From Hydrogenophilales bacterium CG_4_10_14_3_um_filter_63_21 (GTDB lineage: Bacteria; Pseudomonadota; Gammaproteobacteria; Burkholderiales; Thiobacillaceae), in contig PFJX01000026.1 in NCBI GenBank assembly GCA_002784045.1, positions 1 through 42,086 of the forward strand: a stretch of DNA of 42,086 nt, in the 5' to 3' direction. The notes under the pieces were generated by a model that had not been told where the DNA came from, ran no database searches, and worked only from the letters and a program-made list of their open reading frames with translations. Position numbers and translations under genes: made by a program. This document shows, in pieces, positions 1 to 42,086 of the stretch (positions are counted from its first letter, which is position 1; every line of letters begins with the position of its first letter).

Positions 1-488
1 GCGGGTGGGGGTGCGGCGGATGAACATGCCGAAAGGGATAGCGTCTGGCAAGGGGTTTGGGGGCGGCAAAAACCTGGAATCAATGGGTTACGAGCGGAAA
101 TCAATGGGAATTGAGGGGGAGGTTGTTAAATGTGGGTTAGCGGTGCGGTTCGTTCCTCACAGCACACTACGACACTGGCTTCCAGCACATGGAGAAATGG
201 TAAAAATTCAATGAGTTATCGCCAGAACAAATTTGCCCTGGTTCGCCAACATTTCATTGCGGGATGGCGAAAGTGAAGCAGAAAATCCCCGGATGCTTTC
301 GTACCGTCGAAAGAGCGGAAAATTTCGCTATCATCCGTTCTTGCCTCGCTGCCCCGCACAAGCAGGGACACAGCCTTCTCGCTGCGCTTCGGCTTGCTTT
401 CCCAAGGAAAACGCCTCAGCCAGCGACGGGCTGAACAATCACGATTTTTTTCACTTGGCTTTCCAAAGAGTTACTTTCAGCGACGATC
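1..488. other. Leading stretch with no supported gene
   Basis: Short open frames here have unnatural composition and no family I recognise. A TATCAT hexamer near 328 could be a -10 box for the gene at 489, but I see no convincing -35 element. The stretch is less GC-rich than the coding DNA that follows. I see no tRNA, no array and no obvious mobile-element end. Confidence 0.4.
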
Positions 489-803
489 ATGGCGTGCGAT
501 GGCGAGGTTTCCCAGGGCAAACATTGGCGGCGGACGCAGGCTTGTGTGGATTACATCGTGTACGTCCACGCCCTGCCCGCCATCGACCCGGCCCGCTGGG
601 GCGAGAGGGTGCGGCGGATGCGTGCCCTGGGCATTTGCCAGGACACCTCCTTCGGCGTGACCACGGTGCGCGGCGCCTGGGGATTTTTCCAGATCCCCAG
701 GCCTGGCTTCCCGGAGTTGAAGGCCACCTTCTTTCGCGGCGGCCAGGCGACCGAGCAGAGGCGTTTGTTGGTAGAACTAGCTGATATTCTGGAGACGGCG
801 TGA
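489..803 (+). CDS. Small hypothetical protein, first gene of a three-gene cassette
   Basis: This 104-residue protein belongs to no family I recognise. It has no signal peptide and no membrane segment. A run of aromatic and hydrophobic residues near 20-30 (DYIVYVHALP) and a C-terminal basic helix (EQRRLLVELADILE) suggest a small soluble fold. Its TGA overlaps the start of the next gene at 800-803, which suggests translational coupling. There is no clear ribosome site before the ATG at 489, so the true start could be a later codon. The case for it being real rests on the tight junction with the next gene and protein-like composition from about residue 15 onward. Confidence 0.55.
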   Translation: MACDGEVSQGKHWRRTQACVDYIVYVHALPAIDPARWGERVRRMRALGICQDTSFGVTTVRGAWGFFQIPRPGFPELKATFFRGGQATEQRRLLVELADILETA

Positions 804-1762
804 TGAACCCGGTAAAAACCTTCCGCATTAACCTGCCCACCTTGTTCGAGCGGGTCAACGAGCGCCGCCGGGAGCAGGGATTGGCCCCGGTGGAGCCGGC
901 CGTCATGGCCGTCCGCGCCAGCATCAAGTTCTCCATTCGCCAGCAGAAGCACATGAATCTGAAGGGTGAGGAGGTGGAGATAGCGAAGGAGGATGCCGAC
1001 GCGCTGTGCGAGACCTTGGGTGAATTATTCAACGTCGACCTGAGCCTGGCCGAAAATAATGGCACGCAGGCCGCTGCGGCCCGCGCGCCAGCGGACGCGG
1101 CCGCTGGCGAAGCCACCTGGGTGCTGCCGCTGTTCCAGTTCTATGCCGCGATCAACCGGGAGCGCCGGGCCAAGGGCCTGCACCCGGTCGAGCCGGCGGT
1201 CATCTCGGTGCGCACCGGCATCAAGTTCTCGATCATGCGGCGGCGCACGCTGAACTTCCGCGAAGACAAACTGCTGCTCAGCGAGGCCGATCTCCAGGTG
1301 CTCGATTCCATCCTTCCCCAACAGTTCGACGTGGCCATCCCGGGCGGTCTGGTGGCTCTGTGCCTACTGCCGGCGGCCGGCGCGCGGCCCAGCGCGGCCA
1401 GCCCGGTGCCGGCGGGTTCCCGGCGGCAAGGCTTTCTGGCGCGTTTTCTGGCCCTCCTGGGCGGTAAGCGGAACGCCGCCACACATCACACGCACCATTA
1501 CACGCTGGATACCAGCAATCTGCTCTTGTCCATCCTTACCCGTCGCGCCTATTTGGGCCACAAGCCCCTCACCCCGGACAAGGTGAAGGACCGCTGCGGC
1601 AAGGCGCTGTCGGCCGTGCTGGAACTGGCGGTGGATATGGACGACGAGAAAATCGCCCTGACCCCGGAACAAATCGATGCCTTTGCCGACATCATCCGCA
1701 AGGAGTTCGAGATCATGTTCGAGGATCTCGACGATCTGCTGGGCAAGAAACCGCCGAAATAA
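803..1762 (+). CDS. Hypothetical protein with a threefold degenerate domain repeat
   Basis: This protein has about 319 residues and no recognised family. I chose the ATG at 803, with GGAG at 790-793 at good spacing; an in-frame GTG at 800 is an alternative. The protein contains three copies of a unit of about 70 residues, near 10-82, 108-178 and 232-310. Copies one and two share the core VEPAV-(M/I)-(A/S)-VR-x2-IKFSI. Copy three (LTPDKVKDRCGKALSAVLEL) aligns in the same place but is much diverged. Each unit reads as a helix, a basic turn, a strand or helix, an acidic segment and a final helix. An Ala/Pro-rich linker and a His cluster (HHTHH) separate copies two and three. No enzyme motif or signal peptide is visible. 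The function is unknown; a scaffold or binding role is only a guess. Confidence 0.7.
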   Translation: MNPVKTFRINLPTLFERVNERRREQGLAPVEPAVMAVRASIKFSIRQQKHMNLKGEEVEIAKEDADALCETLGELFNVDLSLAENNGTQAAAARAPADAAAGEATWVLPLFQFYAAINRERRAKGLHPVEPAVISVRTGIKFSIMRRRTLNFREDKLLLSEADLQVLDSILPQQFDVAIPGGLVALCLLPAAGARPSAASPVPAGSRRQGFLARFLALLGGKRNAATHHTHHYTLDTSNLLLSILTRRAYLGHKPLTPDKVKDRCGKALSAVLELAVDMDDEKIALTPEQIDAFADIIRKEFEIMFEDLDDLLGKKPPK

Positions 1763-1785
1763 CCCAAGGACCGCAAGGAGCCGAC

Positions 1786-2979
1786 ATGAAAGAAGCACCG
1801 GAATACCAGCACGGCCAGACCTTCCTCGGGGGGTTGAGCCATGTCTATCACTGCAACCACTACAACGCCCACCTGCAAATGTCGGTGCTGCTGGCGGAGG
1901 GCGTCGAAGACGGCTTCGATCCTCGTGATTTGCTGCGCGACAGCGCCACCCGTCTGGTGCAATTGCTCAAGCAACGCGGTTACAGCCAGGACGATCTACG
2001 GGCAGAATTCACCTGGTGCGGCTTTGGTTATTTCAAAGATGTGACCGCCGATCAGGTGGAGACACCCGGCTCGCACTACGGCCAGTCCACCTATCTGCTG
2101 GGCGCGCCGGAGAAGTCCTGTTACTTCAACGCCGGTTACCTGCGGGGCATGACCGACCGGCTCGTGACCGAGACCGCTTGCCGACACATGAAGGCCCGCA
2201 CCGACGTGTTCGAGTTCGGCGCGCCCTTGCCACCGCTGGCCAATCCACTGGTCAATCCGCCACCGTTCACGCCGGTGCCGGCACGCTTCGGTTTTCATGG
2301 CTGTGAAATCTTGTCGACCCCGGTCGACGAGGACCAGATCGTCGCCACCGTCGCCACCCTGCCACTCTATGGCAAGCCGCCGAGCGAACAGGGCGACGGC
2401 CTCATTCCCGCCTTCGGCGTGGTGCTCGCCAACCACTATGCCGACTACTACAACCTCATCAGCTACGAGGCCTATCGCCGCATGGTCAGCGCCGGCGTGC
2501 CGGCCGACATGGCCCGCGAAGTCTTTGCCCAGTGCGGCCACGTCTGCGCCTTCAACACCTTCGGCGGCATCATGGAGAGTCCCGAATTCCATGCCCTGGT
2601 GGTACCCATGTGCAATCGTGTCGAGGACTGGGTGCATGGCATGGTGGCGGTCATCAACGCCCTCGGCTGGGGCGCCTGGCGGGTGGAGAAGATCACCCCC
2701 GGCAAGGAGTTGGTGATCCGCATCTACAACTCCTATGAAGGCATCGGCTATCGCCGCCTCTACCCCCAGGCTACCGAAAAGCAACTCTCCTTCCTCGCCA
2801 TGGGTGCGGTGCGCGGCCTCGCCCACCTGTTCTGGAAGATCGATATCCGCGAGCGGCCGGGCCTCAACCAGGACTTCTACTTCGACGTCTTCAATTCGCA
2901 GCAAGGCTACTGGAACGTCGAACAGACCCAATCCATCGCCGCCGGCGACGAGTTCGACCGCATCGTCGCCTGGAAATAA
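1786..2979 (+). CDS. Tandem V4R-like (4-vinyl-reductase fold) protein of unknown ligand
   Basis: This protein has 397 residues and starts 23 bases after the preceding gene, with AAGGAG at 1776-1781 upstream of the ATG. It appears to be two copies of one domain. The first half (about 17-145) has HCNHYNAHLQ at 22-31 and NAGYLRGM near 115. The second half (about 205-380) has ANHYADYYN near 215 and MGAVRGLAH near 319. The segment LGWGAWRVEKITPGKELV (about 273-290), followed by an IYNSYE strand, resembles V4R domains, which are small-molecule or hydrocarbon-binding domains related to BchJ and TRAPP Bet3. Several cysteines occur (23, 78, 112, 132, 240, 244, 266), so a metal or cofactor is possible. 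The family call is from pattern memory and is moderate. It is soluble, with no signal peptide. It is probably cotranscribed with the two upstream genes and followed by a REP-like hairpin. Confidence 0.6.
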   Translation: MKEAPEYQHGQTFLGGLSHVYHCNHYNAHLQMSVLLAEGVEDGFDPRDLLRDSATRLVQLLKQRGYSQDDLRAEFTWCGFGYFKDVTADQVETPGSHYGQSTYLLGAPEKSCYFNAGYLRGMTDRLVTETACRHMKARTDVFEFGAPLPPLANPLVNPPPFTPVPARFGFHGCEILSTPVDEDQIVATVATLPLYGKPPSEQGDGLIPAFGVVLANHYADYYNLISYEAYRRMVSAGVPADMAREVFAQCGHVCAFNTFGGIMESPEFHALVVPMCNRVEDWVHGMVAVINALGWGAWRVEKITPGKELVIRIYNSYEGIGYRRLYPQATEKQLSFLAMGAVRGLAHLFWKIDIRERPGLNQDFYFDVFNSQQGYWNVEQTQSIAAGDEFDRIVAWK

Positions 2980-2988
2980 GCGAAGTCC

Positions 2989-3047
2989 TGTAGCGCCGGG
3001 CTTCCAGCCGGCTTTCTTGAGGCGCGGGCAAGGAAGCCGGCGCTACA
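2989..3047. repeat. REP-like palindrome, TGTAGCGCCGG family
   Basis: The left arm is 26 bases starting TGTAGCGCCGGGCTTCC, and the right arm ends AAGCCGGCGCTACA. The long arm equals the reverse complement of the right arm of the element at 39081-39106. The two copies are therefore one family in opposite orientation. It sits 10 bases after the V4R-like gene and may act as a transcription terminator or mRNA stabiliser. Confidence 0.85.
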
Positions 3048-3113
3048 AACGCGAAAAATCGCTCGGAATAACGAGCCACACCCTTCGACAAATTTGAGCG
3101 CAGCGACAAGTCC

Positions 3114-4232
3114 ATGCGGCCGGGGAAATCCAGCGGGCTGCTAAACTTGCCGCCTTTTTTCGCCGCGTTCACCCCTTTGAGCATCAACGACACTCCGGAC
3201 TTGAGCCGTATCCGCCGCGTGCTGGTCACCAAGCTGCGCCACCACGGCGACGTGCTGCTGGCCAGCCCGGTGCTCGGCGCGCTGAAACGGCATCTGCCGG
3301 AGGCCGAGATTGACGCGCTGGTATATCGCGACACGCGCGACATGCTGGCGAGGCACCCGGCGTTGAGCCAACTGCATCTGGTTGCCAAAGGAGGCAACCT
3401 GCGCGAGGAGTGGCGCCTGCTCCAGTCCTTGCGATCACGCCGCTACGATCTCCTGGTTCACCTCACCAGCAGTTCGCGTGGCGCCTGGCTGGCTCGCCTC
3501 CTGAAGCCGGCGGTCTCGGTGGCGCCCAGCCACCCCGGCAAGCTGTACCGCAACAGCTTCACCCATCTCTACCGCCACGCCAACGCGCGCCCCATCGTCG
3601 AATGCAACCTCGACGCGCTGCGCCGGATCGGGCTCTGGCCGGAGGAGCAGGACAAGAAGCTGGTTCTGGTGGCGGGTGAAGAGGCGGATAGGAGCGTCGC
3701 GAAGCACCTGCGTGATCTCGGCCTGGAAGCCGGCAAGTTCATCCTGATCCACCCCACCTCACGTTGGGTGTTCAAGTGCTGGCCCGGAGAAAAGGTGGCG
3801 GAATTGGCGCGGCGCCTGAACGAAATGGGTTATCCGCTGCTCTTCAGCAGCGGGCCGGACGCTCAGGAAACCGGCATGGTCACCGGCATCCTGGCGCGCC
3901 TGTCCTTTAACCCACCCAGCCTGGCGGGCCGACTGACTCTGAAGGAACTGGCGGCGGTGCTGGCGCGCGCGCGCCTGTTCATCGGCATGGACTCGGCGCC
4001 CATGCACATGGCCGCAGCGGTGGGCACCCCGGTGGTCGCGCTATTCGGCCCGAGCGGCGCGGATATCTGGGGGCCGTGGCAAGTACCGTCTCGCGTCATC
4101 ACTTCGGAGCACACCTGTCGCCCCTGTGGTTTCGATGGCTGCGGCGGCAGCAAACGTAGCGACTGCCTGGAGATCATACCGGTCGAACGAGTACTGGACG
4201 CCACGCTGGAACTGCTGGAGAAAACCCGTTGA
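3114..4232 (+). CDS. GT9 heptosyltransferase, WaaQ/RfaQ-like
   Basis: This GT9 protein probably transfers heptose from an ADP-heptose donor to the inner LPS core at the cytoplasmic membrane. The N-terminal half has the GT9 hallmark KLRHHGDVLLASPVL (about 40-54). The C-terminal half has FIGMDSAPMHMAAAVGTP (about 289-306), followed by ALFGPSG, the donor-binding region. A C-terminal cysteine cluster (C335, C338, C343, C351) is typical of the WaaQ branch. The length of 372 fits the family, although the first 20-30 residues look like an extension. A TTG at 3177 would start closer to the conserved region (DLSRIRRVLVTK). Neither start has a strong ribosome site. The next gene overlaps by 4 bases, and a GT4 gene and msbA follow, which supports a core-assembly role. 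The exact heptose acceptor cannot be read from sequence. Confidence 0.85.
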   Translation: MRPGKSSGLLNLPPFFAAFTPLSINDTPDLSRIRRVLVTKLRHHGDVLLASPVLGALKRHLPEAEIDALVYRDTRDMLARHPALSQLHLVAKGGNLREEWRLLQSLRSRRYDLLVHLTSSSRGAWLARLLKPAVSVAPSHPGKLYRNSFTHLYRHANARPIVECNLDALRRIGLWPEEQDKKLVLVAGEEADRSVAKHLRDLGLEAGKFILIHPTSRWVFKCWPGEKVAELARRLNEMGYPLLFSSGPDAQETGMVTGILARLSFNPPSLAGRLTLKELAAVLARARLFIGMDSAPMHMAAAVGTPVVALFGPSGADIWGPWQVPSRVITSEHTCRPCGFDGCGGSKRSDCLEIIPVERVLDATLELLEKTR

Positions 4233-5362
4233 AGCTGGCCATCATCCGCCAGCGCTACACCCCGTTCGGCGGCGCCGAGCGTTTTCTCGAACGGGCGCTG
4301 GCCGCGCTCAGCCTGGACGATCTGGAAGTCACCGTGATCGCCCGCGACTGGCCCGAGGGCGCGCAATCCGCCTATCGCCGCGTGCTCCTCACCCCTTTCG
4401 CCATCGGTCGCGCCTGGCGCGACGCCGCCTTCGCCCGGGCCGCCTGCCGGGAAGTCGCGCGTGGCGGTTATGACCTGGTCCAGTCGCACGAGCGGCTGGC
4501 CTGTTGCGATATCTTCCGCGCCGGCGACGGCGTCCACCGCGAGTGGCTGTTCCAGCGCGCCCGCCGCCGCGGCCCCCTGGCGCGCGGCCTGGATCGCCTG
4601 AGCCCATTTCACCGCCGGCTTCTGGCCGCCGAGCGTTCCCTGTTCGCCAGCCCCCGGCTGCGTGCCGTGATCTGCAATTCCCGCATGGTGCGGGACGAGA
4701 TCGTGCGTCATTACCAGGTCGAACCGGGCCGCCTGCATGTCATTCCCAACGGCGTGGACAGTCAGATGTTCCACCCCCGCCTGCGCGAGCGGCATCGGGC
4801 CGAGATGCGGCGGAAACTCGCCATTCCGGATGCACATCCCCTGTTCCTGTTCGTCGGTTCCGGGTTCGAGCGCAAGGGCGTCGATCTGCTGCTGGAACTG
4901 TGGCCACGCCTGGCGGGCGACGCCCATCTGGTCGTGGTCGGCCACGACCGGAAACTGGAACGCTACCGGCAACGTACCGCACCCATGGGAATGGCCAGCC
5001 GGATTCATTTCGCCGGCCCCCAACAAGATGTCGCCCCCTGGTATGGCACCGCCGATGCCTTCGTCCTGCCCACGCTGTATGACCCCCAACCCAACGCGGC
5101 ACTCGAGGCCTTGGCCTGCGGCCTGCCGTTGTTGACCAGCAGCAAATGTGGCGCCGCCGAACTGATCGAGCCAGGACGCAACGGCGATGTACGTGATGCC
5201 CTGGACCTTGATGGCTGGCTGGAAATCCTCCACGCCTGGGCCGATCCCGCGCGCTGCGTGACCGCCGCCCCTCACGCACGCCAGGCTGTGGAAGCCCTGA
5301 CCCTGGACAACCTGCAAGCGCGCTTCCATGCGCTCTATGCCCACCTGCTGAATCGCACATGA
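4229..5362 (+). CDS. GT4 glycosyltransferase, WaaG/RfaG-like
   Basis: This 377-residue retaining GT-B glycosyltransferase probably adds a hexose to the LPS core. It starts at a TTG overlapping the stop of the heptosyltransferase (4229-4232). The N-terminus (IRQRYTPFGGAERFLE, about 6-21) is the acceptor-side glycine loop seen in WaaG-like proteins. The middle has VIPNGVDSQMF, and the donor-site region has VLPTLYDPQPNAALEALACG with the usual E-x7-E arrangement of GT4. There is no signal peptide or membrane helix, so it is a peripheral cytoplasmic enzyme. The next gene, msbA, overlaps by 4 bases. The sugar and linkage are not determinable. WaaG is the nearest named homologue I can suggest, from the N-terminal motif and the context. 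Confidence 0.85.
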   Translation: MKLAIIRQRYTPFGGAERFLERALAALSLDDLEVTVIARDWPEGAQSAYRRVLLTPFAIGRAWRDAAFARAACREVARGGYDLVQSHERLACCDIFRAGDGVHREWLFQRARRRGPLARGLDRLSPFHRRLLAAERSLFASPRLRAVICNSRMVRDEIVRHYQVEPGRLHVIPNGVDSQMFHPRLRERHRAEMRRKLAIPDAHPLFLFVGSGFERKGVDLLLELWPRLAGDAHLVVVGHDRKLERYRQRTAPMGMASRIHFAGPQQDVAPWYGTADAFVLPTLYDPQPNAALEALACGLPLLTSSKCGAAELIEPGRNGDVRDALDLDGWLEILHAWADPARCVTAAPHARQAVEALTLDNLQARFHALYAHLLNRT

Positions 5363-7101
5363 ACAGCCGCACGCTCTATTTCAGGCTACTGGCCTACGTC
5401 AAACCGTACTGGAGGGTGTTCGCGGTTTCCATCCTGTCGCTGGTGCTGATGGCGGCCACCGAGCCCCTGTTCCCGGCGCTGATGAAGCCTTTGCTGGACG
5501 AAGGCTTCACCAAACAGAACCAGATATATATCAAGTGGACCCCCATTTTCCTGGTTGCCATGTTTCTGGTGCGTGGCATCTTGTCTTTCATGGGCTCATA
5601 CGCCTCCAGTTGGGTCGCCAACAAGGTCGTTACCGATCTGCGCATCCGCATGTTCGAACGACTAATTCAACTGCCGTCCACCTTCTTCGACAATCGCTCC
5701 AGTGGCGCCCTGGTCTCGAAGATCGCCTATGACGTCAATAACGTGACCGGCGCCGCCACCCAGGCACTGACCACCATCGTGCGCGACACCCTCACCGTGG
5801 CCGGCTTGCTGGGATGGCTACTCTGGCTGGACTGGAAACTGACCCTGGTTTCCTTGGGTATTGCCCCTTTCATCATGCTCGTGGTGCGCTATTTCAGCCG
5901 GCGGCTGCGCCGGGTCAGTCGCGAGTCGCAGCGTTCCATGGGCATCATCACCCATGTCATCGAGGAAGGCTGTACCGGCCACAAGGTGGTCAAGATATTC
6001 CAGGGCGAGGAATACGAAACCGCCCGCTTCCGCAAGGCCAACGAGGTGCAACGCGGCTACGCCATGCGCGCCACGGTCGCGGCGGCGGGGGTAACGCCGC
6101 TGGTGCAGATGTTCGCCGCCATCTCCGTCGCCATCGTGGTCAGCATGGCGCTCACCGGCACCAATGAAGGAACCACCACGGCGGGCGGCTTCATGTCTTT
6201 CCTGACCGCCATGTTGATGTTGCTGGCGCCGATCAAACGGCTCACCGACGTGAACTCCACCCTGCAACGCGGATTGGCGGCGGCCGAGAGTGTGTTCGAA
6301 ATGCTCGATGAAAGCCCGGAAACAGATACGGGTACGCTGGAACCCGAGACCGTGGCCGGCGGCATCGTCTTCGACCATGTCCACTTCGTTTATCCGGGCA
6401 CGGAAAAAGACGCCCTGACCGACCTGAACCTGTCCATCGAAGCGGGTAGCACCGTCGCCCTGGTGGGCCGCTCCGGCAGCGGCAAGAGCACGGTGGTCAG
6501 CCTGCTGTCCCGCTTTTACGACAGCACCTCGGGAGAAATCCGGATCGATGGGATGCCCATCCGTGACATCCGGCTCAAGTCCCTGCGCCGCCAAATCGCC
6601 CTGGTAAGCCAGGACGTTCGCCTGTTCAACGGCAGCATTGCCGCCAATGTCGCTTACGGACACCCCGATGCCGGCCACACGGAGATCGAAGCCGCCCTGC
6701 GCGCCGCTCATGCCTGGGAATTCGTTATGCAACTGCCGGAAGGCATCGACACCCTGGTGGGTGAAAACGGCGTGAAACTCTCCGGCGGCCAACGCCAGCG
6801 CATCGCCATCGCTCGCGCCTTCTTCAAGAATGCGCCCATCCTGATCCTCGACGAAGCCACCTCCGCGCTTGATACCGAATCCGAGCGCCAGGTGCAACTG
6901 GCACTGGAAGGATTGATGCAGGGCCGCACCACGCTGGTCATTGCCCACCGCCTGTCCACCATCGAAAACGCCGACCGGATCGTGGTCATGGAACAGGGGC
7001 GGGTGGTGGAAAGCGGCAACCATGAAGAACTGCTGGCGCGGGACGGCGCCTATGCGCATTTCCACAAACTCCAGCATCGCCATGATGTGGCGATTGATTG
7101 A
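5359..7101 (+). CDS. msbA: Lipid A export ABC transporter MsbA
   Basis: MsbA flips lipid A-core from the inner to the outer leaflet of the inner membrane. The protein has 580 residues, the usual length. An ABC-exporter membrane domain (about 1-310, six helices) is followed by one nucleotide-binding domain. Motifs are Walker A GRSGSGKST (370-378), Q-loop Q418, signature LSGGQ (474-478), Walker B ILILDEATSALD (494-505) and switch His530. All ATPase residues are intact. The ATG overlaps the previous stop by 4 bases. Its place after two core glycosyltransferases is a common arrangement and supports MsbA over a drug exporter, which cannot be separated by motifs alone. About 100 bases follow before an unrelated ATPase gene. 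Confidence 0.9.
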   Translation: MNSRTLYFRLLAYVKPYWRVFAVSILSLVLMAATEPLFPALMKPLLDEGFTKQNQIYIKWTPIFLVAMFLVRGILSFMGSYASSWVANKVVTDLRIRMFERLIQLPSTFFDNRSSGALVSKIAYDVNNVTGAATQALTTIVRDTLTVAGLLGWLLWLDWKLTLVSLGIAPFIMLVVRYFSRRLRRVSRESQRSMGIITHVIEEGCTGHKVVKIFQGEEYETARFRKANEVQRGYAMRATVAAAGVTPLVQMFAAISVAIVVSMALTGTNEGTTTAGGFMSFLTAMLMLLAPIKRLTDVNSTLQRGLAAAESVFEMLDESPETDTGTLEPETVAGGIVFDHVHFVYPGTEKDALTDLNLSIEAGSTVALVGRSGSGKSTVVSLLSRFYDSTSGEIRIDGMPIRDIRLKSLRRQIALVSQDVRLFNGSIAANVAYGHPDAGHTEIEAALRAAHAWEFVMQLPEGIDTLVGENGVKLSGGQRQRIAIARAFFKNAPILILDEATSALDTESERQVQLALEGLMQGRTTLVIAHRLSTIENADRIVVMEQGRVVESGNHEELLARDGAYAHFHKLQHRHDVAID

Positions 7102-7184
7102 CCCTGGATTTCACACCACAGCGGTGCAGATTACGAAAACACTGTCTCCTTATCGAATGACTAGACCCATAGTTATCTTGTAGA

Positions 7185-7203
7185 TTGATCGATTACCGAT
7201 CAA
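7185..7203. promoter_or_regulatory. Inverted repeat just before the AAA ATPase start
   Basis: TTGATCG and CGATCAA flank a 5-base spacer immediately before the ATG at 7205. The surrounding 7102-7204 is AT-richer than its neighbours. It could be an operator or a hairpin limiting translation of the ATPase gene. This rests on symmetry and position alone. Confidence 0.4.
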
Positions 7204-7204
7204 A

Positions 7205-8392
7205 ATGATAGATATGTATCAACGCCACCTTCTTGCCACCCTCAATGAACGACTGGGGTATTTCCCTGGCGTGGTGATGCTCGGGCCAAGGCAGGCCGGA
7301 AAGACCACCCTGGCGCGACAGTTGGCTTCTTCGCGACCCGATGCCTTGTTTCTCGACCTGGAGCGGCCTGGTGATCGGGCAGCGTTGGCAGAACCGGAGC
7401 TATTTCTTCGTCAGAACAGACATCGGCTGGTCATTCTGGATGAAGTGCAGAATCTGCCCGATCTTTTCGCCGTGCTGCGGCCGGAGATTGACGATGATCG
7501 CCGCCCAGGACGTTTCCTGCTGCTGGGATCGGCCTCAGGCAAATTACTTCGGCAAAGCGCCGAGTCCCTCGCCGGTCGCGTCAGCTATCTGGAACTCACG
7601 CCCTTGCTGGCAAGCGAGGTGCGGGCCGACGCGACGAGCCTCTCCGTATTGCTGCTGCGTGGTGGCTTCCCACCCAGTTACGACGCACCAAACGAGGCAC
7701 TGTCCTTGCTCTGGCGGGAAGAGTTCATCCGCACCATCCTAGAACGCGACCTGCCGCAACTTGGCGTCACTACCCCCGCCTCCACCCTGGACCGATTCTG
7801 GCGCATGCTTGCCCATCTGCATGGGCAGCAATTCAATGCCTCTCAACTGGGTCTGGCTCTGGGTGGCGCCAGCCATTCCACTGTTGGGCGCTATCTCGAC
7901 CTGCTGCAAGACGCCCTGCTCGTGCGGCGACTGGAACCGCTAACCGCCAATCTGGGCAAGCGGCTGGTAAAGACGCCGAAAGCCTATGTCCGAGACAGCG
8001 GCCTGCTCCACGCCCTGCTGGGTATCGGCAGCATCAACGCGCTCCACGCCCACCCGGTCGTTGGCGCATCGTGGGAGGGCTTTGTCATCGAGCAGATTGC
8101 CGCACATGCCCCGGCAGGCGCCGATCTTTGTTACTTCCGCACCGCTGCCGGCGCCGAACTGGATCTGGTACTGACACTGGGCGGCAAGCGCCATGCCTTC
8201 GAGATGAAGTATTCGACTACACCCAAACCCGCCCGTGGATTCTGGACCGCACTCAATGATCTGGCCATCGATCGCGCCTGGGTGGTCGCACCGGTGGAAC
8301 ACCGCTATCCGCTCGCCAGGAATGTCGATGTGATCCCAGTGCAGGATGTGCCCCGCATCCTCGCTACTCTGAGCGGAGACTCCGCAACATGA
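7205..8392 (+). CDS. AAA ATPase with DUF4143 domain
   Basis: This 395-residue protein is of the AAA_14 plus DUF4143 type. Walker A is GPRQAGKTT (27-35) and Walker B is LVILDEVQ (about 75-82). The sensor-like segment LLLGSASGKLL follows, and the C-terminal half holds the DUF4143 region, with a likely PD-(D/E)xK-like stretch AGAELDLVLTLGGKRHAFEMKY. Such ATPases are scattered in bacteria and archaea, travel with mobile DNA, and have no settled function; a nuclease or antitoxin-type role has been proposed for relatives. It sits between msbA and a glycosyltransferase gene yet has no sugar role. It has its own AT-rich leader with an inverted repeat, and its TGA overlaps the next ATG by 4 bases. It looks like an acquired single-gene insert. 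All motifs appear intact. Confidence 0.88.
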   Translation: MIDMYQRHLLATLNERLGYFPGVVMLGPRQAGKTTLARQLASSRPDALFLDLERPGDRAALAEPELFLRQNRHRLVILDEVQNLPDLFAVLRPEIDDDRRPGRFLLLGSASGKLLRQSAESLAGRVSYLELTPLLASEVRADATSLSVLLLRGGFPPSYDAPNEALSLLWREEFIRTILERDLPQLGVTTPASTLDRFWRMLAHLHGQQFNASQLGLALGGASHSTVGRYLDLLQDALLVRRLEPLTANLGKRLVKTPKAYVRDSGLLHALLGIGSINALHAHPVVGASWEGFVIEQIAAHAPAGADLCYFRTAAGAELDLVLTLGGKRHAFEMKYSTTPKPARGFWTALNDLAIDRAWVVAPVEHRYPLARNVDVIPVQDVPRILATLSGDSAT

Positions 8393-9492
8393 AAATCCTC
8401 CATACCGAAGCTTCCTGCGGCTGGGGCGGTCAGGAAATACGGATTCTGGAAGAAGCGCGCGGCATGCTCGCGCGCGGCCATGAAGTCACCCTGGCCTGCT
8501 CGCCCGAGGCGCGGATATTTTCCGAATCGGTCCGCTATGGCGTCCCCGCCATCGCGCTGCCCATCGGCCGCAAGAACCTGCGCGGCCTGTTTGCACTGCG
8601 CCGCCATATCGCGCAGAGCCGGCCCGATGTCATCAACACCCACAGCTCCACCGACACCTGGCTGACCGCCCTGGCGCGACTGCTCGTTTCAGAGTCACCG
8701 CCGCTGGTGCGCACCCGCCATATCTCCGCGCCGGTGCCTGACAACGCCTCCTCGCGCTGGCTCTACGGCAAAGCGTCGGCACATGTAGCCACCACCGGCG
8801 AGCGGTTGCGGGAAACCTTGATCCGGGATCTGGGCCTGGCGCCGGATCGGGTCACTTCGGTACCGACTGGGATCGACACCGTGCGATTCCAGCCCGGAGA
8901 CCGTCTCGCCGCGCGCCAGGCGCTGGGGCTGGCGACCGACAGCCGCTGGATCGGGATCGTCGCCACGTTGCGTAGCTGGAAGGGACATCTCTACCTGATT
9001 GATGCCCTGGCCAGACTGGGTCGTGATGACGTCAGGCTGCTGATCGTCGGTGACGGCCCCTATCGCGAAGTCATCTCCGCGCGTATTCGGGAAGTGGGCC
9101 TGTCCAACCGGGTGACCCTGGCCGGCGAGCAACGCAACCCGGAACTCTGGCTGCGTGCACTCGACCTGTTCTGCCTGCCCTCCTATGCCAACGAAGGCGT
9201 GCCGCAGGCCTTGATGCAAGCCATGCTGACCGGTCTGCCAGTGATTAGCACACCCGTCGGATCCATCATCGAGATCATCAAGGACGGACTCACCGGCCTG
9301 ATCGTCCCGCCCCAGGATGCCCCAGCCCTGGCGGAGTGCATCGCGCGGCTGCTGGCGGATCGCGCCCTAGCGGAACGCCTCGGCGTGGCTGCGCGGACCG
9401 AGGCCGTGGCACGATTCGGCTTCGATCGCATGATCAGCCGGATGGAAACCCTCTTCCAGAACGCCATCGCCCAACAAACGTCAGCACGATGA
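8389..9492 (+). CDS. GT4 glycosyltransferase
   Basis: This 367-residue GT-B retaining transferase has an acceptor-side N-terminus, MKILHTEASCGWGGQEIRIL, with the GG loop. The hinge region reads VTSVPTGIDTVRFQPGD. The donor-binding region is LPSYANEGVPQALMQAMLTG followed by LPVISTPVG, giving the GT4 E-x7-acidic/aliphatic signature; the second acidic position appears as Q/M here, so the E-x7-E pair is not textbook. It is cytoplasmic, with no signal or membrane segment. It overlaps the preceding ATPase gene and the following GT9 gene by 4 bases each. Its role is likely one step of core or O-chain assembly. The sugar is unknown. Confidence 0.85.
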   Translation: MKILHTEASCGWGGQEIRILEEARGMLARGHEVTLACSPEARIFSESVRYGVPAIALPIGRKNLRGLFALRRHIAQSRPDVINTHSSTDTWLTALARLLVSESPPLVRTRHISAPVPDNASSRWLYGKASAHVATTGERLRETLIRDLGLAPDRVTSVPTGIDTVRFQPGDRLAARQALGLATDSRWIGIVATLRSWKGHLYLIDALARLGRDDVRLLIVGDGPYREVISARIREVGLSNRVTLAGEQRNPELWLRALDLFCLPSYANEGVPQALMQAMLTGLPVISTPVGSIIEIIKDGLTGLIVPPQDAPALAECIARLLADRALAERLGVAARTEAVARFGFDRMISRMETLFQNAIAQQTSAR

Positions 9493-10589
9493 ACACGCCT
9501 CGCCATATCCTGGTCATCAATGTCACCCGCATCGGCGACACGCTGCTGACCACGCCGGTTCTGCGTGCCCTGGCGGCGGCCTGGCCGGACGCCGAGATAA
9601 CTTTCGCAGGGCACAAAAAGCGCATCGAGGTTCTCCGCTACCTGCCCTTCATTTACCGGCTGACCAGCATCGACAAGCGAATCGCACCGTTCATGGGCCG
9701 GATCGGCGGACATCGTTATGACATCGCCCTGGTCTATGGCAATGACACCACGCTGGTCAAATACGCCCTGCGCGTATCCGACAAGGTGATCGCCTTCCGC
9801 CAGCCATCCGAGGCAATCAACCAGCGATTGTTCGCGATCGCGCGGGAAGATGGCTTTCAGCCCACGCACGCGGTGACCTTGAACCTATGTCTGGTCCGCC
9901 CGCTCGGCCTCAAGCCCGCCGGTATGCACGTCTCCTACCAGGTCACCCCGGAAGAGGATGCCTGGGCCAAACAGCTACTGGCGGAGAAGTCTATCCAGGG
10001 CCAGCCCCTGATCGGCCTGCAGGTCGCCAGTTTTCCCACCAAAAGCCACCGCGACTGGCCGATCGAAAACTTCATGGAATTGTGCCAGCGTATCCTGGCC
10101 GCCCACCCGAACACCCATTTCCTGATTTTCGGTGGCCCGTTGGAAGCCGATCGTACCAACCGGCTGCATGCCAGCCTCGACGACCACAGCACCCTGTTCG
10201 CGGGACGCCTGAGCCTGCGCCAGACCGGTGCCCTGATGAACCAGGTCGAGCTCTATATTGGCGTCGACACCGGGCCAACCCATATCATGAGCAGCCGGCG
10301 CAAACCGATGGTGACCCTGTATCACCCGACCGCACCGAGCAGCGCCCTGGGGCCGATGCAGCACCCCTGCTGCTTTGCTCTGGATCATCCCCTGGCGGCC
10401 GGCGGCAAACCCTGGCCCGACAACGGTTCGACGTTCGACACCCCCATGGCCGACATTTCCGTCGCTACGGTGCTGGAAAACGTCGAGGCCGCACTGGCCG
10501 GGCATTGCCCCGGCTCGTTGCCCAACCCGCCCTTCCCCACGCCAGCCGATGCGGAAACGATCCGCAAGCGCCTGGGCGCCGCCTGCTGA
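9489..10589 (+). CDS. GT9 heptosyltransferase-family protein
   Basis: This GT9 protein has 366 residues from the ATG at 9489, which overlaps the previous stop as ATGA. The frame is open further upstream, but the N-terminal hallmark follows this ATG directly (HILVINVTRIGDTLLTTPVL, about 6-25). The C-terminal donor site is YIGVDTGPTHIMSSRRKP. These are the paired GT9 motifs found in LPS heptosyltransferases, with D/T/G/P/T in the usual places. The C-terminal tail is extended past the fold (PFPTPADAETIRKRLGAAC). It is one of four GT9 proteins in the window and less like WaaF or WaaC than the minus-strand copy, so it could transfer another heptose or a different sugar. It is cytoplasmic and membrane-associated by family. 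Confidence 0.85.
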   Translation: MNTPRHILVINVTRIGDTLLTTPVLRALAAAWPDAEITFAGHKKRIEVLRYLPFIYRLTSIDKRIAPFMGRIGGHRYDIALVYGNDTTLVKYALRVSDKVIAFRQPSEAINQRLFAIAREDGFQPTHAVTLNLCLVRPLGLKPAGMHVSYQVTPEEDAWAKQLLAEKSIQGQPLIGLQVASFPTKSHRDWPIENFMELCQRILAAHPNTHFLIFGGPLEADRTNRLHASLDDHSTLFAGRLSLRQTGALMNQVELYIGVDTGPTHIMSSRRKPMVTLYHPTAPSSALGPMQHPCCFALDHPLAAGGKPWPDNGSTFDTPMADISVATVLENVEAALAGHCPGSLPNPPFPTPADAETIRKRLGAAC

Positions 10590-10598
10590 GGAGCCGTC

Positions 10599-11627
10599 GT
10601 GAACCGCCCACCCCGTTTCAGCGTCGCCATCCCCACCTACAACCGCCGCGCCAGCTTCCTGCCGCAGGCCATCGAGGGGGTGTTGCAACAATCATTCACG
10701 GATTTCGAACTAATCGTCTCCGACAACGGCTCCAGCGACGGCACCGCCGACTACGTCCGCTCCCTGGCCGATCCGCGCATCCGTCTCGTCCGCCGCGACC
10801 CGACCATCCCCGCAGGCGAGCACTTCGCCGCCGTGGCGCGGGAGGCGGTCGGCGAGTTCTACGTCATGCATCAGGACGACGACCTGCTGCACCGCGATTT
10901 CCTCGCCCGCGCCGACGCCGCTTTCACCGCGCACCCGGAGGCGGTCATCTATTCCTGTCCGATCTGGCGCCAGGCGCACGGCCACGGCTACCACTCACGC
11001 CTGCTGCGGCACCGGGAAGGTCATGACGACATGGCCGTCATCCGCGACGAACAAACGGTCTTCGCCGGCCCCTACGCCGCGATCCAGTTCTTCGATCCCA
11101 TCCGCCAGTTCCTCCACCCGACCCTGGCGGTGCGCAACGCCACGCTGGCCGAGATCGGCGGCTACGACCCCGGTGCGACCTACCAGTCGGACCTGGTCAC
11201 CCAGGCGCGTCTGCTGTTTCACGGCACCCTGGCCTACGACCCCCGCCCTGGCGGCGTCTCTCGCGTGCATCCGAGCAATTTCATGCGCACCAAGGGCAAG
11301 GCCTTCCGCAAGATGTTCTTCCACAACAGCCATGTCGAATTGATCAGCGCCTTCGAGCAGGCCGGAGTGCCCTGGCAGGCCCTGCTCGACGAATACCTCG
11401 GCAAGCTGTCAGAGAAGGAAATCCTCGCCTGCCTGTTCGAATGGACTTACTACCGCACGCCGCTGGAACTACAGAAACTCGGTTTCGCCGCGCTGCGGCG
11501 CACCCAGAAGTCGGGCAGGCACCATGTCCGCCAGTGCCTGACCAAGCTGGGACCGCGCAATCTCATGCGCTACGGATTCAGCCATTGGTCGGATGCCGGT
11601 GAAACCTCCTGGAGCCTCTCACGATGA
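10599..11627 (+). CDS. GT2 family glycosyltransferase
   Basis: This 342-residue inverting GT-A transferase starts at GTG 10599, with TGAGGAG at 10587-10593 as ribosome site. The nucleotide-binding start is RFSVAIPTYNRRASFLPQAI (about 5-24), followed by VSDNGSSDGT. The metal-binding DXD-type motif is HQDDDLL (near 88-94). It has no membrane helices, so it is a cytoplasmic transferase rather than a processive synthase. It precedes rfbF with a 4-base overlap, so it may transfer the CDP-derived sugar made by the next genes. That assignment is inference from position only. Confidence 0.85.
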   Translation: MNRPPRFSVAIPTYNRRASFLPQAIEGVLQQSFTDFELIVSDNGSSDGTADYVRSLADPRIRLVRRDPTIPAGEHFAAVAREAVGEFYVMHQDDDLLHRDFLARADAAFTAHPEAVIYSCPIWRQAHGHGYHSRLLRHREGHDDMAVIRDEQTVFAGPYAAIQFFDPIRQFLHPTLAVRNATLAEIGGYDPGATYQSDLVTQARLLFHGTLAYDPRPGGVSRVHPSNFMRTKGKAFRKMFFHNSHVELISAFEQAGVPWQALLDEYLGKLSEKEILACLFEWTYYRTPLELQKLGFAALRRTQKSGRHHVRQCLTKLGPRNLMRYGFSHWSDAGETSWSLSR

Positions 11628-12394
11628 AAGCCGTGATCCTCGCCGGCGGCCTCGGCACCCGCATTTCCGAGGAAACCCATTTGAAGCCGAAACCGATGGT
11701 CGAAATCGGCGGCAAACCCATCCTCTGGCACATCATGAAGCTCTATTCCGCGCATGGAATCGACGACTTCGTCATCTGCTGCGGCTACAAGGGCTACATC
11801 ATCAAGGAATATTTCGCCAACTACTTCCTGCACATGTCCGACGTCACCTTCGACATGCGGAACAACCAGATGGAGGTCCATCAGCGCAAGGCCGAACCGT
11901 GGCGGGTGACCCTGGTGGACACCGGCGAGGACACCCTCACCGGCGGGCGCCTGAAGCGCGTCGCCGATTACGTCAGGAACGAGGAGGCGTTCTGCTTCAC
12001 CTATGGCGACGGTGTGGCCGACATCGACATCGCCGCCGAAATCGCGTTCCACAAACAACATGGCAGGTGGGCGACCATCGCCGCCGTGCAGCCTCCAGGC
12101 CGTTACGGCGCGCTACAAATGGAGGACGCCAAGGTATCCGGCTTCAGCGAGAAACCGCGCGGCGACGGTGGCGTCATCAACGGCGGCTTCTTCGTCCTCT
12201 CGCCGCGCTGCCTCGACCTGATCGACGGCGACCAATGCAGTTGGGAAGGAGCGCCGCTGACAAAACTCGCCGAAAGCGATCAACTCATGGCCTTCCGGCA
12301 CGACGGCTTCTGGCAGCCGATGGACACCCTGCGCGAGAAAAACATGCTGGAAGACCTCTGGGCCTCGGGACAGGCACCCTGGAAGGTGTGGTGA
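11624..12394 (+). CDS. rfbF: Glucose-1-phosphate cytidylyltransferase RfbF
   Basis: RfbF makes CDP-glucose from CTP and glucose 1-phosphate, the first step of CDP-deoxysugar synthesis. The length of 256 matches the family. The nucleotidyltransferase signature AVILAGGLGTRISEETHLKP (3-22) is complete and followed by KPMVEIGGKPILWHIM. The segment YGDGVADIDI holds the metal-binding aspartate, and NGGFFVLSPR is the usual sugar-binding stretch. It overlaps the previous gene by 4 bases and meets rfbG at TGATG. The pairing with rfbG makes the cytidylyl rather than thymidylyl assignment firm. Confidence 0.95.
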   Translation: MKAVILAGGLGTRISEETHLKPKPMVEIGGKPILWHIMKLYSAHGIDDFVICCGYKGYIIKEYFANYFLHMSDVTFDMRNNQMEVHQRKAEPWRVTLVDTGEDTLTGGRLKRVADYVRNEEAFCFTYGDGVADIDIAAEIAFHKQHGRWATIAAVQPPGRYGALQMEDAKVSGFSEKPRGDGGVINGGFFVLSPRCLDLIDGDQCSWEGAPLTKLAESDQLMAFRHDGFWQPMDTLREKNMLEDLWASGQAPWKVW

Positions 12395-13458
12395 TGAACC
12401 GTGATTTCTGGCGCGGCAAACGGGTATTTCTTACCGGCCACACCGGCTTCAAGGGCGGCTGGCTCAGCCTCTGGCTGGCCGACCTGGGTGCCGAGGTGCA
12501 CGGCTACGCCCTGGCCCCACCCACGGAACCCAATTTCTTCACGGTCGCCGACCTGCCATCGCGGCTGGCTTCCAGCCAGATCGCCGACATCCGCGACGCC
12601 GAGGCGCTGGCCCGCGCCATGACGGCCGCGCGGCCGGACATCGTCCTGCACCTGGCGGCGCAGCCCCTGGTGCGCTACTCCTACGCAGCCCCGGTGGAGA
12701 CCTACACCGTCAACGTCATGGGCACGGTCAACCTGCTGGAAGCCGTGCGCCGGACGCCCGGCGTCAAAGCCGTCATCAACGTCACCACCGACAAGTGCTA
12801 CGAAAACCGGGAATGGGTCTGGCCCTACCGGGAGAACGAGGCGATGGGCGGCGCCGACCCCTATTCCAGCAGCAAGGCCTGCTCGGAACTGGTCACTGCG
12901 GCCTACCGTGCTTCCTTCCTCGATGCGGCGGGCATCCACCTGGCCAGCGCCCGCGCCGGCAACGTCATCGGCGGCGGCGACTGGGCGGCCGACCGGCTGA
13001 TCCCGGACTTCCTGCGCGCCCTCGATGCCGAACACACCCTGAATATCCGCTCGCTGCGGGCGACGCGGCCCTGGCAGCATGTCCTGGAGCCCCTGGCCGG
13101 TTACCTGACGCTGGCCGAAAAACTGCACGACGACGGCGCGGCCTTTGCCGAAGCCTGGAATTTCGGGCCGGACGACGATGACGCCCGGCCGGTGGGCTGG
13201 ATCGTCGAGCACCTCTGCCGCCAGGTACCCGGTGCCACCTGGCAATGCGACGCCGCGCCGCAGCCGCACGAGGCCAACACCCTCAAGCTGGACAGTTCCA
13301 AGGCCAAGGCGAAGCTGGCTTGGCAGCCATGCTGGAACCTGGAGACCGCCCTCGGCCGTACCCTGGAATGGCATCGCGCCTGGCGCCAGGGCGAGGACAT
13401 GGCCACCACCAGCTTGCGTCAGATACTGGCCTACGAAGCAGCAACGCGACCCGGATGA
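12394..13458 (+). CDS. rfbG: CDP-glucose 4,6-dehydratase RfbG
   Basis: RfbG converts CDP-glucose to CDP-4-keto-6-deoxyglucose, using bound NAD. The protein has 354 residues from the ATG at 12394, which overlaps the rfbF stop; the frame is open far upstream but runs through rfbF. The Rossmann motif is GHTGFKGGW (15-23). The catalytic region includes NVTTDKCYENREW and the YSSSK active-site motif (DPYSSSKACSEL). The segment SARAGNVIGGGDWAADRLIPD is diagnostic of this dehydratase. No E1-type dehydrase (RfbH) gene is present in the window, so the product is probably not a 3,6-dideoxyhexose. The epimerase, C-methyltransferase and SDR genes downstream suggest a branched 6-deoxy sugar instead. Confidence 0.95.
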   Translation: MNRDFWRGKRVFLTGHTGFKGGWLSLWLADLGAEVHGYALAPPTEPNFFTVADLPSRLASSQIADIRDAEALARAMTAARPDIVLHLAAQPLVRYSYAAPVETYTVNVMGTVNLLEAVRRTPGVKAVINVTTDKCYENREWVWPYRENEAMGGADPYSSSKACSELVTAAYRASFLDAAGIHLASARAGNVIGGGDWAADRLIPDFLRALDAEHTLNIRSLRATRPWQHVLEPLAGYLTLAEKLHDDGAAFAEAWNFGPDDDDARPVGWIVEHLCRQVPGATWQCDAAPQPHEANTLKLDSSKAKAKLAWQPCWNLETALGRTLEWHRAWRQGEDMATTSLRQILAYEAATRPG

Positions 13459-13464
13459 ACCTGA

Positions 13465-13543
13465 ATTGTCCATTGGCCAAGGCTTCGGAGGCGGCCTCCC
13501 ATGTAGCGCCGGCGCTACATGTTCGCCTGGGCTGATGGACAAT
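13465..13543. repeat. Large imperfect palindrome with an 18-base perfect core
   Basis: Almost the whole gap between rfbG and the epimerase gene is symmetric. ATTGTCCAT at 13465-13473 pairs with ATGGACAAT at 13535-13543, and a perfect palindrome TGTAGCGCCGGCGCTACA lies at 13502-13519. The core equals the outer tips of the TGTAGCGC REP family joined without a loop. It could be a collapsed REP element and may attenuate transcription within the operon. Confidence 0.8.
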
Positions 13544-13548
13544 CCGGC

Positions 13549-14133
13549 ATGAACAGCCGCTTCGACCTGCTCGCCACCCCCATCGCCGACCTGCGGGTGC
13601 TGCAACGCAAGCTTCTGGGCGACAGCCGAGGCTACCTGGAGCGGATGTTCTGCGCCGAGGAACTCAAACCACTGCTGGCGGGACGGCGCATCGTCCAGAT
13701 CAACCACACCCTCACTGCCGCCCGGGGCACGGTGCGCGGACTGCATTTCCAGTATCCTCCCCACGCCGAAACCAAGTTCGTGAGCTGCCTGCGCGGCGAG
13801 GTGTTCGACGTGGCGGTGGACCTGCGCCGCGACTCCCCCTCATTCCTGCTCTGGCATGGCGAAATACTCAGTGCCGAAAACCATCGAACCCTGTTCATCC
13901 CGGAAGGCTTCGCCCACGGCTTCCAGACCCTGACCGACGACTGCGAAATGCTCTACTTCCATACCGCCACCTACCGGGCGGATGCCGAGGGCGGTTTGCA
14001 TGCCCTGGACCCTTTACTGGCCATAAAATGGCCGCTGGAGGTGGTCATGATGTCGGATCGTGATCGTTCTCAGCCGCTTGCAAGCGAGTTCATGGGTCTT
14101 CCGGAGGTGCCGAGTTATGCAAAACACAATTGA
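13549..14133 (+). CDS. RfbC-like sugar 3,5-epimerase (cupin)
   Basis: This protein has 194 residues from the ATG at 13549; the frame extends 30 bases further up into the palindrome, which I do not use. It is a dTDP-4-dehydrorhamnose 3,5-epimerase family cupin. Motifs include DSRGYLERMFCAEEL, GTVRGLHFQYPP with the catalytic histidine, CLRGEVFDVAVDLRRDSP, IPEGFAHGFQTL and DPLLAIKWP. Located after rfbG, its substrate is probably CDP-4-keto-6-deoxyglucose rather than the dTDP sugar. It may act at C3 only, or prepare C3 for methylation by the enzyme at 14836. The C-terminus overlaps the next gene's start by 17 bases, suggesting the UPF0175 gene entered at the end of this gene. Confidence 0.88.
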   Translation: MNSRFDLLATPIADLRVLQRKLLGDSRGYLERMFCAEELKPLLAGRRIVQINHTLTAARGTVRGLHFQYPPHAETKFVSCLRGEVFDVAVDLRRDSPSFLLWHGEILSAENHRTLFIPEGFAHGFQTLTDDCEMLYFHTATYRADAEGGLHALDPLLAIKWPLEVVMMSDRDRSQPLASEFMGLPEVPSYAKHN

Positions 14134-14374
14134 AATTGAGTGCCCGCAAGAACTTCTTCTGGGTTTGCATCTGGATGCAGATCAGTTCGCCGATCTGGTC
14201 AAGGAAGAAACCGCGATCGCCTTGTTCCGCGACGGTCGCCTGTCGTCTGGCATGGCGGCAAGTTGGCTAGGCGTACCCCGAACCCATTTCCTTTTGAACG
14301 CCATGCGAACGGGCAACGCCAACTTGTTGGACAACAACGAGGACGATTTCCAAAAAGAGATTTCCTTGCTGTGA
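14117..14374 (+). CDS. UPF0175 family protein, probable antitoxin
   Basis: This 85-residue protein starts at ATG 14117, with CCGGAGGTG at 14101-14109 as ribosome site; the longer frame from 14060 lies inside the epimerase gene. Features are the start MQNTIEIECPQELLLGL and a helix-turn-helix-like middle (EETAIALFRDGRLSSGMAASWLGVPRTHFL), typical of UPF0175. Family members commonly precede DUF3368 PIN-like proteins as antitoxins. Such a partner does follow, overlapping by 4 bases, but it is broken. The gene is AT-richer than the surrounding sugar genes, consistent with transfer. Here it may be an orphan antitoxin kept for regulation or simply not yet lost. Confidence 0.8.
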   Translation: MQNTIEIECPQELLLGLHLDADQFADLVKEETAIALFRDGRLSSGMAASWLGVPRTHFLLNAMRTGNANLLDNNEDDFQKEISLL

Positions 14375-14548
14375 TTGTTTTTTCCAACACCACCCCATTC
14401 GTGGCCGACGAGGCCGGTTCGGCATTGCCCATCCTGTTTGATCTGGATCGCGGTGAAAAACAGACCATTCTCCTCGCAAGAAATATTGGGGCGGACCGAG
14501 TGCTCATTGACGAGCGGATCGGTCGCCGGGTCGCTGAATATCTTGGCC

Positions 14549-14680
14549 TAACGGGCATGGCGGCCCCGCCGCCCCGAACGATGAAACCGGACGCTCCTGT
14601 AGCGCAGGCGTCCTCGCCTGCTCTTGGCGCTGAATGCAGGCGGGGCGCCTGCGCTACAGAGGTGCGGTTGTTTCACGTTA
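14549..14680. mobile_element. MITE-like element with REP arms, TA-flanked, inside the DUF3368 gene
   Basis: The boundaries come from the broken protein. Joining the TA at 14549-14550 to the sequence after the TA at 14679-14680 restores an in-frame GLNVTGTLG, the family consensus. The left end reads TAACGGGCATGGC and the right end TGTTTCACGTTA, so the ends are weakly inverted (TAACG/CGTTA). The second copy at 38958-39133 has the same left end (TAACAGCCATGGC), the same inner ATGAAACCGG box and the same right end. It has no coding capacity. The TA duplication suggests mobilisation by an IS630/Tc1-type or similar transposase elsewhere; that is inference. Confidence 0.7.
14598..14658. repeat. REP-like hairpin inside the MITE-like element
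   Basis: The left arm TGTAGCGCAGGCGTCCTCGC and the right arm GGCGCCTGCGCTACA form a stem. It is the AGGCG variant of the family, matching 32666-32737 more closely than 2989-3047. Confidence 0.8.
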
Positions 14681-14835
14681 AACGTGACTGGCACGCTGGG
14701 TGTACTCGTCAAGGCCAAGTCCACCGGACTTATCCCGTCATTTCACGAAGCCGCACACGCCATGCGCCAACAAGGCATCCATTACAACGCGAGTCTGATC
14801 ACCCGGCTTGCACAACACCTGGGTGAAATAGCCAA

Positions 14836-16083
14836 ATGAAATGCCGTCACTGCGCCTCCGAACTCCAACTCCCCTTGGTCGATCTGGGCAGCGCGCCCCC
14901 CTCCAACGCCTATCTCACCGAACAGACCCTGCACGCGCCGGAAAAATGGTTTCCCCTGCGGGTGCTGGTGTGCGAGCACTGCTGGCTGGCGCAGACCGAG
15001 GATTTCTCCCAGGCCCACGAACTGTTCGACGCCGACTACGCCTATTTCAGCGGCTTTTCCAGCAGTTGGCTGACCCACAGCGAGCGCTATGTGGCCGATA
15101 TGGTCACGCGCTTCGGCCTCGACGCCGGCAGCCATGTGGTTGAAGTCGCCGCCAACGACGGCTACCTGCTGCAATACGTCCAGGCCCGCAGCATCCCCTG
15201 CACCGGCGTCGAGCCCACCGCCAGCACCGCCGCTGCCGCCCGCGCCAAGGGGCTGACCATCGTCCAGGATTTCTTCGGCGTGCGCCTGGCCAGGGAACTC
15301 GCCGCCCAGGGCAGCCAGGCCGACCTCACCGCCGCCAACAACGTGCTCGCGCATGTCCCGGACATCAACGATTTCGTCGCCGGCTTCGCCCATCTGCTCA
15401 AGCCGCAAGGCGTGGCCACCTTCGAGTTTCCCCATCTGCTGCGGCTGATCGGGGAAAACCAGTTCGACACCATCTACCACGAACACTATTCCTACCTTTC
15501 GCTCACGGCGGTAGAGCGCATCTTCGCGGCCAACGGTTTGCTGGTGTTCGACGTGGAGGAACTCCCCACCCACGGCGGCAGCCTGCGGGTCTACGCCCAG
15601 CGCGGCGATACCGGTCGGCGGCCACGCGAAGCGCGAGTGGAAGAGCTGCTGGACCGGGAAATTCGCACCGGCCTGCGCGACGCCGGCTACTACGCCGGAT
15701 TCCAGGAGCATACCGACCGGGTCAAGGACGACTTCCTGCTGTTCCTCCTGGAAGCGAAACGCCAGGGCAAGCGCGTCGCCGCCTACGGCGCGGCGGCCAA
15801 GGGCAACACCCTGATGAACTACGCCGGCATCCGCCCCGACCTGATCCCCTTCGTGGTGGATCGCAACCCGGCCAAACAGGGAAAATACATGCCCGGCAGC
15901 CGCATCCCCATCGTCGAGGAAGCGCGCTTGCAGGCCGAGAAGCCGGACTATGTCGTCATCCTGCCCTGGAATCTCAAGGCCGAAGTGACGGAACAGCTCG
16001 CGTATATCCGTGAATGGGGCGGGCAGTTCGTCACCGCCGTGCCAATGCTTGCGGTAACCCTGGCTTCCCATGCAAGAGAATGA
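14836..16083 (+). CDS. NDP-sugar C-methyltransferase (TylC3/NovU type)
   Basis: This 415-residue SAM-dependent enzyme probably adds a methyl branch to a 4-keto-6-deoxy sugar nucleotide, usually at C3. The N-terminal zinc domain has C3, C6, C46 and C49. The SAM-binding motif is VVEVAANDGYLLQY (101-114). The catalytic stretch is DTIYHEHYSYLS (211-222), with the conserved His/Glu/His/Tyr set, followed by LPTHGGSLRVY. The C-terminal domain includes YGAAAKGNTLMNY and VVDRNPAKQGKYMPG. All are characteristic of sugar C-methyltransferases. Its location after rfbF, rfbG and the epimerase suggests a CDP-linked substrate. The ATG overlaps the stop of the broken toxin, probably a by-product of the insertion. 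Confidence 0.9.
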   Translation: MKCRHCASELQLPLVDLGSAPPSNAYLTEQTLHAPEKWFPLRVLVCEHCWLAQTEDFSQAHELFDADYAYFSGFSSSWLTHSERYVADMVTRFGLDAGSHVVEVAANDGYLLQYVQARSIPCTGVEPTASTAAAARAKGLTIVQDFFGVRLARELAAQGSQADLTAANNVLAHVPDINDFVAGFAHLLKPQGVATFEFPHLLRLIGENQFDTIYHEHYSYLSLTAVERIFAANGLLVFDVEELPTHGGSLRVYAQRGDTGRRPREARVEELLDREIRTGLRDAGYYAGFQEHTDRVKDDFLLFLLEAKRQGKRVAAYGAAAKGNTLMNYAGIRPDLIPFVVDRNPAKQGKYMPGSRIPIVEEARLQAEKPDYVVILPWNLKAEVTEQLAYIREWGGQFVTAVPMLAVTLASHARE

Positions 16084-16265
16084 ATGACCGTGAAAACCGT
16101 ACACCTACCAAACTGGCAATGGCCGATGTGGCTTTCGATGTGTTGCTGGAGACAGGAATCAATATCTCCCCGTTGCCGGTATGGATGGACGAGTGGGAAC
16201 ATCCCGAAACCTACTCGAATCCACTTCTGTTGAAGAACATCGCCAATGAAGGTGTTCGCCTGTGA
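16080..16265 (+). pseudogene. C-terminal remnant of an MNT-type nucleotidyltransferase
   Basis: The frame encodes 61 residues, including ADVAFDVLLETGINISPLPV and EEW-like DEWEHPETYSNPLLLKNIA, then EGVRL at the end. This is the usual tail of minimal nucleotidyltransferases of the MNT/HEPN type. The catalytic GSxARG and DxD region that should precede it is missing. The ATG at 16080 overlaps the methyltransferase stop, so the fragment may be translated by coupling, but it cannot be an active transferase. No HEPN partner follows. It is another decayed toxin-antitoxin piece in the sugar cluster. Confidence 0.65.
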
Positions 16266-16312
16266 GCGGCGAGCCTACCCGTTGCCGTGCTTACATACAT
16301 GAGGAGACCCAA

Positions 16313-16576
16313 ATGATGCAGACAATCGAGATCGAAATCGACGCCAGTGGTCGCATACACCCGATCGAGCCTTTGGACTTCACGCCCAGCGGGCGGGCGC
16401 TATTGACCTTGCTCGATCAGCCGGTTGTTTCGCGGGATGCCCCCATGCCGGGCAGGGCTGGAGACATTTTGTCCCTGCTGGCAAGCCCGCGATTCGCCAG
16501 TCGCCCGGTTGCCGTCAAAGAAGAAGTGGAGCGACGAATCGCCGCGCTCCGTGACGAATGGGATGATCGCCCATGA
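16313..16576 (+). CDS. Probable antitoxin of a VapBC-like pair
   Basis: This 87-residue protein starts at ATG 16313 behind GAGGAG at 16301-16306. The N-terminus MMQTIEIEIDASGRIHPIEP, followed by LDFTPSGRALLTLL, resembles the beta-rich DNA-binding start of AbrB/DUF104-type antitoxins. The C-terminal half (RPVAVKEEVERRIAALRDEW) is a charged helix that would wrap the toxin. It overlaps the PIN gene by 4 bases (ATGA at 16573), the standard antitoxin-toxin arrangement, and likely autoregulates the pair. I infer the antitoxin role mainly from gene order; the fold guess is moderate. Confidence 0.75.
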   Translation: MMQTIEIEIDASGRIHPIEPLDFTPSGRALLTLLDQPVVSRDAPMPGRAGDILSLLASPRFASRPVAVKEEVERRIAALRDEWDDRP

Positions 16577-17010
16577 TGCGCAGGGTTTATCTCGACACCT
16601 GTTGCATCATTTATCTGCTCGAAGATGTAGCAGTGTTCAGCAAGGCCATGCGTGACCACCTTGCCGCCAACGCCGATGCCATCTTGTGCGTATCGCCATT
16701 AGTCCGGCTTGAGGTGCTTACAAAACCCCTGGCCGATGGGAATCAGACATTGGCAAGGGATTACGAGGATTTTCTCGCCGCACAGCAGTGGTTGCCCATA
16801 GCGGACGCGGAGTTTGACCGCGCGACCCGGTTGCGTGCCGTCCATAAATTAAAAACGCCCGATGCGCTCCACCTCGCCACCGCCATTCGCCATTCCTGCA
16901 CCGAGTTCTGGACGAATGATGATCGTCTGAACAACGCGGCGGTGGGCATGGCCGTGAATATATTCACCGCTCCACGAGTAGCGGACAACGATTCGATTCG
17001 TACCCGATGA
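16573..17010 (+). CDS. VapC-like PIN domain ribonuclease toxin
   Basis: This PIN-domain protein has 145 residues. The acidic active-site set is present: D8 (VYLDTCCIIYLLE), E47 (SPLVRLEVL), D97 (KTPDALHLATA) and D116 (FWTNDDRLN). Unlike the DUF3368 copy at 14371, it looks intact. PIN toxins cleave RNA and are silenced by the protein encoded just upstream. The stop overlaps the ATG of the aminotransferase remnant at 17007. Location between the C-methyltransferase and SDR genes suggests insertion as a module that keeps downstream sugar genes translationally linked. Confidence 0.9.
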   Translation: MMRRVYLDTCCIIYLLEDVAVFSKAMRDHLAANADAILCVSPLVRLEVLTKPLADGNQTLARDYEDFLAAQQWLPIADAEFDRATRLRAVHKLKTPDALHLATAIRHSCTEFWTNDDRLNNAAVGMAVNIFTAPRVADNDSIRTR

Positions 17011-17138
17011 AACCTCGCATTCACTACACCAAGCCCTCGATCACCGACCTGGAGGTCGGCTACGCCACCGATGCCGCGCGCAACGGCTGGGGCGAGCAGT
17101 TCGCAACTATCGTTACCGACCTGCGCATCTCCCCATGA
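17007..17138 (+). pseudogene. 43-codon remnant of a DegT-family sugar aminotransferase
   Basis: The frame reads MKPRIHYTKPSITDLEVGYA, then TDAARNGWGEQ, before ending in an unrelated FATIVTDLRISP. The first 30 or so residues match the start of DegT/DnrJ/EryC1-type sugar aminotransferases (perosamine-synthase-like). The rest of the roughly 370-residue enzyme is absent, including the PLP lysine region. ATGA overlaps occur at both ends (16573-17010 VapC upstream, SDR at 17135 downstream). It suggests that the cluster once encoded an amino sugar and lost this enzyme by deletion. A functional short peptide is possible but unsupported. Confidence 0.6.
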
Positions 17139-17980
17139 GAGTCGCCGTCACCGGCGCGACCGGCTTCATCGGTCGCCATGTCCTTGAAGAACTGGCCCGA
17201 CGGGGTGTCGAAACCATCGCGGTAGTTCGCTCTTCCACCGCCTCTCCGCCCGCCCTGCCCGGCACCAGGATGGCCTGTATGGACATACATGCGGCACCCT
17301 CGGATGCCTACGACTTGATCGGCCGCCCCGATGCCCTGATACACCTGGCCTGGGGCGGCCTGCCCAACTACCGTTCCCTGCACCACTTCGAGCAGGAACT
17401 GCCGGCGCAATACCGCTTCCTGAGGGGGTTGGTTGAGGCCGGCCTGTCCACCCTGGTGGTCGCCGGCACTTGTTTCGAATATGGGATGCAATCAGGCCCA
17501 CTGAACGAAAGTCTGGAGACCCGGCCGAATAACCCCTACGGCTTCGCCAAGGACATGTTGCGACGCCAGCTTGAATTCCTGAAAGCGGCCTATCCCTTCG
17601 CCCTGACCTGGACACGCCTGTTCTACCTGTACGGCGAGGGACAAGCGGAAAATTCCCTGTACCCGCAACTCAGGAAGGCTGTGCAGCGCGGCGACAAGAC
17701 CTTCCCCATGTCGGGCGGTGAGCAACTGCGCGACTACCTGCCCGTGAGCGAAGTGGCACGCGCTCTAGTCGCTCTGACACTCAGGCAGGAAGACATCGGC
17801 ACGATCAACCTCTGCTCGGGCCAGCCTGTTTCCGTGCGCAACCTGATCGAGGGGTGGATCAGAGAGAACGGCTGGAGTATTTCCCCCAACCTCGGCCACT
17901 ACCCTTACCCGGACCATGAGCCCCTTGCCTTCTGGGGCAGTTCAAAAAAATTGAGTTCACTCATTGGAAATGCCTCATGA
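17135..17980 (+). CDS. SDR sugar-nucleotide reductase/epimerase
   Basis: This 281-residue extended SDR protein has the NAD(P) motif GATGFIG (7-13), an active-site stretch GTCFEYG (111-117) and YGFAK (135-139, the YxxxK pair). It is shorter than typical epimerases and lacks a membrane segment. By position it is the best candidate for the final 4-keto reduction of the CDP sugar begun by rfbF and rfbG, giving the C4 hydroxyl. The segment SGGEQLRDYLPVSEVARALV is the usual substrate-side region of such reductases. The ATG overlaps the aminotransferase remnant's stop. The exact stereochemistry cannot be inferred. Confidence 0.85.
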   Translation: MRVAVTGATGFIGRHVLEELARRGVETIAVVRSSTASPPALPGTRMACMDIHAAPSDAYDLIGRPDALIHLAWGGLPNYRSLHHFEQELPAQYRFLRGLVEAGLSTLVVAGTCFEYGMQSGPLNESLETRPNNPYGFAKDMLRRQLEFLKAAYPFALTWTRLFYLYGEGQAENSLYPQLRKAVQRGDKTFPMSGGEQLRDYLPVSEVARALVALTLRQEDIGTINLCSGQPVSVRNLIEGWIRENGWSISPNLGHYPYPDHEPLAFWGSSKKLSSLIGNAS

Positions 17981-18756
17981 AAAACCCACACCGCGAATTT
18001 CTTGACGAATGCCATGCACGCATTGATTCCTATGCCAACTCAGCGCTGGAAATAGCCGCTGATGAATTCATGCTGGCGAGCACGCAGCCAAAATATTCCT
18101 ACAACTTCTCCTGGCTCGGCCGCCCCATCATCCAGTACCCCCAGGACATGGCGGCCATGCAGGAACTGATCTGGTCGGTCAAGCCCGATCTCATCATCGA
18201 GACCGGCATCGCCCACGGCGGCTCCCTCATCCTGAATGCTTCCATGCTGGCGCTGCTCGACATGACGGAGGCGATCGAGAACGGCACAAACTTCAACCCT
18301 GCGGAGTCCAGGCGCCGGGTGCTGGGCATCGACATCGACATCCGCGCCCACAACCGCGCCGCCATCGAGGCCCATCCGCTGGCCTCGCGCATCAGCATGA
18401 TCCAGGGTTCCAGCATCGCGCCCGAGATCATCGACCAGGTCAGGGCGTTCGCCCGGGACTACAAGCGCATTCTCATCAGCCTCGACTCCAACCATACCCA
18501 CGAGCATGTCCTGGCCGAACTGGAAGCCTATGCGCCGCTCACCAGCGTCGGCAGCTATTGCGTCGTCTTCGACACCATCATCGAAGACATGCCCGCCGAC
18601 ATGTTTCCCGACCGCCCTTGGGGCCCCGGCGACAACCCGAAGACGGCGGTGTGGAAATACCTCGAATCGCACCCTGAATTCGAGATCGACCGCCGCATCG
18701 ACCACAAGCTGATGATCAGCGTCGCCCCGCAAGGGTATCTCCGCCGAATCCGCTGA
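17977..18756 (+). CDS. CmcI-like (cephalosporin hydroxylase family) methyltransferase
   Basis: This 259-residue protein has a SAM-type fold. LIIETGIAHGGSLILNASML (about 71-90) is the glycine-rich first motif. VLGIDIDIRAHNR is the acidic second strand, and LISLDSNHTHEHVLAELEAY is the metal-site region of the CmcI/rhamnosyl O-methyltransferase family. Members in LPS and glycolipid clusters are probably sugar O-methyltransferases rather than hydroxylases. The ATG overlaps the SDR stop by 4 bases, so it may methylate the sugar made by the previous genes. The acceptor position is not knowable here. Confidence 0.85.
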   Translation: MKNPHREFLDECHARIDSYANSALEIAADEFMLASTQPKYSYNFSWLGRPIIQYPQDMAAMQELIWSVKPDLIIETGIAHGGSLILNASMLALLDMTEAIENGTNFNPAESRRRVLGIDIDIRAHNRAAIEAHPLASRISMIQGSSIAPEIIDQVRAFARDYKRILISLDSNHTHEHVLAELEAYAPLTSVGSYCVVFDTIIEDMPADMFPDRPWGPGDNPKTAVWKYLESHPEFEIDRRIDHKLMISVAPQGYLRRIR

Positions 18757-18763
18757 CACCCCA

Positions 18764-19831
18764 GTGCGCTTCGCCCTGATCCTGACCAACTTGGCGGGCG
18801 GCGGTGCCGAGAAAGCCATGCTGAAGTTGGCTGCCCTGCTGACGGGACGCGGCCACCAGGTGGAAATGGTGCTACTCGAAGACCGCCGCGAACATGCCTT
18901 GCCGGATGGAGTGGAACTCCGAACTCTGGCCGAGCCAGGTAGCCTGTCACACGGCTGGATCGGCAAGCGCGTCGCGGCCTGGCGCCTGCGTCGTCTGCTC
19001 AATGCGGGACGGGACCATGAACTGATCGTCTCCACCCTCCCCTTTGCCGACGAAATCACCGACCTGGCCCGCCTGCCCCACCACTGGTGCCGCATCGCCA
19101 ATACCCTATCGGCCGAAATCGCCCTGCTGGCGCGAGGTAACCCGGCTAAGGCGGAAAGGCGGCGGGCTCGTTACGCCACCTTGTACGGACGACACCCCCT
19201 GATCGCCGTCTCGTGGGGGGTAGCCGGGGATCTTCGGGAAAAACTGGGATTGGCGACGCGCATCGTGGCGATTCCGAACCCTTTCGATGTGACCGCGATA
19301 CGCCAGCGCACGACCCTACCTACACCGGGCCTGCCTGCCAGGCCCTATGCCATCCATGTCGGCCGCTTCGCTCCGCAAAAACGGCACGACCTGCTGCTGG
19401 ATGCCTGGGCACGATTGCCGCAGGCACCCAATCTGTTCCTGCTCACCGCGCCTGACCCGCATCTGGAGCAATTGATCGTGGATCGAGGCCTAAGCGAACG
19501 GGCCCATGTCGTCGGCTTCCAGGCCAATCCCTATCCCTGGATGGCCGGTGCGCAGCTGCTGGTGCTCTGTTCCGACCACGAGGGGCTGCCCAACGTGCTA
19601 CTGGAAGCCATGGCCTGCGGCACGCCAGTGGTCAGTACCGATTGCCCCTCGGGTCCTGCGGAAATACTCCGCGATTTCCCGGAATGCCTGGTGCCCTGCA
19701 ACGATACCGCAGCCCTTGCCGATGCCATCGCACGCAACCTGGCGGCACCGCCAGACCTCTCCCGAATGGACTTCTCAACCTATCTCCCGGAGCGGGTCGC
19801 CGCTGCCTGGGAAGCCCTGGCGGGAGCCTGA
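18764..19831 (+). CDS. GT4 glycosyltransferase
   Basis: This 355-residue GT-B protein starts at GTG 18764, 8 bases after the previous stop. Motifs: LTNLAGGGAEKAMLKLAALL near the N-terminus (acceptor GG loop); YAIHVGRFAPQKRHDLLLDA in the middle (donor-domain start); LLVLCSDHEGLPNVLLEAMA, then CGTPVVSTDCPSGPAEIL near the C-terminus, with the complete E-x7-E signature. It has no membrane helix. It resembles the PglJ/WcaL type of amide or hexose transferases, but the specific sugar is unknown. It is followed by the amidotransferase gene after only 3 bases. Confidence 0.88.
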   Translation: MRFALILTNLAGGGAEKAMLKLAALLTGRGHQVEMVLLEDRREHALPDGVELRTLAEPGSLSHGWIGKRVAAWRLRRLLNAGRDHELIVSTLPFADEITDLARLPHHWCRIANTLSAEIALLARGNPAKAERRRARYATLYGRHPLIAVSWGVAGDLREKLGLATRIVAIPNPFDVTAIRQRTTLPTPGLPARPYAIHVGRFAPQKRHDLLLDAWARLPQAPNLFLLTAPDPHLEQLIVDRGLSERAHVVGFQANPYPWMAGAQLLVLCSDHEGLPNVLLEAMACGTPVVSTDCPSGPAEILRDFPECLVPCNDTAALADAIARNLAAPPDLSRMDFSTYLPERVAAAWEALAGA

Positions 19832-19834
19832 ACC

Positions 19835-21667
19835 ATGTGCGGCATCTTCGGCCTCGTCACCACCCCCTGGCGCGCCAGTGCCGAAGCCGCGCTGGCCGCT
19901 CTGGACTCGCGCGGGCCGGACGATCGTGAACTGCTTGATCTGGGCGAAGCTCAGTTCGGCCATACCCGGCTGTCGGTGATTGACCTGGCCGGTGGGCACC
20001 AACCCATGCGCAGTCCGGATGGGCGCTACACCCTGGTGTTCAACGGCGAGATCTACAATTTCGCCAGCCTGCGGCAACAACTGGAAGCGCTGGGCTACCG
20101 TTTCACCACCCGCTCCGACACCGAGGTTCTCCTGCATGGCCATGCTGCCTGGGGCACGCGGTTGCCGGAACGGCTCGACGGCATGTTCGCCTATGCCGTG
20201 TGGGATGGTCATGAGCGTCGCCTCAGCGCAGCGCGCGACCGCCTCGGCATCAAGCCGTTCTTCTATAGCGACATCCAGGGTTTCGCCTTCGCCTCCACGC
20301 TGGCCCCGTTCCGACGTCTGAGCGGGTTTCCCCACGAACTCGACTGGCAGGCACTGCGGGATTACCTTGCATATCAGGTCTGCCTGGCGCCTCGCAGTTT
20401 CTATGCCTCCGTGGCGCAATTGCCGCCCGCCTGTCGGCTCGAATGGTCGCCGGGGAGCCAGGCGTGGGTCAGTCCGTATTGGCGCATCCCTCACCCTGGC
20501 AAGACCGCACCGCCCCATGAGGAACTGGTGGCACAGGTCGATGCAGCCATCGCCGCCAGCGTCAGGGCACAACTGGTGGCCGACGTGCCGTTGGGTGCGT
20601 TCCTTTCCGGTGGCGTCGATTCCAGCCTGATGGTGCGCTACATGGCCGAGGCCGGTGGGCGACAGCTAAAAACCTTCAGCATGCGTTTCTCCGAGAAGGG
20701 CTTCGACGAGACCGCCCATGCACTCGCGGTAGCGGAGCGCTTCGGTTGCGAACACCACGTGCTCGACGCCCCGGACATCGACGCCACCCACTTCGCCGCC
20801 ACCATCGCCGACCTGGATCAGCCGCTGGCCGACCCGGCTTATGTGATGACCCACGCCCTTTCGGCCCTGACTCGCAGCCATGTCACGGTGGCAGTGAGCG
20901 GTGACGGTGGCGACGAACTGTTTGCCGGCTATGCTCGCTATCGCATCGAACAGAACCAGTTTCCCCGCCATCCCGGACAGGCGCTGCTCCGCAATGCGGT
21001 GCTGCACGGTCTGCTGCCCAGTTCTCTGCTGCGAAGGACGCTCTGGGGCGAGGAAAGGATGCTCTACCGCCAGGTCGAGGTGGGCCCCTGGCCAGTCTCG
21101 CGCAAGAGCCTGACTGCCCTGCTCGCCCCAGAACTGCATACCGCCTGCCGGCCGGAGGACACACTGTCCCGCTGGAGCGAACTCGCCCTCTCCTTCACAG
21201 GCGAAATGGATACCGCCAGTCTGATGCGGGCCGACCTGTGGACTTATCTTTCCGAGAACTGTCTGGCCAAGACCGACCGAGCCAGCATGGCGCATGGACT
21301 AGAGGTGCGGGTACCCATGCTGGGCAACGCGGTATTGGATACGGTGCTGGGACTGCCGGCAAACGCACACTTCGATGCCGCTGGCGGCAAGGCGCTGTTA
21401 CGTGAACTGGCGCGGCGACATTTGCCGGAAACCGTGTGGAACCGGCCAAAACACGGTTTTTCCGTTCCCCTGCGTGCCTTGTTCAGCGGCCCCTGGCGCG
21501 AACTAGGAGACGATCTGGTGGCGCGCACCCCCACCCTGGCCCCTTTCCTCAATGCCGGCGCCGTGGCAAACCACTGGCGAGCCGCCCGGACCGGCCACGG
21601 AGCGCCCCGACTGACCTATACCCTGCTGGTGTTGCTGCTGTGGCTGTCCACCACGGGGAAGCCCTGA
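19835..21667 (+). CDS. asnB: Asparagine synthase (glutamine-hydrolysing) family protein
   Basis: This 610-residue AsnB-type amidotransferase is complete. The nucleophile Cys2 is exposed by MCGIFGLV, fixing the start at 19835. The glutaminase domain also has FNGEIYN (about 69-75) and the GIKPFFY loop. The synthetase domain has the PP-loop SGGVDSS (258-264) and SGDGGDELFAGYARY. Inside a polysaccharide cluster such proteins often amidate a uronic acid or another carboxyl on the glycan, as WbpS-like proteins are thought to do, rather than making free asparagine. The glycan role is inference; the ammonia-transfer chemistry is established for the family. Confidence 0.9.
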   Translation: MCGIFGLVTTPWRASAEAALAALDSRGPDDRELLDLGEAQFGHTRLSVIDLAGGHQPMRSPDGRYTLVFNGEIYNFASLRQQLEALGYRFTTRSDTEVLLHGHAAWGTRLPERLDGMFAYAVWDGHERRLSAARDRLGIKPFFYSDIQGFAFASTLAPFRRLSGFPHELDWQALRDYLAYQVCLAPRSFYASVAQLPPACRLEWSPGSQAWVSPYWRIPHPGKTAPPHEELVAQVDAAIAASVRAQLVADVPLGAFLSGGVDSSLMVRYMAEAGGRQLKTFSMRFSEKGFDETAHALAVAERFGCEHHVLDAPDIDATHFAATIADLDQPLADPAYVMTHALSALTRSHVTVAVSGDGGDELFAGYARYRIEQNQFPRHPGQALLRNAVLHGLLPSSLLRRTLWGEERMLYRQVEVGPWPVSRKSLTALLAPELHTACRPEDTLSRWSELALSFTGEMDTASLMRADLWTYLSENCLAKTDRASMAHGLEVRVPMLGNAVLDTVLGLPANAHFDAAGGKALLRELARRHLPETVWNRPKHGFSVPLRALFSGPWRELGDDLVARTPTLAPFLNAGAVANHWRAARTGHGAPRLTYTLLVLLLWLSTTGKP

Positions 21668-21821
21668 TCATCAAAGGGTCGAACATGAACGACGGCGAAG
21701 CACATCCGCACAGCAAGCCCGACGCCTTCATCGGGCTGCAGGTGGCGGCCGGAAGCTGGTGCCGGGCTCGTGCTATTCTCGCAGCCCCGTGGCCTCTGGC
21801 GCCCATTTTCCGAGCCTCATC

Positions 21822-22562
21822 GTGATCCGCAAAAAAGGACGAACCGCCCGCCGCCTGCGCAAACTCGTCAGGCCCATCTACAAGCCTGATTTTGCCGATA
21901 ACTTCGGCATACTGCTGCCGCTGAAGCACCCCCTCATTACCCCCGGCATCGCCAAGGAAATCTATTTTGGCGACTACGAAAGGAAAGAGGCGACCATCGT
22001 TTCCCAGCGCCTCGAAGCGGACGACGTGGTCATGGAAATCGGCGCCGGCATCGGATTTCTTTCCGCCTATTGCGCCAAGAATATCGGCAGTGAGCGCGTG
22101 TTCGCCTATGACGCCAATCCCGCCCTGGCGGACATCGTCGCCACTACCTACGAGGCCAACGACATTCAGCCGACGTTTCGTACCGCGATGCTGGGTAAAG
22201 GCGTGGGCAAAGCGCGGTTCTTTGTCGAGGCAGAGTTCTGGGCATCCAGCGCCAACCAAGACATCAGCGGCAGGAGCAAGGAAATCGAGGTCGACCGGAT
22301 CGACCTCAACGAAGAGATCGCGCGCATCCGCCCGACCTTCATGATCGTTGACATCGAGGGCGGCGAAGCGGATCTGTTCGCGCTCGCCGATCTCTCCGGG
22401 GTGAAAAAAATCTGTGTCGAGACCCATGCACACGTTCTAGGCAACGATGGCGTCACCAATATGCTCGCGGGCTTGTTCCAGCAGGGCTTCTGTCTCGATC
22501 TCGGGATGATCCAGAAATACGTTTTCTATCTCTACCGCCCGCAAGAAAACCGCGCCCGCTGA
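21822..22562 (+). CDS. FkbM family methyltransferase
   Basis: This SAM-dependent methyltransferase has about 246 residues from the GTG at 21822; the frame is open back to 21759 but that stretch has poor composition. VVMEIGAGIGFLSAYCAKNI is the SAM motif I, and VFAYDANPALADIVATTYEA holds the acidic ribose ligand. The segment FMIVDIEGGEADLF, with the family's D-(I/V)-EG-x-E, is diagnostic of FkbM. FkbM proteins O-methylate sugars or polyketide hydroxyls. Together with the CmcI-like protein it predicts a methylated outer saccharide. A 154-base gap separates it from asnB and contains only a doubtful 46-codon frame. Confidence 0.85.
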   Translation: MIRKKGRTARRLRKLVRPIYKPDFADNFGILLPLKHPLITPGIAKEIYFGDYERKEATIVSQRLEADDVVMEIGAGIGFLSAYCAKNIGSERVFAYDANPALADIVATTYEANDIQPTFRTAMLGKGVGKARFFVEAEFWASSANQDISGRSKEIEVDRIDLNEEIARIRPTFMIVDIEGGEADLFALADLSGVKKICVETHAHVLGNDGVTNMLAGLFQQGFCLDLGMIQKYVFYLYRPQENRAR

Positions 22563-22572
22563 CACTCTTCCC

Positions 22573-23703
22573 ATGGATTTGCTTCAGATCAATCTGCAAG
22601 AGGGCTTTGGCGGCGGTGAGGTCTATACCTGTTTCCTCGGCAAGGCCCTGCGCGACCTCGGCCAACCTTTCGACCTGGTGGTCAGCCGCAACGCCCGCTG
22701 GTGGCGGGAACACGATACGGGGGCACGCCACATCCATCCCGTTTCCAGCCACCAAGATATTCCCGACTTGCCCTTCGCGCGCCCCGCCTGGCTGATTTAT
22801 CACACACCCGATGGCGGCGAGCGCTTGCGCCAATTGCAGGAGCAGGGCTGTCGCTTGGCGAGTTTCGTGCACATGCCGCTCTACCAGCGCCGGTTCGAGC
22901 ATTTCCGAGGCTACGACCTGCTTGTCGCGGTATCAGGCTATGTCCTCTCGGGCCTGCTCGAACGCGGACTGACTCAGGCTTACCCGGAGCCACTGTATGG
23001 CGTCGCCCACCTCGACCGGCCAGGTGCATCAAGCGACCGGATCGTCGCTCATTCCAGGTACAGCTGGGATACCCGAAAAGTGCGCGACCGCGTGTTGTCC
23101 TGGGTTCACCCCCTCTGGCAAGCCTGCCAGCCGAGCCGGCCCTATACCCCTCGTGCCGGCCTGACTCTGGGCATCGTTTCCCGCATCACCCCGATCAAGC
23201 AGTTTCCCGCACTGTTTCAGGCCATCGCGCCGACCCTCGCGGCACGCCCCAAGGTGAACCTGGAAATATTCGGCAGCGGCGGCTATGCCTCGGTGCGCGA
23301 TACCCGTCAGGCTTTGGCGCCACTCGGCAACCGGGTACGCTGGTGGGGCGAACAGCACGATGTCCGCCACGTTTATCCTTTGCTCGACTATCTCCTGACC
23401 GGACTGCCGGAAAAAGAAGCGCTCGGTCTCAACATCCTGGAAGCCCAGATCTGCGGGACACCGGTGCTGGCGCCCAGGGCGCCACCGTTCAGCGAAACCA
23501 TCGCCGAGGCGCGCACCGGTTATCTCTATCCCGACCCCCGCCAAGACGGCGCGCGTGGCCTGGCTGATTTGCTCGACGATCTGCTTGACGGCAAACGCGC
23601 GCGCCCCGACCCCCTGTTGGCGGTGGATCACCTGGCACGTTTTTCCGAGGCGGCCTTTCGCGACCGTGTGGCGCGTCTGCTGTCCGCCCTGCAAGCCACA
23701 TGA
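22573..23703 (+). CDS. Divergent GT4 glycosyltransferase
   Basis: This GT-B type protein has 376 residues. The N-terminus LLQINLQEGFGGGEVYTCFL (3-22) supplies the GGG acceptor loop. The donor domain starts at LTLGIVSRITPIKQFPALFQ and ends with a GLPEKEALGLNILEAQICGT segment, carrying the E-x7-E pair in slightly unusual surroundings (KEALGLNILE). There are no membrane spans. It is set between FkbM and a GT9 gene, overlapping the latter by 4 bases. It is likely an outer-core or O-unit transferase; the sugar is unknown. Confidence 0.82.
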   Translation: MDLLQINLQEGFGGGEVYTCFLGKALRDLGQPFDLVVSRNARWWREHDTGARHIHPVSSHQDIPDLPFARPAWLIYHTPDGGERLRQLQEQGCRLASFVHMPLYQRRFEHFRGYDLLVAVSGYVLSGLLERGLTQAYPEPLYGVAHLDRPGASSDRIVAHSRYSWDTRKVRDRVLSWVHPLWQACQPSRPYTPRAGLTLGIVSRITPIKQFPALFQAIAPTLAARPKVNLEIFGSGGYASVRDTRQALAPLGNRVRWWGEQHDVRHVYPLLDYLLTGLPEKEALGLNILEAQICGTPVLAPRAPPFSETIAEARTGYLYPDPRQDGARGLADLLDDLLDGKRARPDPLLAVDHLARFSEAAFRDRVARLLSALQAT

Positions 23704-24758
23704 ACGATCAAGCCCCGCGCATCCTGCTGATTCGCCGCGACAACATCGGCGATCTCGCCTGCACGACGCCTTTGTTCAGCGCGTTGCGCCAGCGCTATCC
23801 GAACGCCTATCTGTGCGCTCTGGTGACCAGCTACAACCGCGCGGTGCTGGATCACCATCCCGCGCTGGACAAGGTGTTCGCCTACACCAAAGCCAAGCAT
23901 CTCGATGCCGGCGAAAGCGTCATCGCTTGTCACCTCAATCGCCTGCGTTTGTTGCTCGCCTTGCGCCGCGAACACTTCGATTACTGCGTGCTAGCCGCTC
24001 CCGGATATCAGAAACGCGCGCTCACCCTGGCGCGTTGGGTCGCCGCCCGCCATGTCATCGGCTTCGTCGAGGAAGGCAAACCGCATGCCGCGCTGATCGA
24101 TCGCCCCGTACCCTGGCATTTCGACCCCACTCAAAGCGAGACGGAAGATGTCTGCGGCCTCGCCCATGCCTTCGCCATCGAGGTGCCGCCGGGCAAACAG
24201 ATGGTCCGCCCCGCGCCCCAGGCGGTAACCAATTTGCTCCCCGAGGTCGCGCCGATTCGTGCCTTGGGGGGTCGCGTTGTCGGTATTCACCTGTCGGCGC
24301 GCAAACCCAGCCAGCGCTGGCCCAGCCTGCGCTTCGTCGAACTGATGCGGCGGCTGCGCCATGAGCACGGTTGTACCTTCATGCTGCTTTGGTCCCCAGG
24401 CACTGCCGACAACCCCCGCCACCCCGGCGACGATGCCAAGGCGGCGGAGGTGTTGGCAGCCTGTGCCGATCTGCCTGTACTAGCCGTGCCAACACAGGCG
24501 CTGGAACAACTGATCGCCGCAATTTCGCTGTGCGACGACTTCATCTGCGCCGATGGCGGCGCCATGCACCTGGCCGCCGCCACCGGCAAACCCATCGTCT
24601 GTCTGTTCGGCCACAGCGATACGGCACGCTGGCGTCCCTGGGGCGTCCCCTATCGGCTATTGCAAGCACCCAGCCGCGATGTGAAAGACATCGGAACGGA
24701 CGAGGTCGTGGCCGCTTACACCGTGTTGCGCAAAGAACAGGAGCACGCCTCGCCATGA
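23700..24758 (+). CDS. GT9 heptosyltransferase-family protein
   Basis: This GT9 protein has 352 residues. The N-terminal hallmark is LIRRDNIGDLACTTPLFSAL (about 8-27). The C-terminal donor site is FICADGGAMHLAAATGKPIV, followed by CLFGHSD. All expected GT9 positions are occupied, with ADGG in place of the more common MDSA or NDSG. The start ATG overlaps the previous gene and the stop overlaps the next, so it belongs to one translation unit with its neighbours. It may add heptose or a related sugar in the outer core. Confidence 0.85.
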   Translation: MNDQAPRILLIRRDNIGDLACTTPLFSALRQRYPNAYLCALVTSYNRAVLDHHPALDKVFAYTKAKHLDAGESVIACHLNRLRLLLALRREHFDYCVLAAPGYQKRALTLARWVAARHVIGFVEEGKPHAALIDRPVPWHFDPTQSETEDVCGLAHAFAIEVPPGKQMVRPAPQAVTNLLPEVAPIRALGGRVVGIHLSARKPSQRWPSLRFVELMRRLRHEHGCTFMLLWSPGTADNPRHPGDDAKAAEVLAACADLPVLAVPTQALEQLIAAISLCDDFICADGGAMHLAAATGKPIVCLFGHSDTARWRPWGVPYRLLQAPSRDVKDIGTDEVVAAYTVLRKEQEHASP

Positions 24759-25720
24759 GCCACCGCCCCACTCTCAGCCTGGTCATGCCGATCTACAACG
24801 TCGCGGCTTATCTGCCCGCGTGCCTGGACAGCGTGGTCGCGCAAACACGCCAACCGGACGAGATCATTGCGGTGGACGACGGCTCTACCGATGCGTGTCC
24901 GGCCATCCTGGCCGACTACGCCGAGCGTCTGCCCCAGATGCGCGTGGTGCGGCGGCAAAACGGCGGCCTCTCGGCTGCCCGCAACACCGGACTGGAGCAC
25001 GCCAGCAGTGAATGGCTGGTGTTCCTCGACTCCGACGACCGGCTCGCGCCCAATCACTGTGAAATCGCCCTGGCCATGGCACAACACGACGATCTCGACA
25101 TCGCCCTGTTCAACGGCTGGTTCGACTTCGAGGAGCGGAAACCGGAAGTGCTGATCTATCCGGACGAGCCGAACGGCGAGGTCACGACAGGCGCGGACTG
25201 GTTGCGCGATCGATTGCTCAATCGCCAGTTCTTCCATTTTGTCTGGCTGCATCTCTACCGCCGCGAATTCGTGGAAAAACTGGGTCTGCGTTTCGTGGCG
25301 CCCTGGGTCCATGAGGACGTGCCCTGGACCACCCGCGCCCTGATCGAGGCGCGCCGGGTGCGCTACAGCGCCACGCCCCTGGTTCACTACCGCAAACCCC
25401 TGCGCCCGCCCAAGCCGGGTCCGGTCCAGGATGCCCGCCTGCGGCTGCTGATCGAGAGTTCCGCCTTCAACGCCATGGCCCTGGACAAGCTGATCGTCGG
25501 CCTCACGGACCGGGAACTGGCCAGACAGATCGCCTGGCAACTGGTGGATGGCGGTCTTTCCATCTTCCATCACATGGCCAAGATCGACTCGCCGAACAAG
25601 CTGCGGGAGCTGCGCCGGGCGCTGCGCAGGCTGGGACTCTATGCCCTGCTCTGGCACCATGCCGCCACCTTGCCGCAACACCGTCGCATCGCCCGCAACT
25701 GGCTGAAATCCTTCACCTGA
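24755..25720 (+). CDS. GT2 family glycosyltransferase
   Basis: This protein has 321 residues from the ATG at 24755, where it overlaps the previous stop as ATGA; the same frame is open back into the GT9 gene but that part is not real. It is a typical GT-A protein. LSLVMPIYNVAAYLPACLDS (about 7-26) is followed by IIAVDDGSTDACPAILADYA and then by ARNTGLEHASSEWLVFLDSD, whose LDSDD is the metal-binding site. The C-terminal third is helical and basic. It is likely a sugar transferase of the outer saccharide; the donor is unknown. Confidence 0.87.
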   Translation: MSHRPTLSLVMPIYNVAAYLPACLDSVVAQTRQPDEIIAVDDGSTDACPAILADYAERLPQMRVVRRQNGGLSAARNTGLEHASSEWLVFLDSDDRLAPNHCEIALAMAQHDDLDIALFNGWFDFEERKPEVLIYPDEPNGEVTTGADWLRDRLLNRQFFHFVWLHLYRREFVEKLGLRFVAPWVHEDVPWTTRALIEARRVRYSATPLVHYRKPLRPPKPGPVQDARLRLLIESSAFNAMALDKLIVGLTDRELARQIAWQLVDGGLSIFHHMAKIDSPNKLRELRRALRRLGLYALLWHHAATLPQHRRIARNWLKSFT

Positions 25721-25726
25721 GCTGCC

Positions 25727-26707
25727 ATGCCCCCAAACGATAACCGCAATCTGGTGCTGTTCGGATTGAATGCCGGGTCCGAGATGTTCCACGATGCCTT
25801 CCAGAACCTGGGCTACGAAGTCGCCGTCGTCGGCGACCATCCGACGCCCGCACAACTGGCCCGGGCCGCTCTCTGCTTCACCAGCGTCTACAACGGCGTG
25901 CGTGCCCCCTGGTCCGCCTTGAAGCTGAAACGCCAACTCAAGCGCGCCGGGGTGCCCCTGATCGGGATCGACCGCGATGGTCCCTGGCACATGGGCCGGC
26001 TGGTGCGCCAGTTACGCCTGTTCGCCTGGCTCAAGGTTCTGGACATCTACGCCCCCCACACCCTGCAACCCACCTACCGCTTCGCCCCGGTGGTGGTCTA
26101 CAACGCCAACGCGGTTTGGCAGCGGAACTTCAACCTGCACGGCCGTACCCTGGAAGAGATGCGCGATCCGGCTTTCTTCCGATGGGACGTGAGCTTCGTC
26201 GGCAACATGCATGGCGAACGCTACAAGGAACACGCCGAACGCCAGCGCTTCTTCGCCGCCCTGCGCCCGCGCCTGGAAGCACTGGGCCTGCGCGTGCTGT
26301 TCACCAACTCCGGGGGCATGAGCGAGCAGGAACAGATCGATGTGATCCAGCGCTCCGTCATCAACCTCAACTACCGCTCCTCTTGCGACCACCCCTCCCG
26401 TTCTGGAGTGGAGATGTCCTGGGGCCTGCCGGAACGCTGCTACGGCGTGCCGGCACGGGGCGGCTTCATGCTCTCCGACGAGCGTCGCCATGCGGCAGAC
26501 GACTTCGACCTCAAGACGGAATGGGCGAGTTACCGCGACTTCGAGGATTGCATCGCACGCATCCAGCACTTCGTCGGCCATTTCGCGGAAACCCGAGCCG
26601 TTGCCGAGGCAGCCCATGCACGTGTGATGCGCGACCATACCTACGAGAAGCGCGCGGAAAACCTGCTGGCAGCGGCGCGCCGCTGGCGTGAAGCCCGCGC
26701 GGCCTGA
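25727..26707 (+). CDS. CgeB-like glycosyltransferase-fold protein
   Basis: This 326-residue protein resembles CgeB/spore-maturation-type GT-B proteins. Evidence is the N-terminal LVLFGLNAGSEMFHDAFQNL, the middle FVGNMHGERYKEHAERQRFF (start of the second Rossmann half) and the C-terminal VINLNYRSSCDHPSRSGVEM, then RCYGVPARGGFMLSDER, which fits the CgeB donor region (R-x-FE-x2-AxGGF). It lacks the classic E-x7-E. Position after the GT2 gene suggests a role in the same glycan. The family identification is moderate. Confidence 0.75.
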   Translation: MPPNDNRNLVLFGLNAGSEMFHDAFQNLGYEVAVVGDHPTPAQLARAALCFTSVYNGVRAPWSALKLKRQLKRAGVPLIGIDRDGPWHMGRLVRQLRLFAWLKVLDIYAPHTLQPTYRFAPVVVYNANAVWQRNFNLHGRTLEEMRDPAFFRWDVSFVGNMHGERYKEHAERQRFFAALRPRLEALGLRVLFTNSGGMSEQEQIDVIQRSVINLNYRSSCDHPSRSGVEMSWGLPERCYGVPARGGFMLSDERRHAADDFDLKTEWASYRDFEDCIARIQHFVGHFAETRAVAEAAHARVMRDHTYEKRAENLLAAARRWREARAA

Positions 26708-26717
26708 TGCGCTTGCC

Positions 26718-27461
26718 ATGAGACGAATCCCCGCTGCGGCCGCTGCCGCCCTGCCCCTCATCATCACCGGAACCATCATTCCCCAGGCCAGCTTCGTGCA
26801 TATCGCCGACTGGCAGGTGCGCCGTCAGCAATACCTGGAGGCCCTGCGCTACTTCTGCGAACGCGGCTACCGGGTGTTCTTCCTGGAAAATTCCGCCTAC
26901 GACATGGATGCCGATCCGGATTTCGCCATGGCCCATCTGACCACGGTGAAGCTGCGGGATGAAGATGCCAGCGGCTACCAGCGCGGCAAGGGCTACCAGG
27001 AATTCAAGATGCTCGACCGCTTCCTGGCGAGCGAGCAGGCGCCGCAGCGCTTCTTCAAGCTGTCCGGCCGGCGCACACTGCACCAGATCAGCTATTTCCA
27101 GAACCGCTACCGCGCCCCCGGCAGGCAGTGGTTCGATCTCTGGCAGAACGACGCCTTTGCCGACACCACTTTCTTCTGCTGCGACCTGGATTTCTACGAC
27201 CAGCACCTGCGCGCGCTCTACGCCCAGGCGGACGATGGCAGCGGCCGCATCATCGAAAAAGTGGTGTACGCCGCCCTGCATGGCCTGCCCGCTGTCCGTT
27301 TCCACCCCCTGACGCCGCTGTTCACCGGACAGCACGGCACCTCGGGCAACAAGCTCAAGGGCAAATACCATTTCCCGACGGAAATGCGCCGGAAGCTCCG
27401 TTCCCTCCTGGGTAAACACAAGCTGGACAAACGTATCCTGGATTGGCCCAGGGCTCGATGA
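26718..27461 (+). CDS. Hypothetical protein, possible GT-A-like transferase
   Basis: This protein has about 247 residues from the ATG at 26718, 10 bases after the previous stop. I do not firmly recognise it. After a hydrophobic N-terminal strand (AALPLIITGTIIPQASFVHI) come YLEALRYFCERGYRVFFLEN, GKGYQEFKMLDRFLAS and FFKLSGRRTLHQISYF. The order E-N, G-K-G-x2-E and K-(L/I)-(S/T)-GR recalls uncharacterised capsule and LPS cluster proteins thought to have a GT-A fold. The C-terminal region is basic (RRKLRSLLGKHKLDKR), as in membrane-associated transferases. It is the last gene of the plus-strand glycan cluster and is followed by a REP-like hairpin. Confidence 0.7.
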   Translation: MRRIPAAAAAALPLIITGTIIPQASFVHIADWQVRRQQYLEALRYFCERGYRVFFLENSAYDMDADPDFAMAHLTTVKLRDEDASGYQRGKGYQEFKMLDRFLASEQAPQRFFKLSGRRTLHQISYFQNRYRAPGRQWFDLWQNDAFADTTFFCCDLDFYDQHLRALYAQADDGSGRIIEKVVYAALHGLPAVRFHPLTPLFTGQHGTSGNKLKGKYHFPTEMRRKLRSLLGKHKLDKRILDWPRAR

Positions 27462-27487
27462 ACCTAAAAAGCGCAGTTGGCCGGATC

Positions 27488-27546
27488 GTGGGAGCGAGCT
27501 TGCCAGCGATGAAGCACGGCCAATCGCGGGCAAGCCCGCTCCTACG
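27488..27546. repeat. REP-like hairpin, GGGAGCGAGCTTGCC type
   Basis: GTGGGAGCGAGCTTGCCAGC pairs with the right arm GCGGGCAAGCCCGCTCCTAC. The type resembles the pseudomonad REP consensus (GTAGGAGCGAGCTTGC) and differs from the TGTAGCGC family elsewhere in the window. It lies between the convergent ends of the plus-strand cluster and the minus-strand heptose operon, where it could terminate both. Confidence 0.8.
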
Positions 27547-27670
27547 TCAACCACGCGGCTTTACCCGGAGGGTGAATGCCGTAGGAAGCCCCGGCGCTTG
27601 CATCCATGCGGTAGTCCAAGGATTGATGAGCGTTCAACTGAGGAATCCAGGATGAAACAAGCGCTGCGGT

Positions 27671-28567
27671 CTACTCGGGAAAAGTCGAGTTCGAGCCTGC
27701 GCGCATCTGAAGCTCGTACAGCTTCGCGTATTTCAGGAAACTGGTCAGGCAACCGATGGAGATATGCACCAATCCCGGCACGCCATCGAGAAAACCTCGG
27801 CGCAGGAAGTAGAACTTCACGAAGCGCGCCAGCGGGCTGGTCAGCATCTTCCAGGCGCTGAACCGCTTTCCGGCCGCGAACATGCGCGCGGCCTGGAGGT
27901 CGGTGTAATGGTTCTGCTTCGCCAGGTAATCCGCCAGGCCCTGCTCGGACTCGTGCAGCAGATCGCCTGACAGTTTCACGACTGCCCCGCCGCACACCAA
28001 TTTCTCGTGTACGACATCCTCGCTCCAGTTGGCGCGGCGGCGGTCGAACAAGCGCACGCACCAGTCGGGATAGCCTTCGCCGTGGCGCAGCCAGCGGCCC
28101 ATGAAGCGGTTGCGGCGGGGCAACAGGTACGCAACCGTTGCTCCCTCTGATGAAACTACCAAGCAATCGGCTAAGCGGGCAAACGGCGCCCGCCAAGCCG
28201 CTGCTTGTCCCCCGGCCCCTCTGATAAAGCCCCTACCCTTCGGTATCCCGGAGGGAGAGGGGAGAAGAGCGCGTTCAATGCTGGCACGCAATTCCGGCGT
28301 CACCCGCTCGTCGGCGTCGAGGGAAAGTATCCAATCGTGTTTCGCCTGCAAGGCGGCGAAGCGTTTCTGCGGGCCGTAACCCAGCCACGCCTGGTGGATG
28401 ACCCGCGCGCCCAGGCGCTCCGCCACCACCACGGTGTCGTCGCTGCTGCCGGAATCCACCACCAGCACCTCGTCGGCGCCGGGCACGCTGGCGATGCACT
28501 CGGGCAGCAGTGAAGCGGCGTCGCAAACGATGATGACCAGGGAGAAAGGGAGGCGCGCCTCATTCAT
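27671..28567 (-). CDS. waaE: WaaE/KdtX-like GT2 core glycosyltransferase with in-frame palindromic insert
   Basis: This GT2 enzyme adds a hexose (commonly glucose on heptose I) in the inner core of the WaaE/KdtX family. It has 298 residues from the ATG at 28567; an open extension up to 28660 overlaps waaF and is not used. Family marks are VLVVDSGSSDDTV (about 35-47), WLGYGPQKRFAAL (61-73), LSLDADERVTPEL (81-93) and PRRNRFMGRWLRHGEGYPDW (about 150-169). Residues about 102-144 (SPSGIPKGRGFIRG... to EGAT) have no counterpart in usual family members of about 255 residues. They are encoded by two palindromic repeats at 28160-28265. The insertion keeps the frame and lies in a surface loop after the DXD helix, so activity may persist. 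It overlaps waaF by 4 bases. Confidence 0.85.
   Translation of the reverse strand: MNEARLPFSLVIIVCDAASLLPECIASVPGADEVLVVDSGSSDDTVVVAERLGARVIHQAWLGYGPQKRFAALQAKHDWILSLDADERVTPELRASIERALLPSPSGIPKGRGFIRGAGGQAAAWRAPFARLADCLVVSSEGATVAYLLPRRNRFMGRWLRHGEGYPDWCVRLFDRRRANWSEDVVHEKLVCGGAVVKLSGDLLHESEQGLADYLAKQNHYTDLQAARMFAAGKRFSAWKMLTSPLARFVKFYFLRRGFLDGVPGLVHISIGCLTSFLKYAKLYELQMRAGSNSTFPE
28160..28265. repeat. Palindromic repeat pair inserted in frame in the waaE-like gene
   Basis: The first hairpin at 28160-28207 has arms starting CAAGCAATCGGCTAAGCGGG and ending GCCCGCCAAGCCGCTGCTTG, nearly perfectly complementary. The second part (28208-28265) has TCCCCCGGCCCCTCTG facing GGAGGGAGAGGGGAG, the common CCCTCTCCC-type intergenic repeat. 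Together they encode the extra loop of about 43 residues in the protein. Confidence 0.75.
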
Positions 28568-29640
28568 TCCGGCAACCCCTCCAGCACCCGTTCCGGACCC
28601 AGCTTGTTCAGGCAGTCCAGATGCCCCAAGGGGCACTCCCGCTTGAAGCAGGGGCTGCATTCCAGCCCCAGGCGCAGCACACGCGCCTTGTCTGAAAACG
28701 GTGGCGTGTAGCCGGGGTCGGTGGAGCCGTAGACGGCGATCAGCGGGACATCCACGGCGGCGGCGATGTGCATCAGGCCGGAGTCGTTGCTGACCACGGC
28801 GCGGGCGCAGGCGAGGAGGTCGACGGTTTCTTCGAGGGTGGTCTGGCCGGCAAGGTTGACGCAGGCATCACGCGTCAGCTGGTTGATCGCCTCGGTTACC
28901 GGCCGATCCTTGGCCGAACCGAACAGCCAGACTTGCCAGCCCTCTTGCAGTTTGGCGCGTGCCACCGCCGCGTAGTGGGCTTCCGGCCAGCGTTTGGCGG
29001 GGCCGTATTCGGCGCCGGGACAGAGGGCGAGGATGGGCTGGGCGCGGTCGAGGCCGAGACGGGCGAGGCTGGCCTGCTGAGCTTGGGGGTTGACGGTCAG
29101 CCGTGGTTGCGGGGCCTGAGAAATCCCATCTTCGATGACGTCGCCCCCTGCCCCCCTTTGCGAAAGAGGGTTTGCCGCCGCCGGATAAGCCAGGGCGCTA
29201 AAGCGCTCTACCAGGCGCGGCATCGCCTTTTCATCGAGCCGGCGTATGTCGTTGAGCAGCCGCACGCGGAATTCACCGAGGTACCCGGTGCGCAGCGGAA
29301 TGCCGGCGAAGAAGGGGACCAGGGCGGATTTCCAGGAATTGGGCAGGACAAAGGCCTGGTCATAGCCTGCGCGCGACAGTTCGCGGCCGAGACGCCAGCG
29401 CTCGGTCAAGCCGAAACTGCCGTGCGCGAACGGCGCCACCAGGGCGCGCCGCACTTCCGGCATGCGCGCGAGTATCCCGTGCGACCAGGCCGGGGCGAGC
29501 ACGTCGAGTTCGAGGCCGGCTTCAATGCCAACTTCGCGCGTGGCCAGGGCCTTGAACAGGCTTTGCGCCATCAGCATGTCGCCCACCCAGGACGGGCCGA
29601 CGACCAGGCAGCGATAGGGAATTTCCCGGCCTACCGCCAT
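28564..29640 (-). CDS. waaF: ADP-heptose--LPS heptosyltransferase II WaaF
   Basis: WaaF transfers the second heptose to the inner core. The protein has 358 residues from the ATG at 29640, next to the hldD stop; upstream open sequence belongs to hldD. Motifs are CLVVGPSWVGDMLMAQSLFK (about 11-30), CPGAEYGPAKRWPEAHYA (207-224), SNDSGLMHIAAAVDVPLIAV (284-303) and the cysteine-rich tail LECSPCFKRECPLGHLDCL. These are close to textbook WaaF. It is slightly longer than the usual 345 or so. The excess is a Gly/Ser-rich segment near 157-175 (NPLSQRGAGGDVIEDG) that may be another in-frame repeat insertion (29154-29170). Confidence 0.93.
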   Translation of the reverse strand: MAVGREIPYRCLVVGPSWVGDMLMAQSLFKALATREVGIEAGLELDVLAPAWSHGILARMPEVRRALVAPFAHGSFGLTERWRLGRELSRAGYDQAFVLPNSWKSALVPFFAGIPLRTGYLGEFRVRLLNDIRRLDEKAMPRLVERFSALAYPAAANPLSQRGAGGDVIEDGISQAPQPRLTVNPQAQQASLARLGLDRAQPILALCPGAEYGPAKRWPEAHYAAVARAKLQEGWQVWLFGSAKDRPVTEAINQLTRDACVNLAGQTTLEETVDLLACARAVVSNDSGLMHIAAAVDVPLIAVYGSTDPGYTPPFSDKARVLRLGLECSPCFKRECPLGHLDCLNKLGPERVLEGLPE

Positions 29641-30590
29641 CACGCCGGGTTCTGTTCCAGCCAGGCGAGATATTTCGGAACCCCCTGTTCCACCGCCATG
29701 AACTCCGCCGTGTAGCCGGCCTGGCGCAGCCGGGAGATGTCCGCCTGGGTGTAGCTCTGGTAGCGGCCCTTGAGATGATCCGGGAACGGCATGTAGTCGA
29801 TCTCGCCGCGGCCGTGGTGTTTGATCACCGCGCGCGCCACGTCGTTGAAGCTCTGCGCGCGGCCGGTGCCGACGTTGAAGATGCCGGAGACGCCGGGGTT
29901 GTCGAGCAGCCACAGCTTTACCGCGACGGTGTCGTCAACGTGGATGAAGTCGCGCAGTTGCTCGCCGTTGCCGTAGCCGTCGGTACCTTCGAACAGCTTC
30001 ACCTTGCCGTCCTTGAGTATCTGATTGTGGAAGTGGAAGGCGACGCTGGCCATGCTGCCCTTATGCTGCTCACGCGGGCCATAGACGTTGAAGTAGCGCA
30101 GGCCGGCCACCTGGCTGGCCAGCGCGTTCCAGTGGCGACGTAAATACTGGTCAAACTGGAATTTTGAGAAGGCATACAGGTTGAGCGGCCGCTCGTACTG
30201 ACGCGCTTCCTTGAACACCGGGCCCATGCCGTAGACCGAGGCGGAGGAGGCGTAGATGAACGGGGCTTCGATGGACTGGCACCAATGCAGCAGGGTCTTG
30301 GTGTACTCGAAGTTGTTCTTCATGATGAATTCGCCATCCCACTCGGTGGTGGCGGAACAGGCGCCTTCGTGGACGACCGCGTCGATTTTGCCAAACTCCC
30401 AACCGGCCTGGATGCGCTTGATGAAATCGAGCCGATCGACGTAATCGACGATGTCGCAGTCGGCCAGATTCCTGAATTTGATGCCTTCCTTGAGATCGTC
30501 AACCACCAGGATCTCGGAAATGCCGCGCTGGTTGAGCGCTTTGACCATATTGCTGCCGATGAGGCCGGCGCCGCCGGTGATGATGAACAT
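29640..30590 (-). CDS. hldD: ADP-L-glycero-D-manno-heptose 6-epimerase HldD
   Basis: HldD inverts C6 of ADP-D-glycero-D-manno-heptose, giving the L-glycero form used by heptosyltransferases. The protein has 316 residues, the usual length. The NAD(P) motif is [19 protein letters not shown] (5-23), with Leu where most have Phe. [16 protein letters not shown] follows. The active-site pair appears in ASSASVYG and YAFSKFQFD (YxxxK). [20 protein letters not shown] is diagnostic. It lies between hldE (3 bases away) and waaF (overlapping), an operon order that matches its pathway order. Confidence 0.96.
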
Positions 30591-30593
30591 GTT

Positions 30594-32018
30594 TCAGCCC
30601 TTCTTGATGGTTGCGATCAGGCCGGAGGTGGAGTGTCCCGGCACAAAGGTCAGAATTTTTACTTCGCCGCCCGCCGCCAGGACGCATTCGCCGCCGGCGA
30701 TGTCCGTGGGCCGGTAATCGCCGCCTTTCACCAGCACATCCGGGCATATCCGGCAGATCAGGCGTTGTGGGGTGTCTTCGGAAAATGGCACCACCCAGTC
30801 CACCGCCGCCAGGGCGGCGAGCACGGTCTGGCGGGCGGCGAGCGGGTTGACCGGACGGCCCTCTCCTTTCAAGCGGCGCACGGAATCATCGTCGTTCACC
30901 GCCACGATCAGGCGGTCGCCCAAGGCGCGCGCCTGTTGCAGGTAGGTGACGTGGCCGGCATGGAGGATGTCGAAGCAGCCATTGGTCATGACGATGCGTT
31001 CGCCCGTGGCGCGTGCCCGCGCCACCAAGGCCAGGAGATCGTCTTCCGAAACGGCGCCGGTCGGTACCGGCAGGTGCTGTTCCATCGCCGCCGCCAGTTC
31101 GGCGGGCGACACCGTGGCGGTGCCGAGTTTACCGACCACCACGCCCGCCGCCAGGTTGGCCAGCGCCACCGCGTCGAACATCGGCTCACCCGCCGCCAGG
31201 GCCGCCGCCAGCACCGCGACCACCGTGTCGCCGGCGCCGGTGACGTCGTAGACCTCGCGCGCGTGGGTGGGCAGGTGCAGCGGGGCATGGCCGCGTTGCA
31301 GCAGGCACATGCCCTTCTCGCTGCGCGTGACCAGGAGGGCGTCCAGCTCCAGCGCATCACGCAGGGCGCAGCCCTTGGCGGCCAGGTCGGCCTCATCGGC
31401 GATCCGCCCGGCCACCGCCTCAAACTCCACCTGGTTCGGCGTCAGCAGGGTGGCGCCGCGATAGCGCTGGAAATCCGAGCCCTTCGGGTCGATCACCACC
31501 GGCAGGCCGCGTTCGTGCGCGGCGCGAAGCAAAGGCTGGGTGTCGCGCAGCACGCCCTTCGCATAATCGGACAACACCACCGCCTTCGCCCGCGGCAAGG
31601 CTTGCAGAAAGCGGCCGAGGATGCCACTGCCATCGCAGGCCTCGAAGCCATCCTCGAAATCCAGGCGGATGAGCTGCTGATGCTTGGAAAGGATACGCAA
31701 CTTCGTGATGGTGCGGCTGCCGGGAACCACCACGAAATCGCTGGAGACGCCACGAGCCTGTAGACGCTCGGCGAGCAGACCGGCTTCGGCATCCTCACCC
31801 ACCAGGCCGACCAGGGCCACACGGGCGCCCAGGGCGGCGGCGTTGAGCGCCACGTTGGCGGCGCCGCCGGGGCGCAATTCGTCGTCTTCCACCTTGACCA
31901 CCGGCACCGGCGCTTCCGGTGAAATGCGCGAAGTCGGCCCCTGCCAATAGCGGTCCAGCATCACATCACCCACGACCAGGACGGAGGCAGTTGAAAAATC
32001 AGGCAAATTCAAATGCAT
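30594..32018 (-). CDS. hldE: Bifunctional heptose 7-phosphate kinase/adenylyltransferase HldE
   Basis: HldE phosphorylates D-glycero-D-manno-heptose 7-phosphate at C1 and, after dephosphorylation by GmhB, adenylylates it to ADP-heptose. The protein has 474 residues. The kinase half (1-320, ribokinase fold) has [14 protein letters not shown] (51-64) and [13 protein letters not shown] with catalytic GAGD (261-264). The adenylyltransferase half has [20 protein letters not shown] (345-364), with the HxGH-type site, and [20 protein letters not shown]. Both domains look intact. The fused form is typical of Gammaproteobacteria. It is divergently oriented from gmhA, which supplies its substrate. Confidence 0.96.
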
Positions 32019-32088
32019 GAAGGGGGAATTGGGTGGTTAAATCGGTGCGTAGTTTACTTGGGTCAACTCTACTTGCGCCCCATTTCCC
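32019..32088. promoter_or_regulatory. Divergent promoter region between hldE and gmhA
   Basis: These 70 bases must hold both start regions for the two halves of the heptose pathway. On the minus strand a TTGACC (complement of GGTCAA at about 32061-32066) has a GATTTA hexamer 17 bases further on, a plausible -35/-10 pair for hldE. On the plus strand I see only weak candidates. No operator symmetry is evident. Confidence 0.4.
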
Positions 32089-32670
32089 ATGCCTTCGATT
32101 TCAGCCACGATTTCAGCCACACTCGACGCCCATCTGGAAGCCATCAGGGTGCTTCGTACACAGGAAGCCACGATTCGGGAACTCGGTGAAATGCTGGTGG
32201 CCCGCCTGCGCGCCGGCAACCGAATTTTCCTGTGCGGCAATGGCGGCAGCGCGGCGGATGCGCAACATATCGCGGCTGAAATGGTCTGTCGTTTCGAGGC
32301 CCATCGCCGCGCCCTCCCCGCCATCGCGCTGACCACCGATACCTCCGCGCTCACCGCCATCGCCAACGATTTCGGTTATGAGCGCGTGTTCGCGCGCCAG
32401 GTCGAAGCCTTGGCGCGTCCCGGCGATTTGCTGATCGGCATTTCCACCAGCGGCAACAGCGGCAACATCATCGCCGCCGTGGAACAGGCGAGAGACATGG
32501 GCGTCGCCACGCTCGGCCTGCTCGGCGGCGACGGTGGCAAACTGCGCGGCCTGGTCAACCACGAGATGCGGGTGCCAGTACGCGAAACCGCGCGCATCCA
32601 GGAATGCCACATCCTCATCGGCCATATCTGGTGCGGCATGATCGACGAAGCGTTCGCGGAACCCGTGTAG
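32089..32670 (+). CDS. gmhA: Sedoheptulose 7-phosphate isomerase GmhA
   Basis: GmhA converts sedoheptulose 7-phosphate to D-glycero-D-manno-heptose 7-phosphate, the entry to heptose synthesis. The protein has 193 residues, the normal length, with a single SIS domain. IFLCGNGGSAADAQHIAAEM (about 46-65) is the phosphosugar-binding loop with the zinc-site His/Glu region. LIGISTSGNSGNIIAAVEQA is the second loop, and IQECHILIGHIWCGMID carries the C-terminal Glu/His catalytic pair. Its stop codon TAG lies inside the left arm of the REP-like element at 32666. Pathway partners hldE and hldD are divergent neighbours. Confidence 0.95.
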   Translation: MPSISATISATLDAHLEAIRVLRTQEATIRELGEMLVARLRAGNRIFLCGNGGSAADAQHIAAEMVCRFEAHRRALPAIALTTDTSALTAIANDFGYERVFARQVEALARPGDLLIGISTSGNSGNIIAAVEQARDMGVATLGLLGGDGGKLRGLVNHEMRVPVRETARIQECHILIGHIWCGMIDEAFAEPV

Positions 32671-32737
32671 CGCAGGCGTCTCGCCTGCTTTGTATTTTTA
32701 ATCAGACCCACGAAGCAGGCGAGACGCCTGCGCTACA
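32666..32737. repeat. REP-like palindrome with perfect 25-base arms
   Basis: The left arm (32666-32690) starts TGTAGCGCAGGCGTCTCGCC. The right arm (32713-32737) is its exact reverse complement over 25 bases. A 22-base T-rich loop separates them. It supplies the gmhA stop codon and ends 17 bases before the xseA ATG. It may function as a terminator or processing site between them. Confidence 0.9.
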
Positions 32738-32754
32738 AAAACCGCCCCCCCTTC

Positions 32755-34062
32755 ATGTCCCCCATCCTCTCCGTCTCCGAACTCAACCGCCTGGCGCGTC
32801 TGGCGCTGGAAAAGGCGCTGCCTTCGTGCTGGGTGGCGGGGGAGATTTCCAATCTCAGCCGGGCGTCGTCCGGGCACTGGTATTTCACCCTCAAGGACGC
32901 CCAGGCAGGGGTGCGCTGCGCGATGTTCCGCAACCGCAACCAGTTCATCGACTGGCAACCGCGCGAGGGCGACCGCGTCGAGGTGCGGGCGCAACCCACT
33001 CTGTACGAAGCGCGCGGCGACTATCAGCTCATCGTCGAGGCCATGCGCCGCGCCGGTGCCGGCGCCCTGTTCGAGGCTTTCATCAAGCTGAAGGCGAAGC
33101 TGGAACAGGAGGGCCTGTTCGCGCCGGAACGCAAACGCGCCCTCCCCCCCTACCCGCGCGGCATCGGCGTCATCACCTCGCCGCAGGCTGCCGCCCTGCG
33201 CGATGTCCTCACCACCCTGAAGCGCCGCTGGCCGGCCGCCGCCGTGGTGCTCTACCCGGCTCCCGTACAGGGCGCCGAGGCGCCCGCCGGCTTACGCGCC
33301 GCCCTGGCCCAGGCCGCCAGCCGGAAGGAATGCGATGTGCTGCTGTTGGTGCGTGGCGGCGGCAGCCTGGAAGACCTGTGGGCATTCAATGACGAAGAAC
33401 TGGTGCGCGCCATCGCCGCCAGCCCGATCCCGGTGGTATGCGGCGTCGGCCACGAAACCGACTTCACCATCGCCGATTTCGTCGCCGACCTGCGCGCGCC
33501 CACGCCCACCGGCGCCGCCCAGCTCGCCACCCCGGAGCGCGAGGAACTCGCGCAGCATCTCGGCCACCTGAACCAGCGCCAGATTCAGGCGCGGCGCCAC
33601 CACCTGGATACGCTGGCACAACGCCTGGATAGCCTCAGCCGCCGCCTGCGCCACCCGGCGCAACACCTGGCCGCGCAACGCCAGCATCTCGATCACCTGG
33701 CCAATCGTTTGCGCCTGGCGCGGATTACACAGCGGGAACGCGCGGGTCTACGACTCACCCGTTTGCGTGAACGCCTGGCCGCCGGCAAACCGAATCCGGA
33801 CGCGCTGCGCGAACCGCTGGCGCGGTTACAAACCGCGCTCGCGCGCGCCTGGGCCAGCCACCCCGCACGTTTGCGCCTAGCCGCCCTCACAGCTCATCTT
33901 GGCCACCTCAACCCGCAAGCGGTGCTGGAACGTGGCTACAGCATCACCCGCGATACGCGGGGCCGCGTGGTCAGGGATGGCGCGGGGCTGGCGGAAGGAG
34001 AGCGGCTCGATCTGACCTTCGCGGTAGGCGGCGCAAGCGTGCGGGTAGCCCACGAGCGTTAA
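32755..34062 (+). CDS. xseA: Exodeoxyribonuclease VII large subunit XseA
   Basis: XseA, with XseB, degrades single-stranded DNA in both directions; it is a cytoplasmic repair enzyme. The protein has 435 residues. The N-terminal OB fold includes VSELNRLARLALEKALPSCW and SRASSGHWYFTLKDAQAGVR. The catalytic core has GIGVITSPQAAALRDVLTTL, LLLVRGGGSLEDLWAFNDEE and CGVGHETDFTIADFVADLRA, all family-specific. The long coiled-coil region follows (about 255-390), then HLNPQAVLERGYSITRD near the end. No Shine-Dalgarno sequence is visible between the REP element and the ATG. xseB is not adjacent. It is a housekeeping gene next to gmhA by position only. Confidence 0.96.
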   Translation: MSPILSVSELNRLARLALEKALPSCWVAGEISNLSRASSGHWYFTLKDAQAGVRCAMFRNRNQFIDWQPREGDRVEVRAQPTLYEARGDYQLIVEAMRRAGAGALFEAFIKLKAKLEQEGLFAPERKRALPPYPRGIGVITSPQAAALRDVLTTLKRRWPAAAVVLYPAPVQGAEAPAGLRAALAQAASRKECDVLLLVRGGGSLEDLWAFNDEELVRAIAASPIPVVCGVGHETDFTIADFVADLRAPTPTGAAQLATPEREELAQHLGHLNQRQIQARRHHLDTLAQRLDSLSRRLRHPAQHLAAQRQHLDHLANRLRLARITQRERAGLRLTRLRERLAAGKPNPDALREPLARLQTALARAWASHPARLRLAALTAHLGHLNPQAVLERGYSITRDTRGRVVRDGAGLAEGERLDLTFAVGGASVRVAHER

Positions 34063-34149
34063 CGTTTGTTTCATGTTGATAGCGGCTTGTCCGCGTTTGC
34101 CCTCGGGCCTACCATGGCCACGGTTTCCACTCAACCGAAAAGGCTCCTC

Positions 34150-35220
34150 ATGAAGCTCTCCATCGTGTTGCCCACGCTGGCCCTGGCGCTCGCCGCGGCC
34201 ACCTCATTCGCCACCGCCCCCGCGCAAGCCGCCGAACCCATCGTCATCAAGTTCTCGCATGTGGTCGCTCCCAACACGCCTAAAGGCCGCGCCGCGGACT
34301 ACTTCAAGAAGTTGGCCGAGGAACGCAGCCATGGCCGCGTCAAGGTCGAGGTCTATCCGAACAGCCAGCTCTACAAAGACCGCGAGGAAATGGAAGCCCT
34401 CCAGATCGGCGCGGTGCAGATGCTGGCGCCCTCGCTGGCGAAATTCGGGCCGCTCGGCGTGCGTTCCTTCGAGCTATTCGACCTGCCCTACATCTTCCCC
34501 AACAAGGAAACCCTGTACCGGGTGATGGACGGCGACATCGGCAAAAAGCTGTTCACCCTGCTCGACGCCAAGGGCATCACCGGCCTGGGCTTCTGGGATA
34601 ACGGATTCAAGCAGATGAGCGCGAACACCCCACTGCATTCGCTGGCGGATTTCAAGGGTCTGAAAATGCGCATCCAGTCTTCCAAAGTGCTGGAAGCACA
34701 GATGCAGGCGCTGGGCGCCAACCCGCAGGTCATGGCGTTCTCCGAGGTCTATTCGGCGCTGCAACAGGGGGTGGTGGACGGTACCGAGAACCCCATGTCC
34801 AACCTCTACACCCAGAAGATGCATGAAGTGCAGAAGCATCTGACCCTCTCCGACCACGGCTATCTGGGCTATGCGGTGATCGTCAACAAGAAATTCTGGG
34901 GCGACCTGCCGGCCGACCTGCGCGCCACCCTGGACCAGGCGATGCGGGACACCACGGTGTTCGAGCGCAAGATCGCCCAAGTAGAGAATGACGAGGCCCT
35001 GGCCAAGGTGAAGGCGGCCGGCACCACCCAAGTCTACGTGCTGCCTTACAAGGATCGCGTGGCCTGGCAACAGGCGCTGCTGCCGGTGCACAAAGCGTTC
35101 GAGGAGAAGATCGGCCGTGACCTGATCCAGGCCACTTATCGAGTCGCCGCCCAGGTGGAAAAGGGAAAAACCACCGCTCGCGCCAATAAGCACAAGGCGG
35201 CCAAGCCCGAGAAGAAGTAA
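34150..35220 (+). CDS. dctP: TRAP transporter substrate-binding protein DctP
   Basis: DctP is the periplasmic solute receptor of a TRAP carboxylate transporter. The protein has 356 residues from the ATG at 34150; the open frame further up has no signal peptide and I reject it. The signal peptide is about 1-27, with cleavage after AQA. IKFSHVVAPNTPKGRAADYF and VEVYPNSQLYKDREEMEALQ are family hallmarks. The substrate-carboxylate arginine is R174 in FKGLKMRIQSSK. FSEVYSALQQGVVDGTENPM is the usual signature before the hinge. The tail is unusually Lys-rich (KTTARANKHKAAKPEKK). It is the first gene of dctPQM, and a hairpin terminator plus tandem repeats follow it. The carboxylate transported is not determinable. 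Confidence 0.93.
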   Translation: MKLSIVLPTLALALAAATSFATAPAQAAEPIVIKFSHVVAPNTPKGRAADYFKKLAEERSHGRVKVEVYPNSQLYKDREEMEALQIGAVQMLAPSLAKFGPLGVRSFELFDLPYIFPNKETLYRVMDGDIGKKLFTLLDAKGITGLGFWDNGFKQMSANTPLHSLADFKGLKMRIQSSKVLEAQMQALGANPQVMAFSEVYSALQQGVVDGTENPMSNLYTQKMHEVQKHLTLSDHGYLGYAVIVNKKFWGDLPADLRATLDQAMRDTTVFERKIAQVENDEALAKVKAAGTTQVYVLPYKDRVAWQQALLPVHKAFEEKIGRDLIQATYRVAAQVEKGKTTARANKHKAAKPEKK

Positions 35221-35237
35221 GCGGCACACTTCATCAG

Positions 35238-35263
35238 CCCCGGCCTCGCGCCGGGGTTTCTTT
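35238..35263 (+). terminator. Hairpin with T-rich tail after dctP
   Basis: CCCCGGC (35238-35244) pairs with GCCGGGG (35250-35256) around a 5-base loop, followed by TTTCTTT. Placed between dctP and dctQ it probably acts as a partial terminator, leaving more binding protein than membrane subunits. That effect is inference. Confidence 0.75.
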
Positions 35264-35304
35264 GCCACCGTAGTTGCCACCGTAGTTGCCACCGTAGTTG
35301 CCAC
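35262..35304. repeat. 12-base tandem repeat between dctP and dctQ
   Basis: The unit GTTGCCACCGTA is repeated about three and a half times (35262-35304), directly after the terminator and about 20 bases before dctQ. The copies are identical except for the first base. Copy number could vary by slippage. It may bind a regulator or set the spacing of the dctQ leader. Confidence 0.85.
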
Positions 35305-35324
35305 AAATTCGCAGGGGAAGTTTC

Positions 35325-35852
35325 ATGTTCCACCACACGCTGGATCGTCTGGAGGAGTGGCTGATCCTGACCTTCATGGCCACCGCCACCCTGGTCACCT
35401 TCGTTTCCGTGGCAATGCGCTATCTGATGGGCACCGGCTTCACCTGGGCCACGGAACTCACCATTTACCTGTTCATCTGGATGGCCAAATTCGGCGCCGC
35501 CTATGGCGTGCGCACCGGCATCCACGTTGGTGTGGACTACGTGGTGAACAAGGTAGAGGGCTCGATGCGGCGCTTTCTGGTCATTGCCGGCATGGTTCTG
35601 GGCATCACTTTCACCGGGGCCATCGCCTTTTTCGGCGCCCGCTGGGTGATTTTTATCCACGGCACCGGGCAGGTTTCACCCGACCTGGAATGGCCGATGT
35701 GGATCATCTATCTGGCGATCCCTTTCGGTTCCGGCCTGATGTGCTACCGCTTCATCCAGTCCCTGGCAAAATTCCTGCGTAGCGGCCAGACTGTCTCGGC
35801 CGGGCCGGTTTCCGATATGCGTGAAGGCGCCCTGAAAGAGGATGCTCAATGA
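35325..35852 (+). CDS. dctQ: TRAP transporter small permease DctQ
   Basis: This protein has 175 residues from the ATG at 35325, with AGGGGAAG at 35313-35320 as ribosome site; the open frame above it crosses the tandem repeat. It has four predicted membrane helices, about 13-35, 45-65, 86-108 and 125-150. LEEWLILTFMATATLVTFVS and WATELTIYLFIWMAKFGAAY are typical DctQ segments, and GIHVGVDYVV is the loop with the conserved His/Asp. It forms the inner-membrane complex with DctM. The stop overlaps dctM by 4 bases. Confidence 0.92.
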   Translation: MFHHTLDRLEEWLILTFMATATLVTFVSVAMRYLMGTGFTWATELTIYLFIWMAKFGAAYGVRTGIHVGVDYVVNKVEGSMRRFLVIAGMVLGITFTGAIAFFGARWVIFIHGTGQVSPDLEWPMWIIYLAIPFGSGLMCYRFIQSLAKFLRSGQTVSAGPVSDMREGALKEDAQ

Positions 35853-37180
35853 CCGCCGCCCTCATCATGGGCATCCTCACCCTCATGCTCATCACCGGCA
35901 CCCCCATCTCCATCGCCCTGGGGATGACCGTGCTGGTATTCATGCTGTTCTTTTCTTCGTTCGACATGGTGACGGTGAACATCATCTCGCAGCGCCTGTT
36001 CACCGGCCTGGAGAGCTTCGCCATCATGGCCGTGCCGTTCTTCGTGCTGGCCGGCGCCTTCCTTACCGATGGCGGCGTCGCCAAACGCATCATCAAGTTC
36101 GCGGTGAACCTGGTGGGCTGGATGCCGGGCGGCCTGGCGATGGCCAGCGTGGTGGCCTGCGCCTTCTTCGCCACCCTGTCCGGCTCCAGCCCGGCGACGG
36201 TGATGGCGATCGGCTCGCTGATGCTGCCGGCGATGATCCAACAGGGCTACCCGAAAGGGTTTTCCACCGGCGTCATCGCCTGCTCCGGCTCGCTCGGCAT
36301 CCTGATTCCGCCGTCCATCGTGTTGATCATCTACGCAGTGGCGACCTCGGAATCCGCCGGCAAGCTGTTCGTCGCCGGCATTGTGCCCGGCCTCCTGCTG
36401 GCCCTGGTGCTGATGGGCGTGACCTTCCTCTACGCCAAGAAGCACCACTTCCCCACCATCCCGCGCGCCAGTTTCAGGGAAGTTGTGAAGTCTTTTTTCG
36501 ATGCTTTCTGGGGCCTGATGCTGGTAGTCATCGTCATGGGCGGCATCTACGGCGGCCTCTTCACCCCCACCGAAGCGGCCGCGGTGTCAGCGGTATATGC
36601 CTTCCTCTGCGCCAGCTTCATCTACCGCAGCCTGCCGCTGCGTGGCGTTCCCAAGGTATTACTACATGCCGCCAACACCTCGGCGATGCTGCTGTACATC
36701 ATCACCAACGCCATCCTGTTCAACTTCCTCCTCACCTCCGAGCAGATTCCACAGGCGCTGTCGCAGTGGGTGGTGGAGATGCATCTGCAATCCTGGCAGT
36801 TTTTGCTGGTGGTTAATCTGGTGCTGTTGCTGGCCGGGCAGTTCATGGAGCCCAGTTCCATCATCCTGATCCTGGCGCCCTTGTTCCTGCCCATCGCCAA
36901 AGCGCTCGGCATCGACCCGATCCACCTGGGCATCATCATGGCCATCAACATGGAGATCGGCATGATCACCCCACCGGTGGGCCTCAACCTCTATGTCGCC
37001 AGCCACCTCTCACACCTGGGGCTGACCGAGGTCTCCAAGGCCGCCCTGCCCTTCTTGGGCGTCATGCTGCTGTATCTGGCCCTGATCACCTACGTCCCAA
37101 GCATCTCGATGTTCCTGGTGGACAGGCTGTATCCCTCCAACCCGGCAGCCGTCGCCTTGCCGGCGCAAGTGTTCGATTGA
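35849..37180 (+). CDS. dctM: TRAP transporter large permease DctM
   Basis: This is the sodium-coupled transport subunit, with 443 residues and about 12 membrane segments. Characteristic stretches include MGILTLMLITGTPISIALGM, FAIMAVPFFVLAGAFLTDGG and ACAFFATLSGSSPATVMAIG, and SLGILIPPSIVLIIYAVATS, whose GxLxPPS motif is the DctM hallmark. EIGMITPPVGLNLYVAS is its partner in the second half. All parts look intact. It overlaps dctQ by 4 bases and ends the TRAP operon. Confidence 0.95.
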   Translation: MTAALIMGILTLMLITGTPISIALGMTVLVFMLFFSSFDMVTVNIISQRLFTGLESFAIMAVPFFVLAGAFLTDGGVAKRIIKFAVNLVGWMPGGLAMASVVACAFFATLSGSSPATVMAIGSLMLPAMIQQGYPKGFSTGVIACSGSLGILIPPSIVLIIYAVATSESAGKLFVAGIVPGLLLALVLMGVTFLYAKKHHFPTIPRASFREVVKSFFDAFWGLMLVVIVMGGIYGGLFTPTEAAAVSAVYAFLCASFIYRSLPLRGVPKVLLHAANTSAMLLYIITNAILFNFLLTSEQIPQALSQWVVEMHLQSWQFLLVVNLVLLLAGQFMEPSSIILILAPLFLPIAKALGIDPIHLGIIMAINMEIGMITPPVGLNLYVASHLSHLGLTEVSKAALPFLGVMLLYLALITYVPSISMFLVDRLYPSNPAAVALPAQVFD

Positions 37181-37213
37181 GTCGGCGTTGCCACCTTTGC
37201 GCCTGCCGGCGCA

Positions 37214-37252
37214 GTCCGCTCCCACGGCATGGCGGTTGTTTCACGGTAAACA
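37214..37252. repeat. Possible degenerate copy of the MITE-like element ends
   Basis: In the 148-base gap before the radical SAM gene, CACGGCATGGCGG resembles the left end of the element at 14549 and runs straight into TTGTTTCACGGTAAAC, which resembles its right end. An internally deleted copy is possible. TAGAAT at 37256-37261 could be a -10 box for the next gene. Confidence 0.4.
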
Positions 37253-37328
37253 AGATAGAATCGCCCGGCCAAATCGGCCACGCGCCTTGGTGCAAGCACC
37301 GGCGGTACATCTGATCAATGGAGGAAGC

Positions 37329-38960
37329 ATGCCGACAGAGGCACAAACGGTTCTTTATGTGCGCTTGCCTTGCTGGAAAATCTATCCGGGTGGGGTCATT
37401 TATGTCGCCGACTACATTCACAAGCAACGTCCCGGCATCCGCCAGCATCTGCTCGATCTGGCCTTGATCGCTCCGGGAGAACGCAGGCGGGTACTGGCAC
37501 AACACCTGCGGACCCTGAAGCCCGACATCGTCGCTTTTTCCTGGCGCAACATGCAGTCCTTCGGCCCGCATCCGGAGGACGACGCACTCGACGTGGTCAT
37601 GAACTTCGATCACTCGCCGATCTGGCGGCGCAGGCTGAGGGCTGCCTGGGACGCCATACGAATTGTCTGGGACTACACGGCCAGCCGCTTGCACAACTTC
37701 GGCTACATGAAGCTGGTGCGCCGTCTGCTGCCAACGACGCGGATTGTCGTCGGCGGGACGGCGGTATCCATCTTCGGCAAATACGTCGCCGAGAAATGTC
37801 CGCCGGACAGCATTGTCGTTATCGGCGAGGGCGAAGACACCATGCTGTCGATCGTCGATGGTTTCGTCGCCCCCATCGGCGAGTACTTCCACAAGGATGC
37901 AATGGGCCAGGTCACGCATCGGGCGCGCGTGGAAACCTTCAACCTGCCGAGCCTTACCGCCGTCGATTTTCCCTACGTGGAATCCATTTTTCCGAATTTC
38001 CACGACTATCTCGATGGCGATATCGGAGTCCATACCAAGCGCGGTTGCCCACTACAGTGCCATTTCTGTCTCTACAACAAGATCGAAGGGCCGAACCAGC
38101 GTTATCGGGACCCGGTCGAAATCGCCAAGGAAATCGAGACGCTCAGCAAGCGCTATGGCGTCAAACGTATCTGGTTCACGGATGCCCAGTTCTGCTCGAC
38201 CAAACGGAGTGTCGATCACGTCGAGAAAATCCTCGACGAAATGCTGGCGAGGAAAATCGATATCCACTGGTCCGGTTATCTCCGACTTAACCACCTGACC
38301 CCCGCAGTCGCTCGCAAGATGGTGGACAGTGGCATCAGCAGCATTGATCTGTCGTTCACCGGTTCTCAGGAAATCATCGACAGCCTGACCCTGGGTTATT
38401 CGCTGGATCAGCAGATGGAGGCCTTTCGTATGTTCAAGGCCAGCGGGCTCACCGACCAGAAGGTCAAGCTGTACATGCCCCTGAATGCCCCTGGCGAGAC
38501 GGTCTGCACCCTGAGCAAGAGCATCGAAAAGATCAACGAGCTGTACGCGCTATTCGGTCGCGACAATGTATTGCCGTTCATCTTTTTTATCGGCATCCAG
38601 CCCAATACCCCGGTCGAACGTCTGCTGATCGGCCAGGGTTACCTGCCGGCCGACTACAACCCGCTCAGTTTCAATCCCTTCGTCATCAAGAAATTGCTCT
38701 ACAACCCGCTGCCGCTTGGCCGACTGATCGGGCGCGCCTACCTCGAAGCACTGGAGGCGCCCAACAACGACTTCGACTATATCGGTCGCGCAACCATGGA
38801 CATCATCGACCGGGAACTGTCGAAACCGGAGATCCTCGCCGCCTGCAGGGAGGCCGAATCCCGGCAGAAAGAAAGACGGTCTATCCGCATCCGGACTTCA
38901 CCCATCCCGATTCCGGATTTGGCCAGCACCGAAACAACGACAACCTGTGGCCAGCCCTAA
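37329..38960 (+). CDS. Radical SAM protein with B12-binding-like N-terminal domain
   Basis: This 543-residue protein starts at ATG 37329 behind GGAGGAAG. The N-terminal 190 or so residues look like a cobalamin-binding Rossmann domain (PDIVAFSWRNMQ; TRIVVGGTAVSIFG, about 137-150; VIGEGEDTMLSIVDG, about 164-178). The DxHxxG lower-ligand motif is absent. The radical SAM cluster is TKRGCPLQCHFCLYN, with C240, C244 and C247. Downstream come IWFTDAQFCSTKRSVDHVEK and ISSIDLSFTGSQEIIDSLTL, TIM-barrel strands of the B12-radical SAM type. Such enzymes methylate or rearrange unactivated carbons. The substrate is unknown; neighbours are transporter genes and a mobile element, so context does not help. 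The TAA stop coincides with the left end of the element at 38958. Confidence 0.88.
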   Translation: MPTEAQTVLYVRLPCWKIYPGGVIYVADYIHKQRPGIRQHLLDLALIAPGERRRVLAQHLRTLKPDIVAFSWRNMQSFGPHPEDDALDVVMNFDHSPIWRRRLRAAWDAIRIVWDYTASRLHNFGYMKLVRRLLPTTRIVVGGTAVSIFGKYVAEKCPPDSIVVIGEGEDTMLSIVDGFVAPIGEYFHKDAMGQVTHRARVETFNLPSLTAVDFPYVESIFPNFHDYLDGDIGVHTKRGCPLQCHFCLYNKIEGPNQRYRDPVEIAKEIETLSKRYGVKRIWFTDAQFCSTKRSVDHVEKILDEMLARKIDIHWSGYLRLNHLTPAVARKMVDSGISSIDLSFTGSQEIIDSLTLGYSLDQQMEAFRMFKASGLTDQKVKLYMPLNAPGETVCTLSKSIEKINELYALFGRDNVLPFIFFIGIQPNTPVERLLIGQGYLPADYNPLSFNPFVIKKLLYNPLPLGRLIGRAYLEALEAPNNDFDYIGRATMDIIDRELSKPEILAACREAESRQKERRSIRIRTSPIPIPDLASTETTTTCGQP

Positions 38961-39133
38961 CAGCCATGGCTTTGATGCCGCCCCGGAGGATGAAACCGGG
39001 CGCACTTGTAGCGCCGGCTTTATGGCCTGAATGGCCGGTATCCTTTAGGGCCAGCCGGCGTCTTTCTGATTAGGCCTACGAAGCCGGCTGGAAGCCCGGC
39101 GCTACAGTGGGGGTGCTGGCTTGTTTCACGTTA
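38958..39133. mobile_element. Second MITE-like element with REP arms
   Basis: The left end TAACAGCCATGGC and right end TTGTTTCACGTTA match the copy at 14549-14680, as does the inner ATGAAACCGGGCGCACTTGT box. The inner REP (39007-39106) is of the TGTAGCGCCGG type, and its long right arm is the reverse complement of the left arm at 2989-3014. It is 176 bases against 132, because the REP loop is larger. TA lies at each end. It overlaps the radical SAM stop codon. It has no coding potential. The remaining gap to 39249 holds nothing I recognise. Confidence 0.7.
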
Positions 39134-39249
39134 AGCATTTTGCTTCAACCGCCGTTTCCAGAATCCCGCAGCACCCTGGGCACAAAGCAACCCACCTTGC
39201 CCGCCTCGCAGATCGGCTTCGTGGCGGCGCTAGGCGATCATCAGACAAT

Positions 39250-39789
39250 TCATCGGCCTGGCCGCGCTCCCTTGTGCGCCCGGTTCCACTCTTCCATGAA
39301 GCTCTTCAGCTTGCCTTCGCGCACCTGGCCGGGGACGAACATGACGATCTCGCCGGTGGGGTCGTAGAGGTAGGAAGTCGGGAAGAAGTCTACCGGGCCG
39401 ACCTGGCGGTAGATGCTGGCGGGGTCGCGGCGCGAACCGCCGGCGACGATGGTAACTTCGAAATCATGGCTTTTCGCCGTTTCCCGCACGGAATTCGCAT
39501 CCGGTCCGTAGTCGAGGCCGACGCCGATCACCACGAAGTCGCGACGCTGATTGAGCTTGTTGAGGGTCGCCGTCTCGGCCCAGCAAAGCGGGCACCAAGG
39601 CGCCCAGAAATTCACCAGCACCCATTTTCCCCGGTAGTCGGATAGCCGCAGGCTCTTGCCAGCGACATCGGTGAACTGGAAGTCGATGGCCTTTTCAGGG
39701 GTTGCCTTCTCGGCAAGGGCCGGCGGCGACAGGAATGCGGCCAGGGCCAGCGCGAGCAACGCGCGTTTGATCAGGTTTCCAGTTTTCAT
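39250..39789 (-). CDS. TlpA-like periplasmic thioredoxin-family protein
   Basis: This 179-residue protein has a signal peptide (about 1-26, ending ALA-E). It carries a thioredoxin-like domain: LSDYRGKWVLVNFWAPWCPL holds the active-site CPLC (C66, C69). VGPVDFFPTSYLYDPTGEIV contains the cis-proline loop. TlpA/ResA-like proteins reduce periplasmic disulfides, often in cytochrome c or copper-site assembly. The CPLC dipeptide differs from the more usual CxPC. The ATG overlaps the RND gene's stop (ATGA at 39786-39789), so they are co-translated. The functional link with the pump is not obvious. Confidence 0.88.
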   Translation of the reverse strand: MKTGNLIKRALLALALAAFLSPPALAEKATPEKAIDFQFTDVAGKSLRLSDYRGKWVLVNFWAPWCPLCWAETATLNKLNQRRDFVVIGVGLDYGPDANSVRETAKSHDFEVTIVAGGSRRDPASIYRQVGPVDFFPTSYLYDPTGEIVMFVPGQVREGKLKSFMEEWNRAHKGARPGR

Positions 39790-42086
39790 TTCGAGTCTTT
39801 ACCTTTTACCCAGACATAAAACATCGGCAGATAGAACAGGCTCAGCACCGTGCCGATGAGCAAGCCGCCGATGGCGGTATCGGCCAGTGGCGACAGGCGT
39901 TCCAGCCCGACGGCGTGCTCCAGCGCCACCGGCAAGAGGCCGGCGATGGTGCCGAAGGCGGTCATCAGGATGGGACGATAGCGCAATCGGATGGAATCAC
40001 GTGCAGCTTCCAGGGGTTTGGCGCCATCGCGCTCGCGGGTGTGTATGAAATCCACCATCAGGATGGAATTTTTCACGATGATGGAGAACAGCAGAATGAT
40101 GCCCAGGATGGCCGGCAGCGCCATCGCCTTGTCGAACAGGAGCAGGCCCCACACCGCGCCGATGCCCGACAGCGGCAGCACGATCATGGCGATGCCGGCC
40201 AGCGTAAAGCTGCCGTAGGCCGGCACCAGCACCGCGAACAGCAGCAGCATACCGAGCATCATGCCGGCCATCATCGCCTTGCTGGATTCGGTGCCCTGGC
40301 CGTTGTCGCCCTTTTCCTCCAGCGTGACGCCGGGCGGCAGCACGGCGCGGGCGGCGGCTTCCGCCTGCGCGGAGAGCACGCTGGACGGCGCCTTCTCACG
40401 CCAGGCCAGGATGTCCAGGCTGTATTGCATGCGGTCGCGGGTCAGCGTGGAAACCGCTTGGGCACGGGCCAGGGTGCCGAGTTCGCTCAAGCTGACCGAC
40501 TGACCATTCGGGGTCTGGATCGGCAGCAACATCAGCGTGGCGGGTTCGGCGCGGTAAGCGTCGCTGAAGTAGCTGCGCACTGGGATCGCGCTCACGGTGG
40601 ACAATTTGGACAGGCTGGCCACCGCGCCACCTTTCAGCGGCAGTTGCGCCACCACCATTTCCGGCGTCAGGCCCAGGCTGCGCAGGCGTTCCTCGTCGAG
40701 CGCGAGCACGGTTTCCTGGGCGTCGGCATCCCACACCGTGGACACCGAAGTCAGCCCCGGCACCTTGGCCAGCGCTTCGCGCACCTTGGCGGCGGCTTCC
40801 GGCAGGCGGCGCCAGTCCTCGGAATAGAGGCGGATATCCACCGTCGCCTTGATGGTGGATATCGGGGTGATGCCGTAGCCATAGACGTCAGCGGCGGTGA
40901 TGCCAGGCAACGCGGCCAGGCGTTTACGCAGATCGGCCTCGATGCTCCAGGTGTCTTCGCTGCGCTCGAAGCGATTGACATAGGCCAGGGTGAAGGTGGC
41001 CTCGGCCGGCAGTTGGCCGGAGCCCTGCGAGATCACACCCGGCTCGGAGCCGAACACCAGGCTGACTCGTTTCAGGCGCTTGTCCCTCGTCAGTGCCTGC
41101 TCGAAGGCGGCCAGCCGGGCTTCCGCCACCGCCACAGGCTCGTTGGCGGAGAAGCGTACATGCGCCTTGATGATGCCGCTGTCCATCGGCGGCAGGGCGT
41201 CGCGCCCCACCAGCGGCATGATGAACACAAAGCTGGCCACCAGCAGGCCATAGGCCGGCAACACCAGCAGCCAGCGGCGCAGACTGCCGCCGGCGAACGA
41301 CCAGTCCAACCCGCGCATATACATCGCCGCTCCCGGCCCCAGCGTGCGCTGATAGAGCCGTTCCAGGAAACGTTCAAAGCGGGTCTTCTCCGGCAATCCG
41401 TTGCGATACCAGAAGAAGGAAAGGCGCGGGATGAAGGTGATGGCCACGAAATACGATACCAGCACGGCGATGATGAGCGGAAACACCAGATGCTTGAACA
41501 TCTGTTCAGTGAAGTCGCCGACGAACATCAACGGCGCAATCACCACGACGGTAGCGATGGTGCCGACAAACACCGGGAACAGCACTTCTTCGGTGCCGTG
41601 GCGGATGGCCGTGGCGATGTCCTCGTGCAGTTCGCCCAGGTGGCGCTCGATGTTCTCCAGCACGACCACGGCGTCGTCCACCAACATGCCCAAGGCCAGA
41701 ATCACTGCGGTCAGCACGATGGTGTTCATCTCCCAGCCGGTGAGCCAGAGCACCGCCAGCGTGATCAGGAACACCAGCGGGATGGAAATCAAGGCGGTAG
41801 TCACCGCACGCCAGTTGCCGAGGAAGAACAGGATGACGATGCTGGTGAAGATGATCGCGTCGCGCAGCGCCTCCATCATGTTGTTGTTAGAGGTCTCGAT
41901 CAGCTCGCCCTGGGTGTCGGCGATAGCGATTTCCAGGCCGGGATAACGCGCTTTCAGTTCTGGCAGTTTCGCTTCCGCTTCATTGATCGCGGTCGCAACC
42001 GCACCGCCGGGTGCGCGCTGGATGGCCACGGCGATGGCCGGCTTGCCATTGCCGTGATAGGCGGAGAAGCGTTCACCCTCGCCCAG
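39786..42086 (-). CDS. RND efflux permease, C-terminal 766 residues (cut by window end)
   Basis: This is an inner-membrane proton-driven RND transporter (AcrB/HAE family). The frame is open to the window edge: the sequence reads LGEGERFSAYHGNGKPAIAV upstream of the first candidate GTG at 42029, so the N-terminus lies outside. The transmembrane segment with the proton-relay aspartates is LALGMLVDDAVVVLENIERH. Later helices include MLLLFAVLVPAYGSFTLAGI and LFSIIVKNSILMVDFIHTRE, standard RND signatures. The periplasmic part between (PPMDSGIIKAHVRFSANEPV) is of the multidrug or organic-substrate rather than metal type, but the substrate is not certain. Its adaptor subunit is probably encoded just beyond the window. 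Confidence 0.92.
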   Translation of the reverse strand: MGEGERFSAYHGNGKPAIAVAIQRAPGGAVATAINEAEAKLPELKARYPGLEIAIADTQGELIETSNNNMMEALRDAIIFTSIVILFFLGNWRAVTTALISIPLVFLITLAVLWLTGWEMNTIVLTAVILALGMLVDDAVVVLENIERHLGELHEDIATAIRHGTEEVLFPVFVGTIATVVVIAPLMFVGDFTEQMFKHLVFPLIIAVLVSYFVAITFIPRLSFFWYRNGLPEKTRFERFLERLYQRTLGPGAAMYMRGLDWSFAGGSLRRWLLVLPAYGLLVASFVFIMPLVGRDALPPMDSGIIKAHVRFSANEPVAVAEARLAAFEQALTRDKRLKRVSLVFGSEPGVISQGSGQLPAEATFTLAYVNRFERSEDTWSIEADLRKRLAALPGITAADVYGYGITPISTIKATVDIRLYSEDWRRLPEAAAKVREALAKVPGLTSVSTVWDADAQETVLALDEERLRSLGLTPEMVVAQLPLKGGAVASLSKLSTVSAIPVRSYFSDAYRAEPATLMLLPIQTPNGQSVSLSELGTLARAQAVSTLTRDRMQYSLDILAWREKAPSSVLSAQAEAAARAVLPPGVTLEEKGDNGQGTESSKAMMAGMMLGMLLLFAVLVPAYGSFTLAGIAMIVLPLSGIGAVWGLLLFDKAMALPAILGIILLFSIIVKNSILMVDFIHTRERDGAKPLEAARDSIRLRYRPILMTAFGTIAGLLPVALEHAVGLERLSPLADTAIGGLLIGTVLSLFYLPMFYVWVKGKDSK

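Follow-up and report, generated by a model that had tools for sequence, protein, structure and literature searches.

How a working enzyme came to contain palindromic repeat DNA in the middle of its reading frame is the question raised by a GT2-family (WaaE-like) glycosyltransferase gene encoding 298 residues (27671..28567, minus strand; translation and Pfam PF00535, E 5.9e-15) in the window, the 42,086-nucleotide stretch of DNA analysed here. A sequence-only reading had placed about 43 extra residues at 28160-28265 and ascribed them to two hairpin repeats inserted in frame. The extra segment is real, is in frame and lies exactly at palindromic DNA, with a frame that is open throughout and a linker of 60 residues against the usual 22. 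Its size and limits needed revision: the excess over homologues is 38 residues, and the repeat DNA runs from about 28135 to 28264, overlapping the earlier interval without coinciding with it. Likewise, the two supposed hairpin repeats are indeed palindromic, but are really one repeat, REP-A, with a 24-base element in it (28208-28264) and a separate 60-base hairpin element (28148-28207). The insertion thus consists of three nested elements, a point that the earlier reading had missed. We consider it probable, at roughly 0.82, that the 38 extra residues arose in three steps, as one small dispersed repeat after another was inserted into a tolerant loop on the surface of a working GT2 enzyme.

Three nested repeats in one glycosyltransferase gene

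The gene lies downstream of an LPS heptosyltransferase II gene (waaF/rfaF; 28564..29580, minus strand; TIGR02195, 429 bits) and near that of an NAD-dependent epimerase (29643..30590, minus strand; PF01370, E 1e-44), which from its position we take to be hldD-like. Because these two genes adjoin the glycosyltransferase gene, their context is probably that of the LPS core; WaaE is the name given by the earlier reading, and no curated equivalog was found. Outside the insert the gene is under purifying selection, with dN/dS of 0.080/0.319 against an insert-free relative (G015) and 0.100/0.499 against a relative that carries an insert (G014), and D38, D84, D86 and other residues do not vary across the protein alignment. 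In an AlphaFold model built from 35 aligned sequences (mean pLDDT 85.9), residues 107-109 and 111-135 fall below 50; along the protein this stretch comes after a DAD motif at 84-86 and a helix (91-100) and is followed by a strand (144-155). The top structural matches of the model are glycosyltransferases such as SunS, with TM-scores near 0.5, and presumably have the GT-A fold. On this model the insert is best read as a predicted disordered surface loop.

The whole in-frame composite occupies 28135..28264 on the minus strand, as delimited by linker lengths and by DNA alignment of eight orthologues, and its parts follow one another along the gene as REP-A left part, 24-base element, REP-A middle part, 60-base element and REP-A right end. 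The left part (28246..28264, minus strand), which is supported by uninterrupted REP-A copies at other loci, ends in GGGA, the first target site. The 24-base element (28222..28245, minus strand; one mismatch to its consensus) stands at GGGA↓GAGGGG of REP-A, the arrow marking the point of insertion, and is missing from the REP-A of the glycosyltransferase orthologues in G003 and G019. It is followed by the REP-A middle part (28208..28221, minus strand), ending in GGGGGA, the second target site; here, at REP-A's second GGGGGA↓GAGGG, the 60-base hairpin element (28148..28207, minus strand) lies between GGGGGA and GAGGGAGC, and among the eight orthologues it is present in the window's gene only. 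The REP-A right end, GAGGGAGCAACGG, completes the composite (28135..28147, minus strand). Folded as DNA, 28140-28275 has z = -2.97 (1 of 200 shuffles as stable); the gene-strand RNA has z = -2.99 (2 of 200), and the hairpin of the 60-base element is present in both folds. By inspection REP-A has no GTAG or CGTC end tag; another repeat that hosts the 24-base element, GTAGGATGTGGT.., does have GTAG. One of the uninterrupted REP-A copies (L088/L002) is crossed by no long open frame. Further palindromes of the window, at 13503-13518, 14599-14657, 32667-32736 and 27536-27545, resemble host types of the 24-base element and do not contain the element itself.

Stages of the insertion survive in relatives. 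In the DNA alignment of the eight genus orthologues, from which more distant GT2 matches were left out as not being orthologues, the region measures 117 coding nucleotides when empty (four orthologues), 153 and 165 with REP-A only, 189 with REP-A and the 24-base element, and 231 in the window, and all length differences are multiples of three. The 189-nucleotide stage is that of G014, whose insert has REP-A and the 24-base element and no 60-base element. Protein linkers were measured in 69 of 80 loci found plus the window protein (L165, L166 and L171-L179, partial or most distant, being excluded): 65 of these 70 sequences have 22-25 residues, usually 22, compared with 60 in the window protein, 46, 38 and 34 in three genus relatives and 37 in a distant Sulfuritalea homologue (L145). 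Homologues lacking exactly this segment, which the sequence-only reading had named as support, are thus found both as the four empty orthologues and as the many short linkers. The same reading had named close homologues with the same loop and no palindromic origin as the refuting case, and none was found: the relatives with loops (G014, G003 and G019) all have REP-A, with or without the 24-base element, in loops whose length and sequence differ between species. The records of the relatives are proteobacterial metagenome assemblies, two with groundwater-type isolate names. The Sulfuritalea linker is 15 residues longer than usual at the same site; as an independent repeat insertion it was set aside, its DNA showing no repeat recognised by eye.

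Taken together, REP-A would have entered first, in the interval from the helix behind the DXD-like motif to the following strand; the 24-base element would then have entered REP-A at GGGA↓GAGGGG, and the related 60-base element would have followed at the second GGGA↓GAGGG of REP-A. For these two elements the order is suggested by G014, which has the 24-base element alone.

The 24- and 60-base elements and their target sites

The 24-base element is built of a 12-base stem-loop, TACC-GAAG-GGTA, and a 12-base tail ending in TTCATCA. With up to three mismatches, 32 copies are found in the window's genome (none for a reversed-pattern control); with up to two, the element occurs in 13 of 23 genus genomes, with 64 copies in one of them (controls none). 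A sample of 200 genomes from the order gave five carriers at that threshold, all of one family, and a sample of 369 from the class gave one, the window's own. We read 112 distinct copies in context, drawn from the matches listed and not at random: the first 16 regions were chosen by a match to the insert peptide (three such matches contain stops), and the remainder are listed match positions in the scans of the own genome, the genus and the order. The triplet 5' of the element is GGT, GGG or GGA in 90 of the 112 copies, GGA and GGT alone accounting for 61 against a background of 3.3%, and the base directly 3' is G in 97. When the 24 bases were excised, 84 of the 112 junctions matched an uninterrupted repeat copy elsewhere in the fetched loci (random-position controls, 0/112), and no such counterpart was found in those loci for the other 28. 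By rough patterns, seven host-repeat types cover 92 copies, the GTAGGATGTGGT and CAAAGGGGGG types having 25 each, and 20 are unsorted. Filled and empty sites of the glycosyltransferase gene, hemF and other loci differ by no target-site duplication, and the ends of the element, TACC and ATCA, are not terminal inverted repeats. At one locus (L080:1501-1570) two copies in inverted orientation are separated by 22 bases, close to repeat sequence of the GTAGGAGCGG type.

Insertion at hairpin apices was considered as a rule for target choice and dropped. The ungapped palindrome score around junctions is above control (7.64 vs 6.85), but the number of pairs spanning the junction when the flanks are folded is not (9.5 vs 10.0, p 0.79), though the folds are more stable; because support is mixed, our claim is limited to the target motif and to the location in other repeats.

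The 60-base element matches in 16 of the 23 genus genomes, with 44 matches in G015, 20 in G014 and 10 in the window's genome, the last being of a type, counting the window copy itself, to which that copy is 78% identical over 64 bases. As read from the sequence it has a 48-base hairpin and a 12-base tail like that of the 24-base element. Across 33 copies read in context, it has in common with the smaller element a tail mostly ending in TTCATCA, several host repeats and the sites GGGA↓GAGGG and GGG↓GGGATTT. It lies inside a 24-base element at two loci (L325 and L336) and directly after the stem-loop of one at L028, and at L220 two copies stand within one REP-A, the second at GGGGGA↓GAGGG as in the window. 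A common form of it is open in three of six frames and the window copy in four; the latter starts with CAA, many copies with TAA. By these sequence likenesses the 60-base element appears to be a sister of the 24-base element. Five G015 contigs (C112, C235, C236, C296 and C297) start at base 1 with a match to it, which suggests that long palindromes around the element break assemblies. A REP-A-like repeat at L067:1244-1520 (G000:C103) holds a diverged element of the 60-base type, interrupted in turn by a larger palindrome with ends like AGTCTGTCGGACTTTGG, which adds a further level of nesting.

Both elements thus stand for the most part at GG(A/T/G)↓G and within other repeats, and neither shows a visible target-site duplication. 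Because both lengths are multiples of three, and the 24-base element is stop-free in four of six frames, nesting within a REP that is already in frame tends to keep the frame. Frame upkeep is in this sense arithmetic plus selection and is not evidence of a frame-seeking mechanism.

Other genes with in-frame copies

A second staged series is found in hemF, where the region measures 108 nucleotides in the 13 empty genomes read and then 144, 159, 171 (two genomes) and 192. In the longest (G010) the 24-base element sits in REP-A at the same GGGA↓GAGGGG, and hemF of G011, G002, G013 and G014 has REP-A alone. The 20 loci tallied by pattern comprise 13 empty, five with inserts and two that the pattern did not catch (G003, whose hemF also has REP-A, and G008); elsewhere, G005 gave no match, G016 a weak match only and G012 no locus. 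The empty G015 is placed among inserted genomes in the waaE tree, at a node support of 0.14, and within carriers in the hemF tree too, where the node joining it to G011 has a support of 0.96; loss, repeated gain or recombination is needed since this holds in both gene trees.

Among the 112 copies of the 24-base element, 55 fall within open frames (53 distinct ones). The other 57 have no open frame of at least 150 residues through them, which fits non-coding places as far as open frames can tell. The repeat is dispersed, with 32 copies in the window's genome, and may well be intergenic too, the second kind of support that the sequence-only reading had named. A Pfam scan of 40 of these frames, leaving out 13 of the 53 and among them the window's own gene, found domain evidence on both sides of the element or spanning it in 19 (20 copies), on one side in 12 and none in nine; four of the 19 (L202, L205, L234 and L257) were settled by a separate scan of the half that lacked evidence at first, and 19/40 is not a rate because the scanned frames were partly chosen for being open. 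The 19 comprise valyl-tRNA synthetase (valS), DNA polymerase I (polA; two genomes), Mfd (two loci), HemF, a nitrite-reductase-like protein, a molybdopterin oxidoreductase (two copies), an AMP-binding enzyme, two methyltransferases, a DUF4147 protein, DnaX, HypF, an aminotransferase, glutathione synthetase, Cas1, a 6-phosphogluconolactonase-type protein and an AcrB-type transporter. Insertion is thus not confined to an LPS gene. In the window's own genome, 4 of the 30 copies with loci lie in open frames, and the glycosyltransferase alone is confirmed; of the other three, L090 has Pfam evidence on one side and L071 none, and L070 is a candidate by its open frame.

Competing explanations, mobilisation and known systems

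The explanation that comes nearest to competing is that composites were amplified as units, the 24-base element having entered each REP family once and spread as a passenger, itself hardly mobile. Many copies do share a host type, 25 in each of two types. The sorted copies nevertheless fall into seven host types (92/112) with 20 more unsorted, the hosts of 84 of 112 are found uninterrupted, and waaE and hemF of relatives have the host REP without the 24-base element, all of which makes amplification as a unit unlikely. A loop selected for altered acceptor recognition, and hence for LPS structure, would suit its place in a glycosyltransferase, behind the helix that follows the DAD motif; we regard this as improbable, since composites with the 24-base element also occur in unrelated housekeeping enzymes and the loop is predicted to be disordered and varies in length and sequence between species.

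The two remaining explanations fare worse. The genome is a draft of 174 contigs, so the insertion might mark a pseudogene or an assembly error, but the open frame, the low dN/dS and the invariant D38, D84, D86 and other residues speak against decay, and parts of the same composite stand in the separate records of relatives; we give this explanation very little weight. Least credible of all is an ancestral protein loop that was lost elsewhere and resembles repeats by chance or composition. A single gain of REP-A with loss in G015 is permitted by the waaE tree, yet 65 of 70 sequences are without the loop and the same letters are dispersed as repeats elsewhere in the genome. Stepwise nesting of small repeats in a loop of the glycosyltransferase is thus the explanation that we prefer, and the inserted loop would be functionally neutral.

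As to the machinery, we infer transposition of the elements in trans, with an HUH (Y1, RAYT-type) enzyme that works on single-stranded DNA as the likeliest agent; duplication-free insertion of hairpin-bearing DNA at a short motif does resemble HUH (Y1) single-strand transposition. RAYT-type mobilisation seems the likeliest single route, and we put it forward tentatively, at somewhat less than even odds. The window's genome has three PF01797 matches, and of two compared with the NCBIfam RAYT model one scored above and one below the cut-off; over the 23 genomes the copy number of the 24-base element follows the number of PF01797 matches (Spearman 0.79, for related genomes with kinship ignored). 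A RAYT-like gene (L067:389-1096) ends about 150 bp from the diverged 60-base-type element of that locus. RAYT as a proven mobiliser was nevertheless rejected: three of the 16 genomes with the 60-base element have no RAYT hit, presence and absence of RAYT and the 24-base element are associated at a borderline level only (23 genomes, Fisher p 0.052), and the canonical 5' GT[AG]G foot is absent from the hairpins of both elements, the GTAG of the 24-base element spanning the 3' end of its stem and not a 5' foot. A search of the fetched loci with the tail found no autonomous element with the same ends, the only other carrier besides the 24-base element being the 60-base type.

There is nearly an even chance, in our estimation, that the 24- and 60-base elements form one minimal mobile family parasitising repeats, whose shared machinery, possibly RAYT-type and in trans, targets GG(A/T/G)↓G in REPs; as REPs are already in frame in many genes, this would provide a stepwise route to disordered loops in proteins of the genus.

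At one locus (L068:101-1681, minus strand; G000:C138), by NCBIfam, the N-terminal linker of a family-4 uracil-DNA glycosylase contains a RAYT transposase domain in frame, with repeat-like peptides (VAQASSPAS or similar) on either side of it. Open frames with both RAYT and glycosylase motifs, judged by motif only, occur at L303, L306 and L311 in three further genomes, and a literature search returned no relevant report of such a fusion.

Gain of a protein loop is usually inferred, whereas here its stages survive in living relatives, in two genes and with boundaries at base level. The sharp target and the copy number of the 24-base element make its mobilising enzyme directly testable. For annotation, peptides like PSPxGxPKGRGFIRGAGGEG in these genomes are translated repeats and not protein motifs. 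To our knowledge, a 24-base sequence with clean empty sites would rank among the smallest mobile elements.

Nearest to the 24-base element, we presume, is the 21-27-nt SDR of Nostoc. SDRs, as Elhai and co-workers reportedly described them in 2008, are dispersed and embedded in other repeats, with nested copies, and by this definition the element fits in size (24 nt) and in dispersal (13/23 genomes, 64 copies in one). By description, the two differ in that Nostoc belongs to a different phylum and that the element here has a GG(A/T/G)↓G target, sites that also occur empty and numerous coding copies in frame. MITEs differ in another way, the 24-base element having neither terminal inverted repeats nor target-site duplication. 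SDRs are also mentioned in PMC3116915.

REPIN/RAYT (TnpA-REP) systems (PMC3116915 and PMC6006769) are likewise non-autonomous hairpin elements, and RAYT-type genes are present in the window's genome; canonical REPs with a 5' GT[AG]G foot, and REPs inside tnpA-REP genes that do not break the frame, are described in the latter. The 24- and 60-base elements are without that foot, and lie inside REPs rather than being REPs themselves. Insertion sequences that target REPs are known (PMC1525189, and ISPpu9 in PMC8450116) and are alike in using REPs as targets; those are full insertion sequences, whereas the elements here have 24 or 60 bases, no transposase coding capacity and several host repeat types. 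The Rickettsia RPEs, about 150 bp long, lie in frame in unrelated genes and encode added peptides, according to a review (PMC10969869). They resemble our case in being in-frame insertions with the frame kept (the waaE-like gene, hemF and 19/40 Pfam-scanned frames) and differ, by description, from units of about 36-48, 24 and 60 bases that are staged, nested and found in another bacterial group. Closest in setting are the GTAG/CGTC REPs that the available text of PMC3733652 reports inside ORFs of many functional classes, including DNA polymerase I, excinucleases and tRNA synthetases, with many in DNA repair genes, a same-site case in recB and a reference to the Rickettsia RPEs. These too are small palindromes inside ORFs of many classes; REP-A is without their tag, and they are single, dimeric or grouped, with no second or third kind of element nested in a REP in that text. 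A limited literature search found no report of small elements nested in REPs inside genes. In-frame intragenic REPs are already published (PMC3733652), and it is the tiny repeat-dwelling elements and their staged nesting that look new.
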